A DNA stretch of 64,000 nucleotides, taken from assembly GCF_025506335.1 (NCBI RefSeq), contig NZ_JANZYO010000001.1, positions 404,074 through 468,073 on the forward strand. Reading direction: 5' to 3'. Below, in pieces: positions 1 to 64,000 of this stretch. Position numbers and translations under genes: made by a program. The notes under the pieces were generated by a model that worked only from the letters and a program-made list of their open reading frames with translations, ran no database searches and was not told the DNA's origin. The first letter of the stretch is position 1, and the number at the start of each line of letters is the position of its first letter. The DNA comes from Mumia quercus. Its GTDB lineage: Bacteria; Actinomycetota; Actinomycetes; Propionibacteriales; Nocardioidaceae.

Positions 1-1079
1 GCGTCGAACCGCTCGCACATCTCGCCGGCCTTCGCGTGCCGCATGAACACCCGGTCGCCGACACGCAGGCTTCGCGCGACTCCGCCGCGTACGGGGGTCT
101 GGACCTCGCCTGCCCCCTCGGTGCCGATCAGCGACAGACCCGGAGGCCAGGCCGGGCTGGGGGAGCGGCTCTTGCCCGCGGCGCCCGAGGCCGCGTACCC
201 ACCGGAGAACAGCGTGGCGATATCCGGCGCCGGCTTGCGGACGACCGACAGCACATAGAACGCGGCCGGGTGGGAGGCGAAGGCGTCGTAGGAGTCGAAG
301 AGCGTCGGCATGAAGAGCCCGGAGCCCGCGGTCAGCTCGGTCACGTACGGGTCCTCGCGCATGACCTCGAGGCTGCCGGTGCCGCCGGCGTTCACGAACT
401 CGAGGTCCGTCACCTGCCGGACGGCCTCCACGATGCGCGCCCGTCGCGCCACGATGTCGGCGGCGGAGCGCGACTTCAGGAGGCGGACTGCGGGCGAGCT
501 GTCCGGCATGCCCGCGATCTGCGCGTCGTAGAACATGAGGCCAGCCAACGTGAATCCGGGACGCGACGCGATCGCGCGGGCGAGGGCGATCGCGTCCTCC
601 GGCGAGTGCACGGGGGAGCGGCGCGCGCCGAGGTGGAGACCCCGGAACGGCTCGAGCGACGAGTCGACGTCGATGCAGACTCGTACGGGCGGGTGGTCGG
701 CGCCGATCACGGAGTCGATGAAGTCGAGCTGCGCAAGCGAGTCGACCATCACCGTGATGGAGGAGAGCCGGTGCTCCTTGGCGACGAGGTCGTGCAGCGC
801 GGCGCGCGAGACCGTCGGGTAGGCCAGCAGGAGATCGGTGTGACCCTCGTCGGCGAGCCAGACGGACTCCGCGAGGCTGTAGGACATGATGCCGTGGAAG
901 CCGGGTCGCGCCAGCGTCCGCTCGATGAGCGCGCGCACGCGTACGGACTTCGAGGCGACGCGGACGGGCAGACGGCCGGCCCGGCGTACGAGCTCGTCGG
1001 CGTTGTTCGTGAAGGTGTCGCCGTCGATGACGGCGTACGGCGTCTCGAGGTCACGCGTCACGCGTGCGAGCCGCTCCAT
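1..1079 (-). CDS. Amino acid deaminase/aldolase-type PLP protein (alanine racemase N-terminal fold), 3' truncated
   Basis: The minus frame reads from an ATG at 1079 off the left edge, about 359 codons, so roughly the last 40 residues of this family are missing. The N-terminal alanine-racemase-like barrel carries the expected PLP lysine at about residue 44 in RVASKSVR. Further barrel motifs are YDAQIAG and NAGGTGS, and a C-terminal D-serine-dehydratase-like beta domain begins near PTLFDSYDAF. Family members act on D-threonine or D-serine-like amino acids; the exact substrate cannot be read. An in-frame GTG at 1103 would add eight residues. I prefer 1079 because homologues begin just before this MERL segment. 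No Shine-Dalgarno is visible at either site. Confidence 0.8.
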   Translation of the reverse strand, partial: MERLARVTRDLETPYAVIDGDTFTNNADELVRRAGRLPVRVASKSVRVRALIERTLARPGFHGIMSYSLAESVWLADEGHTDLLLAYPTVSRAALHDLVAKEHRLSSITVMVDSLAQLDFIDSVIGADHPPVRVCIDVDSSLEPFRGLHLGARRSPVHSPEDAIALARAIASRPGFTLAGLMFYDAQIAGMPDSSPAVRLLKSRSAADIVARRARIVEAVRQVTDLEFVNAGGTGSLEVMREDPYVTELTAGSGLFMPTLFDSYDAFASHPAAFYVLSVVRKPAPDIATLFSGGYAASGAAGKSRSPSPAWPPGLSLIGTEGAGEVQTPVRGGVARSLRVGDRVFMRHAKAGEMCERFD

Positions 1080-1087
1080 GTTGGGCA

Positions 1088-1141
1088 GGTGTCCAATAGC
1101 CACGAAACTCAGTATGCGCCAGGAAGGTGAGTTTGGACACC
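1088..1141. repeat. Inverted repeat upstream of the aldolase-like gene
   Basis: GGTGTCCAA at 1088-1096 is repeated in perfect inverted orientation at 1133-1141, with 36 bp between the arms. The repeat lies immediately upstream of the ATG at 1079 and covers the likely promoter. The wide spacing fits a two-site regulator better than a terminator. No regulator is assigned. Confidence 0.35.
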
Positions 1142-1157
1142 CGGCGCGGGCCCCATT

Positions 1158-1418
1158 CTAGCCGCGCCTGCGCCGCCAGAACATCAAGACGACCAGCGCG
1201 ACCGTACCGACCACGATGATTGCGGGCAGCTGAGGGTTCTCCCGCGCGTTCTGCTTCGCGTACTCGAGCCTCTGCTGAGCCTCGTGCTTGGCCTCGTCCA
1301 CACGCTGCTGCGCCTGCTTCTTCACGTCGAGCCGGTCGGTCAGCTCCTCGACGGTGTGCCCGAGCTGTTCGCGGGTCCGCTCGATGTCGCGCTCGATCTC
1401 GTTCGGGTCAGTGCTCAC
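1158..1418 (-). CDS. DUF3618 small membrane protein
   Basis: An 86-residue protein. Residues 1-60 form a charged amphipathic helix rich in Glu, Arg and Gln (EIERDIERTREQLGHTVEEL is the DUF3618 signature). One membrane segment follows at about 64-81 (LPAIIVVGTVALVVLMF), then a WRRRRG tail. Its start overlaps the end of the upstream holin-like gene by 11 bp, so the two are probably translated together. This pair is common in actinobacterial envelope loci. A structural or membrane-organising role is inferred; no enzymatic motif is present. Confidence 0.85.
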   Translation of the reverse strand: MSTDPNEIERDIERTREQLGHTVEELTDRLDVKKQAQQRVDEAKHEAQQRLEYAKQNARENPQLPAIIVVGTVALVVLMFWRRRRG

Positions 1419-1818
1419 GCTGGCGCGCCTCCTTCACCTCGGCGATGTCCGCCTTGACGCTCTCTACGGTGTGCTCGGGCATCGCCGGGGTGGCCTTCTG
1501 CAGCTGCTTCTTTCCCACGAGGGCGAGCACGGCGGCGATGATGAACAGGACGACGGCGACGATCAGCGCCGCCAGCCAGACGTCCATGACGAGCGCGAGA
1601 GCCGCGATGATCGCGGTGAACAGCGCACCCAGCCCGTACAGCGCGACGAGGCCCGCGGCTCCGAATCCGCCGATCCCTGCGCCAGCGCGGGCGCCCTTCT
1701 GCTTGAGCTCGGCCTGGGCGAGCCGCATCTCGTCGCGGACGAGACGTGAGGTCTGCTCGGACAGGTCGCGGACGAGGTCGGCGATCGACGCGTCCGAGCT
1801 CGCGTGTGGTTCGGCCAT
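1408..1818 (-). CDS. Phage holin family protein (Actinobacterial holin-X/DUF1469-like)
   Basis: A 136-residue protein with an amphipathic N-terminal helix (SIADLVRDLSEQTSRLVRDE), a short Gly/Ala-rich stretch, and two long hydrophobic segments at roughly 50-75 and 80-105, ending in a charged tail. This matches the actinobacterial holin-X family, which despite its name is usually a chromosomal membrane protein and not a phage lysis gene. I chose the ATG at 1818 because GGGGGAGC precedes it; an upstream ATG at 1872 has no ribosome site. The gene is followed with overlap by the DUF3618 gene. Confidence 0.82.
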   Translation of the reverse strand: MAEPHASSDASIADLVRDLSEQTSRLVRDEMRLAQAELKQKGARAGAGIGGFGAAGLVALYGLGALFTAIIAALALVMDVWLAALIVAVVLFIIAAVLALVGKKQLQKATPAMPEHTVESVKADIAEVKEARQREH

Positions 1819-1925
1819 GGAAGCTCCCCCGATCGGTGTTGCCGCTCCGGTGCCCGGCAACGGCGCGACCATGCGCCACGGAGGCGTTCGGGGCGCGGGC
1901 GGTGCCGGGCGCTTAGGGTCATGGC

Positions 1926-2555
1926 ATGAACGACGCCGGTATGAACGACGTGGTCCTCGCGCTGATCCTCCTCGGCCTCGGGGCGGTGCTGGTCTTCTGG
2001 GGCGGGTCGGCGCTGCGGGCGTTGATCGCGCTGGCAGGCGCGGTCGTGGGCTTCTTCCTCGGCGCGGAGCTGGTGCAACGACAGGTCGGCGGTGAGCTGC
2101 TCGGCACCTTCTGGGGCTGGGTGGCGGCGATCGTCGGGGCGCTGGTGCTGGGTCTGCTCGCGTACCTCTGGTACTGGCTCGGCGTCATCGTCTGGGTGGC
2201 CGCGATGGGGTACGTGCTCGGCGGGTTCCTCGCCAGCACGTTCGGTGCGGAGGAGGACTGGGTGCTCGTCACGTCTGGTCTTGTCGTCGCGGGCCTGCTG
2301 GTCGTCATCGCCGTGGTCGCGTCCCTGCCGGCGCTGCTGCTCGTCATCGTCAGCGCCTGGTCCGGCGCGACGCTCGTGGTCACCGGCGTGATGCTGTTGG
2401 TCGGCGAGATCAACCAGCGCCAGATCGAGCGCGCCTTCAGCATCGCCACTCCCGCATGGCTCTGGTACGGGGCGCTGGCCGTGGTCTTCGTCGTCGGGCT
2501 CGTCGTCCAGCTGGGGCTGACCTCGCGGCGTCCGAGCCAGAGCGTCGGCGGCTAG
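1926..2555 (+). CDS. Polytopic membrane protein of unknown function (DUF4203-like)
   Basis: A 209-residue, very hydrophobic protein with about seven predicted membrane segments separated by short loops. GWVAAIVGALVLGLLAYLWY is typical of the repeated glycine-rich helices. There are no catalytic motifs. The general shape resembles DUF4203/TMEM198-like proteins, but the family call is tentative. The ATG at 1926 sits exactly six bases after TAGGGT (1914-1919), a TANNNT -10 box placed for leaderless transcription, which supports this start over the ATG at 1941. It is divergent from the holin-like gene. Confidence 0.75.
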   Translation: MNDAGMNDVVLALILLGLGAVLVFWGGSALRALIALAGAVVGFFLGAELVQRQVGGELLGTFWGWVAAIVGALVLGLLAYLWYWLGVIVWVAAMGYVLGGFLASTFGAEEDWVLVTSGLVVAGLLVVIAVVASLPALLLVIVSAWSGATLVVTGVMLLVGEINQRQIERAFSIATPAWLWYGALAVVFVVGLVVQLGLTSRRPSQSVGG

Positions 2556-2587
2556 GATGGGCGCGGCCTCGGATCGTACGAGGCCGC

Positions 2588-2660
2588 GCCGGTGTAGCTC
2601 AGTTGGTAGAGCGCCTCACTTGTAATGAGGATGTCGCGGGTTCGACTCCTGTCACCGGCT
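2588..2660 (+). tRNA. tRNA-Thr (anticodon TGT)
   Basis: The cloverleaf folds cleanly. The acceptor is GCCGGTG (2588-2594) paired with CACCGGC (2653-2659) plus discriminator T. The D arm is GCTC/GAGC, and the anticodon stem CCTCA/TGAGG encloses loop CTTGTAA. The T arm uses GCGGG/CCTGT with G-T wobble pairs. TGT in the anticodon reads ACA threonine codons. CCA is not encoded. Its 3' part is duplicated downstream, marking it as an integration site. Confidence 0.95.
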
Positions 2661-2665
2661 CTGGG
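2629..2665 (+). repeat. Attachment-site-like direct repeat, copy inside tRNA-Thr
   Basis: Thirty-seven bases covering the T arm, the acceptor 3' strand and five bases beyond the tRNA are repeated without mismatch at 3396-3432. A 3'-tRNA repeat of this length is the classic result of integrase-mediated insertion into a tRNA gene, with the functional tRNA regenerated at one end. Confidence 0.85.
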
Positions 2666-2837
2666 AGAGGCGGCCTGGACACGCGCCTAGTTGCGTGCCG
2701 TGCCGGCAGTCGACCCGGATCGCGGCGGCATTCCTTGGGTCGATGACTGCGGAGTTGGAGCCCACTCTCGGCGGCGTCGGCGCCCACCTGTGTGGTGACT
2801 CGATCGGTCCGACGCCCCCAAGGCCATAGGTGGCGGC

Positions 2838-3005
2838 ATGAAGTTCGGCGGCCAAGCCAACAGGAGCCAGATCATGATGTACGAGCGAGGAACAGGACTT
2901 GCCTCCGACGGAGTACATGGGGGCCCCTACCGTCGGCTGAGTTCGGGTAGGGGCGCGGTCGAACGGATACCGCTCGTGGGCAACCCAATCCTGGCGGTGC
3001 CGTGA
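2838..3005 (+). CDS. Possible 55-residue ORF in the element remnant
   Basis: An ATG preceded by AGGTGG at a usable distance opens a 55-residue frame. It ends in TGATG shared with the start of the following gene, which suggests translational coupling. The product is Gly/Arg-rich and unlike anything I recognise. The coupling and ribosome site are its only support, so it may be spurious. Confidence 0.25.
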   Translation: MKFGGQANRSQIMMYERGTGLASDGVHGGPYRRLSSGRGAVERIPLVGNPILAVP

Positions 3006-3343
3006 TGGAAAACGCGACAAGACTCTTGGTCCTCGCGGCCGAGGACTACACCGGCCTCTGGGATGCCGCATTCGAAATGGCTCATGAGTCGTCGGCTGAA
3101 GATGCGGCCCGCGATGCGCTGACGCAGCTCCTGACCGACGGGCTCATCCGCATCTTCGTCGGGTTCGACCCCGCCATCGAGGTTCCGGTTGAGCTCGAAC
3201 CCAGCCGGGCCCGCGCGGCGCTCGCGCCGGGGCCCCATTGGGAAGTTCCCGCGGAAGGAACGCAAGGGGATCTCGTCTACTTCGCCGCAACCGACGAGGG
3301 CGTGTCCCGCATCCGTGAACTGCGCTGGGGCGAGGGCACATGA
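3005..3343 (+). CDS. Small hypothetical protein, element cargo
   Basis: A 112-residue acidic protein opening MENATRLLVLAAEDYTGLWD and containing helix-rich and short strand-like segments (LTQLLTDGLIRIFVGFD, LVYFAATDEGVSRIREL). The helix-strand pattern is reminiscent of small winged-helix-like actinobacterial proteins, but I cannot assign a family. It is the only solid gene between the two tRNA-Thr repeats. A GTG at 3002 directly abuts the ATG and would add one residue. Function unknown; immunity or regulation is only a guess from context. Confidence 0.6.
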   Translation: MENATRLLVLAAEDYTGLWDAAFEMAHESSAEDAARDALTQLLTDGLIRIFVGFDPAIEVPVELEPSRARAALAPGPHWEVPAEGTQGDLVYFAATDEGVSRIRELRWGEGT

Positions 3344-3395
3344 AACGGCTATTCCAGTCCTGCGCGAGGAACGTGCGAGTGGAGTCGAGGCGGTT

Positions 3396-3432
3396 GGATG
3401 TCGCGGGTTCGACTCCTGTCACCGGCTCTGGG
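3396..3432 (+). repeat. Attachment-site-like direct repeat, distal copy
   Basis: This is identical over 37 bp to 2629-2665 of the tRNA-Thr region. It cannot form a tRNA itself because the 5' half is absent, so it marks the far end of the inserted segment. A third, mutated 26-bp copy (two mismatches) is at 3575-3600. Confidence 0.85.
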
Positions 3433-3438
3433 CTCGGG

Positions 3439-3482
3439 ACGTCATACGAATGGTGGTTCGTGGCCATCGATTTGTATGACGT
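3439..3482. terminator. Hairpin, copy 1
   Basis: ACGTCATAC (3439-3447) pairs perfectly with GTATGACGT (3474-3482); the inner bases pair partly. It is a duplicate of the hairpin at 3612-3655 downstream of the protease. No T-tract follows on either strand. Confidence 0.55.
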
Positions 3483-3526
3483 TGTGGGCGCGGGGCGTCG
3501 TCGGCGCTCAGGGCAAGGCGACGTAC

Positions 3527-3702
3527 TGCGCGAGGAACGTGCGAGCGGACTCGGTGTCGAGGCGTGAAGAGGTCCGCGGGCTTGACTCCTGTCACCGGCT
3601 TCCGGCTCGGGACGTCATACGAATGGTGGCGCGCGGCCATCGATTCGTATGACGTTATGGGCGCGGGGCGGCGTCGTCGGCGCTCAGGGCAAGGCGACGT
3701 AC
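3527..3702. repeat. Tandem repeat unit B
   Basis: A 176-bp unit with the same order as unit A: protease tail copy, degenerate tRNA-Thr 3' fragment at 3575-3600, hairpin, protease terminal codons. Its right end is the real 3' end of the protease gene (stop at 3684-3686). Confidence 0.8.
3612..3655. terminator. Terminator-like hairpin after the serine protease gene
   Basis: A perfect 13-bp stem (ACGTCATACGAAT at 3612-3624 with its complement at 3643-3655) encloses a partly pairing GC-rich loop. It lies 29 bp downstream of the protease stop on the minus strand, where an intrinsic terminator is expected. Confidence 0.65.
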
Positions 3703-4448
3703 TGCGCGAGGAACGTGCGAGCGGACTCGGTGTCGAGGCGGTAGGTGACGTTGGTGGCTCGGCAGACGGCGTCGCCGGTGATGGTGATAGCGGCGATGAC
3801 GTCGGTGGTGCCGAGGAAGTTCGGCCCGCCGGAGTCGCCGTAGCAGGTGCCGCCGTTGCCGGTGCTCGCGTTCATGGAGATGCGCAGCCAGGTCGGGTTG
3901 ATGGCATTGAGCGTGCCGGTCGCGACCATGCGGCGGTCGTCGTACAGGTAGCGGTGGCCGCCGGGCTCGTTGGTCACCTCGTACGCGCCGTACCCCACCG
4001 AGGTGAACCGCTGGTTGCGGGAGAGGTCGGAGAGTGAGCCGGCCTCAGGCAGCCGTGCGGGCGTGATCCCCGCGACCGGCTCGTCGAAGACGACGACGGC
4101 GATGTCGTGCGCGTCGCTCTGGTTGCCCGGGTAGAGCGGGTCTCCGTGGAAGGTGCCGGTGTAGACCTGGTCGCCGTCCTCGTAGTCGCTGTCGAACGTC
4201 ACGGCGACCCGCTCGCCCTCGGTGCCGCAGTGAGCCGCAGTGAGGAAGACGGTCGGCGAGATCAACGTGCCGGAGCAGTAGGTCCAGGTGCCGTCGGAGT
4301 ACTGGGTCGGTGACACGAGGCCCCCGACCGCGGGATGCCTCTCGCCGTCGGGGGTTCCGTTGATGATCGCCGTCGCCGGCGAGCCGATCACCAGCCCACC
4401 CATGCCGAACGTGAGGAGGAGAAGAAGAGCGAGCAGGCGACGGTGCAT
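3684..4448 (-). CDS. Secreted trypsin-fold serine protease (family S1)
   Basis: A 254-residue protein. Residues 1-27 are a signal peptide (MHRRLLALLLLLTFGMGG, cleavage near SPATA), followed directly by the mature-like IINGTPDG start. The catalytic triad is complete: His73 in LTAAHC, Asp115 in HDIAVV, Ser206 in YGDSGGP. Cysteines 58/74 and 202/229 can form the usual disulfides. The residue six before Ser206 is Gly, where trypsin has Asp, so cleavage after Arg/Lys is not expected. The last codons of the gene are duplicated twice in the repeats downstream. The extracellular substrate is unknown. Confidence 0.9.
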   Translation of the reverse strand: MHRRLLALLLLLTFGMGGLVIGSPATAIINGTPDGERHPAVGGLVSPTQYSDGTWTYCSGTLISPTVFLTAAHCGTEGERVAVTFDSDYEDGDQVYTGTFHGDPLYPGNQSDAHDIAVVVFDEPVAGITPARLPEAGSLSDLSRNQRFTSVGYGAYEVTNEPGGHRYLYDDRRMVATGTLNAINPTWLRISMNASTGNGGTCYGDSGGPNFLGTTDVIAAITITGDAVCRATNVTYRLDTESARTFLAQYVALP

Positions 4449-4600
4449 GTCGACTCCTGGGACCGGCGGGACGGACTTCCACCTTCACCCCCGGTACGGG
4501 AGGCGTCAAGAGACGCACATGACCCGGGCGTCGGCGGTTGCGGGCGGCGGGCGGGGGTACCTCTCCCCAGGAAGTCCGTACACGTCTTGGGAGGCCCTCA

Positions 4601-5715
4601 GTGGCTCGTCGTTCGTCAGAGATCAGCAGCCTCGAGTGGCACCCGAGCGATGAGTTCACCCTTGGCGCCGAGGACGAGCTGCTGCTCGTCGACGAGAACG
4701 CGGAGCTGTTGGGGCAGGCAGCGGCACCGGTGCTCGACGCCCTGAGGGAGCGCGCCACGACCGGAAACGTCAAAGGCGAGGTGTTCGCCGACGAGGTCGA
4801 GCTCGAGACGCCGGTGTGCGCGGACGCCGAGCAGGTGTACGACGCGCTGAAGGAGCTGCGGAGGACGGTGACCGACGAGGGCGTACGCATGCTGGCCGCC
4901 GGTGTCCACCCGACCGCCGCGTTCGGGGCCGCGGCGCTCACGACCTCGCCGCGGTACGACCGACTGGGACATGAGTTCGCCGGGCTGCTGCGCACGCCGA
5001 CGGCGGCCTTCCAGGTGCACGTTGGACTGCCGGACCCCGCCAGCGCCCTGACGGTCTACCGCACTCTCCGCAACCGCCTGTCCGTCTTCCGCGCGTTGGC
5101 GGCAGGGTCGCCGTACTGGCACGGCCGCGACTCCGGGCTCGCCTGCGTACGGCCGGCGATCCTCCGGTCGTACCCGCGCACCACGATGCCGCCGGCACTT
5201 CCCAGCTGGGAGGCGTATGAAGAGGCGATCGCCGTCGCGCGGTGGGCGCACGAGGTGCCCGACTACAGCTACGTGTGCTGGGAGCTCCGGCCGCAGCCGA
5301 GGCTCGGGACGATCGAGGTGCGGGTCATGGACGCGCAGTCGTCGCTGGACGCGCCGCCGGGCTGGCCGCCCTCGTGCAGGGCCTGGCCCGCCACGCGATC
5401 GAGTCTCCAGACGCTGACGATCTCCCGGACGAGGTCGTCCTCGCCAACGACCTCCGAGCGTGCCGCCACGGCCTCGACGCGACGATCCTCGACGCCGAGG
5501 GCTCCCGCCGACCCGTACGCGAGATGGCGGCGCGCGCTCTCGACGATGCCCGCAAGCAGCTGGCACCCGACGGCTTGGACCGACCGCTCGACGCCGTGCA
5601 CGCCCTCCTCGCCGACCCGCCGGAGTACGCGCGCCAGCGCGACGTGCACGCCCAGAAGGGCATGCCGGCACTGCTCGAGGATCTCGTGACGCGCACGGCG
5701 AACGTCGACGGCTGA
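4601..5715 (+). pseudogene. Carboxylate-amine ligase (YbdK/GCS2 family), frameshifted
   Basis: A GTG at 4601 follows GGGAGG by six bases. The first frame reads as a typical GCS2-type ATP-grasp-like ligase (FTLGAEDELLLVDE, LRTPTAAFQVHVGLPD, IEVRVMDAQSSLD) until about 5350. Family sequence then continues one frame over (GLAALVQGLARHAIESP through ALLEDLVTRTANVDG) to the stop at 5713-5715. Restoring one missing base in the GCGCCGCCGG stretch at 5351-5360 gives about 371 residues, the normal family length. These enzymes form a gamma-glutamyl-cysteine-like amide bond in vitro. It is either a genuine recent pseudogene or a one-base sequencing error in a GC run. Confidence 0.82.
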
Positions 5716-5728
5716 CGCAGACAACGAC

Positions 5729-5762
5729 GGAGGCCGTCCCCCGCGTACGGGGAACGGCCTCC
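5729..5762. terminator. Bidirectional terminator between convergent genes
   Basis: GGAGGCCGT (5729-5737) pairs with ACGGCCTCC (5754-5762), and inner CCCC/GGGG extends the stem. It lies between the end of the ligase gene and the end of the SRPBCC gene, both of which run into it. Confidence 0.8.
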
Positions 5763-5782
5763 GGTCAGTCTGCGACGCTCGC

Positions 5783-6340
5783 TCAGATGCGGTGCGCGCC
5801 ACCGTTCGGGTCGGTCGGACGGACCGTCGGGTCGGTGGTCCCGCCTGTCGTGCCGGGCATGCCCGCCGTCGGGTCGACCGTGCCGGTGGGGTTCACGTCG
5901 CCTCGCCACGCTCCTGTCTCGGCGCCACGGGACTCGATGAACTCCTTGAAGCGCTTGAGGTCTCCCTCGACACGGCGCTCGACGATGTTGAGCATGTCGC
6001 CGGCCTTCTCGACGAAGCCCTCGGGCTCGTAGTCCATCTGGAGCGTGATCTTCGTGGCCCGGCCCATCTCGTCCGGAGCGAACGACACGGTGCCGGCGTT
6101 CGTGGTGCCGTCGATGGCGCGCCACGTGACGCGCTCGTCCGGCGTCTGGTCCACGATCTCGGCATCCCACTCGCGCGTGACGCCGGCGATCTCCGCCTTC
6201 CAGTGAAGGCGCTTGGCATCGAGCTGGGTGACCGACTCCACGCCCTCCATGAACCGGGGGAAAGACTCGAACTGCGTCCACTGGTCGTACGCGGTACGGA
6301 CGGGGACGGCGACGTCGATGGTCTTCTGGATGGTGCTCAT
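5783..6340 (-). CDS. SRPBCC-family (polyketide cyclase/START-like) protein
   Basis: A 185-residue protein. Residues 1-150 form the SRPBCC helix-grip domain (QKTIDVAVPVRTAYDQWTQF, FPRFMEGVESV, GFVEKAGDMLNIVERRVEGD). The last 35 residues are a Pro/Thr/Gly-rich low-complexity tail, probably disordered. The ATG at 6340 has GAAGGGAG upstream. Proteins of this subtype bind a small hydrophobic ligand or act in stress responses; no catalytic residues can be named. It is transcribed divergently from the maleylpyruvate-isomerase-like gene. Confidence 0.83.
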   Translation of the reverse strand: MSTIQKTIDVAVPVRTAYDQWTQFESFPRFMEGVESVTQLDAKRLHWKAEIAGVTREWDAEIVDQTPDERVTWRAIDGTTNAGTVSFAPDEMGRATKITLQMDYEPEGFVEKAGDMLNIVERRVEGDLKRFKEFIESRGAETGAWRGDVNPTGTVDPTAGMPGTTGGTTDPTVRPTDPNGGAHRI

Positions 6341-6481
6341 GTCGGTTGCTGCTCCCTTCTCTCTCGGTGTGCTCCAGCAGTACCCGGCCATGGCGCCACC
6401 ACACGGGGTGCGCCTCGAAATTCCTCGCGCGTCCGATTTGTCCCCGTGCAGCGAGGACCTCTCCCGTGCGAAGGTGCCTCC

Positions 6482-7150
6482 ATGACGCCGCACCTCCCCC
6501 TGGTCGAGGCGTACGACGGGATCACCCAGGTCGTCGCGCGCCTCGACGACAGCGACCTGCAGCGGCCGACGCGGTGCCACGGCTGGCTGGTCGTCGACCT
6601 GCTCCTGCACCTGGTGGGCGACGCGCAGCGTGCGGTGGCCGCGCTGGACAGCCCGACCGACGGGCCGTCCGATGTCGACGCCGTCACCTACTGGAAGGCC
6701 TTCGCGGCGGAGAACGACCCCGCTGCCGCGAGCGCCTGGGCAGTACGGCGCGCGGCCGCCGGCTTCGACAGACCGACCGACGTGGTCCAGCTGTGGGCGG
6801 ACACCGCGCTCGCCGCCGTACGTGCGGCCGAGGCTGCGGATCCCGACAGCCGCGTGACCACCCAGGGCCACGTGCTCACCGTGGCGGACCTGCTGACGAC
6901 GCTGGCGACCGAGGCAGCCATCCACCATCTCGACCTCGTCGTGGACCTTCCGCGCTCACCGCTGCCGGGGCCGCTCGAGACCCGGGCCGCGACCGCGACC
7001 CTGGACGGGCTGCTCGGAGACATGACGTTGCGGCCCGAGAGCTGGGACGACCACGAGTACCTGCTCAAGGCGACCGGGCGGCTGCCGCTCACCGGACGTG
7101 ACCGCCTCGTCCTCGGCGACGCAGTGAGGGCGCTTCCCCTGCTCAGGTAG
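6482..7150 (+). CDS. Maleylpyruvate isomerase N-terminal domain protein (DinB-like fold, TIGR03083 type)
   Basis: A 222-residue protein. The N-terminal four-helix bundle contains the family features TRCHGWLVVDLLLHLVGDAQ (about 24-43) and EAAIHHLDLVVDL (about 143-155), whose histidines match the metal-site positions of mycothiol-dependent isomerase folds. Most members are uncharacterised thiol- or metal-dependent proteins typical of actinobacteria. Its TAG stop doubles as the first three bases of the TAGCGT box that appears to drive the following kinase gene. Confidence 0.75.
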   Translation: MTPHLPLVEAYDGITQVVARLDDSDLQRPTRCHGWLVVDLLLHLVGDAQRAVAALDSPTDGPSDVDAVTYWKAFAAENDPAAASAWAVRRAAAGFDRPTDVVQLWADTALAAVRAAEAADPDSRVTTQGHVLTVADLLTTLATEAAIHHLDLVVDLPRSPLPGPLETRAATATLDGLLGDMTLRPESWDDHEYLLKATGRLPLTGRDRLVLGDAVRALPLLR

Positions 7151-7159
7151 CGTTCGGGC

Positions 7160-8440
7160 GTGACTCGTCGAGGCAGCGTTCCCGTGGCCGACCGGTGGGT
7201 CGCCCTGGTGACGGGGGCGCTCGCGCTCGTGGTTCTCGCGGCCGCCGTCGCCGTGACGGCCGTCGCCCCCGACGCCGGCGTCGTCGACCCGGTCCCGTCC
7301 CCCCTCGGCTGGGCTCTGGGGGCGGCGACCGTGGTGCTGCAGGCGGTCGCGCTGCTGTGGCGTCGTACGGCACCGAGCGCAGTCCTGCTCGTCGCCGCCC
7401 TCGGGATGGCGCTGTGCGGGGTGTGGGGGCTCGGAGCCAGCATCGGTGTCGCACAGCTGGCCGTGCTGGTCGCCGCGTTCACCCTCGGTCTGGCCGAGCC
7501 GCTCGCACGGACGTGGCCCACCTTCGTCGGCGCGGCCGCGCTCGCGGCGGTCGGTTCGGTGCTCAGCGTGGTGCAGAGCGGGGAGCCGCTCGCGGTGGCC
7601 GTCGGCCTCGGTGCGATGCAGGGCACGGGTACGGTCGGGCTCCCGCTGGCGGTCGCGCTGGTCGTGGCCGCGCGGCGCGAGGTCCGTGCGGCGCGTCAGA
7701 GCCGCATCGACGCGCTCGAACGCGAGCGCGGTGCCCTCGTGCAGGCCGCCGTCGCTCGGGAGCGCACCGCCATGGCGCGCGAGCTCCACGACATCGCCGC
7801 CCACCACCTCTCCGGGATCGCGGTGATGACCGCGGCGATCGGTACTCAGATCGACTCCGACCCCGCTGCGGCGAAGGAGGGCGTGGCCCAGGTGCGCGCG
7901 CAGAGCACGGCTGTGCTGCGCGACCTGCGCAACCTGGTCAGCCTGCTGCGTGAGGACGATGAGCGCACCGGCACGCCCGAGCCGGACCGCGTACGGTCCG
8001 AGTCGCTGGCGGGGATCGGCGCCCTCGTCGAGTCGGTCGGCGGCACGGGACGTGACGTCCGCTTGACCGTGCTGGCGGGTGGGCATCCGCTGGGCCAGGG
8101 GGTGGGCCCGCTCGGCCAGCTCGCGGCGTACCGGATGGTGCAGGAGGCCCTCGCCAACGCTGCGCGGCACGCGCCGGGCGCACCCACCGACGTGACCCTC
8201 GACGACCGCGACCCCGACGCCGTGCTGCTGACCGTCCGCAACGATCCGGCGCAGGCCCGTTCCGTCCCGCAGGGGAGCGGCGGATTCGGTCTCGTCGGGA
8301 TGCGCGAACGCGCCGAGCTCACCGGCGCCCGCCTCGACCTCGGTCCCACCGCCGACGGCGGCTGGTACGTGAGCCTGCGCGTCCCGCGCGACCCCGACCT
8401 TCTCACACTCGAACCCACGACCCCGACGGAGGACGCATGA
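7160..8440 (+). CDS. Two-component sensor histidine kinase (NarL-partner, HisKA_3 type)
   Basis: A 426-residue protein. Six hydrophobic segments fill residues 13-172. Next come a short coiled linker, the HisKA_3 dimerisation box with phosphoacceptor His210 in MARELHDIAAHH, and an HATPase domain with the N-box YRMVQEALANAARHA and G-box GFGLVGMRERAEL. No extracellular sensing domain is evident, as in kinases that sense membrane stress or their own transporter. The GTG at 7160 lies six bases after TAGCGT (7148-7153), giving a likely leaderless mRNA. It overlaps the response regulator by 4 bp and belongs with the ABC exporter downstream. Confidence 0.92.
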   Translation: MTRRGSVPVADRWVALVTGALALVVLAAAVAVTAVAPDAGVVDPVPSPLGWALGAATVVLQAVALLWRRTAPSAVLLVAALGMALCGVWGLGASIGVAQLAVLVAAFTLGLAEPLARTWPTFVGAAALAAVGSVLSVVQSGEPLAVAVGLGAMQGTGTVGLPLAVALVVAARREVRAARQSRIDALERERGALVQAAVARERTAMARELHDIAAHHLSGIAVMTAAIGTQIDSDPAAAKEGVAQVRAQSTAVLRDLRNLVSLLREDDERTGTPEPDRVRSESLAGIGALVESVGGTGRDVRLTVLAGGHPLGQGVGPLGQLAAYRMVQEALANAARHAPGAPTDVTLDDRDPDAVLLTVRNDPAQARSVPQGSGGFGLVGMRERAELTGARLDLGPTADGGWYVSLRVPRDPDLLTLEPTTPTEDA

Positions 8441-9102
8441 CCCGGGTCCTGATCGCCGACGACCAGGCGCTCGTACGCGCGGGGCTGAGGACGCTGATCG
8501 ACGCCGAGCCGGACCTCGAGGTGGTCGCCGTCGCCGCGGACGGTCGCGAGGCGGTGGAGGCCGCCCGTGCGCTGCGTCCGGACGTGGTCTGCATGGACAT
8601 CCGGATGCCCGGGCAGGACGGGATCAGCGCGACCCGGGAGCTGTGCGGTCCCGGCGTGGCCGATCCGATCCCCGTCCTGGTGCTGACGACGTTCGACATC
8701 GACGACTACCTCTTCGGGGCTCTGGAGGCGGGCGCTTCCGGGTTCCTCCTCAAGGATGCAGAGCCGGACGTCCTCGTGGCGGCGGTGCGCTCGGTCGCCA
8801 AGGGCAACGGCACCCTCGACGACGCCCTGACCAAGCGCGTGCTGCGCGAGGTCGTCACGCGACGCGAGATCGTCCCGGTCACCGCCGGTCGGGCGACCGA
8901 GCTCCTCACCGCCCGCGAGCTCGACATCCTGCTCCTGCTGGCACAGGGGTTGTCGAACGACGAGATCGCGGCGCAGCTGTTCCTGGAGACCTCGACGGTG
9001 AAGTCGCACCTGGCGCGGATGATGCCCAAGCTCGGCGTCCGCTCACGCCTCCAGGCTGCGGTCTGGGCGTACCAGAACAAGGTCGTCGCGGTCCCCGACT
9101 GA
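8437..9102 (+). CDS. NarL/FixJ-family response regulator
   Basis: A 221-residue protein. The receiver domain (1-120) has the acidic pair Asp8/Asp9, phosphoacceptor Asp54 in VCMDIRMPG and the conserved Lys in GFLLKDAEP. A LuxR-type helix-turn-helix occupies about 150-212 (LTARELDILLLLAQGLSNDE, TSTVKSHLARMMPKL). It is co-translated with the kinase. The most likely target is the ABC transporter promoter just downstream, which carries a perfect hairpin/palindrome at 9128-9151. Confidence 0.93.
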   Translation: MTRVLIADDQALVRAGLRTLIDAEPDLEVVAVAADGREAVEAARALRPDVVCMDIRMPGQDGISATRELCGPGVADPIPVLVLTTFDIDDYLFGALEAGASGFLLKDAEPDVLVAAVRSVAKGNGTLDDALTKRVLREVVTRREIVPVTAGRATELLTARELDILLLLAQGLSNDEIAAQLFLETSTVKSHLARMMPKLGVRSRLQAAVWAYQNKVVAVPD

Positions 9103-9127
9103 CACGTACGCGCACGGCGTCGGCGCC

Positions 9128-9151
9128 GGGTTGCATCGAAGGATGCAACCC
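9128..9151. promoter_or_regulatory. Perfect 10-bp inverted repeat before the ABC exporter genes
   Basis: GGGTTGCATC (9128-9137) and GATGCAACCC (9142-9151) flank GAAG. It lies 26 bp after the response regulator and 88 bp before the ABC ATPase start. It could be the regulator's operator or a stem-loop attenuating read-through; no T-tract follows, which favours an operator. Confidence 0.5.
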
Positions 9152-9238
9152 CGCGATCTCCCTCTCGTGCGGCTCGTGGCGACCCCCTGCCGGTTCCTAG
9201 TGTCGAGGACGTACCCCTCCGACGACCGAGGATCTGCG

Positions 9239-10018
9239 ATGACCCTTCCCCTTGACCACCGCGCCACCCGCCCACACCCTCCTGGCAGTCCCGCCCGTCC
9301 CGCGCTGAGCCTCGTCGACGTGCACAAGACGTACGCCGGGAGCGCCGGGCCGGTGCACGCACTGCGGGGCATCTCCCTGGCCTTGGAGGAAGGCTCCTTC
9401 ACCGCGGTGATGGGTCCCTCCGGATCGGGCAAGTCGACCCTGCTCAACTGCGCGGCAGGTCTCGACGTCGCCAGCAGCGGCCGGATCACCGTCGGCGAGC
9501 ACGACATCAGCAGGCTGTCGCCGGACGCGATGACGCGCTTCCGCCGCGACCACATCGGGTTCGTCTTCCAGGCGTACAACCTGATCCCGCACCTGAGCGT
9601 CGCCGACAACGTCGCCCTGCCGGCGATGCTGGCCGGTCGCGACGCCGAGCCGGCGTGGCAGGCCGAGCTGCTCGACGCCGTGGGCCTGAGCGCGATGGCG
9701 GACCGCCGCCCCGGTGAGCTCTCCGGCGGCCAGGCGCAGCGGGTCGCGATCGCGCGCGCTCTCTACGCCCGGCCCACCGTCGTCTTCGCCGACGAGCCGA
9801 CCGGCGCGCTCGACCGGCGTACGGGTGCTGCCGTGCTGGAGCTGCTGCGTGAGACGGCACGCCGACTCGGGCAGACCGTGGTGCTCGTGACCCACGACCC
9901 TGTGGTGGCGGCGAGTGCGGAGCAGGTCCTGTTCCTCTCCGACGGTCGCCTGGTCGACCGGATCGAGAACCCGACGGCCGCCCTCGTGGCTGAGCGTCTC
10001 CTCGGGCTGGAGCGGTGA
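9239..10018 (+). CDS. ABC transporter ATP-binding protein (MacB/LolD-like)
   Basis: A 259-residue ATPase. Walker A is GPSGSGKST, the Q-loop is FVFQAYNLIP, the signature is LSGGQAQR, Walker B is VVFADEP and the H-loop is VTHD. All are intact. The first 30 residues are a Pro-rich extension. The ATG at 9239 has GAGGA six bases upstream, so I discard longer frames. It overlaps the permease by 4 bp. This kinase-regulator-ATPase-permease order is typical of Bce-like or MacB-like exporters and detoxifiers of antimicrobial peptides or lipids; the substrate is inferred, not seen. Confidence 0.92.
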   Translation: MTLPLDHRATRPHPPGSPARPALSLVDVHKTYAGSAGPVHALRGISLALEEGSFTAVMGPSGSGKSTLLNCAAGLDVASSGRITVGEHDISRLSPDAMTRFRRDHIGFVFQAYNLIPHLSVADNVALPAMLAGRDAEPAWQAELLDAVGLSAMADRRPGELSGGQAQRVAIARALYARPTVVFADEPTGALDRRTGAAVLELLRETARRLGQTVVLVTHDPVVAASAEQVLFLSDGRLVDRIENPTAALVAERLLGLER

Positions 10019-11901
10019 ACGCGATGTGGCGTCTCGCGCGCTCGGGTGCCGCTGCTCACCTGCCGAGCCTGGTCGGGCCCTTCGTCGTGGTGGCGCTCGC
10101 CGCGGTGCTGCTCTCGGGTACGGGGGTCCTCGTCGAGTCCGGCGCCCGTTCGGGTGGCGCCGGGTTTCTGATCGCCCTCGCCTTGTCCTTCACCGGCACC
10201 GCGACGATGCTCGTCGTCTTCGTCGTCGCCGCGACCGTGTCCCTCGCCCTGCGTCAGCGGCAGCGTGACTTCGCTCTGCTCCGTACGCTCGGCGCGACCC
10301 GGAGCCAGGTCCGCGGGCTGGTCCGCCGCGAGACCACGCTGGTCGTGCTGGTGGCCGCCCCGCTGGGTGCGCTCGTCGGACTGCTCGCCGTCCCTCTGCT
10401 GACGCCCGTCCTGGTCGAGGCGCAGATGGTCGAGCCGGGCTTCCGGATGGCACTCTCGCCGGTGCCGGTCGTGGTGGCCACGCTCGTCCTGCTCCCGGTG
10501 GCCTCGCTGGCCGCGCGGGTCGCGACACGTCCGACCCTGCGTACGGCGCCGTCGGCGGCCGTGACGCAGAGCGTGGTGGAGCCGGTCGGCATCGGACCTG
10601 TCCGGCGGACCTTCGCCGCCGTCCTGGCGGTGGCGGGACTCGTCGCGGCTCTGAGCCCGTGGGTCGTTCCCGGGACTCTCGGGAGTGCGCTGGCAGCGAC
10701 CTCGGCGTTCCTGCTCATCGGCGCCGCGGCGACAGCCGGCCCGCTCCTCGTCGGGTGGCTGCTCGACCACGCCGCACGGTTGCGTCGCGGCTCGGCCACC
10801 CGGCTCGCCTTCGCCAACACCCGTGGGTTCTCGCGGCGGCTGACCACCGTGGTGGTGCCGCTCGCCCTCGTCCTGGGTGTCGGCACGGTGCAGGCGACCG
10901 TCGACGACACGCTGGTCGAAGGCGGCGAGCGCCAGCTGGCCGCCGGCCTCGACGCCGACCTGATCGTCACCGGGCCCGGCCTCGACGAGGAGCGTCTCGC
11001 TGCGCTCGCGGCCGTGCCGGGTGTCACCGCGACGGCTCCGCTCGGCACGGTGCCGGCCGAGGTGCGGACGGACGACGAGAGCGGGTGGCTCGGACCGCTG
11101 GGGTGGGAGCCGCTCCAGGTACGGGCCCTCCCGGCGGGTGGGCTCCACGGCTTGCTCGACCCGCAGCTGCGGGAGGGCGATCTGGCAGCACTGGACGCCC
11201 CCGGAACCGTGGCGATCAGCCGCGACGCTCGACTCGACACTGGGAAGGGCATCGGCGAGAAGATCGCGATCCGCTGGGCCGGTGGCGATCTGACGTGGGT
11301 CGAGGTCGTCGCCACGTACGAGCGAGGGCTGGGCTTCGGCGACTACCTGGTCGGCGAGAGCACCCTCGCGGCGGACGGTGTCGACGTCCTCGCCGACACC
11401 GTGCTGCTGCGCACCGACGACTCCGCTGTGGCCCCGGCCGTCGCCGAGCTCGGGCTCACCGCGACGGACGAGGCGGCGTACGTCGCGTCGGCGACCGCGG
11501 CAGGAGCGGCGTCCCGTGACCTGTCGGCCCTGCTGCTGCTCCTTCTCCTGGTCTTCGTCGGTGTCGCCGCCGCGAACGCGCTGGTGCTGAGCACGGCCGG
11601 GCGGCGCGACGAGCTGCGGCTGCTCTGGCGTACGGGCGCGACGCGGCGCCAGCTCGTGGCGATGGCGGGCGCGGAAGCCCTGATCATCGGAGTTGTGGCC
11701 TGGTTGATCGGCACAGCCACGGTCGTCCCCGCGGTCATCGGGGTCAGCGGTGGTCTGCTCGGCCTCGCGGTCCCGCCGTTCGACGGACGAGGCTTCGCCG
11801 TCCTGAGCGCGGTCGTGCTCGTCGTGCCCCTCGTGACTGTTGTGCCCGTGGTCGCCCGGGCGGTGTGGAGCCGCCGCGACGCATTGGCACACGCCGCATG
11901 A
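10015..11901 (+). CDS. ABC transporter permease with FtsX domains
   Basis: A 628-residue membrane protein. It contains two FtsX-type halves: helices at about 15-110 with the LRQRQRDFALLRTLGATRSQ turn, and a C-terminal block at about 500-620 with the parallel DELRLLWRTGATRRQLVAM turn. Between them lies a large, presumably extracytoplasmic domain (about 300-490). The duplicated arrangement is usual for MacB/LolE-like exporters of this type in actinobacteria. It starts with GTG inside the ATPase stop region, so expression is coupled. Confidence 0.9.
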   Translation: MNAMWRLARSGAAAHLPSLVGPFVVVALAAVLLSGTGVLVESGARSGGAGFLIALALSFTGTATMLVVFVVAATVSLALRQRQRDFALLRTLGATRSQVRGLVRRETTLVVLVAAPLGALVGLLAVPLLTPVLVEAQMVEPGFRMALSPVPVVVATLVLLPVASLAARVATRPTLRTAPSAAVTQSVVEPVGIGPVRRTFAAVLAVAGLVAALSPWVVPGTLGSALAATSAFLLIGAAATAGPLLVGWLLDHAARLRRGSATRLAFANTRGFSRRLTTVVVPLALVLGVGTVQATVDDTLVEGGERQLAAGLDADLIVTGPGLDEERLAALAAVPGVTATAPLGTVPAEVRTDDESGWLGPLGWEPLQVRALPAGGLHGLLDPQLREGDLAALDAPGTVAISRDARLDTGKGIGEKIAIRWAGGDLTWVEVVATYERGLGFGDYLVGESTLAADGVDVLADTVLLRTDDSAVAPAVAELGLTATDEAAYVASATAAGAASRDLSALLLLLLLVFVGVAAANALVLSTAGRRDELRLLWRTGATRRQLVAMAGAEALIIGVVAWLIGTATVVPAVIGVSGGLLGLAVPPFDGRGFAVLSAVVLVVPLVTVVPVVARAVWSRRDALAHAA

Positions 11902-11963
11902 ATGTCCGAATTGTCCTAGGCTCGAGTGAGAGAGGGCGGCACGAGCAGCCGGGAGGAGGGCTG

Positions 11964-12977
11964 ATGGTCCTTCGACAGGCGGCAGCGAGCGCGCTGGCCG
12001 GGGTCACCCTGGCCGGCGCGCTCGCCGCTTCACCCGCCTCGGCCGCCACTCCGGCCGCCCGCGACTCCGCCGACGACCCGGTGAACAGGGTCGTCGCGAT
12101 CTCGGTGGACGGCCTCAACCCGCAGGCGATCCGCGTCCTCGGCCGCGCCCGTACGCCGAGCTTTCACCGGCTGATGCGCCGCGGAGCGACGACCCTGAAC
12201 GCCCGTACCGCGCGCGAGCAGACCCGCACGCTGCCGAACCACGCGAGCATGATGACGGGCCGGCGGATCGACCCGCGCAGGGGTGGGCACGGGGTCACGT
12301 TCAACAGCGACACCGGCACGACCGTTCACCGGGCGGCGGGCAGGCGGGTCGCGAGCGTGTTCGACGTCGTTCACGGGGCCGGTGGCTCGACCGCGCTGTT
12401 CGCGGCGAAGCCGAAGTTCGCCCTGTACGCGCGCAGCTGGCGGGCGGCGATCGACCGGTTCACGGTGGACACGGACAACGCGCGCCTGGTGCGCCGGGTG
12501 ACCTCGGAGCTGCGCCGCGCCCCCCGGACGTTCACCTTCGTCCACCTGTCGCTGCCGGACCAGGCCGGCCACGCCCGCGGGTTCATGAGCGCCGCCTACC
12601 TGCGGGCGGTGCGCAGGACCGACCGGCTGCTCGGACAGATCATGGGCACGCTCCGCGCACGACCGGCGCTGCGCCGGCACACCCTGCTCGTCCTCACCGC
12701 GGACCACGGCGGCCGCGGCGCCTCGCACGACAGGGCGTCGAAGCCCGCGAACTTCCGCGTGCCGTTCATGGTGCGGGGCCCGGGTGTCGCGGCCGGGCGC
12801 AACCTGTACGCGCTGAACCGCGACATCGACAGCCCGGGATCAGCCCGTACGCGCTACCGCGGGCCGCAGCCGATCCGCAACGGCGACCTCGCCGATCTCG
12901 TCACCGACGTCCTCGACCTTCCCCGCGTACCCGGGTCACGGTTCAACGCGCGGCGCACCCTCGACGTCTTCGGCTGA
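11964..12977 (+). CDS. Secreted alkaline-phosphatase-superfamily protein (type I phosphodiesterase/nucleotide pyrophosphatase-like)
   Basis: A 337-residue protein with a signal peptide at about 1-27 ending in ASPASAATPA. The metal-binding core follows: VVAISVDGLNPQAI (first Asp), a nucleophile Thr likely in TRTLPNHASMMTGRR, LSLPDQAGHARGF and TADHGGRGASHD. These are the phosphodiesterase/pyrophosphatase signature positions. The ATG at 11964 follows a strong GGGAGGAGGG. It probably hydrolyses phosphoesters outside the membrane. Its 3' end overlaps the convergent HD-domain gene by 42 bp. Confidence 0.85.
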   Translation: MVLRQAAASALAGVTLAGALAASPASAATPAARDSADDPVNRVVAISVDGLNPQAIRVLGRARTPSFHRLMRRGATTLNARTAREQTRTLPNHASMMTGRRIDPRRGGHGVTFNSDTGTTVHRAAGRRVASVFDVVHGAGGSTALFAAKPKFALYARSWRAAIDRFTVDTDNARLVRRVTSELRRAPRTFTFVHLSLPDQAGHARGFMSAAYLRAVRRTDRLLGQIMGTLRARPALRRHTLLVLTADHGGRGASHDRASKPANFRVPFMVRGPGVAAGRNLYALNRDIDSPGSARTRYRGPQPIRNGDLADLVTDVLDLPRVPGSRFNARRTLDVFG

Positions 12978-13625
12978 GTCCGCGCCCGGCACCCCGCGTA
13001 CCCAGCCACGCTGGACACCCTCGTCGATGAGCGCCTCGGTGGCGGCGCCGAGCGTCGACGACCCGGCCGTGACGCCGGCCGCACGGGCCCGGACCTTGTC
13101 GAGGCTCGCACCCGGCATCCGCCAGGTCCCGCCTTCGTTGAACCAGTTCAGCAGCATCGGCTCGAGCCGGTCGACCGCCTTCGCGAAACGCGACTCCGGC
13201 GTCTCGCCCGCCTCGAACTCCTCCCACAGCGCGCGGAGCTCACGCGCCTGGTCGTCCGGGAGCATCGGGAACAGCCGGTCCGCTGCCGCCTCCTCACGCT
13301 CGCGCTGATCGAGGCGCGACGCCGCGTCGTACACCGGGCTGTCGCCCGCATAGATCTCGACCAGGTCGTGCACGACCACGAGCGTCACGGTGTGGCCGAT
13401 GTCGATCGGCTCGTCGGCGTACTCGGCCAGCAGCGCGACCATGAGCGCGAGGTGCCAGGAGTGCTCGGCGTCGTTCTCGCGACGGTCGGCTGCGGCCAGA
13501 GGCGACGCGCGCAGGATCGTCTTCAGCTTGTCGGCCTCGGCGAGGAAGGCGAGCTGCGCCGACAGGCGCTCGTCGATGCCCGCAGGGAAGGGGTTGCGGG
13601 CGGGGATCAGGTCTGGGTCTTCCAC
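12936..13625 (-). CDS. HD-domain hydrolase (5'-deoxynucleotidase/HDDC2-like)
   Basis: A 229-residue protein. The HD metal site is visible as His55 in NDAEHSWHLALM, His86-Asp87 in VVVHDLVEIYAGD, and a downstream Asp in KAVDRLEPML. This pattern resembles YfbR/HDDC2-type dNMP phosphohydrolases. The start is GTG 13625, with only weak ribosome-site similarity. The last 25 residues extend antisense into the 3' end of the neighbouring phosphatase gene, an unusual but readable convergent overlap. Confidence 0.85.
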   Translation of the reverse strand: MEDPDLIPARNPFPAGIDERLSAQLAFLAEADKLKTILRASPLAAADRRENDAEHSWHLALMVALLAEYADEPIDIGHTVTLVVVHDLVEIYAGDSPVYDAASRLDQREREEAAADRLFPMLPDDQARELRALWEEFEAGETPESRFAKAVDRLEPMLLNWFNEGGTWRMPGASLDKVRARAAGVTAGSSTLGAATEALIDEGVQRGWVRGVPGADSAEDVEGAPRVEP

Positions 13626-13707
13626 ATCCCGACACTCTCACGCCGATGAGTTGCGGCGTCGAGGCCGGTCAGAGGTCCAGATGTCGAGGACCGCGAGGAG
13701 CCGGACG

Positions 13708-15033
13708 ATGACGAGCACACCAGGACAGGCGACGACCGTCGCCGAGGCGGCGATCCTGCGCCCGGGCGACGACGGGTACGACGCCGCACGCCAGGTCTGG
13801 AACGCGATGGTCGACCACCGGCCGGCGATGATCGTGCGCTGTCGCGAGACGGCTGAGGTTGCCGCGGCGGTGCTGCTCGCCAGACGTGAGGGCCTCGAGA
13901 TCGGTGTCCGCTGCGGCGGTCACAGCGTCGTCGGCCACGCGGTCCCCGACGGCGGCCTGATGATCGACCTCACCCCGATGCGTGCCGTGCGGGTCGCGCC
14001 CGCGCGCCGCAGGGCGTGGGTCCAGGGCGGCGCGCTGCTCGGCGCACTGGACGCGGCGACCCAGCCGTACGGGCTCGCGACGACCGCGGGCAACGTCTCG
14101 CACACCGGCGTCGGGGGTCTCACGCTCGGCGGCGGGATGGGGTGGCTCGCCCGCCAGTACGGGTTGACGTGTGACAACGTCGAGTCCTGCGAGGTCGTCC
14201 TCGCCACGGGAGACGTCGTACGGGCGTCGGCCGACGAGAACCCGGAGCTCTTCTGGGGACTGCGCGGGGGTGGCGGCAACTTCGGCATCGTCACGGAGTT
14301 CGAGCTGCGCCTGCACGAGACGGGGACGCAGGCGCTGAGCGTCGCGCTGGACTTCCCCGCGGCGGAGGCAGCCGCCCCGTTCGCGCGGTGGCGCGACCTG
14401 AACGCGACCGCCCCGCGGCGCGCGACGTACGACGCGACGATCGCCGGCGGGATCGTGACGCTCGGCTTCGTCTGGGTCGGCGACCCCGACGAGGGCCGCG
14501 AGCATGCGCGCGTGCTCGACGCACTGGGGTCGCCGATTGCCCGGCGGGTCGAGGAGCTCTCGTACGTCGACCTCCAGCGCCGCGACGACACCGTCGAGGG
14601 GCACGCGGTGCGGCGGTACTGGAAAGGCCACTACCTCCGCGACCTGCCTGACGACGCGATCGACGTCCTCGTCTCGCAGGACCCCAGTGTCGCGGCGGGC
14701 ATCCAGGCCTACGGCGGCGCGATCGACGAGGTCGCCGACGACGCGACGGCGTACAGCCAGCGCGGCACCGTCTTCGAGTACGTCGCGGCGGCACGCTGGA
14801 CCGACCCGGCGGCCGACGAGGAGCGGATGGCGGCCGCGCGTGCGGCGGCAGCACGCCTGGCGCCGTTCGCCAGCGGCGTCTACGTCAACGCGCTCGGCGA
14901 CGAGGGCGCGGAGGGTGTGCGCCGGGCGTATCCGGCCGACAAGCTGGCCCGGCTCATCGCCCTCAAGGACGCCTACGACCCGGAGAACGTCTTCCACCTG
15001 AACCAGAACATCGCGCCGAGCGTCCGCCTCTAG
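13708..15033 (+). CDS. FAD-binding oxidoreductase (PCMH/berberine-bridge type)
   Basis: A 441-residue protein. An FAD_binding_4 domain (about 30-180) contains VRCGGHSVVGHAV, whose first His is the usual covalent FAD attachment site. The second attachment cysteine of bicovalent members is absent from GNVSHTGVGGLTLGGGMGW. The C-terminal BBE motif (YDPENVFHLNQNI) is present. The ATG at 13708 has GAGGAG seven bases upstream and is preferred over ATG 13681. Substrates of bacterial members are sugars or alcohols; nothing here identifies one. Confidence 0.88.
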   Translation: MTSTPGQATTVAEAAILRPGDDGYDAARQVWNAMVDHRPAMIVRCRETAEVAAAVLLARREGLEIGVRCGGHSVVGHAVPDGGLMIDLTPMRAVRVAPARRRAWVQGGALLGALDAATQPYGLATTAGNVSHTGVGGLTLGGGMGWLARQYGLTCDNVESCEVVLATGDVVRASADENPELFWGLRGGGGNFGIVTEFELRLHETGTQALSVALDFPAAEAAAPFARWRDLNATAPRRATYDATIAGGIVTLGFVWVGDPDEGREHARVLDALGSPIARRVEELSYVDLQRRDDTVEGHAVRRYWKGHYLRDLPDDAIDVLVSQDPSVAAGIQAYGGAIDEVADDATAYSQRGTVFEYVAAARWTDPAADEERMAAARAAAARLAPFASGVYVNALGDEGAEGVRRAYPADKLARLIALKDAYDPENVFHLNQNIAPSVRL

Positions 15034-15042
15034 GATCGCGGG

Positions 15043-15687
15043 ATGAGCGAGCCGGACTTCCTCACCCGCACCCGCATCTCGTACGACGCGATCGCGGACG
15101 CCTACGCGGAGTGGATCCGCGACATGGAGGTCAGCCCGTGGGACGACGCGGTGCTCGCCGCGTTCGCGCGGCGCGTCGCAGGGCGAGGGCCGGTGCTCGA
15201 CGCGGGCTGCGGAGAGGGCCGCATCACGGCACAGCTCGTGTCGATGGAGGTCGACGCCCGCGGGGTCGACCTCAGCCCGGAGATGATCCGCAACGCGCAG
15301 GCGTTCCGGCCGGATCTGCGCTTCGAGGTCGGGTCGCTGATGGATCTCCCGTACGAGGACGAGGCGTACGCCGGCGTGGTCGCGTGGTACTCCCTCATCC
15401 ACGTGCCGCCGTCCCGGCTGCGCGCGGCGGTGGCGGAGCTCGTCCGCGTGCTCGAGCCGGGCGGCTGGTTCCTCGCGGCGTTCCAGACCGACGCCGAGAC
15501 CTTCCGACCCGAGACGCTCGCGGAGATCCCGGTCTCGCTCGAGTTCCACCGACCCGACGCGGCCGAGTTCGGTGCGCTGCTGGGCGACCTCGGCCTCGAC
15601 GTCGACGCCACCACCGTCCGCGCCGCCGACGACGGTCCCGGCCACCCGACCCCGCACGCGTACGTGGTCGCCCGCAAGCGCGGCTGA
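15043..15687 (+). CDS. Class I SAM-dependent methyltransferase
   Basis: A 214-residue protein with motif I VLDAGCGEGRIT, acidic loop residues in DARGVDLSPEM, and motif IV-like YAGVVAWYSLIHVPP. The substrate is unknown. The ATG follows TAGGAT (15031-15036) by six bases, and the TAG of that box is the stop codon of the preceding oxidoreductase, so it may have its own leaderless promoter as well as read-through. Two strong hairpins follow. Confidence 0.87.
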   Translation: MSEPDFLTRTRISYDAIADAYAEWIRDMEVSPWDDAVLAAFARRVAGRGPVLDAGCGEGRITAQLVSMEVDARGVDLSPEMIRNAQAFRPDLRFEVGSLMDLPYEDEAYAGVVAWYSLIHVPPSRLRAAVAELVRVLEPGGWFLAAFQTDAETFRPETLAEIPVSLEFHRPDAAEFGALLGDLGLDVDATTVRAADDGPGHPTPHAYVVARKRG

Positions 15688-15693
15688 CGCGCC

Positions 15694-15725
15694 CGCACTT
15701 TCCGTTGGGGCCAACGGAGAGTGCG
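15694..15725. terminator. Stem-loop 1 after the methyltransferase gene
   Basis: A 15-bp stem (15694-15708 with 15711-15725, one mismatch) begins seven bases after the stop codon region. It is followed immediately by a second hairpin. No T-run is present, as is common in high-GC terminators. Confidence 0.7.
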
Positions 15726-15727
15726 TC

Positions 15728-15751
15728 CCCCACCGGAGAGCTCCGGTGGGG
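15728..15751. terminator. Stem-loop 2 after the methyltransferase gene
   Basis: A perfect 11-bp stem of CCCCACCGGAG with its complement around AG. Part of the arm sequence recurs once more at about 15764-15770 (TTCGGTGGGG), suggesting this is a small dispersed hairpin family. The 180 bp from here to the decarboxylase start hold its promoter region. Confidence 0.7.
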
Positions 15752-15933
15752 CATCGATTCTTCGGTGGGGCCTGGCGCCGGGCCGTACCGCGCCGAGGTC
15801 GCGCGCATCCAGAGTGCTCTGTCCAAAAGTCTGTGTTAGGACGGAAGAGAGGATCGCGTCGACCGATCGACGCCCCGGCGGCCCTCGCCCACCAGCAGCG
15901 CCGGCCCACGGTGCCTGGGGCCTGGAGGAAGCT

Positions 15934-17313
15934 ATGGCGCGCTCGGAGTCCAATATCCGCGAGGTCAACCCCCTCTTCGCACGCCCGGGAGAGGAGACGA
16001 CCTACTCCCGCACCCGGTTGCAGAACGGCGAGATGCTCCCGGAGACGGCGTACCAGCTCGTCCACGACGAGGTCATGCTCGACGGCAACGCGCGCCTGAA
16101 CCTGGCGACGTTCGTCGGGACGTGGATGGGCCCGTACGCCGAGAAGCTGTACTCGGAGACGTTCGACAAGAACATGATCGACAAGGACGAGTACCCGGCG
16201 ACCGCGGCCATCGAAGAGCGCTGCTGGCGGATCCTCGCCGACCTGTGGCACGCCCCCGATCCTGACCACACGATCGGCACGTCCACCATCGGCTCGTCCG
16301 AGGCCTGCATGCTCGCCGGTCTGGCGTTCAAGCGGCGCTGGCAGAACGCTCGCAAGGCTGCGGGCAAGCCGGCTGCTACGCCGAATCTCGTGATGAGCTC
16401 GGCGGTCCAGGTGGTGTGGGAGAAGTTCTGCAACTACTGGGACGTCGAGGCGCGCTACGTCCCGATCTCCGAGGAGCACAAGACCCTCGACGGACACGAC
16501 CTGGCCTCCTACGTCGACGAGAACACGATCGGCGTCGTCGTCATCATGGGCGTGACCTACACGGGCATGTACGAGCCCGTCACCAAGGTTGCCGCCGCGC
16601 TCGACGAGATCCAGAAGAACACCGGCCTCGACATCCCGATCCATGTGGACGGTGCGTCGGGCGGCATGATCGCGCCGTTCCTGCAGGAGGACCTCGAATG
16701 GGACTTCCGGGTGGAACGCGTCCACTCGATCAACACCTCCGGACACAAGTACGGCCTCGTCTATCCCGGTCTCGGCTGGGTCATCTGGCGCTCGCGGGAC
16801 CTGCTCCCCGAAGACCTGATCTTTTATGTCAGCTACCTCGGCGGTGACATGCCGACGTTCGCGCTCAACTTCTCGCGCCCGGGTGCACAGGTGCTGCTGC
16901 AGTACTTCAACTTCCTGCGCCTCGGCCGGACCGGCTACCGCGCGGTGCAGCAGGCCTCGCAAGACACCGCGAAGCACCTCGCGGACGGCATCGCAAAGCA
17001 TGGCGCGTTCGAGCTGTGGAACGACGCCAGCGACATCCCCGTCTTCGCCTGGCGGCTCAAGGCGGGGCACACCGACAAGTGGACTCTGTACGACCTGTCG
17101 GACCGTCTGCGCACGTACGGATGGCAGGTGCCGGCGTACCCGATGCCCGACGACCTCTCCGACCTCACGGTCCAGCGCATCGTGGTCCGCAACGGGCTGA
17201 GCATCGACCTCGCCGACAAGCTGCTCGGTGACATCGCCGCCGCCACCGCGGATCTCGAGAGCCTTCCCGCGCCGATCCCGCACACGGTCGCCAAGCGCGG
17301 CTTCCACCACTGA
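15934..17313 (+). CDS. gadB: Glutamate decarboxylase
   Basis: A 459-residue PLP enzyme converting glutamate to GABA and CO2 while consuming a proton. Lys272 in NTSGHKYG is the PLP lysine (E. coli GadB uses 276), and HVDGASGGMIAPF supplies the cofactor Asp. The N-terminal helix and overall length match group II decarboxylases. The protein ends GFHH, so histidines sit where the E. coli C-terminal His closes the active site at neutral pH. The ATG follows GGAGGAAGCT. The antiporter starts seven bases later: together they form an acid-resistance or GABA-export operon. Confidence 0.95.
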   Translation: MARSESNIREVNPLFARPGEETTYSRTRLQNGEMLPETAYQLVHDEVMLDGNARLNLATFVGTWMGPYAEKLYSETFDKNMIDKDEYPATAAIEERCWRILADLWHAPDPDHTIGTSTIGSSEACMLAGLAFKRRWQNARKAAGKPAATPNLVMSSAVQVVWEKFCNYWDVEARYVPISEEHKTLDGHDLASYVDENTIGVVVIMGVTYTGMYEPVTKVAAALDEIQKNTGLDIPIHVDGASGGMIAPFLQEDLEWDFRVERVHSINTSGHKYGLVYPGLGWVIWRSRDLLPEDLIFYVSYLGGDMPTFALNFSRPGAQVLLQYFNFLRLGRTGYRAVQQASQDTAKHLADGIAKHGAFELWNDASDIPVFAWRLKAGHTDKWTLYDLSDRLRTYGWQVPAYPMPDDLSDLTVQRIVVRNGLSIDLADKLLGDIAAATADLESLPAPIPHTVAKRGFHH

Positions 17314-17320
17314 GGCCATG

Positions 17321-18766
17321 ATGAGCAGCACACGAGGCTCGTCCGGTCAGCGGGCTGCCAAGGCGTACCTGTCGATGTTCCAGCTGGCGGTCCTCACCGT
17401 CGTCGTCGTCGCCAGCCTGCGCAGCCTGCCGACGATGTCCACGTACGGGCTGGGAAGCATCACGCTCTACCTGATCCCGGCCGTGCTCTTCCTGGTGCCG
17501 ACCGCGCTGGTCGCGGCCGAGCTCGCCACCGGGTGGAACGGCGGGGTCTACGTCTGGGTGCGTGAAGCGCTCGGCAACAGGTGGGGCTTCGAGGCGATCT
17601 GGCTCCAGTGGGTCCAGAACGTCGTCTGGTATCCCGTCCAGCTCGCCTTCATCGCCGCCAGCATCGCCTTCATCTTCGGCAACAGCGAGCTGGCCAACTC
17701 CGGCATCTACACCGCGATCATCATCGTGGTCTTCTACTGGATCTCGACCCTGCTCAACCTGCGCGGCGGAGGGCTCTTCGCGAAGGTCGGCTCGTGGGGT
17801 GGCGTGATCGGCACCCTGATCCCCGGGGCCATCCTCATCATCCTCGGGGCGGTGTGGATGCTCGCCGGCAACAAGAGCCAGGTCCCGATGGAGACCAGCG
17901 ACATCATCCCGCCGTTCACCGGCCTCGCGAGCATCGTCCTCATCGTCAGCAACTTCCTCGCGTACGCGGGCATGGAGGTCAACGCCGTCCACGCGGAGGA
18001 CATGAAGCAGCCGGGCAAGCAGTACCCACGCGCGATCTTCATCGCGGCGGCGCTGATCCTGCTCGTGTTCATCCTCCCGACCCTGGCGATCGCGTTCGTC
18101 GTCCCGAAGAGCCAGCTCGGTCTCACGACGGGGATCAACGTCGCGTTCCAGGCGTACTTCGACCACTGGGGCATCGGATGGGCGACGGCGGTGATCTCCG
18201 CGGCGATCGCCATCGGCGCGCTCGCCTCGGTCGTCACCTGGATCGCCGGCCCGAGCAAGGGACTGCTCGCCGCGGCCCGTACGGGTCTGCTGCCACCCTG
18301 GCTCCAGCGGCAGAACAAGGCGGGCATCCAGATCGGGATCCTGCTCTCGCAAGGCGTGATCGTCACGATCCTGGCGGGGCTCTTCGTGGTGATCCCCAAC
18401 GTCAGCGCGGCGTTCTTCACGCTGGTCGACATGGCGGCCGCGCTCTACCTGATCATGTACATGCTCATGTTCGCCTCCGCGATCGTCCTGCGGAGGAAGG
18501 CACCGAACGTCAAGCGTGACTACCGGGTGCCGATGATGCCGCTGGTGGCTGGGGTGGGCTTCCTGGCGTCGCTCGCGGCGTTCCTTCTGGGCTTCGTCCC
18601 GCCGTCAGGACTGGCCGGGATCCCGACGAGCGCCTATCCCTGGGTGATGGGCGGGGTCATCATCGTCCTGGGTGTTCCGCCCCTGCTCTTCTACGCCTTC
18701 CGAAAACCCAGCTGGGACCAGCGCGACAAGAAGCCGGGCCCGACGGGAGGGGGACGCCATGCGTGA
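17321..18766 (+). CDS. gadC: Glutamate/GABA antiporter-like APC transporter
   Basis: A 481-residue protein of the amino acid-polyamine-organocation superfamily with about 12 membrane helices. Family motifs include LVPTALVAAELATGWNGGVY, AYAGMEVNAVHAEDMKQPGK and ASVVTWIAGPSKGLLAAART. Position directly behind gadB supports glutamate-in/GABA-out exchange. Of two adjacent ATGs (17318, 17321) the second has better spacing to GAGG. The C-terminus is a short charged tail without a long plug. The last 8 bp overlap the lipoprotein gene. Confidence 0.9.
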   Translation: MSSTRGSSGQRAAKAYLSMFQLAVLTVVVVASLRSLPTMSTYGLGSITLYLIPAVLFLVPTALVAAELATGWNGGVYVWVREALGNRWGFEAIWLQWVQNVVWYPVQLAFIAASIAFIFGNSELANSGIYTAIIIVVFYWISTLLNLRGGGLFAKVGSWGGVIGTLIPGAILIILGAVWMLAGNKSQVPMETSDIIPPFTGLASIVLIVSNFLAYAGMEVNAVHAEDMKQPGKQYPRAIFIAAALILLVFILPTLAIAFVVPKSQLGLTTGINVAFQAYFDHWGIGWATAVISAAIAIGALASVVTWIAGPSKGLLAAARTGLLPPWLQRQNKAGIQIGILLSQGVIVTILAGLFVVIPNVSAAFFTLVDMAAALYLIMYMLMFASAIVLRRKAPNVKRDYRVPMMPLVAGVGFLASLAAFLLGFVPPSGLAGIPTSAYPWVMGGVIIVLGVPPLLFYAFRKPSWDQRDKKPGPTGGGRHA

Positions 18767-19142
18767 GCTCCTGACACGAGCGGCGCTGCTCGTCGCGGTC
18801 GTCGGCCTGTCCGCCGCGTGCGGATCGTCGGACAGCGACTCGGCGGAGGCGCTGGCCTCGGACTTCACCCGAGCCGCCGTCGACTCCGGTGTGGCTCCGG
18901 AGATGACCACCGAGCTGGCGAAGTCCCTGTACGGCGACGACGGTGGTTCCGTGTGTGCGGCGCTGGACGAGCAGCCGGACGACGTCGCGTTGCCATGGGC
19001 CTGGACACGCGTCACCGCGATGCCAGACGAGCACGTGCAAGATCTGGTCGACTACGACCGCGTCGTCGTCGACGTCTACTGTCCTGACGAGAAGGAGACC
19101 CTCGACGCCCTCCTCGACGACCTGAACTTCGACCCAGCGTGA
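18759..19142 (+). CDS. Small lipoprotein of the gad operon
   Basis: A 127-residue protein. The leader MRELLTRAALLVAVVGLSAA ends at Cys21, a valid lipobox, and is followed by an acidic Ser/Asp linker. A compact domain carries two more cysteines (VCAALDE, VYCPDEKE) that could pair outside the membrane. I do not recognise the family. It overlaps gadC by 8 bp and has GGGAGGGGG upstream, so it is made with the antiporter and may be an accessory or envelope sensor; that role is inference. Confidence 0.75.
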   Translation: MRELLTRAALLVAVVGLSAACGSSDSDSAEALASDFTRAAVDSGVAPEMTTELAKSLYGDDGGSVCAALDEQPDDVALPWAWTRVTAMPDEHVQDLVDYDRVVVDVYCPDEKETLDALLDDLNFDPA

Positions 19143-19149
19143 CGGGTTG

Positions 19150-20367
19150 TCACCGGTCGGGACGGTCGACGTCGCGGCGCCCGTCGAGGACCGTCGAGAG
19201 AGCGACGAGGGTGATGCCGGCGAGCGGGACGACGAGCAGACCGACCCGCAGGCTCGTGGCGTCCGCGACGAGCCCGATGATCGGCGGCGACACGAGGAAC
19301 CCGATCCGCATCAGCCAGGTCAGCAGAGTGAGCCCGGTGCCGGGCTTGAAGCCGGGCAGCTCGTCGGCTCCGTGCATCGCCGCTGGGACGACCGTCGCAA
19401 CCCCGAATCCGGCCGCTGCGAAGCCGGCGATCGTTCCGGGCACGGTCGGGAACGCCAGCGCGGCGCCCATGCCGGCGGCAGTGATGAGGCCGCCGACCGC
19501 GACGACGGCACGTTGGCCGTAGCGGTCAACCAGCCGGTCGCCGACGAGCCGCCCGACGAACTGCGCACCGACCAGTGCGACGTAGCCGAAGGCGGCGATC
19601 GAACCGGCAGCTCCCAGCGACTCGTTGAGATAGACCGCGGCCCAGGTGCTGCCTGCGTCCTCCACGAGGACTCCGGCGATGGCGAGCACGACGAGGGCGG
19701 CAAGGACCAGGATCGTCCGCGCCGTCGGGCCACCGGAGCGGTTGACGCGCTGCCCCGCCGCCCGGGCGGACCTCGCGGCCTCCTCGCTCGGGTCCGCCTC
19801 AGGTCCGGCCAGCAGGAACGGGAAGGCGGCCACGGCGATCGCGGCGAACAGTGCTGAGGAGAGCCCGAGGTGCACCGCGGGTGAGAGGCCGAGTGCGACG
19901 GCGCCGGCGCCCATCAGGCCACCGAGCACCGCGCCGGCCGACCACACGGCGTGGAAGGAGTTGAGGATCGAGCGCCCGTACCGGCGCTGGACCCGCAGCC
20001 CGTGCGCGTTCTGCGCGACGTCGGTGACCGCGTCCATCGCACCGAGCAGGAACAGCGCGGCGGCAAACAGGCCGACGCTGGGCGCGAGACCGATGGTGAA
20101 GGCAGCGATGCCGGTGAGGATCGTGCCACCGACGGCGACGCGCGACGACCGGAAACGGCGGATGAGCACGCCCGCGGTGAGACCCGCCATCAGCGAGCCG
20201 ATCGGCAGGGCGGCGATCGCGAGCCCGTACGCGGCGTTGCTCAGTCCGAGCTCGGTCTTGATCTCGGGATAGCGCGGGAGGACGTTGGCGAAGATCGCGC
20301 CGTTGGTCAGGAACAGCACGGCCACGGCGAACCGGGCGCGGCGCAGCGTCTGGTCGGGGGAGGTCAC
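19150..20367 (-). CDS. MFS transporter
   Basis: A 405-residue protein with 12 hydrophobic helices. The loop 2-3 motif appears as GVLIRRFRSSRVAVGG and the mid-protein break lies around SDPSEEAARSARAAG reading at about 198-215. The shape resembles YbjJ-like sugar or drug carriers with no specific substrate signature. The GTG at 20367 is six bases after TAGCGT on the minus strand (20379-20374), another leaderless arrangement, and that box sits in a CGGTAG/CTACCG palindrome. It converges on the lipoprotein gene. Confidence 0.85.
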   Translation of the reverse strand: MTSPDQTLRRARFAVAVLFLTNGAIFANVLPRYPEIKTELGLSNAAYGLAIAALPIGSLMAGLTAGVLIRRFRSSRVAVGGTILTGIAAFTIGLAPSVGLFAAALFLLGAMDAVTDVAQNAHGLRVQRRYGRSILNSFHAVWSAGAVLGGLMGAGAVALGLSPAVHLGLSSALFAAIAVAAFPFLLAGPEADPSEEAARSARAAGQRVNRSGGPTARTILVLAALVVLAIAGVLVEDAGSTWAAVYLNESLGAAGSIAAFGYVALVGAQFVGRLVGDRLVDRYGQRAVVAVGGLITAAGMGAALAFPTVPGTIAGFAAAGFGVATVVPAAMHGADELPGFKPGTGLTLLTWLMRIGFLVSPPIIGLVADATSLRVGLLVVPLAGITLVALSTVLDGRRDVDRPDR

Positions 20368-20396
20368 CGGTAGACGCTACCGGTTGCGGCGGCCGC

Positions 20397-21092
20397 TCAT
20401 GTCGGGTCGGTGCGGACGAGCACGCCGATCTTGTCGATGCGGTGCTCAGGATTGTCGAACGCGTCGGACCAGTAGTTGCCCTGGGCGTGGTCCTCGGGAG
20501 TCGCGCAGGTCGACAACGTGAGGAAGGCACGAGCCGGCGTACGACCGGGGTGTCCGGGAACGGCGGCGCGCTGCTCGGCGAGCGAGCGAGCCGAACGGAA
20601 CGAGGTCTTGCGGGTCGCGACGATCTCGTACGTCCAGCGGGTCCCGGCGGCGGTCACGTGCACGCGGTCGCCGCGATCGAGGTCGGGGAGATCGAGGAAT
20701 GCACGGGTGGAGGAGAGTCGGTGGGCAGTGACCTGGTAGTTGCCGATCCCGCCGGGGCCTGCGCCACCTCGGGGCCCGTGCGGGCTCGCGGCGTGGCCAC
20801 GGTTCTGGATGCGCGTGCCCGCGGCGTCGTCGGTTTTGCCGCGGTACGCGACTACGCGGAGGTTGCGGATGTCGAGGGCGGGGATGGTGAGGAGCGCGTC
20901 GCGCGGCGGGTGGGTCTCGCGACGCGGGGCCGGGGTAGGGGTGGGGGGCAGCGACGGCGTCGGATCCGTACGGGCCGAGGGCGCGGGTGATGCGGAGTGC
21001 GACGGCGACGCGATGCTCTCCGCCTGCGGGGCTGGGCTCGAACAGGCGGAGAGCAGAAGCGCGGTTGCTGTGAGGCTGAGGAAGGCCCTCAT
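20397..21092 (-). CDS. Lipid-anchored class E/F-like sortase
   Basis: A 231-residue protein. A lipobox (LLLSAC, Cys17) ends the leader. A Ser/Pro/Thr-rich wall-spanning linker covers 20-60, and the sortase barrel follows. The catalytic set is His124 in QVTAHR, Cys196 in LTLSTC and Arg218 in EHRIDK. Being a lipoprotein instead of an N-terminal transmembrane sortase is a known but less common form in actinobacteria. No LPXTG-type substrate is encoded nearby. The ATG at 21092 lies six bases after TACCGT on the minus strand. Confidence 0.85.
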   Translation of the reverse strand: MRAFLSLTATALLLSACSSPAPQAESIASPSHSASPAPSARTDPTPSLPPTPTPAPRRETHPPRDALLTIPALDIRNLRVVAYRGKTDDAAGTRIQNRGHAASPHGPRGGAGPGGIGNYQVTAHRLSSTRAFLDLPDLDRGDRVHVTAAGTRWTYEIVATRKTSFRSARSLAEQRAAVPGHPGRTPARAFLTLSTCATPEDHAQGNYWSDAFDNPEHRIDKIGVLVRTDPT

Positions 21093-21135
21093 CACACGAC
21101 GGTAGGCCAACGACCGCACAAGCGGCACGTGACGG

Positions 21136-22185
21136 TCAGCGCAGTGCGAGCGCCGGGGTGACCATCGCGAACAGGTCCTTCGGGTCGCTCGGCTCGGCGA
21201 CCAGGTCGAGCTTCGCCTCGTACGCGGTGCCGCGCACGGCGTCGCGTACGAATCGCAGCGCCGTGAAGTCCTCGATCGCGAACCCGACCGAGTCGAAGAC
21301 CGTGACCTCTTCCGGCGACGTACGGCCGGGGGCCTCGCCTGCGATCACCGCCCACAGCTCCGTGACGGGGAACTCCGGTCCGAAGGCCTGGATCTCGCCC
21401 TCCACCCGGGTCTGCTCGGGGTACTCGACGAACACCGAGGCGCGCTCCAGGATCGCCTGGTCGAGCTCCGTCTTGCCGGGGCAGTCGCCGCCGATCGCGT
21501 TGATGTGCACGCCGGGAGCGACGTCGGCATCGCTGAGGACGGTCGCATTGGTCTTGTCGGCGGTGCAGGTCGTGATCACGTCGGCGCCCTCGACCGCGTC
21601 GGCGGCGCTGGTGGCGATCGTGATCTCGAAGCCGAGCGGCTCGAGGTTGCGGACGAGCTTGCGCATCGCCTCCGGGTCGGTGTCCCAGACGCGGAGCTGG
21701 TCGATGCCGAGCACCGCGCGGAACCCGAGCGCCTGGAACTCCGCCTGCGAACCGGTCCCGATCATCGCCATCGTCGACGAGTCGGGCCGGGCCAGCCACT
21801 TCGCGGCCATCGCCGACGTCGCCGCCGTACGGAGGGCGGTGAGCAGCGTCATCTCCGCCATGAAGGTGGGGTAGCCGTTGTGCACCTGGGCGAGGACGCC
21901 GAAGGCGGTGACTGTCTGGAATCCGCGGAGCGGGTTCTTCGGGTGGCCGTTGACGTACTTGAACCCGTACTCGTCGCCGTCGCTGGTCGGCATCAGCTCC
22001 ATCACGCCCTCGCGGGTGTGCACGGCGTGACGGGGCGACTTGTCGAACTGCGGCCAACGGCGGAAGTCGGTCTCGAGCGCCGACACCATCTCACCGATGA
22101 GGCGCTCGGGTCCCTGCTCCGCGATCCAGCGGCGCATGTGTGCCACGTCCACGAAGGCCACCTGGGTGCTGGTGACGTCACTCAT
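21136..22185 (-). CDS. Ornithine cyclodeaminase
   Basis: A 349-residue Rossmann-fold enzyme of the OCD/mu-crystallin family, converting ornithine to proline and ammonia with NAD. The dinucleotide site is MAMIGTGSQAEFQALGF. Other family features include GFKYVNGHPKNP and the cofactor-binding HINAIGGDCPGKTELD. The long N-terminal extension matches the OCD subgroup. The ATG at 22185 has GGAGG and overlaps the upstream arginine-hydrolase-like gene by 4 bp, implying that the two enzymes work in sequence. Confidence 0.92.
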   Translation of the reverse strand: MSDVTSTQVAFVDVAHMRRWIAEQGPERLIGEMVSALETDFRRWPQFDKSPRHAVHTREGVMELMPTSDGDEYGFKYVNGHPKNPLRGFQTVTAFGVLAQVHNGYPTFMAEMTLLTALRTAATSAMAAKWLARPDSSTMAMIGTGSQAEFQALGFRAVLGIDQLRVWDTDPEAMRKLVRNLEPLGFEITIATSAADAVEGADVITTCTADKTNATVLSDADVAPGVHINAIGGDCPGKTELDQAILERASVFVEYPEQTRVEGEIQAFGPEFPVTELWAVIAGEAPGRTSPEEVTVFDSVGFAIEDFTALRFVRDAVRGTAYEAKLDLVAEPSDPKDLFAMVTPALALR

Positions 22186-23051
22186 GCCCGTACCTCCAGA
22201 GTGCAGCACTTCACGCTACCGCCGCCCTTGAGCAGCTCGCTCAGGTCGACGCCGATGGGGTTGAATCCGCGCTCGCGCAGCCGCGCGCGCAGGTGCACGG
22301 CCTTGTCGGTGAGCACGACGTTGTGGCCGTCGGAGACGGCGTTGAGGCCGAGGACGCTCGCGTCCTCGTCGTTCGCGAGGATCGCGTCCGGGAAGAGCTG
22401 CTGCAGGACGGCGTTGCTCGCCGCGCTGAACGCCGGCGGGTAGTACGCGACCGTCCGTTCGTCGAGCGCCGCCAGCGCGGTGTCGAGGTGGTAGAAGCGG
22501 GGGTCGACGAGCTCGAGCGAGATCACCGGGGCGCCGAAGAACTCGCGCACCTCATGGTGCGCGGCCACCGACGTACGGAATCCCGTGCCGGCGAGGATCA
22601 GACGTCCGACGACGAGGAAGTCGCCCTCGCCCTCGTTGGTCGACCCGGCCTGGATGGTCGGGCGGAACCCGGCCTCGTCGAACCACGCGTGGTACGCCGC
22701 GCCCTCCGGCTGGCGCTCGGCGTACGTGAAGCTCGCGGCGACCGCCTTGCCGTCGAACACGACGCCGCCGTTCGCGGCGTAGACCATGTCGGGCAGACCC
22801 TCGACCGGGCGGATGAGGTCGACCTGGTGACCGAGGCTCTCGTACGTGGCGCGCAGCGTCTCCCACTGCGCGACCGCGAGCGCGGTGTCGACCGGCTTGC
22901 TCGGGTCCATCCACGGGTTGATCGCATAGGTCACGTCGAAGTGCTCCGGGCGGCACATGAGGAAGCGGCGAGGGGTCGCCTCGCGCATCGTCGTCCGCAG
23001 GGCCGGGCGCTCTGCCGTGGTGGGCAGGGCTGCCCCGGTCGTGATCGTCAT
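22182..23051 (-). CDS. Arginine dihydrolase/DDAH-family hydrolase (ArgZ-like)
   Basis: A 289-residue guanidine-modifying fold. CRPEHFDVTYAINPWMD near residue 33, LPDMVYAANGGVV near 85, the Glu-containing GSTNEGEGDF, RFYHLDTALAAL with the catalytic His, and GGGSVKCCTL with the nucleophilic Cys give the full Cys-His-Glu active site. The NPWM and AANGG asparagines resemble cyanobacterial ArgZ/AgrE, which release two ammonia and CO2 from arginine to give ornithine. Plain dimethylargininase activity is the alternative. The downstream OCD would then take ornithine to proline. The ATG has GGAGG. Confidence 0.82.
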   Translation of the reverse strand: MTITTGAALPTTAERPALRTTMREATPRRFLMCRPEHFDVTYAINPWMDPSKPVDTALAVAQWETLRATYESLGHQVDLIRPVEGLPDMVYAANGGVVFDGKAVAASFTYAERQPEGAAYHAWFDEAGFRPTIQAGSTNEGEGDFLVVGRLILAGTGFRTSVAAHHEVREFFGAPVISLELVDPRFYHLDTALAALDERTVAYYPPAFSAASNAVLQQLFPDAILANDEDASVLGLNAVSDGHNVVLTDKAVHLRARLRERGFNPIGVDLSELLKGGGSVKCCTLEVRA

Positions 23052-23097
23052 CCACTACCTCCGTCAAGTCCAGTGAGACGAAGGTACGTCCGCGCCC

Positions 23098-23156
23098 GTT
23101 GCGCAGCCGATGTCGATCCGTTGCGCAGATTGGGCTCTGACGGTCGATCCGTTGCG
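23098..23156. promoter_or_regulatory. Triple GTTGCG repeat upstream of the arginine/ornithine operon
   Basis: GTTGCGCAG occurs at 23098-23106 and 23120-23128. GATCCGTTGCG occurs at 23115-23125 and 23146-23156. The GTTGCG cores are spaced 22 and 31 bp apart, about two and three helical turns, so all face one side of the helix. This is typical for an Lrp/AsnC or similar oligomeric activator site. It lies 47-105 bp before the arginine hydrolase start. The rest of 23052-23201 holds nothing gene-like. Confidence 0.55.
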
Positions 23157-23201
23157 GCGGCCCGGTGGATCTGGTTCCTAGGCGCCTGCGAAATTGCTGC
23201 C

Positions 23202-23921
23202 TCAGACCAGCGCGTCCTCCGGGGCGTGCCCGCCGAAGTACGCCTGGCGTACCGCCTCGCGGTCGGCGCGCAGGTCGGCGGCGCTGCCGGACAGCGCGAC
23301 GCGTCCGTGGTGCAGGACGACCGCGCGGTCGGCGACGGACAGCGCCAGGTCGACGTGCTGCTCGACGAGGACGACCGCGACCCACGACTCGTCGGCGAGG
23401 GTACGGACGATCGGGAGCAGCTCCTGCACCGCCAGCGGCGCGAGGCCGAGGCTCAGCTCGTCGACGAGAAGGACGCGGGGGCGCGCGAGCAACGCCTTCG
23501 CCAGCGCGAGCATCTGCTGCTCGCCACCGGAGAGCAGGCCGACACGGCGCTCGACCAGCGGTGCGAGCCGAGGGAGCCGGTCGAGGACGGCGTCGAGGTC
23601 GCGTGCGCGGTGCCGCCGGGCCAGCGACAGGTTCTCGCGCACCGTGAGCTGGTGGAAGATCGCGCGGCTGTCAGGGACCAGGATGACCCCTTCGCGTGAG
23701 TTCTTCTCGACCTTGCGGGGGAGCGGGCGACCAAAGGCGCGCACCTCGCCGGCGCTCGGCGCCAGCAGTCCCACTGCCGTACGCAGCACGGTTGTCTTGC
23801 CGGCGCCGTTGGGGCCGAGCAGCGCCACGACCTCCCCGGCCGAGACCGCAAGGTCCAGGTCCCGCACGGCGGCCGCGTGTCCGTACCCCGCGGTCACGCC
23901 CTTCAGCTCCAGTGCGCTCAC
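23202..23921 (-). CDS. livF: Branched-chain-type ABC transporter ATP-binding protein
   Basis: A 239-residue ATPase. Walker A is LLGPNGAGKTTVLR, the signature LLSGGEQQMLALA and Walker B VLLVDELSLGLAP; the H-loop position reads EQHVD as usual for LivF. The GTG at 23921 overlaps the livG stop by 4 bp, which sets the start. It ends an apparent operon of substrate-binding protein, fused permease, LivG and LivF. The cargo need not be an amino acid; these systems often import aromatic acids, amides or urea, and the catabolic neighbours suggest this. Confidence 0.93.
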   Translation of the reverse strand: MSALELKGVTAGYGHAAAVRDLDLAVSAGEVVALLGPNGAGKTTVLRTAVGLLAPSAGEVRAFGRPLPRKVEKNSREGVILVPDSRAIFHQLTVRENLSLARRHRARDLDAVLDRLPRLAPLVERRVGLLSGGEQQMLALAKALLARPRVLLVDELSLGLAPLAVQELLPIVRTLADESWVAVVLVEQHVDLALSVADRAVVLHHGRVALSGSAADLRADREAVRQAYFGGHAPEDALV

Positions 23922-24697
23922 GAGACCGGCTCCTCTCCCAGGTACGCCGCTACGACGGCGGCGTCGCTGCGGATCTCGTCCGGCGTTCCGCACGCGATCA
24001 CGCGCCCGAAGTCGAGGACGTACACGCGGTCGCACACGCTCAGCACGAGGTTCATGTCGTGGTCGATGAGCAGCACCCCGTGCCCGTGGGTCGCCATCAC
24101 CCGGACGATCTGGCCGAACGCCTCGCTCTCGTCCGTGTCGAGTCCTGCGGCCGGCTCGTCGAGAAGGACGACACGGCTGTCACCGGCGAGTGCTCGCGCC
24201 ACGCCCACGAGCCGTTGCCGGCCGAGGCTCAGCTGGTCGGGGAGCCGGCCGACGTCATCGCCGAGCCCCAGCATCTCGAGCGACGCGTCGGGTCCCGTAC
24301 GGGCTGAACGTCCGAGGATGTCGGCGACGAAGCCACGCCATCCACGGCGCTGCGTCGCGACCGCGACGTTGTCGGCGACGGTCAGGTCGGCGAACAGCTC
24401 GCCGGCCTGCCACGTACGAGCGAGTCCCGCCCGGCGGCGACGGTGCGGTGGGAGCCGGTCGAGGCGACGACCGTCGAGCCGCACCTCGCCGTCGGACGGG
24501 GTGAAGCCGGTGACCGCGTCGACCAGCGAGGTCTTGCCCGCCCCGTTCGGGCCGATCAGGCCGACGACCTCGCCGCGGCCGACGGTCAGGTCCACGTCGT
24601 CGTTGGCGACGACGCCGCCGTAGCGGACGGTCAGCCCACGGATCTCGAGGAGCGGGTCCGGCGCTGGCGGGGTGTCGTCACGAGGTGGCACGGGCAT
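23918..24697 (-). CDS. livG: Branched-chain-type ABC transporter ATP-binding protein
   Basis: A 259-residue ATPase with Walker A LIGPNGAGKTSLV, a LivG-type Q-loop region GLARTWQAGELF, signature QLSLGRQRLVGVA (the usual SGG is SLG), Walker B VVLLDEPAAGLD and H-loop IDHD. The ATG at 24697 has GGAGGA upstream and overlaps the permease gene by 20 bp. The signature variant is common in LivG-like proteins of this kind and does not by itself imply inactivity. Confidence 0.92.
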   Translation of the reverse strand: MPVPPRDDTPPAPDPLLEIRGLTVRYGGVVANDDVDLTVGRGEVVGLIGPNGAGKTSLVDAVTGFTPSDGEVRLDGRRLDRLPPHRRRRAGLARTWQAGELFADLTVADNVAVATQRRGWRGFVADILGRSARTGPDASLEMLGLGDDVGRLPDQLSLGRQRLVGVARALAGDSRVVLLDEPAAGLDTDESEAFGQIVRVMATHGHGVLLIDHDMNLVLSVCDRVYVLDFGRVIACGTPDEIRSDAAVVAAYLGEEPVS

Positions 24698-26627
24698 TCC
24701 TCCGGTCGATGAGGTGCTCGGACGCGTGCCGGACGCTCCCGGTGATGCCGACCGGGTTGAGCACGGCGGTGATGACGAGAGCGAGAGCGGCGATCAGGCT
24801 GTACAGGTGGCCGACGCCGAGGGTTCCCTCGAGGAACGTGGCCAGTACCCCGAGCGGTGCGAGGAGCCCCGCGACGACCGCGCCGGCGAGGCTGGTGATG
24901 CCGGCGACGTAGACGGTGCAGAGCAGCGTCAGCCCGACGAACACGGTGAACGACTCGACCGACAGCTGAGAGCGGCTGTAGCCGATGAGGCATCCGCCCA
25001 CACCGGCGAGGAAGGCGGAGAACGCGAACCCGAGCAGCTTCGTGCCGGCGACGTCGATGCCGACCGACGCGGCGGCGCGCTCGTTGGAGCGGATCGCGAG
25101 GAACGCCCGTCCCGTCCGTCCGCGCATGAGGCGTGCGGTCGCCCAGGTGAGCAGGCCGACGACGACGAGCACCATGACCGCGAACGACGTCGTCGTCAGC
25201 ACGGTGCCGTTGCGCACGGCCAGGCTCATCCCGAACAGCGACGGGTCCTGGATCTGGTTGCCCTCGAACGGGGTGAACGCCGGGTTGCCGAAGACGAACG
25301 TCTGGATCGCGAGCGCCCCGGCAAGCGTGACGACCGCGAGGTGAGCGCCGCGGATCCGCAGAGCCGGGATGCCGACGACGACTCCCAGCACGGTCGCTGC
25401 GAGCGCCGGGATGACCAGCGACAGCGGGAACGGGACGCCCCACTCGGTGGTCACCCGCGACAGCAGGAAGCCACCCGTGCCCGCGAACGCCATCGCGGCG
25501 AGCGAGATCTGGCCGAGGTAGCCCGTCAGAAGGACCAGCGACAGCGCGATGAGCATCATGATCACCGACGTCACCACCCCGAACCGCCAGCCGCCCTCGG
25601 TGAGGAGCACCGCGGCGAACGTGCTCGCCACGACCACGAGCGCCAGCACAGGCCGGGTCCGCGGCGGCCGTACGGGGGGCATCCGTGCGCTCTGGACGCC
25701 GCCGCGCTCGGGGATGGCCTTGCCGAACACGAACAGCGCGACCATGACAAGAAGGAACGGGAGGGTGTCGCCGAACCCCGCCTGTGCCCAGATCGGCCAG
25801 AAGTCGTACGTGCTCATCATCAGCAGCAGCGACTGGAAGACCCCGATCGCCAGTCCCGCGGCGGCCGCGAGCAGGATCGAGCGCAGCCTGGCGACGAGCG
25901 CGGCCGCGAGACCTGGCAGGACGTAGAAGGTGTAGCTGATCGGGTCCAGGCCGATCGACGGCGAGGCGACGATCGCGACCAGACCGGTCAGTGCTCCGGT
26001 CGCGAACCACACCAGCGCCGCGAGCCGGTCGGGCGACCAGCCGGTCAGCCGCAGCGCGGTCTCGTCCTCGGCGCTCGCCCGCGTCGCCGTGCCCCAGCGG
26101 GTGAACCGGAAGTACGCCGCGAGCACGGCGGCCATCACCAGCGCCAGAGCGAGGACGATCAGGTCCGCGACCGCGACCTGGGCGCCGAGCAGCTCGACCG
26201 TGCCGCTCGGCAGGATCGGCGACGCGACGGCGCCCGTGGTGTCGAAGCGCAGCGGCACGAGGCTGACCACGAGCAGCATGACGCCGACCGAGGCGACGAC
26301 CTGCGAGAGGACCGGAGCCGACCGCAGGGGTCGCATCACGAGGAGGTGGGTGAGCAGCGCGACGACCGCCGAGCTGAGCACGCCGACGACCACCGCGAGG
26401 AGGGCCGGCGCCGGGCCGTCGACGAGAGCGACGGAACCGAGGGGCAGGACGAGCGTGCCCGTGGTCCCGAGCTCCGCCGCGACCCATACGCCCCACAGTG
26501 CGATCGAACCCTGCGCGAAGTTCAGCACTCCTGTCGCGGCGTGCACGGCGACGAGCGACGACGCGATCACCGCGTAAACCGATCCGACGCCGAAGCCGAG
26601 CGTCACGAACAGGACGAGCTGGTCCAC
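24678..26627 (-). CDS. Fused LivH-LivM permease
   Basis: A 649-residue membrane protein. Residues 1-295 are a complete LivH-type permease (GVLNFAQGSIALWGVW near the start). After a short linker at about 300-325, residues 330-625 are a complete LivM-type permease (LLTGYLGQISLAAMAFAGTG). In most organisms these are separate genes; here one polypeptide supplies both transmembrane halves. It overlaps livG and lies 49 bp after the binding-protein gene, with the right content for a full importer. Confidence 0.92.
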   Translation of the reverse strand: MDQLVLFVTLGFGVGSVYAVIASSLVAVHAATGVLNFAQGSIALWGVWVAAELGTTGTLVLPLGSVALVDGPAPALLAVVVGVLSSAVVALLTHLLVMRPLRSAPVLSQVVASVGVMLLVVSLVPLRFDTTGAVASPILPSGTVELLGAQVAVADLIVLALALVMAAVLAAYFRFTRWGTATRASAEDETALRLTGWSPDRLAALVWFATGALTGLVAIVASPSIGLDPISYTFYVLPGLAAALVARLRSILLAAAAGLAIGVFQSLLLMMSTYDFWPIWAQAGFGDTLPFLLVMVALFVFGKAIPERGGVQSARMPPVRPPRTRPVLALVVVASTFAAVLLTEGGWRFGVVTSVIMMLIALSLVLLTGYLGQISLAAMAFAGTGGFLLSRVTTEWGVPFPLSLVIPALAATVLGVVVGIPALRIRGAHLAVVTLAGALAIQTFVFGNPAFTPFEGNQIQDPSLFGMSLAVRNGTVLTTTSFAVMVLVVVGLLTWATARLMRGRTGRAFLAIRSNERAAASVGIDVAGTKLLGFAFSAFLAGVGGCLIGYSRSQLSVESFTVFVGLTLLCTVYVAGITSLAGAVVAGLLAPLGVLATFLEGTLGVGHLYSLIAALALVITAVLNPVGITGSVRHASEHLIDRRNARATS

Positions 26628-26676
26628 AGGTTTCTCCTCACAGGCGGGGGCGACGGGTCACGGCGGCGCTGCGGGA

Positions 26677-27921
26677 TCAGGTCGCGCCGGGGATCTGCGC
26701 GAGCACCTCAGGCACCGGCTGACGGAAGTCGCCGCCGACCGGCTTGATGGAGCCGTCCTCCTCGACGTCGAACAGCAGCATCTCCGTCGTGCAGTTCGGC
26801 GACGTCGGACTGCCGCAGGTGAGGTTCGGGCCCAGGAAGCTCGGGAAGTCCTTGAGCCCCTTGAGCGTGCTCAGCACGGTCTCGCCGGTGAGTTCTCCCT
26901 CGACGCCGTCCAGCGCCTTCGCGAAGGTGACGAACTGCGCGAAGGTGCCGTACGCGTAGTAGCCGCCGGTGCCGTCCTCGACCGACGTGATCGCGTCCTC
27001 CGCGGCCTTGAGGTCGTCCTTCACCTCCTCGGGAGCGTCGTCCCTCGCGGCGGGCAGCCACGTCGATGAGTAGAGCGCGCCGCCGGCAGCCTCCTTCGGA
27101 GCCGCCTCGATGTACTCGGTGCAGGCGGCGGTGAAGATCGTGCCGTCGTACTTCAGCTGGCGCAGGCTCTGGACAAGCGCGGTGCACGCGCCCTCGTTCG
27201 GCGAGGCGACGAGACCTCCGACCGCGGGGTCGTCCTTGGCGATCGTGGCGGCCAGAGCAGTGAAGTTCGGGTTCGTCGGCGAGAAGTAGACGCCCTTCGC
27301 GTCGATCCCGAGGGCCTTCGCCAGGACCGGGAGCAGCGTGTCGATGGTCTGGTGCGATGAGGGAGTGTCGACCAGCGCCAGGGTCACGGAGTCCTTGCCC
27401 TGCTCCTTGAACGCCTCGAGGGCGCCGACCAGGAACGACGCCTGCGGAGCGGCGAAGAACACGCGCCCCTCTGCCTTGGAACCGGCGACCGAGTCGAACG
27501 GGATCATGCCGACGAGCGGGATGCCGGCGGCGGTCAGCGTCGGCAGCGTCGCGCTGGAGGAGAGGTTGTAGCCGTCCATCACCGCGACGACGCCCTCCTC
27601 GACGAACGTGTTGGCGCAGGCCTGGGCCTTCTCCGGGGTCGTGTCGGTGTCGCAGGGGATCATCTCGAGCGGTCCGCCGTTGATGCCGCCCAGCTCACCG
27701 TTGATGTAGTCGACGGCTGCCTCGGCACCGGTGTCGGCGCCGGGCTGCGGGACGGGGCCGCCGGACGGGTTGAGGAAGCCGACCTTGACGGGCGTGCCGT
27801 CCAGCTCCTCCGCAGGGTCCGCGTCGGCTTCGGAGCCGCCGTCGGAGCCGCAGCCGGCGAGGGCGAGGACGGCCGCCGCGAGGGCTGCCGTGATTCTCAG
27901 GGATGCCGCGGTCTTCCGCAT
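26677..27921 (-). CDS. livK: Branched-chain-type substrate-binding lipoprotein
   Basis: A 414-residue periplasmic-binding-protein (Peripla_BP_6) lipoprotein. The leader ends in LALAGC (Cys24), followed by an acidic linker. The two-lobed domain starts at KVGFLNPSGGPVPQPG. The ligand-binding segments (DGYNLSSSATLPTLTAAGIP) fit the LivK/amide-binding class, but I cannot name the ligand. It is the first gene of the importer operon; GGAGGAC precedes the ATG. Between it and the upstream GMC gene lie 103 bp. Confidence 0.92.
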   Translation of the reverse strand: MRKTAASLRITAALAAAVLALAGCGSDGGSEADADPAEELDGTPVKVGFLNPSGGPVPQPGADTGAEAAVDYINGELGGINGGPLEMIPCDTDTTPEKAQACANTFVEEGVVAVMDGYNLSSSATLPTLTAAGIPLVGMIPFDSVAGSKAEGRVFFAAPQASFLVGALEAFKEQGKDSVTLALVDTPSSHQTIDTLLPVLAKALGIDAKGVYFSPTNPNFTALAATIAKDDPAVGGLVASPNEGACTALVQSLRQLKYDGTIFTAACTEYIEAAPKEAAGGALYSSTWLPAARDDAPEEVKDDLKAAEDAITSVEDGTGGYYAYGTFAQFVTFAKALDGVEGELTGETVLSTLKGLKDFPSFLGPNLTCGSPTSPNCTTEMLLFDVEEDGSIKPVGGDFRQPVPEVLAQIPGAT

Positions 27922-28024
27922 GGCGTCCTCCTTCAGGTGTGCGCACGGGGCGCGGTGACATGACGGGAAGGCGGAGCCCTCCCGATCGGGGCCCCACAGG
28001 TGGGTCGGATCGCGTCGGGGCGGG

Positions 28025-29970
28025 TCAGAGCCGGGCCGCCAGCCGCGTCGCGTTCATGTGGGCGATGGCCTCGATCGAGATCATCGGGTTGACTCCTGAG
28101 GACGTCGGGAAGCACGAAGCGTCGGCCACGACGAGGTTGGGGATCTCCCAGGTCGCCCCGTCGGGGTCGAGCGCGCTCGTGTCCGCGGATCCGCCCATGC
28201 GGACGGAGCCCATGAGGTGCAGGGCCGCCATCGCGCAGCGGCCCGGTCCGTAGCCGGCGGCGTCGCACCGGGCGATGAAGTCGTCCACGGACCCGGATCC
28301 CTGCTGCCAGGTGATGCCCGCCTGGTGGCCGGAGAACATGTTCAGCGCGCCTGCCGCCTCGACGATGCGCGCGGCCCCGGCGACGCCCTGGCGCAACCGC
28401 TCCTCGTCGCGAGACGACAGCCGGTAGTGCACGACGGGCTCGCCGTCCTTGCCGACCTTCACCTCGCCCGAGTCCTGGTCACGGGTGATCACGCCGACAC
28501 CGCTGAGGTGGGCGAGGTTGAGCATGCGCTCACGATGGGTGTCCGCGCCGCGCCAGGACATGAAGGCGACACCGAGCGCCGGGTTGGTGGCCGCGGTCTC
28601 GTAGATGACGCCGTAGCCGGACCCGTCGAGGTCGACGTGCTGGTTGGAGTAACGCGTCTGGATGCCGCCCTCCCAGGGACGGACCTCCTCCTCGAACTCG
28701 CCCCACACGGCGGTCGCAGGGTGGAGTCGCAGGTGACGGCCGATGTTGGGGTTGCTCAGCCCCGAACGACGCAGCAGCGCGGGGGTCTGGAGGCTCCCGC
28801 CTGCGACGACCACGGCCCGGGCGCGTACGACGACCCTGTGGCCGTCGGCGGTGACGCCCTCCACGCCCGTGGCGACGTCGCCCGCGCGGGTTACCGTACG
28901 GACGTCGACGCCGGTCACGAGACGGGCACCGGCCTGCTCGGCGTCGACGAGCCACGTCTTCGCCGTCGACTGCTTCGCGCCGATCCGGCAGCCCATCCCG
29001 CAGCGGCCGCACTCGATCCCGTTGTCGCAGCCCTTGACGTTGCGGGGCATCTCGTCGACGTGCCAGCCGAGCCGGGTCAGCCCGCGCTCGAGGATCACGT
29101 CGCGCGAGGAGATCGCGCCGTGGTTCTGGTTGACCCCGAGCCGCTCCCACACGGCGTCGAGCGAGCGGTCGTACTCCTCGGTGGCGAACTGTGCTGCGCC
29201 GAGCGCCGCCCATTCCTCGCGCACGCCGTCAGGCGTACGGAACGAGGTCGTGTAGTTCACCACCGTGCCGCCGCCGAGGCACTGCGCGGACAGGATGCTG
29301 AGCTGCCCCTCCGCGGTGCCGGTCGGTCCGGGCGCGTACAAGGAGGTGAGCCCGTTCAGCTCGCCGCCGTCGAAGTCGCCGTCGTCGTAGTAGCCACCCT
29401 TCTCGACGACGACCACGTCGTGGCCGGCTGCCGCGAGGACGGCGGCGGCGACGCCGCCCCCCGCTCCCGAGCCGACGACGACCACGTCGCAGTCGAGCTC
29501 GAGGGGGCCTGCGGGGGTGATCGGCCCCAGCGCGGGCGGGGCGGCGTCGGTCCGGTGCCCGAGGGGCCCGGGGTACCCCATCGCCTCCCAGAGCGGCGAG
29601 TGGCCGGTCGGGCCCGGGGCGAGGTAGTAGCCCAGGGTCGCGGCACCCTTGAGCGCCTGGAAGAGCGCGCGCTTCGGCGCGAGGCGCGAGTCGGACATCA
29701 CGATCAGGGCGGCCTCGCGGCGCTCCTGGCTCACCCGCGAGAAGCGGCGGGGCCCGATGCCGAGCGCGAGCCCGAACACGGGGGAGTCCCAGAGCCCGAG
29801 GAGGCGGGCGAGCTGCTCGGTCTCGGCCTTGCGTGGGTTGTGCATCGCCATCGCCTCGACGATCGCGACAGCCCCGAGGGTGCTGGCGGACGGGATCGCG
29901 TCGCCGTCGCCGGGAGCGAAGGTGTCGCAGATCGCGGTGAGCGCTGCGCGCTGCTTGGCGGTGAGCTCCA

Positions 29971-29971
<1 letters not shown>
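28025..29971 (-). CDS. GMC-family FAD oxidoreductase (long-chain alcohol oxidase-like)
   Basis: A 648-residue protein. Residues 1-140 are a helical domain resembling gluconate 2-dehydrogenase subunit 3 or fatty-alcohol-oxidase N-termini. At about 165 the FAD motif DVVVVGSGAGGGVAAAVLA begins the GMC core. The C-terminal His-Asn region is MGSVRMG...SSGVNPMISIEA. A four-cysteine patch (CDNGIECGRCGMGC) lies mid-protein. It probably oxidises a long-chain or sterol-like alcohol. The ATG at 29971 shares its first base with the stop of the acyl-CoA synthetase, so the two are co-translated. Confidence 0.88.
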
Positions 29972-31524
<1,553 letters not shown>

Positions 31525-31600
31525 GGCGCTGGCCTTCCGTGCGGCGGTGCTGCGGATGACCCGGAAGCATGCCCGAGCGAGCGGGCGTTGGCAACCCCTC

Positions 31601-31641
31601 TTGTTAATGGGAACTCACATATTTGTTAGCCGGGATTCACA
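31601..31641. promoter_or_regulatory. Direct-repeat operator candidate between synthetase and double-TetR genes
   Basis: Two 19-bp repeats (TTGTTA...TCACA) at 31601-31619 and 31623-31641 match at 14 positions and are offset by 22 bp, two helical turns. They form an AT-richer island in the 174-bp divergent spacer. A TTAACT box follows at 31655-31660. A protein with two TetR DNA-binding domains is encoded next to them and is the obvious candidate ligand. Confidence 0.5.
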
Positions 31642-31698
31642 CGCCGCAGTCGTGGTTAACTGTCCTGCACCGTCGCCGACGCCACGAGAGGAGGAGAC

Positions 31699-32943
31699 GT
31701 GACTGCCCCTGCTCCGACATCGCCGCGGCGCCCCCGCAATCGCAAGGCGCTCATCCTGACTGCGGCGTCCCGCGAGTTCGCCGAGCGCGGCTACCACGCC
31801 GTCGGCATGGAGGACATCGCCCTCGCCGTCGGCATCTCCGGCCCCGCGCTCTACCGCCATTTCCCCAGCAAGTACGCGTTGTTCGCCCAGTGCGCGCACG
31901 CGTTGGCGCGCGAGCTCCTCGATGACTGGCCGGCCGCGCCTCTGGGTGTGGACCTCGCGGAGGCGGAGGCGGCGCGCGCCCACCTCGACGACGTCGTCGT
32001 CGCCCTCGTACGCACCACGCTGCGCAACCGTCGCTCGGGCGGGATCTATCGCTGGGAGGGGCGCTACCTGGAGGCGGCCGACAGGGTCGAGGTCGGGGCG
32101 CTGTTCGACGAGATGGTCGTACGGATCGGGGCACTGGTGGCCGCCGTGCGGCAGCAGCCCGTCGACGATGCTGACGCCGACCTGCTGGCTGCCGGCGTGC
32201 TCGCCGTGGTCGCCAGCCTGACCGCGCACCACACGTCGACGTCGGTTCGCAGGACGACGGGTGTGATGGTGGCTGCGGCCGAACGCCTCGTACGGTGCTC
32301 GCTGCCGCCGGTCGACGCCGAGCCGGACACGGGTGGCGATGTCGCGTCGTCGCCCATCGGCACGGAGCCGGCCGGCCGCCGCGACCAGGTGCTGGCGGCG
32401 GCGCTGCACCTCTTCCACTCCGAGGGCTTCACCGAGACGACCGTGGAGGCGATCTCGGCGGCCGCCGGGCTCGCCCCGTCGGGCTTCTATCGCCACTTCT
32501 CGACCAAGGCGGACGTGCTCCTGGCCTCCTGCCTCCTGGCGTCCGAGCACCTCGACGCGACAGTCGCGGCCGCCGGCGTCCGCGGAGCCGCACCGGAGGT
32601 CGGACTGCGCCGGCTGGCGCGTGCGTACGTGGCGCACTCGTTCGCGCACCGCGAGCAGATGTCGGTCTACTCCTCCAGCGTGGTGAACCTGCCGGCCGCC
32701 GACCAGGCTCGACTGCGGACACTCCAGCGCGAGCACGTCGGGCTGTGGACCGACCTGCTCGTGGCGGCGCGACCCGATCTCGAGACGGTCGAGGCGCGTA
32801 TGCTCGTGCACGCCGCGCTCGGCGTCGTCACCGACCTGGGGCGGAGGGTGCGCTGGCGGCGCAGCCCGGGCACGCAGGAGCGCATCCACCGGCTGGTGCT
32901 GGCGGTGCTGGGAGTGGACGAAGAGACGCCGTCCCCTATTTGA
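31699..32943 (+). CDS. Tandem double TetR-family regulator
   Basis: A 414-residue protein made of two complete TetR units. Unit 1 has a helix-turn-helix at about 14-58 (ILTAASREFAERGYHAVGME, GPALYRHFPSKYALF). Unit 2 has another at about 232-275 (QVLAAALHLFHSEGFTETTV, GFYRHFSTKADVLL). Each is followed by its own helical ligand/dimer domain. One chain could thus behave as an obligate pseudo-dimer. A strong GAGGAGGAGAC precedes the GTG. It is divergent from the acyl-CoA synthetase operon, its likely target; an acyl-CoA ligand is plausible but inferred. Confidence 0.88.
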   Translation: MTAPAPTSPRRPRNRKALILTAASREFAERGYHAVGMEDIALAVGISGPALYRHFPSKYALFAQCAHALARELLDDWPAAPLGVDLAEAEAARAHLDDVVVALVRTTLRNRRSGGIYRWEGRYLEAADRVEVGALFDEMVVRIGALVAAVRQQPVDDADADLLAAGVLAVVASLTAHHTSTSVRRTTGVMVAAAERLVRCSLPPVDAEPDTGGDVASSPIGTEPAGRRDQVLAAALHLFHSEGFTETTVEAISAAAGLAPSGFYRHFSTKADVLLASCLLASEHLDATVAAAGVRGAAPEVGLRRLARAYVAHSFAHREQMSVYSSSVVNLPAADQARLRTLQREHVGLWTDLLVAARPDLETVEARMLVHAALGVVTDLGRRVRWRRSPGTQERIHRLVLAVLGVDEETPSPI

Positions 32944-32958
32944 ATCTGTGTTAGATTC
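32942..32958. promoter_or_regulatory. Palindromic operator overlapping a leaderless promoter
   Basis: GAATCT (32942-32947) and AGATTC (32953-32958) are perfect inverted arms around GTGTT. The second arm contains TAGATT (32952-32957), a -10 box six bases before the GTG of the following TetR gene, so a bound repressor would block its own promoter. The left arm overlaps the stop of the double-TetR gene. Confidence 0.6.
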
Positions 32959-32963
32959 TGCCC

Positions 32964-33599
32964 GTGACGGAGCAGACGGGGACGCGTGGCCGATCGGGCG
33001 CGGCTCGCCCGCTGCCGAAGTCCCACCGGACACGGGAGCGGATCCTCGACGCGGCCGCCCGCGTCCTCAGCAGCAAGGGCTACGCCGGCACCCGTCTGCA
33101 GGACGTCGCCGCGGAGGCGGGTCTCCAGGCACCGGCGATCTACTACTACTTCGGCTCGCGCGACGAGCTGATCGCCGAGGTCATGTTCGTCGGCGCCCAC
33201 CGGGTGCGCGGGCACGTCAGCGACGTCCTCGCCGCCCTGCCGGCGGGCACCGGCCCGATGGAGCGCATCCTCGCCGCGGTGGAGGCGCACCTGCGTTACG
33301 AGCTGTTGATCAGCGACTACACGACCGCTTCGGTGCGCAACGCCGGGCAGGTGCCCGACGAGGTACGGGAACGCTCTGCCGCCGAGGAGGCGGCGTACAG
33401 CCACATGTGGCGCGACCTCTTCGAGGCGGCCCGGGAGGCGGGCGACCTGCGCCCCGACATCGATGCGAACCTCGCGCGCTTCCTCATCCTCGGCGCGATG
33501 AACTGGGCGGCGGAATGGTGGGACCCCAGTCACCGCACGCTGGACGACCTCGTCGCCGCCACCCAGCAGCTCGTGCTCGGAGGGATCGGCCGGCACTGA
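32964..33599 (+). CDS. TetR-family transcriptional regulator
   Basis: A 211-residue protein. The N-terminal helix-turn-helix is at about 19-64 (ILDAAARVLSSKGYAGTRLQ, APAIYYYFGSRDEL), followed by an all-helical C-terminal domain. The start is GTG with no ribosome site but a correctly placed TAGATT box, so leaderless translation is likely. The neighbouring beta-oxidation operon ends against it; regulation of fatty-acyl degradation is a reasonable inference. The palindrome at 32942-32958 suggests autorepression. Confidence 0.88.
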   Translation: MTEQTGTRGRSGAARPLPKSHRTRERILDAAARVLSSKGYAGTRLQDVAAEAGLQAPAIYYYFGSRDELIAEVMFVGAHRVRGHVSDVLAALPAGTGPMERILAAVEAHLRYELLISDYTTASVRNAGQVPDEVRERSAAEEAAYSHMWRDLFEAAREAGDLRPDIDANLARFLILGAMNWAAEWWDPSHRTLDDLVAATQQLVLGGIGRH

Positions 33600-33623
33600 C
33601 GTGGTGACGTCGGTGCCGGCCGA
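33586..33623. terminator. Terminator between the TetR and fadB-like genes
   Basis: A 16-bp stem with one G-T type mismatch (33586-33601 with 33608-33623) and loop TGGTGA. It embraces the TetR stop codon and lies 24 bp from the convergent fadB-like stop. Confidence 0.75.
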
Positions 33624-33647
33624 CCCCGTCGGATCAGGCTGCCGCCC

Positions 33648-35813
33648 TCAGGCGTAGACCTCGCCCGCCTCGGCGCGCGCGACCAACGACGCCGGCGGCT
33701 CGAAGTGCGGCCCGTACGCGGCGGCGAGCTCGCGTGCGCGGGCGACGAAACCGGCCGGACCACCGTCGTACTGGTCGATGTAGTGGAGCACCCCGCCGGT
33801 CCACGGCGGGAAGCCGATCCCGAGCAGCGAGCCGATGTCGGCGTCCTCGACGGACTCGAGCACGCCGTCGTCGAGGCAGCGGACGGCGTCGAGAGCCTCG
33901 GCGAAGAGCATCCGCTCCTGGAGGTCGCGCAGCGGCAGCTCCCGCGAGCCCGAGGCGAACGCCTCACGCAGCCCCGGCCAGATGCCCGTACGACGGCCGT
34001 CCTCGTCATAGGCGTAGAACCCGCCGCCGGTCGAACGGCCGCGCCGGTCGAGCCGGTCGATCATCGTGTCGAGCACCGCGTCCGCGCCGTGCGGCTGCCA
34101 CGTCCCGCCCTCGGCCTCGAGCGCCGCGCGGGTCTCCCCGCGGATCTTCTGCGTCAGCGTCAGCGTGAGCTCGTCGAGCAGCTGCAACGGCCCCGCCGGG
34201 TAGCCGGCCTGGAGCGCCGCCTGCTCGATCGAGGCCGGCTCGACGCCCTCTCCCACGGCCGCGACCGCCTCGTTGATGAAGGTGCCGATCACGCGGGACG
34301 TGAAGAACCCGCGCTGGTCGTTCACCACGATCGGGGTCTTGCGGATCTGCCGGACGAAGTCGAACGCCCGCGCCAGGGCGGCGTCCGACGTCTTGGCGCC
34401 GCGGACGATCTCCACCAGCGGCATCTTGTCGACCGGCGAGAAGAAGTGGATCCCGATGAAGTCCTCGGGGCGGCCGACCCCTTCGGCCAGGGTGGTGATC
34501 GGGAGGGTCGAAGTGTTGGAACCGAGCAGCGCGTCCGGGAGGACGACCGGCTCGAGCTCGGCGAAGACCTGCTGCTTGACGGGGACCGACTCGAACACGG
34601 CCTCGACGACGAGGTCCACACCCTCGAAGTCGTCGTACGAGTCGGTCGGCGTGATCCGGGAGAGCAGCGCCTCGACGGCGGCGGGTGTCGTCTTCGCGCG
34701 GGCGAGCGCCTTGGCCTCCAGCTTCTCGGCGTAACCCTTGCCGCGACGGGCCGCCTCGAGGTCGGTGTCCTTGAGGACGACCTCGATGCCCGCCTTCGCG
34801 GCGACGTACGCGATGCCGGCGCCCATCATCCCGGCGCCGACGACACCAAGCTTGCGGCACGTCGACGGCGGCTCGGACGACGGCCGGCTCGCGCCTGCGT
34901 CGACGTGCTGCTTGGCGAAGAAGGTGTGGATCATGTTCTTCGCGACCTGGCCGCTGGTGAGGCTGACGAGGTAGCGGGTCTCGATGCGGGTCGCGGTGTC
35001 GACGTCGACGTACGCGCCCTCGACCGCTGCCGCCAGGGCCGCCCGCGGCGCGGGCATGGGGGCGCCCTTGAGCTGCTTGCGCAGCAGCGCCGTCATGGCC
35101 GGCAGGGTCGACGCGATGCTCGGGGAGGAGGGGCCGCCGCCGGGGATCCGGAACCCCTTGCGGTCCCACGGCTGGGTGGCGTCCGGGTTGGCCTCGATCC
35201 AGGCGCGTGCGCGTGGCAGCAGTTCCGACGGACTGGCGACGAGGTCGTCGACGATCCCGAGCTCGAGCGCCTTGGCGGGAGTGAGGCGGGCGCCGCTGAG
35301 GATGACCTCGCTCAGGGCCTTCTGCAGGCCGAGCATGCGGACCGTACGCGTGATGCCGCCGCCTGCGGGAATGAGCCCGAACGTGACCTCTGGCGTCCCG
35401 AGCCTCAGGTCAGGCGCGTCGACCGCGATGCGGTGGTGGGTGGCGAGGGCGATCTCGAGCCCGCCGCCGAGGGCGCTGCCGTTGATCGCGGCGACGACCG
35501 GGCGGCCGAGCGTCTCGAGCCGTCGCATCAGCGCCTTGATCGCGTCGACGTGAGCCGTACGGGCGGGGGCGTCCTCGGGAGAGCCCTGCTGGAGGAGCCG
35601 CAGGTCGCCGCCGGCGAAGAACGTGAGCTTGGCGCTGGTGAGCACGACACCGGTGACAGTGTCGCGCTCCGCCTCCAGCCGCTCGATCGCGCGAGCGTAG
35701 GAGTCGGACCAGATCTCGTTCATCGTGTTCACGCGCTGCGTCGGGTCGTCCATCGTGAGGACGACGACGCCGTCGGCGCCCTTTTCCCAGCGGATGCCTT
35801 CGGTGCCGGTCAT
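33648..35813 (-). CDS. fadB: Multifunctional enoyl-CoA hydratase/3-hydroxyacyl-CoA dehydrogenase
   Basis: A 721-residue fusion. The crotonase domain (1-190) has the oxyanion-hole glycines in ALGGGLEIALATHHR and the catalytic Glu region LRLGTPEVTFGLIPAGGG. The NAD-binding domain begins near 315 (LGVVGAGMMGAGIAYVAAK). The 3HCDH C-terminal parts lie at about 500-720, with the catalytic His in IGIHFFSPVDKMPLVE. It performs hydration and NAD-dependent oxidation in beta-oxidation. The start is three bases after the thiolase stop, forming a classical FadA-FadB complex gene pair. Confidence 0.95.
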   Translation of the reverse strand: MTGTEGIRWEKGADGVVVLTMDDPTQRVNTMNEIWSDSYARAIERLEAERDTVTGVVLTSAKLTFFAGGDLRLLQQGSPEDAPARTAHVDAIKALMRRLETLGRPVVAAINGSALGGGLEIALATHHRIAVDAPDLRLGTPEVTFGLIPAGGGITRTVRMLGLQKALSEVILSGARLTPAKALELGIVDDLVASPSELLPRARAWIEANPDATQPWDRKGFRIPGGGPSSPSIASTLPAMTALLRKQLKGAPMPAPRAALAAAVEGAYVDVDTATRIETRYLVSLTSGQVAKNMIHTFFAKQHVDAGASRPSSEPPSTCRKLGVVGAGMMGAGIAYVAAKAGIEVVLKDTDLEAARRGKGYAEKLEAKALARAKTTPAAVEALLSRITPTDSYDDFEGVDLVVEAVFESVPVKQQVFAELEPVVLPDALLGSNTSTLPITTLAEGVGRPEDFIGIHFFSPVDKMPLVEIVRGAKTSDAALARAFDFVRQIRKTPIVVNDQRGFFTSRVIGTFINEAVAAVGEGVEPASIEQAALQAGYPAGPLQLLDELTLTLTQKIRGETRAALEAEGGTWQPHGADAVLDTMIDRLDRRGRSTGGGFYAYDEDGRRTGIWPGLREAFASGSRELPLRDLQERMLFAEALDAVRCLDDGVLESVEDADIGSLLGIGFPPWTGGVLHYIDQYDGGPAGFVARARELAAAYGPHFEPPASLVARAEAGEVYA

Positions 35814-35816
35814 GTG

Positions 35817-37025
<1,209 letters not shown>

Positions 37026-37062
37026 GAGGTCCTCCGGTGTGGGGTTGGGGGCTGTCCTGGGG

Positions 37063-38211
37063 TCAGAGGCCCAGGCCGCGGCCGACGATCTCCTTCATGA
37101 TCTCGGTCGTGCCGCCGTAGATGGTCGTGATCCGGGCGTCCTCGTAGTCGCGGGCGATCCGGTACTCGCGCATGTAGCCGTAGCCGCCGTGCAGCTGGAG
37201 GCAGCGGTTGACGATGCGCACGTGCTGCTCGGTGCACCACCACTTGGCGGCAGCGGCCTCCTCGGCGCTCAGCTGCCCTTCGACGTGGCGGCGCACCATC
37301 TCGTCGAGGTAGACGCGGGTGACCTGGAGCTCGGTCGCGATCTCGGCGAGCACGAAGCGGGTGTTCTGGAAGCTGCCGATCGGCTGCCCGAAGGCCTGCC
37401 TGTCCTTCACGTACGCGAGGGTGCGCTCGAACGAGCCCTCGGCGGCGGCGACGGAGGCGGCCGCGATCGAGATGCGCTCTTGGGGGAGGTTGCGGACCAG
37501 ACCCATGAACCCCTCGCCCTCGGCGCCGAGCAGGTTCGCGGCAGGGACCCGGACGTCCTCGAAGAAGAGCTCGCTGGTGTCTTGGGCGTGCAGGCCGATC
37601 TTGTCGAGGTTGCGGCCGCGGGAGAACCCGGGCATGCCTTCCTCGATCACGAGCAGGCTGAGGCCACGGTGGCGGTCGTCGGACGTCCGGACCGCGGTGG
37701 CGACCAGGTCGGCGTTCTGGCCGTTGGAGATGAACGTCTTGGCGCCGTTGACGACGTACTCGTCGCCGTCGCGCACGGCGCGGGTCTTGATCCCGGCGAG
37801 GTCGCTGCCCGTCCCGGGCTCGGTCATCGCGATCGCCGTGATCAGCTCGCCGCGGGCGATGCCGGGCAGCCAGCGCGCCTTCTGCTCGTCGTTGGTGAGA
37901 CCGGTGAAGTACGGGAAGACGATGTCGTTCTGGAGCGCCACGCACCCCATCCCGCTGCTCACCGGGTTGCGGGCGATCTCCTCGCCCATGATCGCGTTCA
38001 GGCGGAAGTCGTCGACCCCGCCGCCGCCGTACTCCTCGGGGATCGAGAAGCCGAGGATCCCGTCGGCGGCGGCCGCGGTGAACAGGTCGCGGTCGACCTT
38101 GCCCTCGGTCTCCCACCGCTCGGCGTTCGGGACGACGTGCTTCTCGATGAAGGCTGCCACGGTCTCCCGGAAGGCCTCGTGGTCCGCGTCGTACAGGGTG
38201 CGGTGCGTCAT
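37063..38211 (-). CDS. Acyl-CoA dehydrogenase (long-chain type)
   Basis: A 382-residue flavoenzyme introducing the trans-2 double bond. The signatures are [20 protein letters not shown] and [15 protein letters not shown]. At the position where medium-chain enzymes carry the catalytic Glu the sequence is IYGGTTEIM, with Gly. The long-chain/isovaleryl class instead uses a Glu in the earlier helix, and Glu258/Glu262 ([13 protein letters not shown]) are well placed. It heads the fadA-fadB operon and probably takes long or branched substrates. Confidence 0.92.
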
Positions 38212-38275
38212 CGGCGCCCCTCTCTGTCGGAGACGAGCGCAGACCTGTCGTCCACCCCGTCTGGCTCTTCACAGG

Positions 38276-38305
38276 ACCGTAGCGGCGCCGGGATGGTTTT
38301 TACAA
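38276..38305 (-). promoter_or_regulatory. Putative promoter of the beta-oxidation operon
   Basis: On the minus strand TTGTAA (38305-38300) and TACGGT (38281-38276) are separated by 18 bp and lie 65 bp before the dehydrogenase ATG. They sit at the edge of an AT-rich island (about 38295-38325) that stands out in this GC-rich region and may hold the operator. Confidence 0.4.
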
Positions 38306-38332
38306 GAGATTAGAAAATCGAGATCGCAGCGT

Positions 38333-39001
38333 TCAGGGGCCCGAGGGCGGCTCCACGGGGAGGCGGTCGCGGATCGACACCCAGCCGTGGCGGATGTGCG
38401 ACCGCATCGCGGACTCGGCCCACTCGGGGTCGCCGGCGCGCAGGGCCGCGACGATCTCGTGGTGCTGGTCGAGGCTGCGGCGCAGCGCCTCGGGCGGGTA
38501 GTGGGCGAAGGTGTTGTGGACCAAGGGAGTGTGGATCACCGACGCCAGCAGCGAGCCGAGGCGCGCCCGGCCGGCAGCCTCCACGATCCCCGTGTGGAAG
38601 CGGTTGTTGAGCGCGGTGACCGCGTCGAGGTCGTGGACCCCGGCGGCACGGGTCATCGCGCTCGCGAGGTCCGACAGCGCGCCGACGTCGAGCGCGTCCG
38701 AGGTCGCCGCACGCCGCGCGCCGTACGGCTCGAGCATGCTGCGGATCTCGAAGATCTCCTCGACGTCCTCGATGCCCCAGCTCTGGACCTGGACGCCCCG
38801 GTGCCGCTCGTGCCGGACGAGCCCGTCGGCCGCCAGGCGGCGCAGCGCTTCGCGCACGGGCGTACGGCTCACGCCGAGGTCGTGGGCCAGGTCCTCCTCC
38901 CGCAACCACTCGCCGCCATAGCGTCGCCCGGACAGGATCTGCGCCCTGATGGCCTCGTACGTGCGCTCCGTGCTCGCGCCGAAGTCGATCTTCTCCGCCA
39001 T
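38333..39001 (-). CDS. GntR-family regulator (FCD/FadR subfamily)
   Basis: A 222-residue protein. The winged helix (about 12-72, with LAHDLGVSRTPVREALRRLA) is followed by an all-helical FCD ligand domain whose metal-binding histidines and Asp are visible (NNRFHTGIV, DQHHEIV, RSHIRHG). The ATG at 39001 lacks a ribosome site but TATTCT on the minus strand (39016-39011) lies nine bases upstream, near-leaderless. A longer frame from ATG 39043 would place coding sequence over the operator and is less likely. It is divergent from the CoA-transferase operon, with matching operator sites on both sides. Confidence 0.9.
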   Translation of the reverse strand: MAEKIDFGASTERTYEAIRAQILSGRRYGGEWLREEDLAHDLGVSRTPVREALRRLAADGLVRHERHRGVQVQSWGIEDVEEIFEIRSMLEPYGARRAATSDALDVGALSDLASAMTRAAGVHDLDAVTALNNRFHTGIVEAAGRARLGSLLASVIHTPLVHNTFAHYPPEALRRSLDQHHEIVAALRAGDPEWAESAMRSHIRHGWVSIRDRLPVEPPSGP

Positions 39002-39037
39002 GAGGCCGGGAGAATAGCAGGGCTCACCCAGACCAGA

Positions 39038-39052
39038 TTGCATACAACTCCG
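39038..39052. promoter_or_regulatory. GntR operator candidate, regulator-proximal copy
   Basis: TTGCATACAACTCCG matches TTGTATACGACTCTG at 39148-39162 at 12 of 15 positions (TTGYATACRACTCYG). The centre is the GTATAC-like core expected for FadR/FCD-subfamily sites. It overlaps the likely -35 region of the GntR gene, suggesting autoregulation. Confidence 0.55.
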
Positions 39053-39147
39053 AAGTTCGGTCAGATCCCTTGACCTGGACGCCTGCCCGACTCTAGTGTC
39101 TCTCGCATTCTCGGTGTGATCTACGTCTCGGTCGAATATCTACCGGT

Positions 39148-39162
39148 TTGTATACGACTCTG
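39148..39162. promoter_or_regulatory. GntR operator candidate, CoA-transferase-proximal copy
   Basis: The second copy of the TTGYATACRACTCYG element, with a perfect GTATAC core at 39150-39155. It ends just before the GGGAGG ribosome site of the CoA-transferase gene, so bound protein would block transcription or translation start of the whole hyu operon. Confidence 0.55.
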
Positions 39163-39174
39163 GGAGGTCTGCGG

Positions 39175-40380
39175 GTGACAGATCATGCCGCCGCGGCCCT
39201 TTCGGACGTCCGGGTGATCGAGATGGGACAGCTCCTCGCGGGGCCGTTCTGCGGTCAGCTCCTCGGAGACTTCGGCGCCGACGTCATCAAGGTCGAGGAC
39301 CCTGGTCCGGGCGACCCGATGAGGCAGTGGGGCCGCGAGAAGCCGCACGGTCTCTCGTTGTGGTGGCCCGTTGTCGCGCGCAACAAGCGGTCTGTGACGG
39401 CCAACCTGCGCGACCCGCGCGGGCAGGAGATCGTCCGCGAGCTGGTCGCGCAGTCCGACGTCCTCGTCGAGAACTTCCGCCCAGGCACGCTCGAGCGCTG
39501 GGGGCTCGCACCGCAGGCGCTGTGGGAGATCAACCCACGCCTGGTGGTGACGCGGGTGACCGGCTTCGGCCAGACCGGCCCGTACGCCGGCCGTGCGGGC
39601 TACGGCTCGATCGGCGAGGCGATGGGCGGCATCCGCTACATCACGGGCGACCCCGACAAGCCGCCCGCACGCACCGGGGTGTCGCTCGGCGACTCGCTGG
39701 CCGCGACCTTCGCCTGCGTCGGCACGCTCGTCGCCCTCCACGCACGCGAGCGCACCGGCCGGGGGCAGGTCGTCGACGCCGCCATCTACGAGTCCGTCCT
39801 GGCGCTGATGGAGTCGATGGTCCCCGAGTGGCAGATCGCGGGCTACCAGCGCGAGCGCACCGGCGCGGTGCTGCCCAACGTCTCGCCGAGCAACGTCTAC
39901 CCGACCCGCGACGGCGACGCCGTCCTCATCGCCGCCAACCAGGACACCGTGTTCCGGCGGCTGGCCGCGGTGATGGGACGACCAGCGCTCGCCGAGGACG
40001 AGCGCTACGCGACGCACAGCGCGCGTGGCGCGTCCATGGAGGAGCTGGACGCGCTGATCGCCCAGTGGACCGCCGGCATCGACGCCGACGACCTGCTCGA
40101 GCGCCTGAACGACGCAGGAGTGCCCGCCGGCCGGATCTACCGGGCGCGCGACATGCTCGAGGACCCTCACTTCGTGGCCCGCGAGGCCATCGTGCGGCTC
40201 AAGCACGCGACCCTCGGCGAGTTCCCCGTCCAGAACGTCGCCCCGAAGCTGTCGGCGACCCCAGGCTCCGTACGCCACCTGGGGCCGGCGCTCGGCGAGC
40301 ACAACGAGGACGTCTATCGCGGTCTGCTCGGGATGGACGACGAACGCTTCACCACGCTGCGTGACGACGGCGTGATCTGA
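39175..40380 (+). CDS. CaiB/BaiF-type (class III) CoA-transferase
   Basis: A 401-residue protein with the family N-terminus DVRVIEMGQLLAGPFCGQLLGDFGADVIKVE, here beginning near residue 12 and split by the interlocked-ring fold. Other motifs are TGFGQTGPYAGRAGYGSIGEA and GRGQVVDAAIYESVLALM. It moves CoA between carboxylic acids, activating a substrate without ATP. The GTG at 39175 follows GGGAGG by seven bases. It is the first gene of the operon with HyuA, HyuB, a hydrolase and an HMG-CoA-lyase-like enzyme. Confidence 0.92.
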   Translation: MTDHAAAALSDVRVIEMGQLLAGPFCGQLLGDFGADVIKVEDPGPGDPMRQWGREKPHGLSLWWPVVARNKRSVTANLRDPRGQEIVRELVAQSDVLVENFRPGTLERWGLAPQALWEINPRLVVTRVTGFGQTGPYAGRAGYGSIGEAMGGIRYITGDPDKPPARTGVSLGDSLAATFACVGTLVALHARERTGRGQVVDAAIYESVLALMESMVPEWQIAGYQRERTGAVLPNVSPSNVYPTRDGDAVLIAANQDTVFRRLAAVMGRPALAEDERYATHSARGASMEELDALIAQWTAGIDADDLLERLNDAGVPAGRIYRARDMLEDPHFVAREAIVRLKHATLGEFPVQNVAPKLSATPGSVRHLGPALGEHNEDVYRGLLGMDDERFTTLRDDGVI

Positions 40381-40405
40381 GGACACCTGACTGGAGGAGA
40401 CCCGT

Positions 40406-42490
40406 ATGACCTATCGGCTCGGTGTGGACGTCGGGGGCACGTTCACCGACATCCTGCTCGTCGACGAGCGCTCGGGGGAGACGTACCGCGCGAAGACCCC
40501 GTCCACCCCGCACGACCAGTCCGTCGGTGTGCTCAAGGGCATCACCCAGGCCTGCGAGAGCGCCGGCATCGGGCTCGACCAGGTCGGCGACGTCATGCAC
40601 GGCACAACCGTGGCGACCAACGCGATCCTCGAGGGCAAGGGCGCCCGCGTCGGCCTGGTCACGACGCGGGGGTTCCGCCAGGTCCTCCAGATCGCACGCT
40701 CGTTCGTCCCCGGCGGCCTGGCCGGCTGGATCATCTGGCCGAAGCCCGAGCCGCTCGCGGCGCTTGAGGACACCGTCGAGGTCGGCGGCCGCGTCGCGAG
40801 CGACGGCACGGTCGTCGAGGACCTCGACGAGGCCGACGTACGACGTGCGCTGGAGTCGCTGGCGTCGCAGGGCGTGGAAGCGCTGAGCATCAGTCTCATC
40901 AACTCCTACGCCAACGCCGACCACGAGCGCCGCGTCGCCAAGATCGCCGCGGAGATCCTGGGCGACGTCACGATCTCGGTGTCGTCGTCGGTGCTGCCGG
41001 AGCTGCGCGAGTACGAGCGGACGCTGACGACGGTCGCGAACGCGTACGTGCAGCCGAGCGTGGCGCGCTACACGACCAACCTCGGCAACGAGCTCGCCGC
41101 CTCGGGGATCGACGGCAACCTCTACATGCTGCGCAGCGACGGCGGGCTCACCTCGGCCGCAGCCGCCGCCGACAACCCCGTCTCGCTGCTCCTGTCCGGG
41201 CCGGCCGGCGGCGTCACCGGTGCGGCGTGGGTGGCCGAGCAGGCGGGTTTCACCGACTTCCTGACCTTCGACATGGGCGGCACGTCCACGGACGTGGCGC
41301 TCGTCCAGGACCGCACACCCCGGATCGGCCGCGAGACGAAGGTCGGCGACCTCACCGTGCGTGCCACCTCGGTCGACGTCCGTACGGTCGGTGCGGGCGG
41401 CGGGTCCATCGCCCACGTGCCGCCGCTGACGCAGGCGCTGCGCGTCGGACCGCAGTCGGCCGGAGCGGTGCCCGGGCCGGCCGCGTACGGGCAGGGCGGG
41501 GCCGAGCCGACGGTCACCGACGCCAACGTCGTCCTCGGGTACCTGCCGACGTCGCTGGCCGGCGGAGAGGTGACGCTCGACCGCGACGCCGCGGTGACGG
41601 CGGTGCAGACGATCGTGGATGCGACCGACCTCGGCAGCGTCGAGGAGGCGGCCGAGGGCATCGTCGACATTGTCAACGAGAACATGCTCGGCGCCCTGCG
41701 GCTCGTGTCGGTGCAGCAGGGGTTCGACCCCCGTGACTTCGCGCTCGTCGCCTTCGGCGGGGCAGGCCCGCTGCACGCCAACGCGCTCGGCCGCCTGACC
41801 GGCGCGTGGCCGGTGATCATCCCGCCGTCGCCGGGCGTGCTGTGCGCGTACGGCGACGCGACGACGAGCATGCGCGACGAGGCCGTCCGTACGCTCATGC
41901 GGCCGTTCTCGGCGCTCGACGACGACAGCCTTCGCGACGTCCTGTCGGAGCTCGCCGAGGACGCGCGTGCGTCCCTGCTGCGCGACGGCCTCGACGAGGA
42001 CGCGCTCACCGTCACCTACGCCGCCGACCTGCGCTACCACGGACAGGGCTTCGAGATCCCGGTGCAGATCGACCTGAGCACCTTCGACGGGAGCGGTGCC
42101 GGGCTCGACGCGCTCCGTCGGTCCTTCGACCGCGAGCACGAGCGGCTCTTCTCCTTCCTCCTCGACAACGAGCACGAGATCGTCACGGTGCGCGCCACGG
42201 CGACCGGCCCCCGCCCGGCGGTGAGCGCCCCCACGCTCACCGCCGGTGGCGGAGACCCGTCGGCCGCGCGGACGTCCACGCAGCAGATCTGGGTCGACGG
42301 AGGGCCGGTCGACGCCGGCATCTTCCAGCGCGACCTCCTCCGCGGTGGCGACGTCGTCGAAGGGCCCGCGATCGTCACCGAGATGGACTCCACCACCCTC
42401 GTGCTCCCTGGGCACACCGCGACGGTCCATCCCAGCGGCAGCCTGCTCATTCGACCCCTCGACCACACCGGCACCGGTACGGAGGCCTGA
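40406..42490 (+). CDS. Hydantoinase/oxoprolinase A subunit (HyuA family)
   Basis: A 694-residue protein of the actin-like ATPase class. GVDVGGTFTDILLVDE opens the phosphate-binding fold, FDMGGTSTDVALVQD lies near 290-304, and the C-terminal family motif is LVAFGGAGPLHANALGRL. It pairs with HyuB four bases downstream. Such pairs include 5-oxoprolinase, N-methylhydantoinase and acetone or acetophenone carboxylases, all of which use ATP to open or carboxylate a carbonyl. Which reaction applies cannot be read from the sequence. Confidence 0.93.
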   Translation: MTYRLGVDVGGTFTDILLVDERSGETYRAKTPSTPHDQSVGVLKGITQACESAGIGLDQVGDVMHGTTVATNAILEGKGARVGLVTTRGFRQVLQIARSFVPGGLAGWIIWPKPEPLAALEDTVEVGGRVASDGTVVEDLDEADVRRALESLASQGVEALSISLINSYANADHERRVAKIAAEILGDVTISVSSSVLPELREYERTLTTVANAYVQPSVARYTTNLGNELAASGIDGNLYMLRSDGGLTSAAAAADNPVSLLLSGPAGGVTGAAWVAEQAGFTDFLTFDMGGTSTDVALVQDRTPRIGRETKVGDLTVRATSVDVRTVGAGGGSIAHVPPLTQALRVGPQSAGAVPGPAAYGQGGAEPTVTDANVVLGYLPTSLAGGEVTLDRDAAVTAVQTIVDATDLGSVEEAAEGIVDIVNENMLGALRLVSVQQGFDPRDFALVAFGGAGPLHANALGRLTGAWPVIIPPSPGVLCAYGDATTSMRDEAVRTLMRPFSALDDDSLRDVLSELAEDARASLLRDGLDEDALTVTYAADLRYHGQGFEIPVQIDLSTFDGSGAGLDALRRSFDREHERLFSFLLDNEHEIVTVRATATGPRPAVSAPTLTAGGGDPSAARTSTQQIWVDGGPVDAGIFQRDLLRGGDVVEGPAIVTEMDSTTLVLPGHTATVHPSGSLLIRPLDHTGTGTEA

Positions 42491-42494
42491 GACC

Positions 42495-44366
42495 ATGGCA
42501 CAGCTCATCGAGACCGCGACCACCCCGTTGTCGCCGGTCGACGTCGACGTCATCACCCTCGACCTGGTCGAGAACGCGCTGCGCAACGCGCGGTACGAGA
42601 TGGACGAGGTGCTGTTCCGTACGGCGCTCTCGCCGGGGATCCGCGAGCAGCACGACGAGTTCCCGCTGATCGGCGACCCCGAGGGCAAGATGGTCGTCGG
42701 CCAGTTCGGGCTGTCGATCCCCGACTTCCTCGAGAACTTCGACGGCACCATCGAGGAGGGCGACGTCCTCCTGACCTCCGACCCGTACTCGTGCGGAGCC
42801 GCGATCAGCCACGCCAACGACTGGCTGGTCGTCATGCCGATCTACTTCGAAGGACGCATCGTCGGCTGGTCGTCGATGTTCGGGCACATGTCCGACGTCG
42901 GCGGCAAGACGCCCGCGTCGATGCCGACCGACGCCCGCACGATCTACGAGGAGGGCGTCGTCATCCCGCCCTTCAAGCTCTACAAGAAGGGCGTGCTCGA
43001 CGAGGACGCGCTGCGGATCATCCTCAACCAGGTCCGCAAGCCCGACTGGAACCGCGCGGACCTCAACGGGCTCGTCGCCGCGTGCCGTACGGCCGGTCGG
43101 CGGGTCCAGGAGCTGTGTGCCCGCTTCGGCGCCGACACGTACACGTCGGCCCTCGACGCGCTGCTCGACCGCAACTATCGGGCGATGAAGGCGCTGCTGC
43201 AGATGGTGTTCAAGGACGGTGAGACGCTGTCGTTCACCGACTACATCTGCGACGACGGCGTCGGCTACGGCCCGTACGAGCTCAAGCTCAGCCTGACCCG
43301 CAACGGCGACAAGGTGCTGCTGGACTTCACGGGCAGCAGTCCCCAGGCGCAGGGCCCGATCAACTACTTCATCAACGAGAACCTCGTGCGGATGTTCTTC
43401 GGGATCTACATGATCACCGTGGCCGACCCGCAGATCCTCTGGAACGACGGGTTCTACCCCCTGGTCGACGTCGAGATCCCGGAGGACTCGTTCTGGAAGC
43501 CGAGGTTCCCCGCGGCGCTGAACGCCCGCAACCACGGCATCGGGCGCGTCTTCGACCTGTTCGGCGGCCTTCTCGGTCAGACGAACCCCGACCTGCTCAA
43601 CGCGGCGGGCTTCTCGTCGTCGCCGCACTTCATGTACTCGGGCAACTACAGCGAGGGCGAGCGCAAGGGCGAGTGGTTCCAGCTGTACTCGATCGGGTTC
43701 GGCGGCATCCCGGGCCGCCCGATCGGCGACGGCCCCGACGGCCACTCGCTGTGGCCCTCGTTCGTCAACATCCCCTGTGAGTACCTCGAGTCCTACTACC
43801 CGCTGCGCGTCGAGGCGTGGGAGACCGTCGCCGACACCGGCGGGGCGGGCCTGCACCGAGGCGGCAACGCGGTCGACGTCGCGTACCGGTTCCTCGAGCC
43901 GGGGACGATCGCGATCCACGACGACCGGTGGCTCACCTACCCCTGGGGTGTCAACGGCGGTGCGCCCGGCGCCCGCGGCACCAAGTGGCTCGAGCGCGCC
44001 GACGGCACCCGCGAGGTCTTGCCGAGCAAGGTGCACGACGTCCCGGTCGCGCGCGGCGACGTCCTCCACTTCGTGACGTGGGGCGGTGGCGGTTGGGGCG
44101 ACCCGCTCGCCCGCGACCCCGAGCTCGTCGGACTGGAGGTACGCCGCGGGCTGGTGACGGTCGACGGCGCCCGCCGGTACGGGGTGGTGTGCGACGAGAG
44201 CGGCACGGTCGACGCGTCGGCGACCGAGTCGCTGCGCTCGGCGTTGCGCGAGGAGCGTCCCGACGTGCTGCCGACGTTCGACTCCGGCCCGCCGCTGGAG
44301 GAGATCCTCGCCCGTTGCGAGGAGGAGACAGGCCTCCCCGCGCCGAAGCCGCCGGTGCCTCTGTGA
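42495..44366 (+). CDS. Hydantoinase B subunit (HyuB family)
   Basis: A 623-residue partner of HyuA. Conserved segments include EMDEVLFRTALSPGIREQHD near the N-terminus, LTSDPYSCGAAISHANDW, FGHMSDVGGKTP (metal-ligand region) and the C-terminal LHFVTWGGGGWGDPLARDP. Length exceeds plain HyuB (about 520), as in carboxylase-type beta subunits. GGAGG precedes the ATG at longer spacing. It overlaps the following hydrolase gene by 4 bp. Confidence 0.92.
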   Translation: MAQLIETATTPLSPVDVDVITLDLVENALRNARYEMDEVLFRTALSPGIREQHDEFPLIGDPEGKMVVGQFGLSIPDFLENFDGTIEEGDVLLTSDPYSCGAAISHANDWLVVMPIYFEGRIVGWSSMFGHMSDVGGKTPASMPTDARTIYEEGVVIPPFKLYKKGVLDEDALRIILNQVRKPDWNRADLNGLVAACRTAGRRVQELCARFGADTYTSALDALLDRNYRAMKALLQMVFKDGETLSFTDYICDDGVGYGPYELKLSLTRNGDKVLLDFTGSSPQAQGPINYFINENLVRMFFGIYMITVADPQILWNDGFYPLVDVEIPEDSFWKPRFPAALNARNHGIGRVFDLFGGLLGQTNPDLLNAAGFSSSPHFMYSGNYSEGERKGEWFQLYSIGFGGIPGRPIGDGPDGHSLWPSFVNIPCEYLESYYPLRVEAWETVADTGGAGLHRGGNAVDVAYRFLEPGTIAIHDDRWLTYPWGVNGGAPGARGTKWLERADGTREVLPSKVHDVPVARGDVLHFVTWGGGGWGDPLARDPELVGLEVRRGLVTVDGARRYGVVCDESGTVDASATESLRSALREERPDVLPTFDSGPPLEEILARCEEETGLPAPKPPVPL

Positions 44367-44989
44367 GTCCGCTGCCGGCGGACATGTTCCCGCCAACGCT
44401 GGGCGTCGGGCTTCCCCCGGGTCGGCGCCCAGCGTTGGTGTCAGTCGATCTCGTCCAGGCGTACTTCGACCCCGGCTCCGCGCTCTGCCTGCCGTCCGAG
44501 GCGGTGCTCGGCCCGGCGGCCCGGGTGCTGGACGGCGCCCGGCAGGCGGGCGTACCCGTCGTTCACACGCGGGTCGCGTACGACGCGGGTGGCGCCGACG
44601 GCGGCGTCTTCCTGCGCAAGCTGCCGGCGCTGGCGGGGTTCGCGGGCGGCGGGCCACTGTCGCAGATCGTGAAGGAGGTCGCGCCGGCGCCCGGGGAGCC
44701 GGTGATCGTCAAGCAGTACGCGAGCGCGTTCTTCGGGACGTCGCTCTCGTCCACGCTCACCTCGCACGGCGTCGACACGCTGCTCGTCGTGGGGGTCAGC
44801 ACCAGCGGGTGCGTCCGCGCGACGGCGGTCGACGCGCTCCAGCACGGGCTCGTGCCGGTGGTGGTCCGCGACGCCGTCGCCGATCGGGCGGAGGGGCCGC
44901 ACGAGGCCAACCTGTACGACCTGCAGGCGAAGTACGCGCAGGTGGTCTCGGAGGACGAGGCGCTCGACTACCTGGCAGGTCTGCGATGA
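44363..44989 (+). CDS. Isochorismatase-family (N-carbamoylsarcosine amidase-like) cysteine hydrolase
   Basis: A 208-residue protein with the catalytic triad: Asp in LVSVDLVQAYF, Lys in VIVKQYASAFFG and Cys in GVSTSGCVRATAVDA. The best match is to the N-carbamoylsarcosine/ureidoacrylate amidase subgroup, which hydrolyses carbamoyl or amide groups. A GTG at 44363 overlaps the HyuB stop, setting the start. Position between HyuAB and the lyase suggests that a ring opened by HyuAB is deamidated or decarbamoylated here. Confidence 0.9.
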   Translation: MSPLPADMFPPTLGVGLPPGRRPALVSVDLVQAYFDPGSALCLPSEAVLGPAARVLDGARQAGVPVVHTRVAYDAGGADGGVFLRKLPALAGFAGGGPLSQIVKEVAPAPGEPVIVKQYASAFFGTSLSSTLTSHGVDTLLVVGVSTSGCVRATAVDALQHGLVPVVVRDAVADRAEGPHEANLYDLQAKYAQVVSEDEALDYLAGLR

Positions 44990-45879
44990 GCGTGGTCGTC
45001 TGCGAGGTGTCCCCGCGCGACGGCCTGCAGAACGAGTCGGTGGTCCTGCCCACCGAGGCGAAGGTGGAGCTGGTCTCGCGGGCGCTCGCCGCCGGGGCGC
45101 GGCGGATCGAGGCGGTGAGCTTCGTGAACCCTCAGCGCGTGCCGCAGATGGCCGACGCCGAAGCGGTGATGTCGGCCGTCCCCCGCAGCGACGACGTCGC
45201 GTACGCCGGTCTCGTGATGAACCGGCGCGGGCTCGACCGAGCGCTCGCCGCGGCGGTGGACGAGGTCAACGTGGTCGTCGTCGCGACCGACACCTTCTGC
45301 CGCCGCAACCAGGGCACGACGACTGCCGAGGCGTGCGACGCCGCCGCCGAGATCGTCGCGGACGCGCGCGCTGCCGGCGTCGCCACCACGGTCACGGTCG
45401 GTGCCGCGTTCGGGTGCCCGTTCGAGGGAGAGGTGTCGACCGCGCGCCTCGACGAGGTGGTCGCCCGCGTGGCCGAGGCCGGGGCCGACGAGATCGCGCT
45501 GGCCGACACCATCGGCGTCGCCGTCCCGGCCGCCGTGACCGAACGGCTCGCGCTGCTTGCACGCCGCGCCACGTCGGGCACGAGGCGACGGCTCCACCTC
45601 CACGACACCCGCAACACCGGCGTCGCGAACGCGGTCGCGGGCGTCGCGGCCGGGGTCGACGTCCTCGACGCCAGCATCGGCGGCGTCGGCGGGTGCCCGT
45701 TCGCGCCGAACGCCACGGGCAACGTCGCGACCGAGGACCTCGTCTACACGTTCGCGCGCTCCGGCATCGAGACCGGGCTCGACCTCGCGACGCTCATCGA
45801 CGCCGCCGGGTGGCTCGAGGGTGAGATCGGCCGTCGGCTCCCCAGCGCGCTGCTGCGGGCAGGCCCGTTCCCGTCTTAG
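44986..45879 (+). CDS. Hydroxymethylglutaryl-CoA lyase-like aldolase
   Basis: A 297-residue TIM-barrel lyase. The N-terminal SPRDGLQNE holds the catalytic Arg/Asp, LHLHDTRN supplies metal histidines, and Cys237 lies in the signature GGVGGCPFAPNATGNV. HMG-CoA lyases cleave HMG-CoA to acetyl-CoA and acetoacetate; relatives cleave other 3-hydroxy-acyl-CoAs. ATGA overlap with the hydrolase gene places it last in the CaiB-Hyu operon, where a CoA thioester made by the transferase could be cleaved. It ends five bases from the convergent ppk2 gene. Confidence 0.9.
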   Translation: MSVVVCEVSPRDGLQNESVVLPTEAKVELVSRALAAGARRIEAVSFVNPQRVPQMADAEAVMSAVPRSDDVAYAGLVMNRRGLDRALAAAVDEVNVVVVATDTFCRRNQGTTTAEACDAAAEIVADARAAGVATTVTVGAAFGCPFEGEVSTARLDEVVARVAEAGADEIALADTIGVAVPAAVTERLALLARRATSGTRRRLHLHDTRNTGVANAVAGVAAGVDVLDASIGGVGGCPFAPNATGNVATEDLVYTFARSGIETGLDLATLIDAAGWLEGEIGRRLPSALLRAGPFPS

Positions 45880-45884
45880 CCGTC

Positions 45885-46778
45885 TCAGTCGCCGACGGTG
45901 TCGCGTCCGCGGCGGACCAGCTTGGGGTCGGCGTACGCGACGACCTCGGCGTCCTTGTCGGTGTAGTCGTACTGGCTCAGGAAGAACCGCATCGCGTTGA
46001 GGCGCGCCCGCTTCTTGTCGTTGCTCTTGATCGCCGTCCAGGGCGAGGCGTCGGTGTCCGTGTGGAGCATCATCGCCTCCTTCGCGTCGCTGTAGGCGTC
46101 CCAGCGGTCGAGCGACTCGATGTCCATCGGCGAGAGCTTCCACCGCCTGACCGGGTCGATCTGGCGGATCGCGAAGCGTGTGCGCTGCTCGTGCTGGGTC
46201 ACCGAGAACCACAGCTTGGTGAGGTGGAGCCCGCTCTCGGTGAGCATCTCCTCGAACAGCGGCGCCTGGTGCATGAAGCGCTCGTACTCGGTGTCGGTGC
46301 AGAACCCCATCACCCGTTCGACGCCGGCACGGTTGTACCAGGAGCGGTCGAAGAGCACGATCTCCCCGGCGGTCGGCAACCGCCGGACGTAGCGCTGGAA
46401 GTACCACTCGCCGCGCTCGGTCTCGGTCGGCTTCGTCAGCGCGACCACGCGCGCCGAGCGCGGGTTGAGGTGCTCGGTGAACCGCTTGATCGTGCCGCCC
46501 TTGCCGGCGGCGTCGCGCCCCTCGAAGAGGATGACGTGCTTGGTGCCGGTGTCTTGGGCCCAGTACTGGAACTTCAGCAGCTCCACCTGGAGGCGGTACT
46601 TCTCGCGCTCGTAGTGGTCGCGGTCCATCCGCGTGTCGTACGGGTAGTCGTCGCGCCACGTCTCGATCGGGTTTCCGCCGGGATCGATGAGGTCGGGGTC
46701 GGAGCCGTGCTCGTCGTGACGCACGGTGTAGCCCTGGCTGATCAGGTCCTCGAGGTACTCCCGGAAGTTCTGGATCAC
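45885..46778 (-). CDS. ppk2: Polyphosphate kinase 2
   Basis: A 297-residue class I PPK2. Walker A is FEGRDAAGKGGTIKRF, the lid/Walker B region IVLFDRSWYNRAGVERVMGF, and conserved RWKLSPMDIESLDRW follows. It transfers phosphate between polyphosphate and nucleotides, usually making ATP or GTP from the diphosphate. The GTG at 46778 overlaps the stop of the alanyl-tRNA-synthetase-like gene by 4 bp and has GGAG upstream. Coupling to an ATP-consuming synthetase suggests local ATP supply from polyphosphate. Confidence 0.94.
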   Translation of the reverse strand: MIQNFREYLEDLISQGYTVRHDEHGSDPDLIDPGGNPIETWRDDYPYDTRMDRDHYEREKYRLQVELLKFQYWAQDTGTKHVILFEGRDAAGKGGTIKRFTEHLNPRSARVVALTKPTETERGEWYFQRYVRRLPTAGEIVLFDRSWYNRAGVERVMGFCTDTEYERFMHQAPLFEEMLTESGLHLTKLWFSVTQHEQRTRFAIRQIDPVRRWKLSPMDIESLDRWDAYSDAKEAMMLHTDTDASPWTAIKSNDKKRARLNAMRFFLSQYDYTDKDAEVVAYADPKLVRRGRDTVGD

Positions 46779-48196
46779 AGGTGCTCCTTCTTCGTGGCCG
46801 CCCGCGAGCGCTCGCGCTGCTCGCGGACGAGGTCGTCCAGCTGGTGCTGCCAGTCCGGGTCGAGGGCGAGCGACTCGGCGCGGACCTCCTCGAGGCTGAG
46901 TTCCACGGGGAACCCGTACGTGTCCTTCCAGGCGAACAGGTCGGCGCCGGTCACGGTGCGGCCCTCGTACGACCGCACGTGCGCGAGGCCTCGTTCGAGC
47001 GTACGGCGGAACTTGCGCTCCTCGGCGGCCAGGGTCGCGACGACCTCGTCGCGGCGCTGCTCGACCTCCGGGTACGCGTCGCGGTAGAGCCCAGCGACCG
47101 TCGGGACCAGGCCGCCCACGAAGTCCTCGTCGAGCCCGAGCTCGTGCGCCTTGCGCATCGCGCGCCGCACCAGCCGCCGCAGCACATAGCCCTGCGCCTT
47201 GTTGGACGGCACCACCCCGTCGACGGCGAGGAACGTCGCGCCGCGGACGTGGTCGGCCACCACCCGGAACGCAGCGGTCGCGTCGTCGTAGCCCACGCCG
47301 CTGCGCTCCTCCAGCCGTTGCACGAGCGGCCACAGCAGGCTGGTCCGGAAGACGTCGGGACTGTCGATCACCGCGGCCGCGATGCGTTCGAGCCCGCCCC
47401 CGAAGTCCACGTTGTGCCGGGGGAGCGGGGCGAACCCGTCCTCGGTGCGCTGGTAGGACATGAAGTCGGAGTTGCCGATCTCGACGTAGCGCCCGCAGTC
47501 GCAGTTGGGGTGGCACCGAGCCCCGTACGCGGGGTTGTGCGCGAGCGAGGGGAACAGGTAGAACATCTCGGAGTCCGTGCCGCCGGGGTCGCCGAGGGGC
47601 ATCCGTTCCATCGAGTCGCCACGGCACCACCAGTTCTTGCGGCCGTAGAAGCAGATCCGCGCGCCGTCGCTGCCGATCTCCCCGGCGCGTTCGAGCGTCC
47701 CGAGGTCGGCGACGGTCCCTTCGATCCCGGCGGCGGCGAACAGGTCCTTCCACACGGCGGCGCTCTCGTCGTCCCGGGGCAGGTCGTACGTGTCGTCCCC
47801 GCCGAAACAGCTCACGTACAGGCGCGAGGGATCCAGGCCGAGACGGACGACCAGGAGCTCCCACACGGACCGCAGCTGCTCCTCCTTGCCGTAGTCGCCG
47901 AGGCTCCAGTTGCCCAGCATCTCGAAGAAGGTCGTGTGGCGGTCGTCGCCGACCTCGTCGAGGTCCTGGCTGCGCAGGCAGGGCTGGGAGTCGGCGAGCC
48001 GAGGGCCGTCGGGGTGCTCGGCTCCCTCGAGGTAGCGCAGCAGCGGTTGCATCCCGCTCCCGGTGAACAGCGTCGTGGGGTCGTCGTGCGGCACGAGCGA
48101 CGCGCGCGGGAGGATCACGTGACCGCGTTCGCGCTGGAACTCCAGGAAGGTCTCGCGCACGGCGTCGGTGTCCCTGGTGCTCGGCTGCTCGCCCAT
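46775..48196 (-). CDS. Truncated alanyl-tRNA synthetase paralogue (no editing or C-Ala domain)
   Basis: A 473-residue protein matching only the first half of a roughly 880-residue AlaRS. Class II motif 2 is recognisable (RSQDLDEVGDDRHTTFFEML, GNWSLGDYGKEE) as is motif 3 (GGGLERI, 266-272), and the helical tRNA-recognition domain ends near 440. The editing and C-Ala domains are absent. The usual GPCGPDSE reads GDPGGTDSE, EIWN reads EIGN, and a Cys-rich patch (CHPNCDC) is inserted. The NWW segment recalls short AlaRS of Patescibacteria. The ATG at 48196 follows GAGGAG. It is divergent from a lipid aminoacyl-transferase gene. Confidence 0.85.
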   Translation of the reverse strand: MGEQPSTRDTDAVRETFLEFQRERGHVILPRASLVPHDDPTTLFTGSGMQPLLRYLEGAEHPDGPRLADSQPCLRSQDLDEVGDDRHTTFFEMLGNWSLGDYGKEEQLRSVWELLVVRLGLDPSRLYVSCFGGDDTYDLPRDDESAAVWKDLFAAAGIEGTVADLGTLERAGEIGSDGARICFYGRKNWWCRGDSMERMPLGDPGGTDSEMFYLFPSLAHNPAYGARCHPNCDCGRYVEIGNSDFMSYQRTEDGFAPLPRHNVDFGGGLERIAAAVIDSPDVFRTSLLWPLVQRLEERSGVGYDDATAAFRVVADHVRGATFLAVDGVVPSNKAQGYVLRRLVRRAMRKAHELGLDEDFVGGLVPTVAGLYRDAYPEVEQRRDEVVATLAAEERKFRRTLERGLAHVRSYEGRTVTGADLFAWKDTYGFPVELSLEEVRAESLALDPDWQHQLDDLVREQRERSRAATKKEHL

Positions 48197-48294
48197 CGCA
48201 CTCCTCTCCGCCGTTCCAGCATCCGTCGCCACCGGCCCCGCCGCACGTCTGCGCTCGAGGTGCCCACCTATGACGGTGGTGTCAGCCTTGGCTC

Positions 48295-50394
48295 ATGGCG
48301 CGATGGGGTAGGGCGGTCCTTGCCGTCGTCCGGCGCCTCCCGTTCACGTCCGCGCTGGTCCTGCTGTCCCTCGTGGTGGCGGTGGCGACGACGACCGCGT
48401 GGTCACCGGCGGTGGACAAGCCGTGGTTCCACGACGTCGCGTACGGGCTCCCGTCGTTGGAGGCCGGCCGGTGGTGGACGCCGGTGACCGGCTCGTTCCT
48501 GGCGTTCCTGCCCATCCAGTACCTGCCGATCGTGCTCACGTCGGCGATCTTTGTCGGCATCGGCGAGTGGGTGCTCGGGACGAAGACGGCGGCGTGGGTC
48601 GCGATCACCGGGCAGATCGGCGCGGTCGTCTTCGTGTCGCTGGTGGTGGCGGTGCTGCGGCACACCGACTGGGCGTGGGCGCACGCCCGGGCCGAGGCGT
48701 ACGACGTGGGATTCAGCGCCGGGGCGTTCGCGGTGCTCGCGGTGGCGTCGGCCAAGATGCGCCCTCCCTGGCGGGGGCGGGTGCGGGTGCTCATGTGGGC
48801 GTACGAGATCCCCAACCTGATCCTGGTCGGCACGCTGGCCGACCTCGCCCACCTCTTCTCGCTGCTGTTCTGGCTGCCGCTGGGCCCCCGGATCGTCGGC
48901 CGACCCGCTCGCCTGTGGATCCCAGGTCTCTCGCGGTACGAGGTGCGGTGGCTCGCGGCCGGGTTCTTCTGGCTGGGTGCGGTGGTGACGCTGGCGGGAC
49001 AGTTCCTCTCCGTCGAGGGGCCGTTCGGCCACTTCGGCGGTACCGACCTCTCCTGGTGGAGCGTCATCCCGACCGTCGTCCTCGACGTCGTCATCGGAGT
49101 GGGTCTCCTGCACGGGCGCCGGCTGTGGTGGCGAGGGGCCCTGCTCGTCACGGCGGTCGCGGCCGTCCTCGCCACCGTCCCCGTGCTCACCCTGGCCTTC
49201 CGGCACGAGCGTCCGGAAGGCCTCGGGCTCTACGTGGTGATCTTGGTGTTCGACCTGATCCAGGTCGCCGTCCTCGTGCTCGGGCGGCGCGCGTTCCGCA
49301 ACCCGAGCAGGCGTCGCCGCGCGCGCGAGGGCGCGAGCGTGTTCGGAGGGACGCCGTCGGAGGGTGACCGCGACCAGGTGCGCGCGCGCCTGTCCACCCT
49401 CGGGTCGCCCAACGACCTCGCCTGGATGACGACGTGGCCGGAGAACCGGTGGTGGTTCCCTGCCGACCGCGACGGCTACGTGGCCTACCAGATCCGCAGC
49501 GGTGTCGCGCTCGGGCTCTGCGACCCGGTCGCGGAGCCCGAGGAACGTGCCGAGCTGCTCGACCTCTTCGTCCGCGTCGCCCGGGAGGGCGGGACGACCC
49601 CCTGCTTCTTCAGCGTCACCGAAGAGGTGGCCGTCTGGGCGCGGGGGCAGGGGTGGTCCTCGCTCCAGGTGGCGGAGGAGGCGGTGATCGACCTCCCCAC
49701 GATGGAGTTCCGGGGCAAGAAGTGGCAGGACGTCCGTACGGCGCTCAACCAGGCGCGCAAGCACGAGATCACCCACCGGCTCGTGAGGCTGGCGGAGGCG
49801 CCGCGCGGGATCCAGGTCCAGGTGCGCGCGATCTCCGACGCCTGGGTGGGGGACAAGGGGCTCCCGGAGATGGGGTTCACCCTCGGCGGCGTCGACGAGG
49901 CGATGGACCCGCAGGTGCTCGTAGGTCTTGCGATCGACGACGAAGGCACCGTGCAGGGGGTCACGAGCTGGATGCCGATCCACGCGGAGAACGGGGTGCA
50001 GATCGGCTGGACCCTCGACCTCATGCGCCGACTCCCCGACGGGTTCCGCTACACCATGGAGTTCCTCATCGCCTCCGCGTGCCTCGCGTTCAAGGAGCAG
50101 GGGTACGCGCTCGTCTCGCTCTCGGGGGCGCCGCTGGCGCACCTGGGTGAGCAGGACGAGACGTTCGACCGCTCGGGGATCGACCGGGTCCTCGAGGTGG
50201 TGGGGGAGACCCTGGAGCCGTACTACGGGTTCCAGTCGCTCGAGGCCTTCAAGGCGAAGTTCCAGCCCCGCTACCAGCGGCTCTACATGGTGTTCCCCGA
50301 CGAGGCCGCGCTGCCCAAGATCGGCGTCGCGCTCGGCTCGGCGTACCTCGACGGGCTGGGCCCGGCGAAGCTCTTGTCACTGGCGAGGACGTAG
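48295..50394 (+). CDS. Rhomboid-like/DUF2156 membrane protein (MprF-type aminoacyl-phosphatidylglycerol synthase)
   Basis: A 699-residue protein. Residues 17-200 form six membrane segments resembling a rhomboid fold, with GFSAG (Ser141) and an AHLFSLLF helix (His186) at the dyad positions. Further helices span about 215-340. The cytoplasmic C-terminus (about 360-690) is a DUF2156/MprF domain of the dupli-GNAT type (WWFPADRDGYVAYQIRSG, KWQDVRTALNQARKHEIT, LEPYYGFQSLEAFKAKFQPRY). Such domains transfer Lys or Ala from tRNA to phosphatidylglycerol. A divergent AlaRS-like gene starts 98 bp away, hinting at alanine. Confidence 0.85.
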   Translation: MARWGRAVLAVVRRLPFTSALVLLSLVVAVATTTAWSPAVDKPWFHDVAYGLPSLEAGRWWTPVTGSFLAFLPIQYLPIVLTSAIFVGIGEWVLGTKTAAWVAITGQIGAVVFVSLVVAVLRHTDWAWAHARAEAYDVGFSAGAFAVLAVASAKMRPPWRGRVRVLMWAYEIPNLILVGTLADLAHLFSLLFWLPLGPRIVGRPARLWIPGLSRYEVRWLAAGFFWLGAVVTLAGQFLSVEGPFGHFGGTDLSWWSVIPTVVLDVVIGVGLLHGRRLWWRGALLVTAVAAVLATVPVLTLAFRHERPEGLGLYVVILVFDLIQVAVLVLGRRAFRNPSRRRRAREGASVFGGTPSEGDRDQVRARLSTLGSPNDLAWMTTWPENRWWFPADRDGYVAYQIRSGVALGLCDPVAEPEERAELLDLFVRVAREGGTTPCFFSVTEEVAVWARGQGWSSLQVAEEAVIDLPTMEFRGKKWQDVRTALNQARKHEITHRLVRLAEAPRGIQVQVRAISDAWVGDKGLPEMGFTLGGVDEAMDPQVLVGLAIDDEGTVQGVTSWMPIHAENGVQIGWTLDLMRRLPDGFRYTMEFLIASACLAFKEQGYALVSLSGAPLAHLGEQDETFDRSGIDRVLEVVGETLEPYYGFQSLEAFKAKFQPRYQRLYMVFPDEAALPKIGVALGSAYLDGLGPAKLLSLART

Positions 50395-51402
50395 CGCCTC
50401 GTCCACGCGCAGCAGCAGCGCCGTCACGTGGAAGCCCGTCCCGACGGCGGCGATCACCACGTACGGGGTCTGGACCGCGCCCGCGTGCAGCGCGAGGTTC
50501 ACCGGATACGTCGAGTGCGTGAGGTTGCCGAACCTCTCCAGCGTCTCGAGGTACGCCGCGGGCGACAGCCGGTCGGCCCAGTGGTCGAGCAGGGCGCGCG
50601 AGCCCTGGTGGGTGATGAGCGAGACGTCGGCGCCGCTGAGCCCGTGGCGTGCGAGCAGCTCGGCGACGAGGTCGGGCAGCCCGTCGCGCATGATCGTCTG
50701 GTAGACCTCGACGCCGGTGTCGGGCTCGAGAAGGTACGTCGGTGCCGCGTGGCCGTCTTCGCCGACCGGGATCCCGGCCCAGTCGTGCGCCTGGCGCGGG
50801 CGTACGGCCATCGTCATCGACGAGTAGCCCCAGCCGAACGTCCGAGTCTGGTGGTCGACGAGGCGCAGCGCGCCGCCCGGCGAGAGGACGGCGGCGCCCG
50901 CGCCGTCCCCGATCGCCTGGGCGTGCCCGCGGCGGTAGTCGACGTGGCGGGTCCAGTTGGACCCGGTGACGACGAGCACGCGCTCGCAGCCGCCGGCCAC
51001 GATCGCCTCGTGCCCGTGCACGACGCCGAGGAGGAAGTTGCTGAAGTCGCTGTTCAGCGGCACCACGAGGCTGTCCTCCCGCATGCCGAGGCGGGCGTGG
51101 ACCTCGTACAGGGAGTTTGGGGTGAAGTACGCCGGCACCGACGCGTACCCGTAGATGCGGTCGACGTCGGTCGCGTCGAGTCCCGCCTCGTCGAGCGCCT
51201 GCTGGCAGGCGTCGACCATGAAGCTCTCGATCTCCTCGTCCGTGCTGAGCACCCGGCGCTGCCCGGTGCCGGTGAAGAGGTCGGCCTCGGCGACCCCGGT
51301 CGGCCCCGGCGTCCGGTCGAGCGCGGAGTACACCGGGTCGTCGTCCTCGCGGATCCGCTTCGGCACTGCCCAGCCGGTCCCTGTGATCCCCGGATCAGTC
51401 AT
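50377..51402 (-). CDS. 3-oxoacyl-ACP synthase III-like protein lacking the active-site cysteine
   Basis: A 341-residue thiolase-fold protein of KAS III type. His is present in LITHQGSRALLDHW and Asn in RFGNLTHSTYPVN. At the nucleophile position, however, the usual LNAACAGF reads LNSDFSNFLLG, with no Cys. It cannot form the normal acyl-enzyme, so it is either degenerate, an esterase/transferase variant or a non-catalytic partner. The last 18 bp overlap antisense with the end of the DUF2156 gene. No acyl-carrier protein is encoded near it. Confidence 0.82.
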   Translation of the reverse strand: MTDPGITGTGWAVPKRIREDDDPVYSALDRTPGPTGVAEADLFTGTGQRRVLSTDEEIESFMVDACQQALDEAGLDATDVDRIYGYASVPAYFTPNSLYEVHARLGMREDSLVVPLNSDFSNFLLGVVHGHEAIVAGGCERVLVVTGSNWTRHVDYRRGHAQAIGDGAGAAVLSPGGALRLVDHQTRTFGWGYSSMTMAVRPRQAHDWAGIPVGEDGHAAPTYLLEPDTGVEVYQTIMRDGLPDLVAELLARHGLSGADVSLITHQGSRALLDHWADRLSPAAYLETLERFGNLTHSTYPVNLALHAGAVQTPYVVIAAVGTGFHVTALLLRVDEALRPRQ

Positions 51403-51518
51403 GTGTCGTCCCCCTGGTCGCGTGGTGTCACAGTGTGCTGGGCCCAGGGGTCAGCCACGGATTAAGGTGCTCCCACGCGTCGTACGCCGTCCCCGCCCTC
51501 TGAGCCTCCTGGAGCACC

Positions 51519-52289
51519 ATGTCCGTCCTGACCGCCCTGACCCAGGCCCTCACCTCTGGCTCCGTCGAGGTCGTCGACCTCACCGCGCCGCTGTCGAGCG
51601 AGACCCCGCTGCTCGAGCTGCCGCCGGAGCTCGGGCAGACCCAGCGTTTCGAGCTGGAGGAGATCAGCCGGTACGACGACCGCGGCCCGGCGTGGTACTG
51701 GAACAACTTCCGCACCGGCGAGCACACCGGCACCCACTTCGACGCCCCGAACCACTGGGTGACCGGCAAGGATCTCGCCGACATCGACTCGGTGCCGGTC
51801 TCGGCCTTCGTCGCCCCCGCCGTCGTGCTGGACGTGACGCAGGAGGTCGCGAAGGACCCGGGCTTCCTCATCGAGCGCCAGCACCTGGACGCGTTCCAGG
51901 CCGAGCACGGCGCGTTCCCGGAGGGTGGCTGGCTGCTCTGCCGGACCGGGTGGTCGGCGCGGGTGACGCAGGAGGACATGGTCAACAACACCGAGACCGG
52001 CCCCACCAGCCCCGGGATGTCGGCGGAGTGCGCCCGCTGGGTGGCCGAGGAGTCGCCCCTGCAGGGCATCGGCGTCGAGACGGTCGGGACGGACGCGGGT
52101 GCCGCGCACTCCTTCGACCCGGCGTTCCCGTGCCACTCGTTCCTGCTCGGCGCCGGCAAGTACGGGCTGGCGCAGCTGCAGAACCTCGACCGGCTCCCTG
52201 CGACCGGTGCGGTCGTGGTGGCGTCGCCGCTGCGGATCGTGGGCGGTTCCGGCTCGCCGGCACGCGTGCTGGCCCTCGTGGAGCGCTGA
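51519..52289 (+). CDS. Cyclase-family metal hydrolase (kynurenine formamidase-like)
   Basis: A 256-residue protein. The metal-binding signature HxGTHxDxPxH appears as GEHTGTHFDAPNHW, with supporting DLTAPLSSETP at the N-terminus and GIGVETVGTDAGAAHSF. Members hydrolyse cyclic amides, formamides or isatin. GGAG precedes the ATG. Its stop overlaps the start of the thiamine-diphosphate enzyme (TGATG), so the two probably act on one pathway, for example an isatin-like or alpha-keto acid route; the substrate is not determined. Confidence 0.88.
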   Translation: MSVLTALTQALTSGSVEVVDLTAPLSSETPLLELPPELGQTQRFELEEISRYDDRGPAWYWNNFRTGEHTGTHFDAPNHWVTGKDLADIDSVPVSAFVAPAVVLDVTQEVAKDPGFLIERQHLDAFQAEHGAFPEGGWLLCRTGWSARVTQEDMVNNTETGPTSPGMSAECARWVAEESPLQGIGVETVGTDAGAAHSFDPAFPCHSFLLGAGKYGLAQLQNLDRLPATGAVVVASPLRIVGGSGSPARVLALVER

Positions 52290-53926
52290 TGCAGGTCGCC
52301 GAGGCGGTCGGCCGCGTCCTCGTCGCGTCAGGCATCGACCACGTCTTCGGCGTCGTGGGATCGGGCAACTTCCACGTCACCAACGCGATGGTCGCGGCCG
52401 GTGCGCGGTTCGTCGCGGCGCGCCACGAGGGCGGCGCCGCCACGATGGCCGACGCCTACGCCCGTACCGGCGGCGGGGTCGCTGCACTGAGCGTGCACCA
52501 GGGGTGCGGGCTGACGAACGCGATGACCGGCATCGCCGAGGCGGCGAAGAGCCGTACGCCGCTGGTGGTGCTGGCGGCCGAGGTCACCCAGCCGCGGTCC
52601 AACTTCTTCGTCGACCAGGACGCGCTCGCCCGCGCGGTCGGTGCGGTGCCGGCACGGCTGACGTCGGCGGCGACGGCCGTGGCCGAGGCGCGGGCGGCGG
52701 TGGACCTCGCCCGGCAGGGGCGCCGGACCGTGCTGCTCAACATGCCCTTGGAAGTGCAGGCCGCGCTGGCCGAGGAGGTCACCGACGCCGCTGCCCCGCC
52801 CGCGGCACCCCAGCCGGAGGCGGGAGACCCGACGGTCCTGCTGGACGCTTTGCAGCGCGCCGAGCGCCCGGTCTTCGTCGCCGGTCGTGGAGCGCGCGGC
52901 GCCGGGCCCGACCTCGTCCGGCTCGCCGACGCCACCGGCGCGCTGCTCGCCACGTCCGCCGTGGCGCGCGGGCTGTTCGTCGGCAACCCGTGGTCGCTGG
53001 ACGTGTCAGGCGGCTTCTCGTCGCCGCTGACCGCCGAGCTGATCGCCGGTGCCGACCTCGTCGTCGGATGGGGCTGCGCCCTCAACATGTGGACGATGCG
53101 GCACGGTCGGTTGATCAGCCCGGAGGCGCAGGTCGTCCAGGTCGACGACGACCCCGACGCGATCGGGGCGCACCGGCCCGAGGCCGTCGGCGTCGTCGGT
53201 GACGTCGGTGCCACCGCGCGTGCGGTGCTGGCTGCGCTGGACGGCACGCGCGAGGGCTACCGCAGCCCGGGCCTGCGCGCCCGCCTCGCCTCGGAAGGGC
53301 GCTGGCGCGACGTCCCGTACGAGGACGGGAGCACGGTCACCGACGAGGGAGCTCCCGACCGCATCGATCCCCGGACGCTCACGATCGCGCTCGACGACCT
53401 CCTGCCCGCCGAGCGCGTCGTCGGTGTGGACTCGGGCAACTTCATGGGCTTCCCGAGCGCGTTCCTGGCGGTCCCCGACGAGCGCGGGTTCTGCTTCACG
53501 CAGGCGTTCCAGTCGATCGGTCTCGGACTCGCCACGACCATCGGCGCCGCGCTCGCGCAGCCGTCGCGACTTCCGGTCGCCGCGCTCGGTGACGGCGGCG
53601 CGCTGATGGGTGCCGCCGAGCTCGAGACCGTCGTACGCCTGGGTCTGCCGATGGTCGTCGTGGTGTACGACGACGAGGCGTACGGGGCTGAGGTGCACCA
53701 CTTCGGCCCGTCGGGCCACGCGCTCGACACCGTGACGTTCCCGCCTGCCGACCTTGCGGCGATCGGACGTGGCTACGGCTTCGACGCGGTGACCGTACGA
53801 GGCCGCGACGACGTCGCCGCCGTACGGGAGTGGCTCGCCGGACCGCGCGAGCGACCGCTCCTGGTCGACGCGAAGATCACCAGCGCGGCGTCGTGGTGGC
53901 TGGAGGAGGCGTTCCGCGGGCACTGA
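52289..53926 (+). CDS. Thiamine-diphosphate-dependent enzyme (acetolactate synthase/benzoylformate decarboxylase-like)
   Basis: A 545-residue protein with the three-domain layout. The N-terminal PYR domain has the catalytic Glu region in ARHEGGAATMADAYAR. A central domain (about 190-330) precedes the C-terminal PP domain with the ThDP motif LGDGGALMGAAELETVVR. FAD-binding character of the central domain is not evident. It should decarboxylate or ligate a 2-keto acid. It is encoded directly after the cyclase-type hydrolase, on which its substrate probably depends. Confidence 0.88.
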   Translation: MQVAEAVGRVLVASGIDHVFGVVGSGNFHVTNAMVAAGARFVAARHEGGAATMADAYARTGGGVAALSVHQGCGLTNAMTGIAEAAKSRTPLVVLAAEVTQPRSNFFVDQDALARAVGAVPARLTSAATAVAEARAAVDLARQGRRTVLLNMPLEVQAALAEEVTDAAAPPAAPQPEAGDPTVLLDALQRAERPVFVAGRGARGAGPDLVRLADATGALLATSAVARGLFVGNPWSLDVSGGFSSPLTAELIAGADLVVGWGCALNMWTMRHGRLISPEAQVVQVDDDPDAIGAHRPEAVGVVGDVGATARAVLAALDGTREGYRSPGLRARLASEGRWRDVPYEDGSTVTDEGAPDRIDPRTLTIALDDLLPAERVVGVDSGNFMGFPSAFLAVPDERGFCFTQAFQSIGLGLATTIGAALAQPSRLPVAALGDGGALMGAAELETVVRLGLPMVVVVYDDEAYGAEVHHFGPSGHALDTVTFPPADLAAIGRGYGFDAVTVRGRDDVAAVREWLAGPRERPLLVDAKITSAASWWLEEAFRGH

Positions 53927-53941
53927 GGTGCCCGCGCCGCC

Positions 53942-54877
53942 TCAGCCGTTGCGCTCGCGGTCGAGCCGCAGCAGCAGGTCGGCGATGCGCTTGCCGCTGG
54001 TGCCGCGGTAGCGGGGGTCGAGGTAGTCGTCGAGGAACTTCCCGAGCTGTGGGCCGGGCTCGCGGCGCTCGTGGATCATCGCGACGAGCTCGTCGAAGCT
54101 GTCCGCGTGCAGCCCCAGCCGCTCGGTGTAGATGGTGTTCTCCGCCGCGCGCCGGTGCGCGCGCGTGAGCGCCTCCCCGTTGATCCAGTAGGGGAAGATG
54201 ACCTGCTTGCCGAGCGCCCAGGCCTCGTACACCATCGTGCCGAAGTCGGAGATGACGACGTCGGCGTCGATGAGCTGGTCGGTCGTGGGGCGCTTGCTGT
54301 TGCCCACGCCGCGGTTGCGCGGGTGCTCGGACACCTCGACGTCGAAGTGCTCGCGCAACGGCTCGAGGTACTCCTGGAACGCAGGGAAGCTCGAGATCGT
54401 GAACTGCTCCTCGCCCTTCTTCACGAAGTCGTGGGTGGGCGCCCACAGGACGCGCGGGCGTCGCCGGCCGCGACGGCGCAGGCGGGCACGCAGCTGGCGC
54501 TCGCGCGCGAGCAGCAGGTCCAGCCGCGGCCATCCCACCGAGTGGACGTGGTCGGCATCGAGGGTGAGCGCCCTCGACCTGGTGACGCGCCGCTGGAGCA
54601 TCGGGCCGGGAACGAGGACGTCCGTACGGTGGCCCGCGGTCAGTGCACGCCCACCGTCGTCGGTCTTGCGCCAGAGGTAGTTCTTGTCGGCGACACCGTG
54701 CGACATGAGCACGTCGGAGTCGAGGTTGATGAAGAGCGAGAAGTTGAGCGCGCCCGGCACGTAGTCGCGGCCCGCCGAGCTCCACGACCGTCGCGGGAGG
54801 TGGCGAGCGATCGTCGCCCAGATCTGGTGGTGGACACCGTGGTAGGCGGTGCCGCTGGGGTCGACGACGTTGATCAC
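53942..54877 (-). CDS. CDP-glycerol glycerophosphotransferase-family protein
   Basis: A 311-residue GT-B-like protein. Family features are VLWAPTHDFVKKGEEQF, SEHPRNRGVG and the C-terminal donor motif ISDFGTMVYEAWALGKQVIFPYW, matching TagB/TagF enzymes that add glycerol-phosphate units to wall polymers. It is shorter than TagF and stands alone, with no transporter or CDP-glycerol synthesis gene in view. The GTG at 54877 has GAAAGG upstream. It converges on the thiamine-diphosphate enzyme gene. Confidence 0.8.
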   Translation of the reverse strand: MINVVDPSGTAYHGVHHQIWATIARHLPRRSWSSAGRDYVPGALNFSLFINLDSDVLMSHGVADKNYLWRKTDDGGRALTAGHRTDVLVPGPMLQRRVTRSRALTLDADHVHSVGWPRLDLLLARERQLRARLRRRGRRRPRVLWAPTHDFVKKGEEQFTISSFPAFQEYLEPLREHFDVEVSEHPRNRGVGNSKRPTTDQLIDADVVISDFGTMVYEAWALGKQVIFPYWINGEALTRAHRRAAENTIYTERLGLHADSFDELVAMIHERREPGPQLGKFLDDYLDPRYRGTSGKRIADLLLRLDRERNG

Positions 54878-54999
54878 GGACGGACCTTTCGGCTGGGCAT
54901 CCGCGCCAGTATGGAGGACCCGAACCCTCTGCCGGGCCAGAACCCGCCAGAAGGTCCCCACCCCCGTTGATTCGGTCACAGTGCGCGAATTCCTCCGGG

Positions 55000-55018
55000 C
55001 TAAGCAAGCGCTTAGTAT
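55000..55018. promoter_or_regulatory. TetR-type palindrome overlapping the acyl-CoA dehydrogenase promoter
   Basis: CTAAGC (55000-55005) and GCTTAG (55010-55015) form an inverted repeat containing AAGCGCTT. TAGTAT at 55013-55018 is a -10 box six bases before the ATG, so the palindrome covers the promoter. Its sequence is the type often bound by TetR repressors of acyl-CoA genes; none is encoded adjacent. Confidence 0.6.
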
Positions 55019-55024
55019 TGCCTC

Positions 55025-56827
55025 ATGGAGTCCCCCCGCCTGATGTCGCGCCGTGACCTCGACTTCCTGCTCTACGAATGGCTCGACGTCGAGGCCCTCA
55101 CGTCCCGGGAGCGGTACGCGGACCACGACCGCACGACCTTCGACGGCGTCCTCGACCTCTCGGAGCGGCTGGCCGCCGAGAAGTTTGCCCCGCTCGCCGC
55201 CGCGCTCGACGTCGACGAGCCCCGCATCGGCGACGACGGCAGGGTGGTGCTGCTGCCGGAGGTCGCCGACGCGCTGGCGGCCTACACCGAGGCCGGACTC
55301 CCCGGCATGTCGTTCGACGTCGCGCACGGGGGCATCCAGCTCCCCTTCACGGTGCAGCGGGCGGCCTCGATGTTCTTCCAGGCGGCGAGCGTGGCGGCGC
55401 ACGCGTACCCGTCGCTGGCTGCGGGCAACGCCCACCTGCTCCTCGCCCACGGCAGCCCGGAGCAGATCGAGACCTACGCCAGGCCGGTCGTCGAAGGACG
55501 GTGGTACGGCACGATGTGCCTGTCGGAGCCCCAGGCGGGCTCGTCGCTCGTCGACGTCGCGACGCGCGCCGTACGCAAGGACGACGGCTCGTACCGGCTG
55601 ACCGGCACCAAGATGTGGATCTCCGCGGGCGACCACGAGCTCGGCGAGAACATCGTGCACCTCGTCCTCGCCAAGACGCCCGGCGCGCCGGCGGGCGTCC
55701 ACGGGTTGTCGTTGTTCGTCGTGCCCAAGTACCTCCCCGACACGGAGGGTGCACCGGGGGAGCGCAACGACGTGGCGCTCGTCGGCCTCAACCACAAGAT
55801 GGGCTTCCGAGGCACGACCAACACGCTGCTGAACTTCGGCGAGGGCTTCGCGACCCCGGGAGGCCTGCCGGGTGCGGTCGGGTTCCTCGTCGGCGAGGAG
55901 CACCGCGGCCTCTCGTACATGTTCACGATGATGAACGAGGCGCGCATCGGTGTCGGCGCGGGCGCGGTCGCGCTCGGCTACGCCGGCTACCTGGAGGCGC
56001 TCCACTACGCCAAGACCCGTACGCAGGGCAGGCGGCTGGATGCGAAGGACCCGTCGGCGCCGCCGGTCGCGATCGTCGAGCACCCCGACGTACGGCGGAT
56101 GCTGCTCGCGCAGAAGGCGTACGTGGAGGGCGGCACGGCGCTCGTCCTCTCCTGCGCCCACCTCGTCGACGAGAAAGCGAGCGCGCCCGATCCGGAGGAC
56201 CGCGAGCGCGCGGCACGGCTGCTCGAGGTGCTCACGCCGATCGCCAAGGCGTGGCCGTCGCGGTGGTGCCTCACGGCCAACGACCTGGCGATCCAGGTGC
56301 ACGGGGGCTACGGGTACACGCGCGACTACCCGGTCGAACGTCTCTACCGCGACAACCGCCTGAACCCGATCCACGAGGGCACGCAGGGCATCCAGGGCCT
56401 GGACCTGCTCGGTCGCAAGGTGGTCGCCGACGGGGGTGCCGGCCTCGCGCTGCTCGCCGAGACCCTCGGCACCACGATCGCCGCCGGGCGCCAGGCGGGA
56501 GGCGAGACCGCCGTGCACGCCGAGGCCCTCGAGGCGGTGCTCGCCCGCCTCGTGGAGGTCACGCGGATCACGTGGGCCGACGGTGACCCTGCGGTGGCGC
56601 TGGCGAACGCGACCGCCTACCTGGACGCCGCCGGCCACGTCGTCGTCGCCTGGCTGTGGCTCGAGCAGGAGCTGGCCGCCGCGGGGCGCGAGGGCGCGTT
56701 CTACGACGGCAAGCGGCTCGCGGCACGCTACTTCTTCACGTACGAGCTCCCGACGGTCGCGCCGCTGCTCGACCTCGTCGCGGCCCGCGACCGTACGACG
56801 CTCGACCTGGACGTCGCCGCGCTGTGA
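55025..56827 (+). CDS. Acyl-CoA dehydrogenase, large (600-residue FadE5-like) type
   Basis: A 600-residue flavoenzyme. An N-terminal extension (1-150) precedes the core. The FAD/substrate motif is GTMCLSEPQAGSSLVDVATRA, and the catalytic Glu451 is in NPIHEGTQGIQGLDL. The extra C-terminal domain of about 130 residues is typical of the 600-residue class, which takes broad or long substrates. It is leaderless with TAGTAT upstream under a TetR-like palindrome. It is not linked to the beta-oxidation operon 17 kb away. Confidence 0.92.
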   Translation: MESPRLMSRRDLDFLLYEWLDVEALTSRERYADHDRTTFDGVLDLSERLAAEKFAPLAAALDVDEPRIGDDGRVVLLPEVADALAAYTEAGLPGMSFDVAHGGIQLPFTVQRAASMFFQAASVAAHAYPSLAAGNAHLLLAHGSPEQIETYARPVVEGRWYGTMCLSEPQAGSSLVDVATRAVRKDDGSYRLTGTKMWISAGDHELGENIVHLVLAKTPGAPAGVHGLSLFVVPKYLPDTEGAPGERNDVALVGLNHKMGFRGTTNTLLNFGEGFATPGGLPGAVGFLVGEEHRGLSYMFTMMNEARIGVGAGAVALGYAGYLEALHYAKTRTQGRRLDAKDPSAPPVAIVEHPDVRRMLLAQKAYVEGGTALVLSCAHLVDEKASAPDPEDRERAARLLEVLTPIAKAWPSRWCLTANDLAIQVHGGYGYTRDYPVERLYRDNRLNPIHEGTQGIQGLDLLGRKVVADGGAGLALLAETLGTTIAAGRQAGGETAVHAEALEAVLARLVEVTRITWADGDPAVALANATAYLDAAGHVVVAWLWLEQELAAAGREGAFYDGKRLAARYFFTYELPTVAPLLDLVAARDRTTLDLDVAAL

Positions 56828-56844
56828 CGCGGTAGCGTCGGCGC

Positions 56845-57864
56845 GTGCGTGTCGACGAGCTGCCTCTTGCCCTCGGTCCGTACGCGCGCGGGGCGGCCAA
56901 CGCGATCACCGACGTCCCGGGCGTCCGCGTCGGGCACTCCACCGTCGTCGAGAGGGACCTCCGCACCGGGGTGACGGCCGTGGTGCCCGACGCGCTGGGT
57001 GCCCAGCGCCGCTGGCTCCCCGCAGGCCTGTTCGTCGGCAACGGCTTCGGCAAGCTCGTCGGTGCGACGCAGGTCGACGAGCTCGGCGCGATCGAGACCC
57101 CGGTGCTGCTCACCAGCACGCTGTCGGCGTTCCGGGTGGCCGACGCGCTGGTGGGTCACGTGCTGTCGTGGCCCGGCTACGAGGACGTGACGACGCTCAA
57201 CCCGGTGGTCGGCGAGACGAACGACGGGTTCCTGTCCGACATCCGCGCCCGCGCCCTCGGCGCCGAGCACGTTGCACAGGCCTTGGCGTCCGCCGACGTC
57301 GGCAACGTCGACGAGGGGTGCGTGGGTGCAGGCACAGGGACGACGGCGCTCGGCTACAAGGGCGGGATCGGCACCTCGTCGCGGCGCGTCGTCGTGGGCG
57401 GCGCGGACGCGACCGTCGGTGCACTGGTGCAGTCCAACTTCGGAGGCGTGCTGACCGTGGCCGGTGTGCCGATGCCAGCCGAAGAGCTGCTCGGTCACGC
57501 GGGCGTCGAGACGACCGGCAACTCCTGCATGGTCGTCGTCGCCACCGACGCCGCCGTGGACGCGCGCCAACTCGGCCGCGTCGCGCGCCGCGCCGTGTTC
57601 GCGATGGCCCGCGTCGGTGCACGGTTCGCCCACGGCAGCGGTGACTACGCGCTCGCGTTCAGCGTCGCCGAGGGCGGTGTGCCGGTCGACGACGCGGCAC
57701 TCGACCCGCTGTTCGGCGCGACCATGGACGCGGTCGAGGAAGCGCTGCTCAACTCGGTGCTGACGGCCACGACGACGCGCGGGTTCCGCGGCGGCGTCGC
57801 GCACGCGGTCCCCGCCGACGCCGTACGGCGCCGCCTGCGTGACGCCGGGCTCCTCGGCCGCTGA
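56845..57864 (+). CDS. P1-family peptidase (DmpA/L-aminopeptidase-D-esterase)
   Basis: A 339-residue Ntn-like hydrolase precursor. The family opening ITDVPGVRVGHSTVV and the autocleavage/nucleophile region TTGNSCMVVVATDAAVD are present. Cleavage in DmpA is Gly-Ser; here the residue before the Ser is Asn. These enzymes release N-terminal residues from small peptides, including beta- and D-types. The GTG is six bases after TAGCGT (56833-56838), supporting a leaderless start. A short stem (CTGACC/GGTCAG at 57861-57881) covers the stops of this gene and the convergent SDR. Confidence 0.87.
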   Translation: MRVDELPLALGPYARGAANAITDVPGVRVGHSTVVERDLRTGVTAVVPDALGAQRRWLPAGLFVGNGFGKLVGATQVDELGAIETPVLLTSTLSAFRVADALVGHVLSWPGYEDVTTLNPVVGETNDGFLSDIRARALGAEHVAQALASADVGNVDEGCVGAGTGTTALGYKGGIGTSSRRVVVGGADATVGALVQSNFGGVLTVAGVPMPAEELLGHAGVETTGNSCMVVVATDAAVDARQLGRVARRAVFAMARVGARFAHGSGDYALAFSVAEGGVPVDDAALDPLFGATMDAVEEALLNSVLTATTTRGFRGGVAHAVPADAVRRRLRDAGLLGR

Positions 57865-57877
57865 CCGTACGGAGAGG

Positions 57878-58783
57878 TCAGAAGACCGGCTTGCCTCCGG
57901 TCACGCCGATGACCGCGCCCGTCACGAAGCTGGCGTCGCGCGGGGACGCGAGGAAGACGAACGCCGGTGCGACCTCGGCGGGCTGCCCTGCGCGGCCGAG
58001 CGGCGTGTCCTTGCCGAAGGCCTCGATCTTCTCCTCCGGCTGCGTCGCCGGCTGGAGCGGCGTCCAGATCGGGCCGGGCGCGACGGCGTTCACGCGGATG
58101 CCCTCGGGCCCGAGCATCGCCGCGAGGTTGGCGGTGACGTTGTTGATCGCGGCCTTCGTGGCGGCGTAGTCGAGCAGCGTCGGCGACGGGTCGTACGCCT
58201 GGATCGACGTGCAGTTGATGACGCTCGACCCGCGCCGCATCAGCGGCACGGCGGCCTGCGTGATCCAGAACAGCGCGTAGAGGTTCGTCCGCAGCACCCG
58301 GTCGAGACGCTCGGGCGAGATCGACGAGAGGCCGTCGCCGCGCGCCATCTGGTAGCCGGCGTTGTTGACCAGCACGTCCAGCCCGCCGAGCTCGGAGACG
58401 ACCTGCGACGGGAGCGACTGCGCCGTACGACGGTCGGTGATGTCGCCGGGAAGCAGTGCGACCTTGCGCCCTTCACGTTCGACCCAGGAGGCGGTGTCCT
58501 CGGCGTCGGCCTGCTCCTCGGGCAGGTACGAGAGGGCGACATCGGCGCCTTCGCGGGCGTACGCGATGGCGACCGCGCGCCCGATGCCGGAGTCGCCTCC
58601 GGTGATCAGGGCCCGCAGTCCGGCCAGGCGGCCTGACCCCTCGTACGACTCCTCGCCGTGGTCCGGGACGGGCGACATGGCGGAGGTGGTGCCTGGCGGC
58701 TCCTGCTGCTGACGGTCGAAGGCTCCGGACTCGTTGAGCAGCTGCTCGGCGTTGCGGGCGACGTCGGACTCGATGTTGGTCAT
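57878..58783 (-). CDS. SDR-family oxidoreductase (general-stress type)
   Basis: A 301-residue protein. After a 50-residue polar extension, the Rossmann motif is LITGGDSGIGRAVAIAYARE, NNAG is present in LVNNAGYQMARG, and the catalytic Tyr-Lys pair is in DYAATKAAIN. The N-terminal extension and length match the YhdF/YghA class of stress-induced aldehyde or ketone reductases. The ATG at 58783 has only a weak GGGC upstream. The substrate is unknown. Confidence 0.9.
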   Translation of the reverse strand: MTNIESDVARNAEQLLNESGAFDRQQQEPPGTTSAMSPVPDHGEESYEGSGRLAGLRALITGGDSGIGRAVAIAYAREGADVALSYLPEEQADAEDTASWVEREGRKVALLPGDITDRRTAQSLPSQVVSELGGLDVLVNNAGYQMARGDGLSSISPERLDRVLRTNLYALFWITQAAVPLMRRGSSVINCTSIQAYDPSPTLLDYAATKAAINNVTANLAAMLGPEGIRVNAVAPGPIWTPLQPATQPEEKIEAFGKDTPLGRAGQPAEVAPAFVFLASPRDASFVTGAVIGVTGGKPVF

Positions 58784-58836
58784 GGCGTGCCCGTACCCGG
58801 TCGGCCACCGGACATGCGGGCGGTGACCGTCTCCGG

Positions 58837-59199
58837 TCAGCGCACGAGCAGGGTCACGAGCGCGGCCACGGTCGGCAGCGCCGCGACGAGGATCCACACC
58901 GGCGACCAGAGCGAGCGCTTGAGGATGAGCCGGACTCCGGCGTACGTGATCACCGTGATCACGCCTGCCATCAGGGTGAGCGCGATGGCGTCGCCGTGCC
59001 GGCCCTGCCCGTCGAGGACGAAGGCGAGGCCGATGCAGCCGAAGATCCCGTGCACGGTGATCGCGAAGAACCCGATCGCAGCGACGCGTCGTTGGACCTT
59101 GCGCAGCGCGGCGAGCTCGGCCTCGTGCTGCTCGCGGGTCTTGCGCGGGCGCGCCGGGGTCGGCGTCTGCGTCGGGGCGGGGGTCGGGCGGTCGGTCAT
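58837..59199 (-). CDS. Small membrane protein
   Basis: A 120-residue protein with a Pro/Thr-rich cytoplasmic start, a charged helix (REQHEAELAALRKVQRRVAA) and three hydrophobic segments at about 40-60, 70-90 and 97-118. I recognise no family. It overlaps the end of the MarR-type gene by 4 bp, so it is likely co-expressed with and controlled by that regulator. Confidence 0.7.
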   Translation of the reverse strand: MTDRPTPAPTQTPTPARPRKTREQHEAELAALRKVQRRVAAIGFFAITVHGIFGCIGLAFVLDGQGRHGDAIALTLMAGVITVITYAGVRLILKRSLWSPVWILVAALPTVAALVTLLVR

Positions 59200-59663
59200 G
59201 CAGGGCTCCTGGTGGGGACAGGGTCGGTCGCCTTCTGGGCGGAGGAGATGAGGCGGTGGAGGAAGGCGTTCGCCTCGAGGAGCTCGCTCGCCGTCATCCC
59301 GAGCCGCTCGAGCATCGTGACAGGGACCTCGAGCGCACGGGCCCGCAGGTCGTGGCCTGCGTCGGTGAGGGAGATCGTGAGCGTCCGCTCGTCGCTCGCG
59401 GAGCGTTCACGCAGGACCAGCCCGAGTGCCTCCAACCGTTTCACGAGCGGCGAGGCGGTGGCCGGTTCGAGGTGGAGAGCGGCGCTGAGGTCCTTCAGCG
59501 ACTGGCCGTCGTTCTCCCACAGGGAGAGCATGACGAGGTACTGAGGGTGGCTCAGACCCAGCGGCTCGAGCACCGGGCGGTAGGCGGCCACGACGCTGCG
59601 GGCCGCAACCGCGAGCGCGAAGCAGACCTGGTGCTCGAGGGCGAGCGGGTCGTCGATGTCCAT
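59196..59663 (-). CDS. MarR-family regulator, OhrR-like
   Basis: A 155-residue winged-helix protein. The opening DPLALEHQVCFALAVAARSV holds Cys14 at the reactive position of OhrR peroxide sensors. PLGLSHPQYLVMLSLWENDG is the family's helix 2, and the DNA-binding part reads TASPLVKRLEALGLVLRERS. The ATG at 59663 is seven bases after TACACT on the minus strand (59676-59671). A TTAGC/GCTAA palindrome lies in the promoter spacer. No ohr peroxidase gene is in the window, so the target is the small membrane gene or elsewhere. Confidence 0.87.
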   Translation of the reverse strand: MDIDDPLALEHQVCFALAVAARSVVAAYRPVLEPLGLSHPQYLVMLSLWENDGQSLKDLSAALHLEPATASPLVKRLEALGLVLRERSASDERTLTISLTDAGHDLRARALEVPVTMLERLGMTASELLEANAFLHRLISSAQKATDPVPTRSPA

Positions 59664-59683
59664 GACATTCAGTGTACTAACGA

Positions 59684-59695
59684 TTAGCCCGCTAA
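59684..59695. promoter_or_regulatory. Palindrome in the marR promoter
   Basis: TTAGC-CC-GCTAA lies between the -10 (59671-59676) and the -35 region of the MarR-type gene, in an AT-richer patch. Placement suits autorepression; related TTAGC half sites also appear nearby (CTAACGATTAG). Confidence 0.45.
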
Positions 59696-59778
59696 CTGAT
59701 TTCAGGTGGCGTGATCGGCATGAAACCGGGACAAAGGGGTAACGGGCGGGGGACCCAGCACCGAGGGGGAGGGCAACG

Positions 59779-60714
59779 ATGTCCAACCAAGGAACGATGC
59801 GGCGCGCGTCACGACGCATGGCCGGAGGGTTGAAGGACCTTCCGCGCAATGCCGCGTGGCTCGTCTCCAAGGCCGTGAACGTCAACGGTGTCCAGGACGG
59901 TGCGACGCAGGCGGCGTCGCAGTCCAAGGACGGCGTCATCGACCAGGTACGCCGTGCGACCGCCGCCGTCGCCGACCGCGTGCCGGGGATCGACTCCATC
60001 GAGACGCGCCTCGCCCGTGCGCATGCCGCAGTCGAGCGTGCCCGCGCCGAGGAGCAGGAGGCACTCGCTCACGCGCAGGAGGCCAAGCAGCGCGCCGACG
60101 AGGCCCGCGCGGCCGAGACCGAGGGGCGCGAGCGCCTGCGCGCGGCGCAGAAGGAGGCGCACGACCACGTCGAGCAGCGCGTACGTGAAGCGCGCCGCCG
60201 TGCCGACGAGCAGGTCGAGGCCGAGCGCCGCGAGGCTGACGCGGAGGCGCAGGCACGCCTCGAGGACGTCCGCAGCGACGTCGAACGCACCGTCGAGAAG
60301 CGGCGCGCCGCGGCCGACGAGGCAGCGCGGGACGCGCAGGAGCGCATCGACTCCGCGCACGCCGCGATGAGCGAGGCACGCCAGCTCGCAGACGACGCGA
60401 CCAAGGCCGCCGACGAGGCCGCACGCAAGGCGCGCGAGGAGGCCGACCGCCTCGTGGCGAAGGCTGAGGAGCAGGCTGGCGAGGCCGACGCGACGAGGCA
60501 GCGTGCCGTCGCTGCCCGCGAGGCCGTGACCAAGAGCGCGGCGCAGGCCGTGCGGGCTGAGCAGAAGCAGGAGAACAACACGACCAGCCTCTCGCGCCGC
60601 ACGAAGGCCGAGCTCGTCGACATGGCGCAGTCTCTCGGGGTCCCTGACACGTCCCAGAAGAACAAGACCCAGCTCGTGAACGCGATCCGGCGCGCCTCGC
60701 GCAGCCGAGCCTGA
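59779..60714 (+). CDS. Coiled-coil protein with C-terminal Rho-N/HeH-type domain
   Basis: A 311-residue protein. Residues 1-75 are a short positively charged start and linker. Residues about 77-270 are a long Ala/Glu/Arg coiled coil with many repeats of the type EARRRADEQVEAERREAD. The last 35 residues (LSRRTKAELVDMAQSLGVPD) form a helix-extension-helix nucleic-acid-binding motif as in Rho N-termini. The ATG follows GGGGGAGGG. The mix suggests a structural DNA- or RNA-associated filament, perhaps nucleoid or envelope linked; no family name is certain. Mini membrane genes follow. Confidence 0.78.
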   Translation: MSNQGTMRRASRRMAGGLKDLPRNAAWLVSKAVNVNGVQDGATQAASQSKDGVIDQVRRATAAVADRVPGIDSIETRLARAHAAVERARAEEQEALAHAQEAKQRADEARAAETEGRERLRAAQKEAHDHVEQRVREARRRADEQVEAERREADAEAQARLEDVRSDVERTVEKRRAAADEAARDAQERIDSAHAAMSEARQLADDATKAADEAARKAREEADRLVAKAEEQAGEADATRQRAVAAREAVTKSAAQAVRAEQKQENNTTSLSRRTKAELVDMAQSLGVPDTSQKNKTQLVNAIRRASRSRA

Positions 60715-60728
60715 ACGGAGTGATCGAC

Positions 60729-60890
60729 GTGAAGCTCTTCCATCGGAAGTCGCCCTGGGAGCGGGCCCTCGACCGGCTGCCCGGAGGCAGCGCCCTGCGG
60801 GGCGGCGCGCTGACGGCAGCCGGACTGATCGGGCTCTCTGCGGCCAGTGCCGCCGTGAGCGCGCTCCGCGACAAGCAGCGTTCGTCGTGA
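60729..60890 (+). CDS. 53-residue small protein
   Basis: A GTG with GGAG upstream opens a short frame ending at 60888-60890. The product has a basic N-terminus (VKLFHRKSPWERALDRL) and an Ala/Gly-rich hydrophobic segment (LTAAGLIGLSAASAAVSAL) likely to span or insert into the membrane. Its stop is overlapped by the next gene (GTGA). Support is composition, ribosome site and tight coupling. Confidence 0.6.
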   Translation: MKLFHRKSPWERALDRLPGGSALRGGALTAAGLIGLSAASAAVSALRDKQRSS

Positions 60891-61048
60891 GGCTCCGGAC
60901 CCTCGCCGTCTTCGGCATCGGTTACGTGCTGGGGACGCGAGCAGGCCACGAGAGGTATGAGCAGCTCGTCGCCGCGGCGAAGCGGGCCGGCAAGCGGCTC
61001 GAGGATTACGGCGATCCCGATGGTCCGGGCCGCTCGTCGTCCCAGTGA
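60887..61048 (+). CDS. YtxH-like 53-residue membrane protein
   Basis: A GTG overlapping the previous stop opens VRLRTLAVFGIGYVLGTRAG, which is the glycine-zipper membrane start of YtxH-type proteins, followed by HERYEQLVAAAKRAGKRLED, the charged helix of that family. YtxH proteins are stress-linked and membrane-bound. It is the second of three tiny genes after the coiled-coil gene. Confidence 0.65.
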   Translation: MRLRTLAVFGIGYVLGTRAGHERYEQLVAAAKRAGKRLEDYGDPDGPGRSSSQ

Positions 61049-61328
61049 CTCCCCGACGCTCGCCGAGGGGGCCGTCGTCAGGGCGCACGTCGTGGCGCGG
61101 CTCCTCGGCGTCCGACTGCTGAAGCTCGAGGCGACGATCCTGCTCGCGCCACCCCCGGGCGGCTCCGCGCTCGACGAGCCGATCTTGGGTACGGCGCTGC
61201 GCGACGCAACTCCGCTCACGCCGCTGAGCTCCCCGGTGGTGGTCACCGGGGAGTCCGACGGGGGTCTGCCTCAGGCGCAGCGACTGCTCGCCGAGGCGCG
61301 CGCGGCCCTGCGCGCCGCCCGGCGCTGA
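61020..61328 (+). CDS. Small hypothetical protein (about 102 residues)
   Basis: The frame from an ATG at 61020 overlaps the YtxH-like gene by 29 bp and ends at 61326-61328, four bases before the convergent transporter stop. It contains a compact Ala/Leu-rich domain (EGAVVRAHVVARLLGVRLLK, LPQAQRLLAEARAALRAARR) with strand-helix character. No family is recognised. The start is uncertain; a later GTG or codon within the frame is possible. Confidence 0.5.
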   Translation: MVRAARRPSDSPTLAEGAVVRAHVVARLLGVRLLKLEATILLAPPPGGSALDEPILGTALRDATPLTPLSSPVVVTGESDGGLPQAQRLLAEARAALRAARR

Positions 61329-61332
61329 GGCG

Positions 61333-62676
61333 TCAGACGAAGATCCTCGAGATCAGCAGCGCCGTCGGCACCGCGACCGCGGCCATCACCAGCGTCGGCA
61401 GGATGAACGAGTGGTTGACGACGTACTTGCCGATCTTCGTCGAGCCCGTCTGGTCGATCTCGACCGCCGCGAGCTGTGAGCCGTTCGCCGGCAGCGTCAT
61501 CACGCCGCCCATCGCGGGGAGGTACGCGGCGAGCGTCGCCACCGGGACTCCCAGGCTCAGGCCCAGCGGGATCATCGTGTTGACCGAGGCGGACTGGCTG
61601 GTCGTCGCCGCCGCCACGAGGAAGAGCCCGATGGCGAGGAACCACGGCGCCTCCTTCGCGAGGTCGGTGAGCCCGCCGATCACCGTGTCCTCGTTGCCGG
61701 TGATGAAGGTGTTCGCGAGCCACGCGATGCCGAGCAGGGCGATGATCGCGGTCAGGCCCGACTTCGTCAGCGGCGCGTCCAGGACGGCGCCGGGCTTGAC
61801 CTTGCCGACGAGCATCACGGCGAGCGCCACGACGAGCATGACCATGATCAGCAAGGTCGTGAGCGAGAGCGTCTCGGTCTTGCCGTCCACCTCGTACGTC
61901 GGCAGCAGCTCGTCGAACGCGCCCAGCAGCACGACGACCAGCACGCCGGCGAAGAAGACCCCCGCTGCGCGCTTCGCCGAGACCGGGACGTCAGCGCCCG
62001 TCTCCGTGCCGGTCTCGGCCGCCGGCGGGTGGATCATCCCCGCGGCGAGACGCCGCTGGAACTCTGGGTCGTCCTTGAGGTCGGGCCCGACCCGGCTCTG
62101 GATCAGCGCGGCGACGAGGGTGCCGAGCAGGACCGCCGGGAAGGTGATGAGCAGGATCTCGCCGAGGCTCAGGGCACCGTCCTCGTTGCCTGTGAGGCCG
62201 ACGAAGGCGGCCATCGCCGCCGCCACCGGGCTCGCGGCCAGGGCGAAGCCGGACACGGCGACCGACGTCGCGAGCGGGCGCTCCGGCCGGATGCCGCGCT
62301 CGTAGGAGACCTCGTAGATCACCGGGAGCAGCGGGAAGATGATGTTGCCCGTCCCCGACCCGGCACAGAACGCGAAGGTGATCAGCGGCGCCAGGTAGTT
62401 CACGAGCTTCGGGCGAGAGCGGATCACCTTCTCCGCGAGGTGCACGAGGTAGTCGATGCCGCCGGCCGCCTGCATCGCCGACGCCGCGGTGATGACGGCG
62501 ATGATGACGAGGATCGCGTCGCTCGGGATGCTTCCCGGTGGTGCTCCGAAGACGAAGACCAGCAGGAGGACGCCGACGGCGCCCCACAGGCCCAGACCGA
62601 CGCCGCCGAGCCGGACGCCCATGTAGATGGCGCCGACGACGACGAGCGCCTGGAGGATCAGGAGGAAGGTGTCCAC
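61333..62676 (-). CDS. Dcu-family C4-dicarboxylate transporter
   Basis: A 447-residue protein with about ten to twelve membrane helices. The DcuA/DcuB hallmarks are GGIDYLVHLAEKVIRSRPK, APLITFAFCAGSGTGNIIFP and TSVAVSGFALAASPVAAAMA. It exchanges fumarate, succinate, malate or aspartate. The start is GTG 62676 with GAAAGG upstream. It follows a dipeptidase gene on the same strand (45 bp), as if aspartate or another product were being handled, though that link is weak. Confidence 0.92.
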   Translation of the reverse strand: MDTFLLILQALVVVGAIYMGVRLGGVGLGLWGAVGVLLLVFVFGAPPGSIPSDAILVIIAVITAASAMQAAGGIDYLVHLAEKVIRSRPKLVNYLAPLITFAFCAGSGTGNIIFPLLPVIYEVSYERGIRPERPLATSVAVSGFALAASPVAAAMAAFVGLTGNEDGALSLGEILLITFPAVLLGTLVAALIQSRVGPDLKDDPEFQRRLAAGMIHPPAAETGTETGADVPVSAKRAAGVFFAGVLVVVLLGAFDELLPTYEVDGKTETLSLTTLLIMVMLVVALAVMLVGKVKPGAVLDAPLTKSGLTAIIALLGIAWLANTFITGNEDTVIGGLTDLAKEAPWFLAIGLFLVAAATTSQSASVNTMIPLGLSLGVPVATLAAYLPAMGGVMTLPANGSQLAAVEIDQTGSTKIGKYVVNHSFILPTLVMAAVAVPTALLISRIFV

Positions 62677-62721
62677 GCGCGTGCCTTTCGAACGCCGGAC
62701 GCGGCTGCGACCGGTGGGGGA

Positions 62722-64000
62722 CTACTGGGCGAGGCTTGCGATGAGAAGGGCCTGGGCGAGCGCCATGTTCTCGATCTCGGAGGGATCCACGGACTCGTTC
62801 GGCCCGTGGATGTTGGCCCGCGCCGCGTCCTGCGCCCCGATGAGGACGAAGTCGGCCTCGGGGGCCACGTCGCGCAGCGTGTCGAGCAGCGGGATCGAGC
62901 CGCCGGAGCCGACGGTCTCGACCTCTCGTCCGTACGCGGTGGCGAGGGCCTCGCGCATGAGACCGAACGCACGCCCGTCGGTGGGCTGCGAGAAGGGCGG
63001 GCTGACCTTGTCCTCGTGCACGTCGACCTGCACGTGCCACGGCGCCACCGCGCGCAGGTGAGCCATGAGCTTCTCGATGGCGTCGTGCGGGTCCTGTCCC
63101 GGCGGGATGCGCATCGCGACCACGGCACGTGCCGTCGGCTGCAGGACGTTCGACGCTTTGTCGACAGGGACGGCATCCATGCCGAGCACGCTGATCGACG
63201 GCTTCGCCCAGAGGCGGGAGGCGATCGAGCCGGTGCCGACGAGGTCGACACCGTCGAGCACGCCGGCGTTGGCGCGCAGCATCTCCTCCGAGTAGTCGGC
63301 TCCCTCCCAGGCGCCGGACGCGATGCCCTCGACGAGACACGTGCCGTCGTCGTCGATCAGGGTCGCCAGCATCTTGATGAGCGCCATCTGGGCGTCCGGC
63401 GCCGCGCCGCCGAACAACCCCGAGTGCACCGGCTGAGCGAGGGTCCTTACCTCGACCACGGCCTTCACGTGGCCGCGCAGCCCGGTGCTGAGGACCGGCT
63501 CGCCGACAGCGAGGTTGCCCATGTCGGCGACCACCATCACGTCGGCCTGCACCTCGTCGGGGTTCGCCTCGACCCAGCCCTCGAGATGGCTGATCGTCTC
63601 TTCCTCGCCTTCGACGACGAGGCGTACGCCGACCGGCGGCTTGCCGTCGAAGGCGGCCAGCGTCGCGAGGTGGATCGCGATGCCCGACTTGTCGTCCGCC
63701 GCGCCGCGCCCGAAGAGTCGTCCGTCGCGCCACGTGGGGGTGAAGGGCTCGGTTTCCCAGCCCTGCTCCTTCGGGGCAGGCTGGACGTCGTAGTGCGCGT
63801 AGAGGAGCACGGTGGGCCGGCCGTCGGGCGCAGGAAGGTGCGCGGTGACCGCGGGGTACCCCCCGGGCACCTCGGTGATCTCGGCCGGGACTCCGTAGCG
63901 CCCGAAGGCGTCGGCGACGTACTGCGCCATCGCGTTCACGGGATCAGCGGGGAACCCGGGGAACGCGCACGAGGGGAGGGCCACCATCGCTTCGAGGTCT
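62722..64000 (-). CDS. M20-family dipeptidase, 5' truncated by the window edge
   Basis: The frame continues through 64000 (preceding residues read DLEA before MVALPS), so the ATG at 63987 is internal and a few residues are outside. Metal ligands are seen in LLYAHYDVQP (His), GRGAADDKSG (Asp) and VEGEEETIS (catalytic Glu plus ligand). A dimerisation domain follows, with VHSGLFGGA. This is the M20/M25/M40 dipeptidase type, cleaving dipeptides or acyl-amino acids in the cytoplasm. The last residues (ALAQALLIASLAQ) are complete. Confidence 0.92.
   Translation of the reverse strand, partial: DLEAMVALPSCAFPGFPADPVNAMAQYVADAFGRYGVPAEITEVPGGYPAVTAHLPAPDGRPTVLLYAHYDVQPAPKEQGWETEPFTPTWRDGRLFGRGAADDKSGIAIHLATLAAFDGKPPVGVRLVVEGEEETISHLEGWVEANPDEVQADVMVVADMGNLAVGEPVLSTGLRGHVKAVVEVRTLAQPVHSGLFGGAAPDAQMALIKMLATLIDDDGTCLVEGIASGAWEGADYSEEMLRANAGVLDGVDLVGTGSIASRLWAKPSISVLGMDAVPVDKASNVLQPTARAVVAMRIPPGQDPHDAIEKLMAHLRAVAPWHVQVDVHEDKVSPPFSQPTDGRAFGLMREALATAYGREVETVGSGGSIPLLDTLRDVAPEADFVLIGAQDAARANIHGPNESVDPSEIENMALAQALLIASLAQ

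Follow-up and report, generated by a model that had tools for sequence, protein, structure and literature searches.

AlaDAGS of Corynebacterium, like the membrane transferase examined here, is an MprF-type enzyme whose membrane region is short, and its esterase partner is encoded by pesT. A C. glutamicum ΔpesT ΔalaDAGS strain is named in the sections of PMC10580965 available to us, and no dedicated synthetase for AlaDAGS is described in those sections, whereas the transferase reported here is paired with a short alanyl-tRNA synthetase (AlaRS). A dedicated class II synthetase is also combined with a DUF2156 transferase in LysX, a fusion of an MprF domain with LysRS, and in fungal ErdS, an AspRS-DUF2156 fusion (PMC9437257, available portion). 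However, LysX and ErdS are each one protein acting with Lys or Asp, whereas the locus described below has two genes and an AlaRS that appears to originate from another phylum.

A free-standing extra synthetase accompanied by a transferase, as found in the window (the whole 64,000-nucleotide stretch of DNA that was analysed), occurs as VlmL/VlmA in the valanimycin pathway (PMC2922099, in the part available) and as AcmD/AcmE/AcmF in the ascamycin cluster, where an alpha/beta-hydrolase of the cluster removes alanine (PMC12945691, likewise in part). These systems belong to secondary metabolism and have small-molecule acceptors, whereas the window encodes a membrane MprF-type enzyme. An AlaRS reduced to the catalytic and tRNA-recognition domains, as in the window, that charges tRNA-Ala is described for Tupanvirus (TuAlaRS) in the accessible text of PMC10036535. 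However, that mini-AlaRS is viral and akin to the AlaRS of the amoeba host, whereas the bacterial short AlaRS proteins appear to be extra copies derived from Saccharibacteria.

Layout of the locus and the membrane transferase

The short AlaRS gene (coordinates 46775 to 48196, reverse strand) runs from an ATG at 48196 to a TGA stop at 46777-46775 and encodes 473 aa, or 485 aa from an alternative upstream GTG at 48232. The stop overlaps the GTG start at 46778 of a PPK2 gene (45885 to 46778, reverse strand; 297 aa) by 4 bp, the two sharing GTGA. The transferase gene (48295 to 50394, forward strand; 699 aa) is divergent, with its ATG at 48295 located 98 bp from the AlaRS ATG, and is followed by a beta-ketoacyl-ACP synthase III-like gene (50377 to 51402, reverse strand) with matches to PF08545 and PF08541. 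Third-codon-position GC of 0.95-0.97 is the pattern of real genes. An earlier note on this DNA, which proposed that AlaRS, PPK2 and the transferase form a dedicated aminoacyl-lipid system, had placed these three genes in the same positions, with the same overlap and spacing. A scan of 48000-48500 for promoters and terminators found none. A dedicated tRNA beside the AlaRS gene was rejected, as ARAGORN identified no tRNA at any of the 12 AlaRS loci searched; the sole tRNA in the window is a tRNA-Thr at 2588.

The C-terminal part of the transferase matches LPG_synthase_C (PF09924; E 1.3e-76, 257.9 bits, cut-off 27.5), and its relatives in the PDB are AlaPGS and MprF (E 5.5e-26 to 1.9e-22). The transfer domain is 63% identical to that of a relative in genome G019. 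The equivalog cut-offs for MprF flippase/synthase and LysX were not reached (NF033480, 163 of 600 bits; NF002821, 126 of 742 bits), and in the transferase tree the window protein falls in its own subfamily of 25 rows (support 100/100), with the LysX transfer domains far off. AlaDAGS is placed only tentatively, by way of Rhodococcus genomes in each of which a LysX-like homologue is accompanied by a second, different one. The same complement is given for the CMN group in the available sections of PMC10580965.

The N-terminal part of the window protein matches the rhomboid family PF20401 weakly (E 0.001, under the Pfam cut-off of 27 bits). Two of seven window-type relatives match at 1e-5 to 3e-5 and the other five have no match at E ≤ 0.1; a Tsukamurella plasmid protein is also weakly matched, and all PF20401 matches score 19-25 of 27 bits. 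The label "rhomboid-like" for this region is therefore weakly supported by profile comparison. A fold prediction for the membrane region made from 4 sequences was poor (pLDDT 53.8).

Ancestry of the short AlaRS and its association with the transferase

The AlaRS matches PF01411 (tRNA-synt_2c; E 1e-98), with the match confined to positions 2-435 of the 552 in the profile. It consists of the catalytic and tRNA-recognition domains and stops at the editing boundary, with the editing domain and C-Ala absent; 11 rows of the Saccharibacteria group continue for 139-148 additional residues that include HTxxH- and CGGPH-type motifs, which we take to be the AlaRS editing motifs. A full-length alaS, on which the earlier note's reading depended, was found elsewhere in the same genome (G000:C13; 888 aa from its ATG). 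As one is also present in all 14 other short-AlaRS hosts, the short AlaRS is always an extra copy.

In the AlaRS tree, the short proteins are nested inside the housekeeping AlaRS of Saccharibacteria, which are tiny bacteria with reduced genomes that live as epibionts of actinobacteria. They form clade A, with 12 members including the window AlaRS, and a separate clade B. A single origin for the actinobacterial short AlaRS was rejected, as an AU test disfavoured the union of clades A and B (p 0.00015), a grouping named after the first tree had been seen. It appears from the tree that the AlaRS was captured from Saccharibacteria at least twice, with the editing domain lost at the same boundary each time. 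The window AlaRS lies on a long branch, which may reflect relaxed constraint. Seven AlaRS-like loci were detected in viral contigs, six of them with 36-40% identity across the greater part of the protein and the seventh a 39-residue piece with 59% identity, and the transferase had no match in these contigs.

The short AlaRS was found in seven of the 393 genomes (137 genera) of the class sample, searched with E-value limits of the analyst's choice, and all seven are among the 28 that carry the transferase (hypergeometric p 4e-9, or 6e-8 with the window's own genome left out; these counts treat related genomes as independent). By genus, all five short-AlaRS genera fall within the 13 of 137 with the transferase (p 3e-6). 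The transferase is present in 12/12 clade A genomes, and in seven of them the AlaRS gene is near the transferase or an alpha/beta-hydrolase, in four gene arrangements. The transferase adjoins the AlaRS gene divergently in the window and L170 and convergently in L051, L054 and L057; in L169 the hydrolase is ~4 kb and the transferase ~6 kb from it, and in L166 the hydrolase is 46 bp downstream. Neither gene was present in the AlaRS flanks read for the remaining five (L049, L050, L165, L167 and L168). The tie between a separate editing-less AlaRS and an MprF-type transferase suggested in the earlier note is borne out by this recurrence across genera, in varied orientations and far beyond chance.

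As 21 of the 28 transferase genomes are without the short AlaRS, the transferase can do without it. The presence of the short AlaRS on the transferase tree requires 12 changes against a shuffled mean of 13.0, so the short AlaRS was rejected as a marker of a transferase subclade and its co-occurrence extends to the transferase as a whole. Judged by this distribution, the short AlaRS is apparently gained and lost freely among transferase carriers.

The hydrolase found in other genomes is a membrane-anchored esterase (PF00756) encoded next to transferase relatives, and these neighbours resemble the esterase partner of AlaDAGS. A match to the L170 hydrolase was found in 9/12 clade A genomes, with none at E ≤ 0.001 in the window's own genome, G347 or G423. 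The Saccharibacteria ancestry and the hydrolase partner are observations absent from the earlier note.

We consider it fairly probable that the two genes form a two-enzyme aminoacyl-lipid module, in which the captured editing-free AlaRS feeds Ala-tRNA to the transferase for lipid alanylation of the AlaDAGS/AlaPGS kind and PPK2 is a mere neighbour. In the cell, the short AlaRS would charge tRNA-Ala with alanine, and the adjacent membrane transferase would use this pool of Ala-tRNA and pass the alanine on to a lipid of the membrane. The likeliest acceptor is diacylglycerol or phosphatidylglycerol, as for its relative AlaDAGS in Corynebacterium. In other lineages, the membrane-anchored alpha/beta-hydrolase would act with the same transferases. 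The AlaRS would be an additional gene, acquired from a Saccharibacteria epibiont, that has shed its editing domain, a lipid-making enzyme needing none. A more speculative and rather improbable extension is that actinobacteria have repeatedly captured AlaRS genes from their own Saccharibacteria epibionts, removed the proofreading half and recruited the enzyme to membrane lipid alanylation, and that unproofed loading of Ser and Gly as well leads to mixed aminoacyl-lipids and so alters the host surface on which the epibiont lives.

If the two-enzyme reading is true, the locus represents a third genetic route for supplying aminoacyl-tRNA to an MprF-type enzyme, after fusion (LysX, ErdS) and the housekeeping pool. 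We know of no earlier case of such separate supply with alanine for a lipid, and no description of an AlaRS-transferase system was found in the open-licence literature searched. If right, this reading would also document gene flow from reduced-genome epibionts into the phylum of their hosts, and the two parallel losses of the proofreading domain may mark a switch from translation to another use.

Alternatively, the short AlaRS could be a stress- or inhibitor-resistant backup comparable to AcmD, its proximity to the transferase reflecting shared mobility and not chemistry. An inhibitor-resistant extra AlaRS is known in AcmD (PMC12945691, available part), transferase relatives occur on actinobacterial plasmids, and in clade B the short AlaRS genes of Brevibacterium and Brachybacterium, hosts with no transferase, adjoin genes identified by eye as ribonucleotide reductase and metal-uptake genes. 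However, a backup does not predict the co-occurrence in all clade A genomes, the linkage in seven of the 12 or the four arrangements, and loss of editing would suit a translational backup poorly. Shared mobility is further opposed by a plasmid search in which the short AlaRS matched 73 records, none at ≥60% identity; among the 15 listed, the highest identity was 37.5%. We regard the backup explanation as unlikely, though deserving of some weight.

The empty site in a relative and the PPK2 gene

Genome G057 (locus L242), from the same genus, aligns with the window as far as 46777, and the alignment resumes at 51511 after ~750 unmatched bases. The segment missing in G057 (46778 to 51510, no strand assigned) carries the AlaRS, transferase and ketosynthase genes, and this empty site shows that the three arrived jointly. 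The ketosynthase, missing at the empty site, is 89% identical in G038, another relative, where AlaRS and transferase are both decayed and the adjacent PPK2 is intact. No intact copy of the short AlaRS was found in the other 148 sampled genomes of the family. The conservation in relatives on which the earlier note staked its reading is thus lacking within the family, but holds across the class.

The absence of intact copies from the family, the decayed copy in G038 and the long branch of the window AlaRS would fit an insertion on its way out, in which AlaRS and transferase are leftovers of an acquired module that no longer serves the strain, but this is very unlikely as the frames of 473 and 699 codons are intact, the GC pattern is that of coding sequence and the AlaRS catalytic positions checked are kept.

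The PPK2 protein matches PF03976 and TIGR03707 (374.3 bits against a cut-off of 301.8). The earlier note had proposed it as a functional component, with polyphosphate as the source from which ATP is renewed for charging, and the 4-bp overlap with AlaRS makes translational coupling possible today. In addition, a distant PPK2 relative (29-30% identical) is located ~4-5 kb from the transferase in L205 and L206, which represent one other genus and are without the short AlaRS. However, four of five relatives in the genus retain PPK2 at 85-92% identity and lack an intact AlaRS, PPK2 outlives the decayed AlaRS in G038, and it was not next to AlaRS in the flanks examined for the 11 remaining members of clade A. 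Charging yields AMP, whereas TIGR03707-type PPK2 is presumably an ADP/GDP enzyme. A working role is highly improbable and PPK2 is judged, from this distribution, to be a resident bystander and not a component of the module. The trio as an ancestral unit was rejected, as PPK2 has its own history in relatives.

Catalytic and tRNA-reading residues

The window AlaRS retains R87, E104, W202, N254, D276 and R283 of the class II catalytic core, which we take to be the residues for alanine and ATP, and the six positions are intact in all 12 clade A rows. Least probable, and hardly credible, is that the short AlaRS is an aminoacyl-tRNA-dependent transferase with its neighbour as partner, like AcmF, a truncated AlaRS of equal domain content with a small molecule as its alanine acceptor, because AcmF itself is reported to have lost residues for ATP and alanine activation (N219Q and D232E; PMC12945691, available part), whereas the pocket residues N254 and D276, mapped via E. 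coli AlaRS and not AcmF, are kept in the window and throughout clade A.

The Asn and Asp that read G3:U70 correspond to N344 and D437 in the window AlaRS and, among the 12 clade A rows, are lost only in L170; the motif 3 glutamate is gone in five clade A relatives. A CHPNCDCG stretch in the window AlaRS also occurs in the majority of Saccharibacteria-group rows and has been lost from clade B and from some of clade A, and a zinc-site switch was set aside as this distribution gave no clear functional link. The predicted fold of the window AlaRS agrees with that of the catalytic fragment of E. coli AlaRS (3hxu), with a Z score of 44.2 over 418 residues.

Gene organisation and insertion history

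The short AlaRS gene (46775..48196, minus strand) starts at ATG 48196 and encodes 473 aa, or 485 aa from an alternative GTG at 48232, and its end shares a GTGA overlap with the downstream gene for PPK2 (45885..46778, minus strand; 297 aa). The transferase gene (48295..50394, plus strand) starts 98 bp from the AlaRS gene, encodes a 699-aa membrane protein with a C-terminal LPG_synthase_C domain, and overlaps by 18 bp a convergent KAS III-like ketosynthase gene (50377-51402, minus strand). The coordinates and gene description in the earlier note were confirmed, and the full-length alaS that it had suggested looking for elsewhere in the genome was found, encoding 888 aa from an ATG. The top plasmid-encoded matches to this alaS, in Streptomyces, Tsukamurella and Nonomuraea, are 56-60% identical, which points to an actinobacterial source for the window.

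In the same-genus genome G057, the match to the window stops at 46777 and resumes at 51511, leaving ~750 unmatched bases in between, which shows that the genes for the AlaRS, transferase and ketosynthase came in as a single block just upstream of PPK2. The KAS III-like gene, part of this insertion, was matched outside the window genome only in genome G038 among the loci compared. G038 has intact flanks and intact genes for PPK2 (92%) and the ketosynthase (89%), but only fragments of the AlaRS and transferase genes. No intact AlaRS copy was found in the other 148 sampled genomes of the family, and, G038 aside, family AlaRS matches were at most 45% identical among those listed, like housekeeping AlaRS. 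PPK2 is retained at 85-92% identity in four of five same-genus relatives. As it is kept in these relatives and is intact beside the decayed pair in G038, PPK2 is judged to be a resident gene and the AlaRS-transferase pair the unit, and the earlier proposal that PPK2 is a member of the system was not supported.

A second PPK2 (G000:C12:157059-157748; 62% identical) was found in the window genome, and a similar one in all five other sampled members of the genus. In L205 and L206, from two genomes of another genus without the short AlaRS, a window-type transferase gene has a distantly related PPK2 gene (29-30%) ~4-5 kb away.

Association of the short AlaRS with the transferase

In a class sample of 393 genomes, the short AlaRS (scored at E <= 1e-80) was found in 7 genomes and the transferase (E <= 1e-40) in 28, with all 7 inside the 28 (hypergeometric p = 4e-9, or 6e-8 minus the window genome); the two genome draws, of equal size and with common identifiers, were treated as one set. 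At genus level, 5 of 5 AlaRS genera were within the 13 transferase genera of 137 (p 3e-6, or 4e-5 minus the window genus), and all these p values ignore kinship beyond genus. The short AlaRS was absent from 21 of the 28 transferase genomes, and its presence on the transferase tree took 12 changes, about equal to the 13.0 in shuffles. The transferase is not dependent on the short AlaRS. As the transferase is found without it, and gain and loss on the tree are free, the short AlaRS is an accessory supply, which presumably takes load off the housekeeping AlaRS.

The transferase was present in all 12 genomes of clade A, which includes the window, and in 1 of 3 clade B genomes. The AlaRS gene was physically linked to that for the transferase or a membrane-anchored alpha/beta-hydrolase (esterase; PF00756) in 7/12 clade A loci. 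AlaRS and transferase genes are direct neighbours in five of these loci, pointing away from each other in the window and in L170 and towards each other in L051, L054 and L057; in L169 the esterase lies ~4 kb and the transferase ~6 kb from the AlaRS, and in L166 the AlaRS gene is 46 bp upstream of the esterase. No such link was found in the flanks examined at the other five loci (L049, L050, L165, L167 and L168). The L170 esterase was matched in 9 of the 12 clade A genomes, with no match in the window genome, G347 or G423. At two clade B loci, L064 and L065 (Brevibacterium and Brachybacterium), the genes ahead of the short AlaRS were identified by eye, from the starts of their sequences, as coding for the beta subunit of ribonucleotide reductase, an FMN reductase-like protein and a metal ABC transporter, and no transferase match was found in these genomes. 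The AlaRS may have another purpose there.

The window transferase belongs to a 25-member subfamily (100/100), and the Rhodococcus enzymes lie outside it. The esterase was found beside both kinds, a pairing that we take to be reminiscent of the pesT-alaDAGS pair. The Rhodococcus enzymes should be AlaDAGS, judging from how PMC10580965 describes the CMN group.

A Tsukamurella plasmid transferase (L244:4813-7977) carries an additional N-terminal membrane region of ~350 aa, and a separate 355-aa gene directly downstream of the L170 transferase (L170:10896-11963) has a start that resembles it by eye; this region or gene is a possible further component. A Tsukamurella tyrosinosolvens plasmid (NZ_LR134463.1) carries a full-length alaS, and a window-type transferase is on the strain's other plasmid, both records being assigned to one strain from accession numbers and source.

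Origin of the short AlaRS

Close relatives were found in Rhodococcus, Rhodococcoides, Williamsia, Pseudonocardia, Subtercola, Brevibacterium and Brachybacterium, intermixed with Saccharibacteria (named-genome scan, limited to the 80 best among 584 confirmed relatives). Phylogenetically, the short forms from actinobacteria and a Saccharibacteria group of 11 sequences (8 titled Saccharibacteria, 1 Patescibacteria, L058, and 2 only 'bacterium', L052 and L053) formed one set of 26 (100*), distant from actinobacterial housekeeping AlaRS. Clade A (12 sequences; 100/99) had as its sister (97/95) L052, from a 0.7-Mb genome, and clade B (3 sequences; 97/92) grouped with L055 (Saccharibacteria) and L058 with 100/100 support. 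A single clade of A and B, a group picked after the first tree was seen, was rejected (p-AU 0.00015).

Each of the 11 Saccharibacteria-group genomes has a single AlaRS, further matches being split-match pieces (G522 and G524) or a 70-position match (G520), and a full-length AlaRS was found alongside the short gene in 14/14 other actinobacterial hosts and in the window genome. Past the window AlaRS end, 139-148 residues with editing-type motifs are present in 11/11 Saccharibacteria-group sequences, and 0-7 in those of clades A and B. The simplest history is that the gene was captured from Saccharibacteria at least twice and that its editing domain was then lost each time, with the cut at one common boundary. 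According to PMC10633639, Saccharibacteria live as epibionts on actinobacteria.

Predicted activity and proposed mechanism

The PF01411 match of the window AlaRS is limited to positions 2-435 of the 552-position model. The motif 2 Arg and Glu, the alanine-pocket Trp, Asn and Asp, the motif 3 Arg, and both the Asn and the Asp that read G3:U70 are kept. The predicted model (pLDDT 90.6, from 26 sequences) matched the E. coli AlaRS catalytic fragment (Z 44.2, rmsd 2.3, 418 residues). As these residues are kept and the predicted fold matches, the window AlaRS looks like a working synthetase without the editing domain or C-Ala. A Tupanvirus AlaRS of the same make-up charges tRNA-Ala, according to PMC10036535.

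From knowledge of the families, the short AlaRS would activate alanine with ATP and then charge tRNA-Ala, and the transfer domain would hand the alanine to a membrane lipid, with DAG, PG or another lipid as candidate acceptor. The amino acid delivered may be Ala only, or Ser and Gly too, because the AlaRS lacks editing. Fused synthetase-transferases, LysX and ErdS, are already known (PMC9437257), as are free-standing pairs in antibiotic pathways, namely VlmL/VlmA (PMC2922099) and AcmD/AcmF, with the hydrolase AcmE (PMC12945691). No description of a free-standing AlaRS serving an MprF-type membrane enzyme and captured from an epibiont phylum was found in searches of open-licence literature.

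Motif 3 reads GLAR instead of GLER in five clade A AlaRS (L165-L169), with the Glu present in the remaining sequences shown. In the L170 AlaRS, Ser and Glu replace the G3:U70-reading Asn and Asp, and the Tupanvirus mini-AlaRS is likewise described as being without this conserved pair (PMC10036535). Three IMG/VR contigs classed as viral (L043-L045; 90-411 kb) encode an AlaRS of ~445 aa, which leaves no room for an editing domain.
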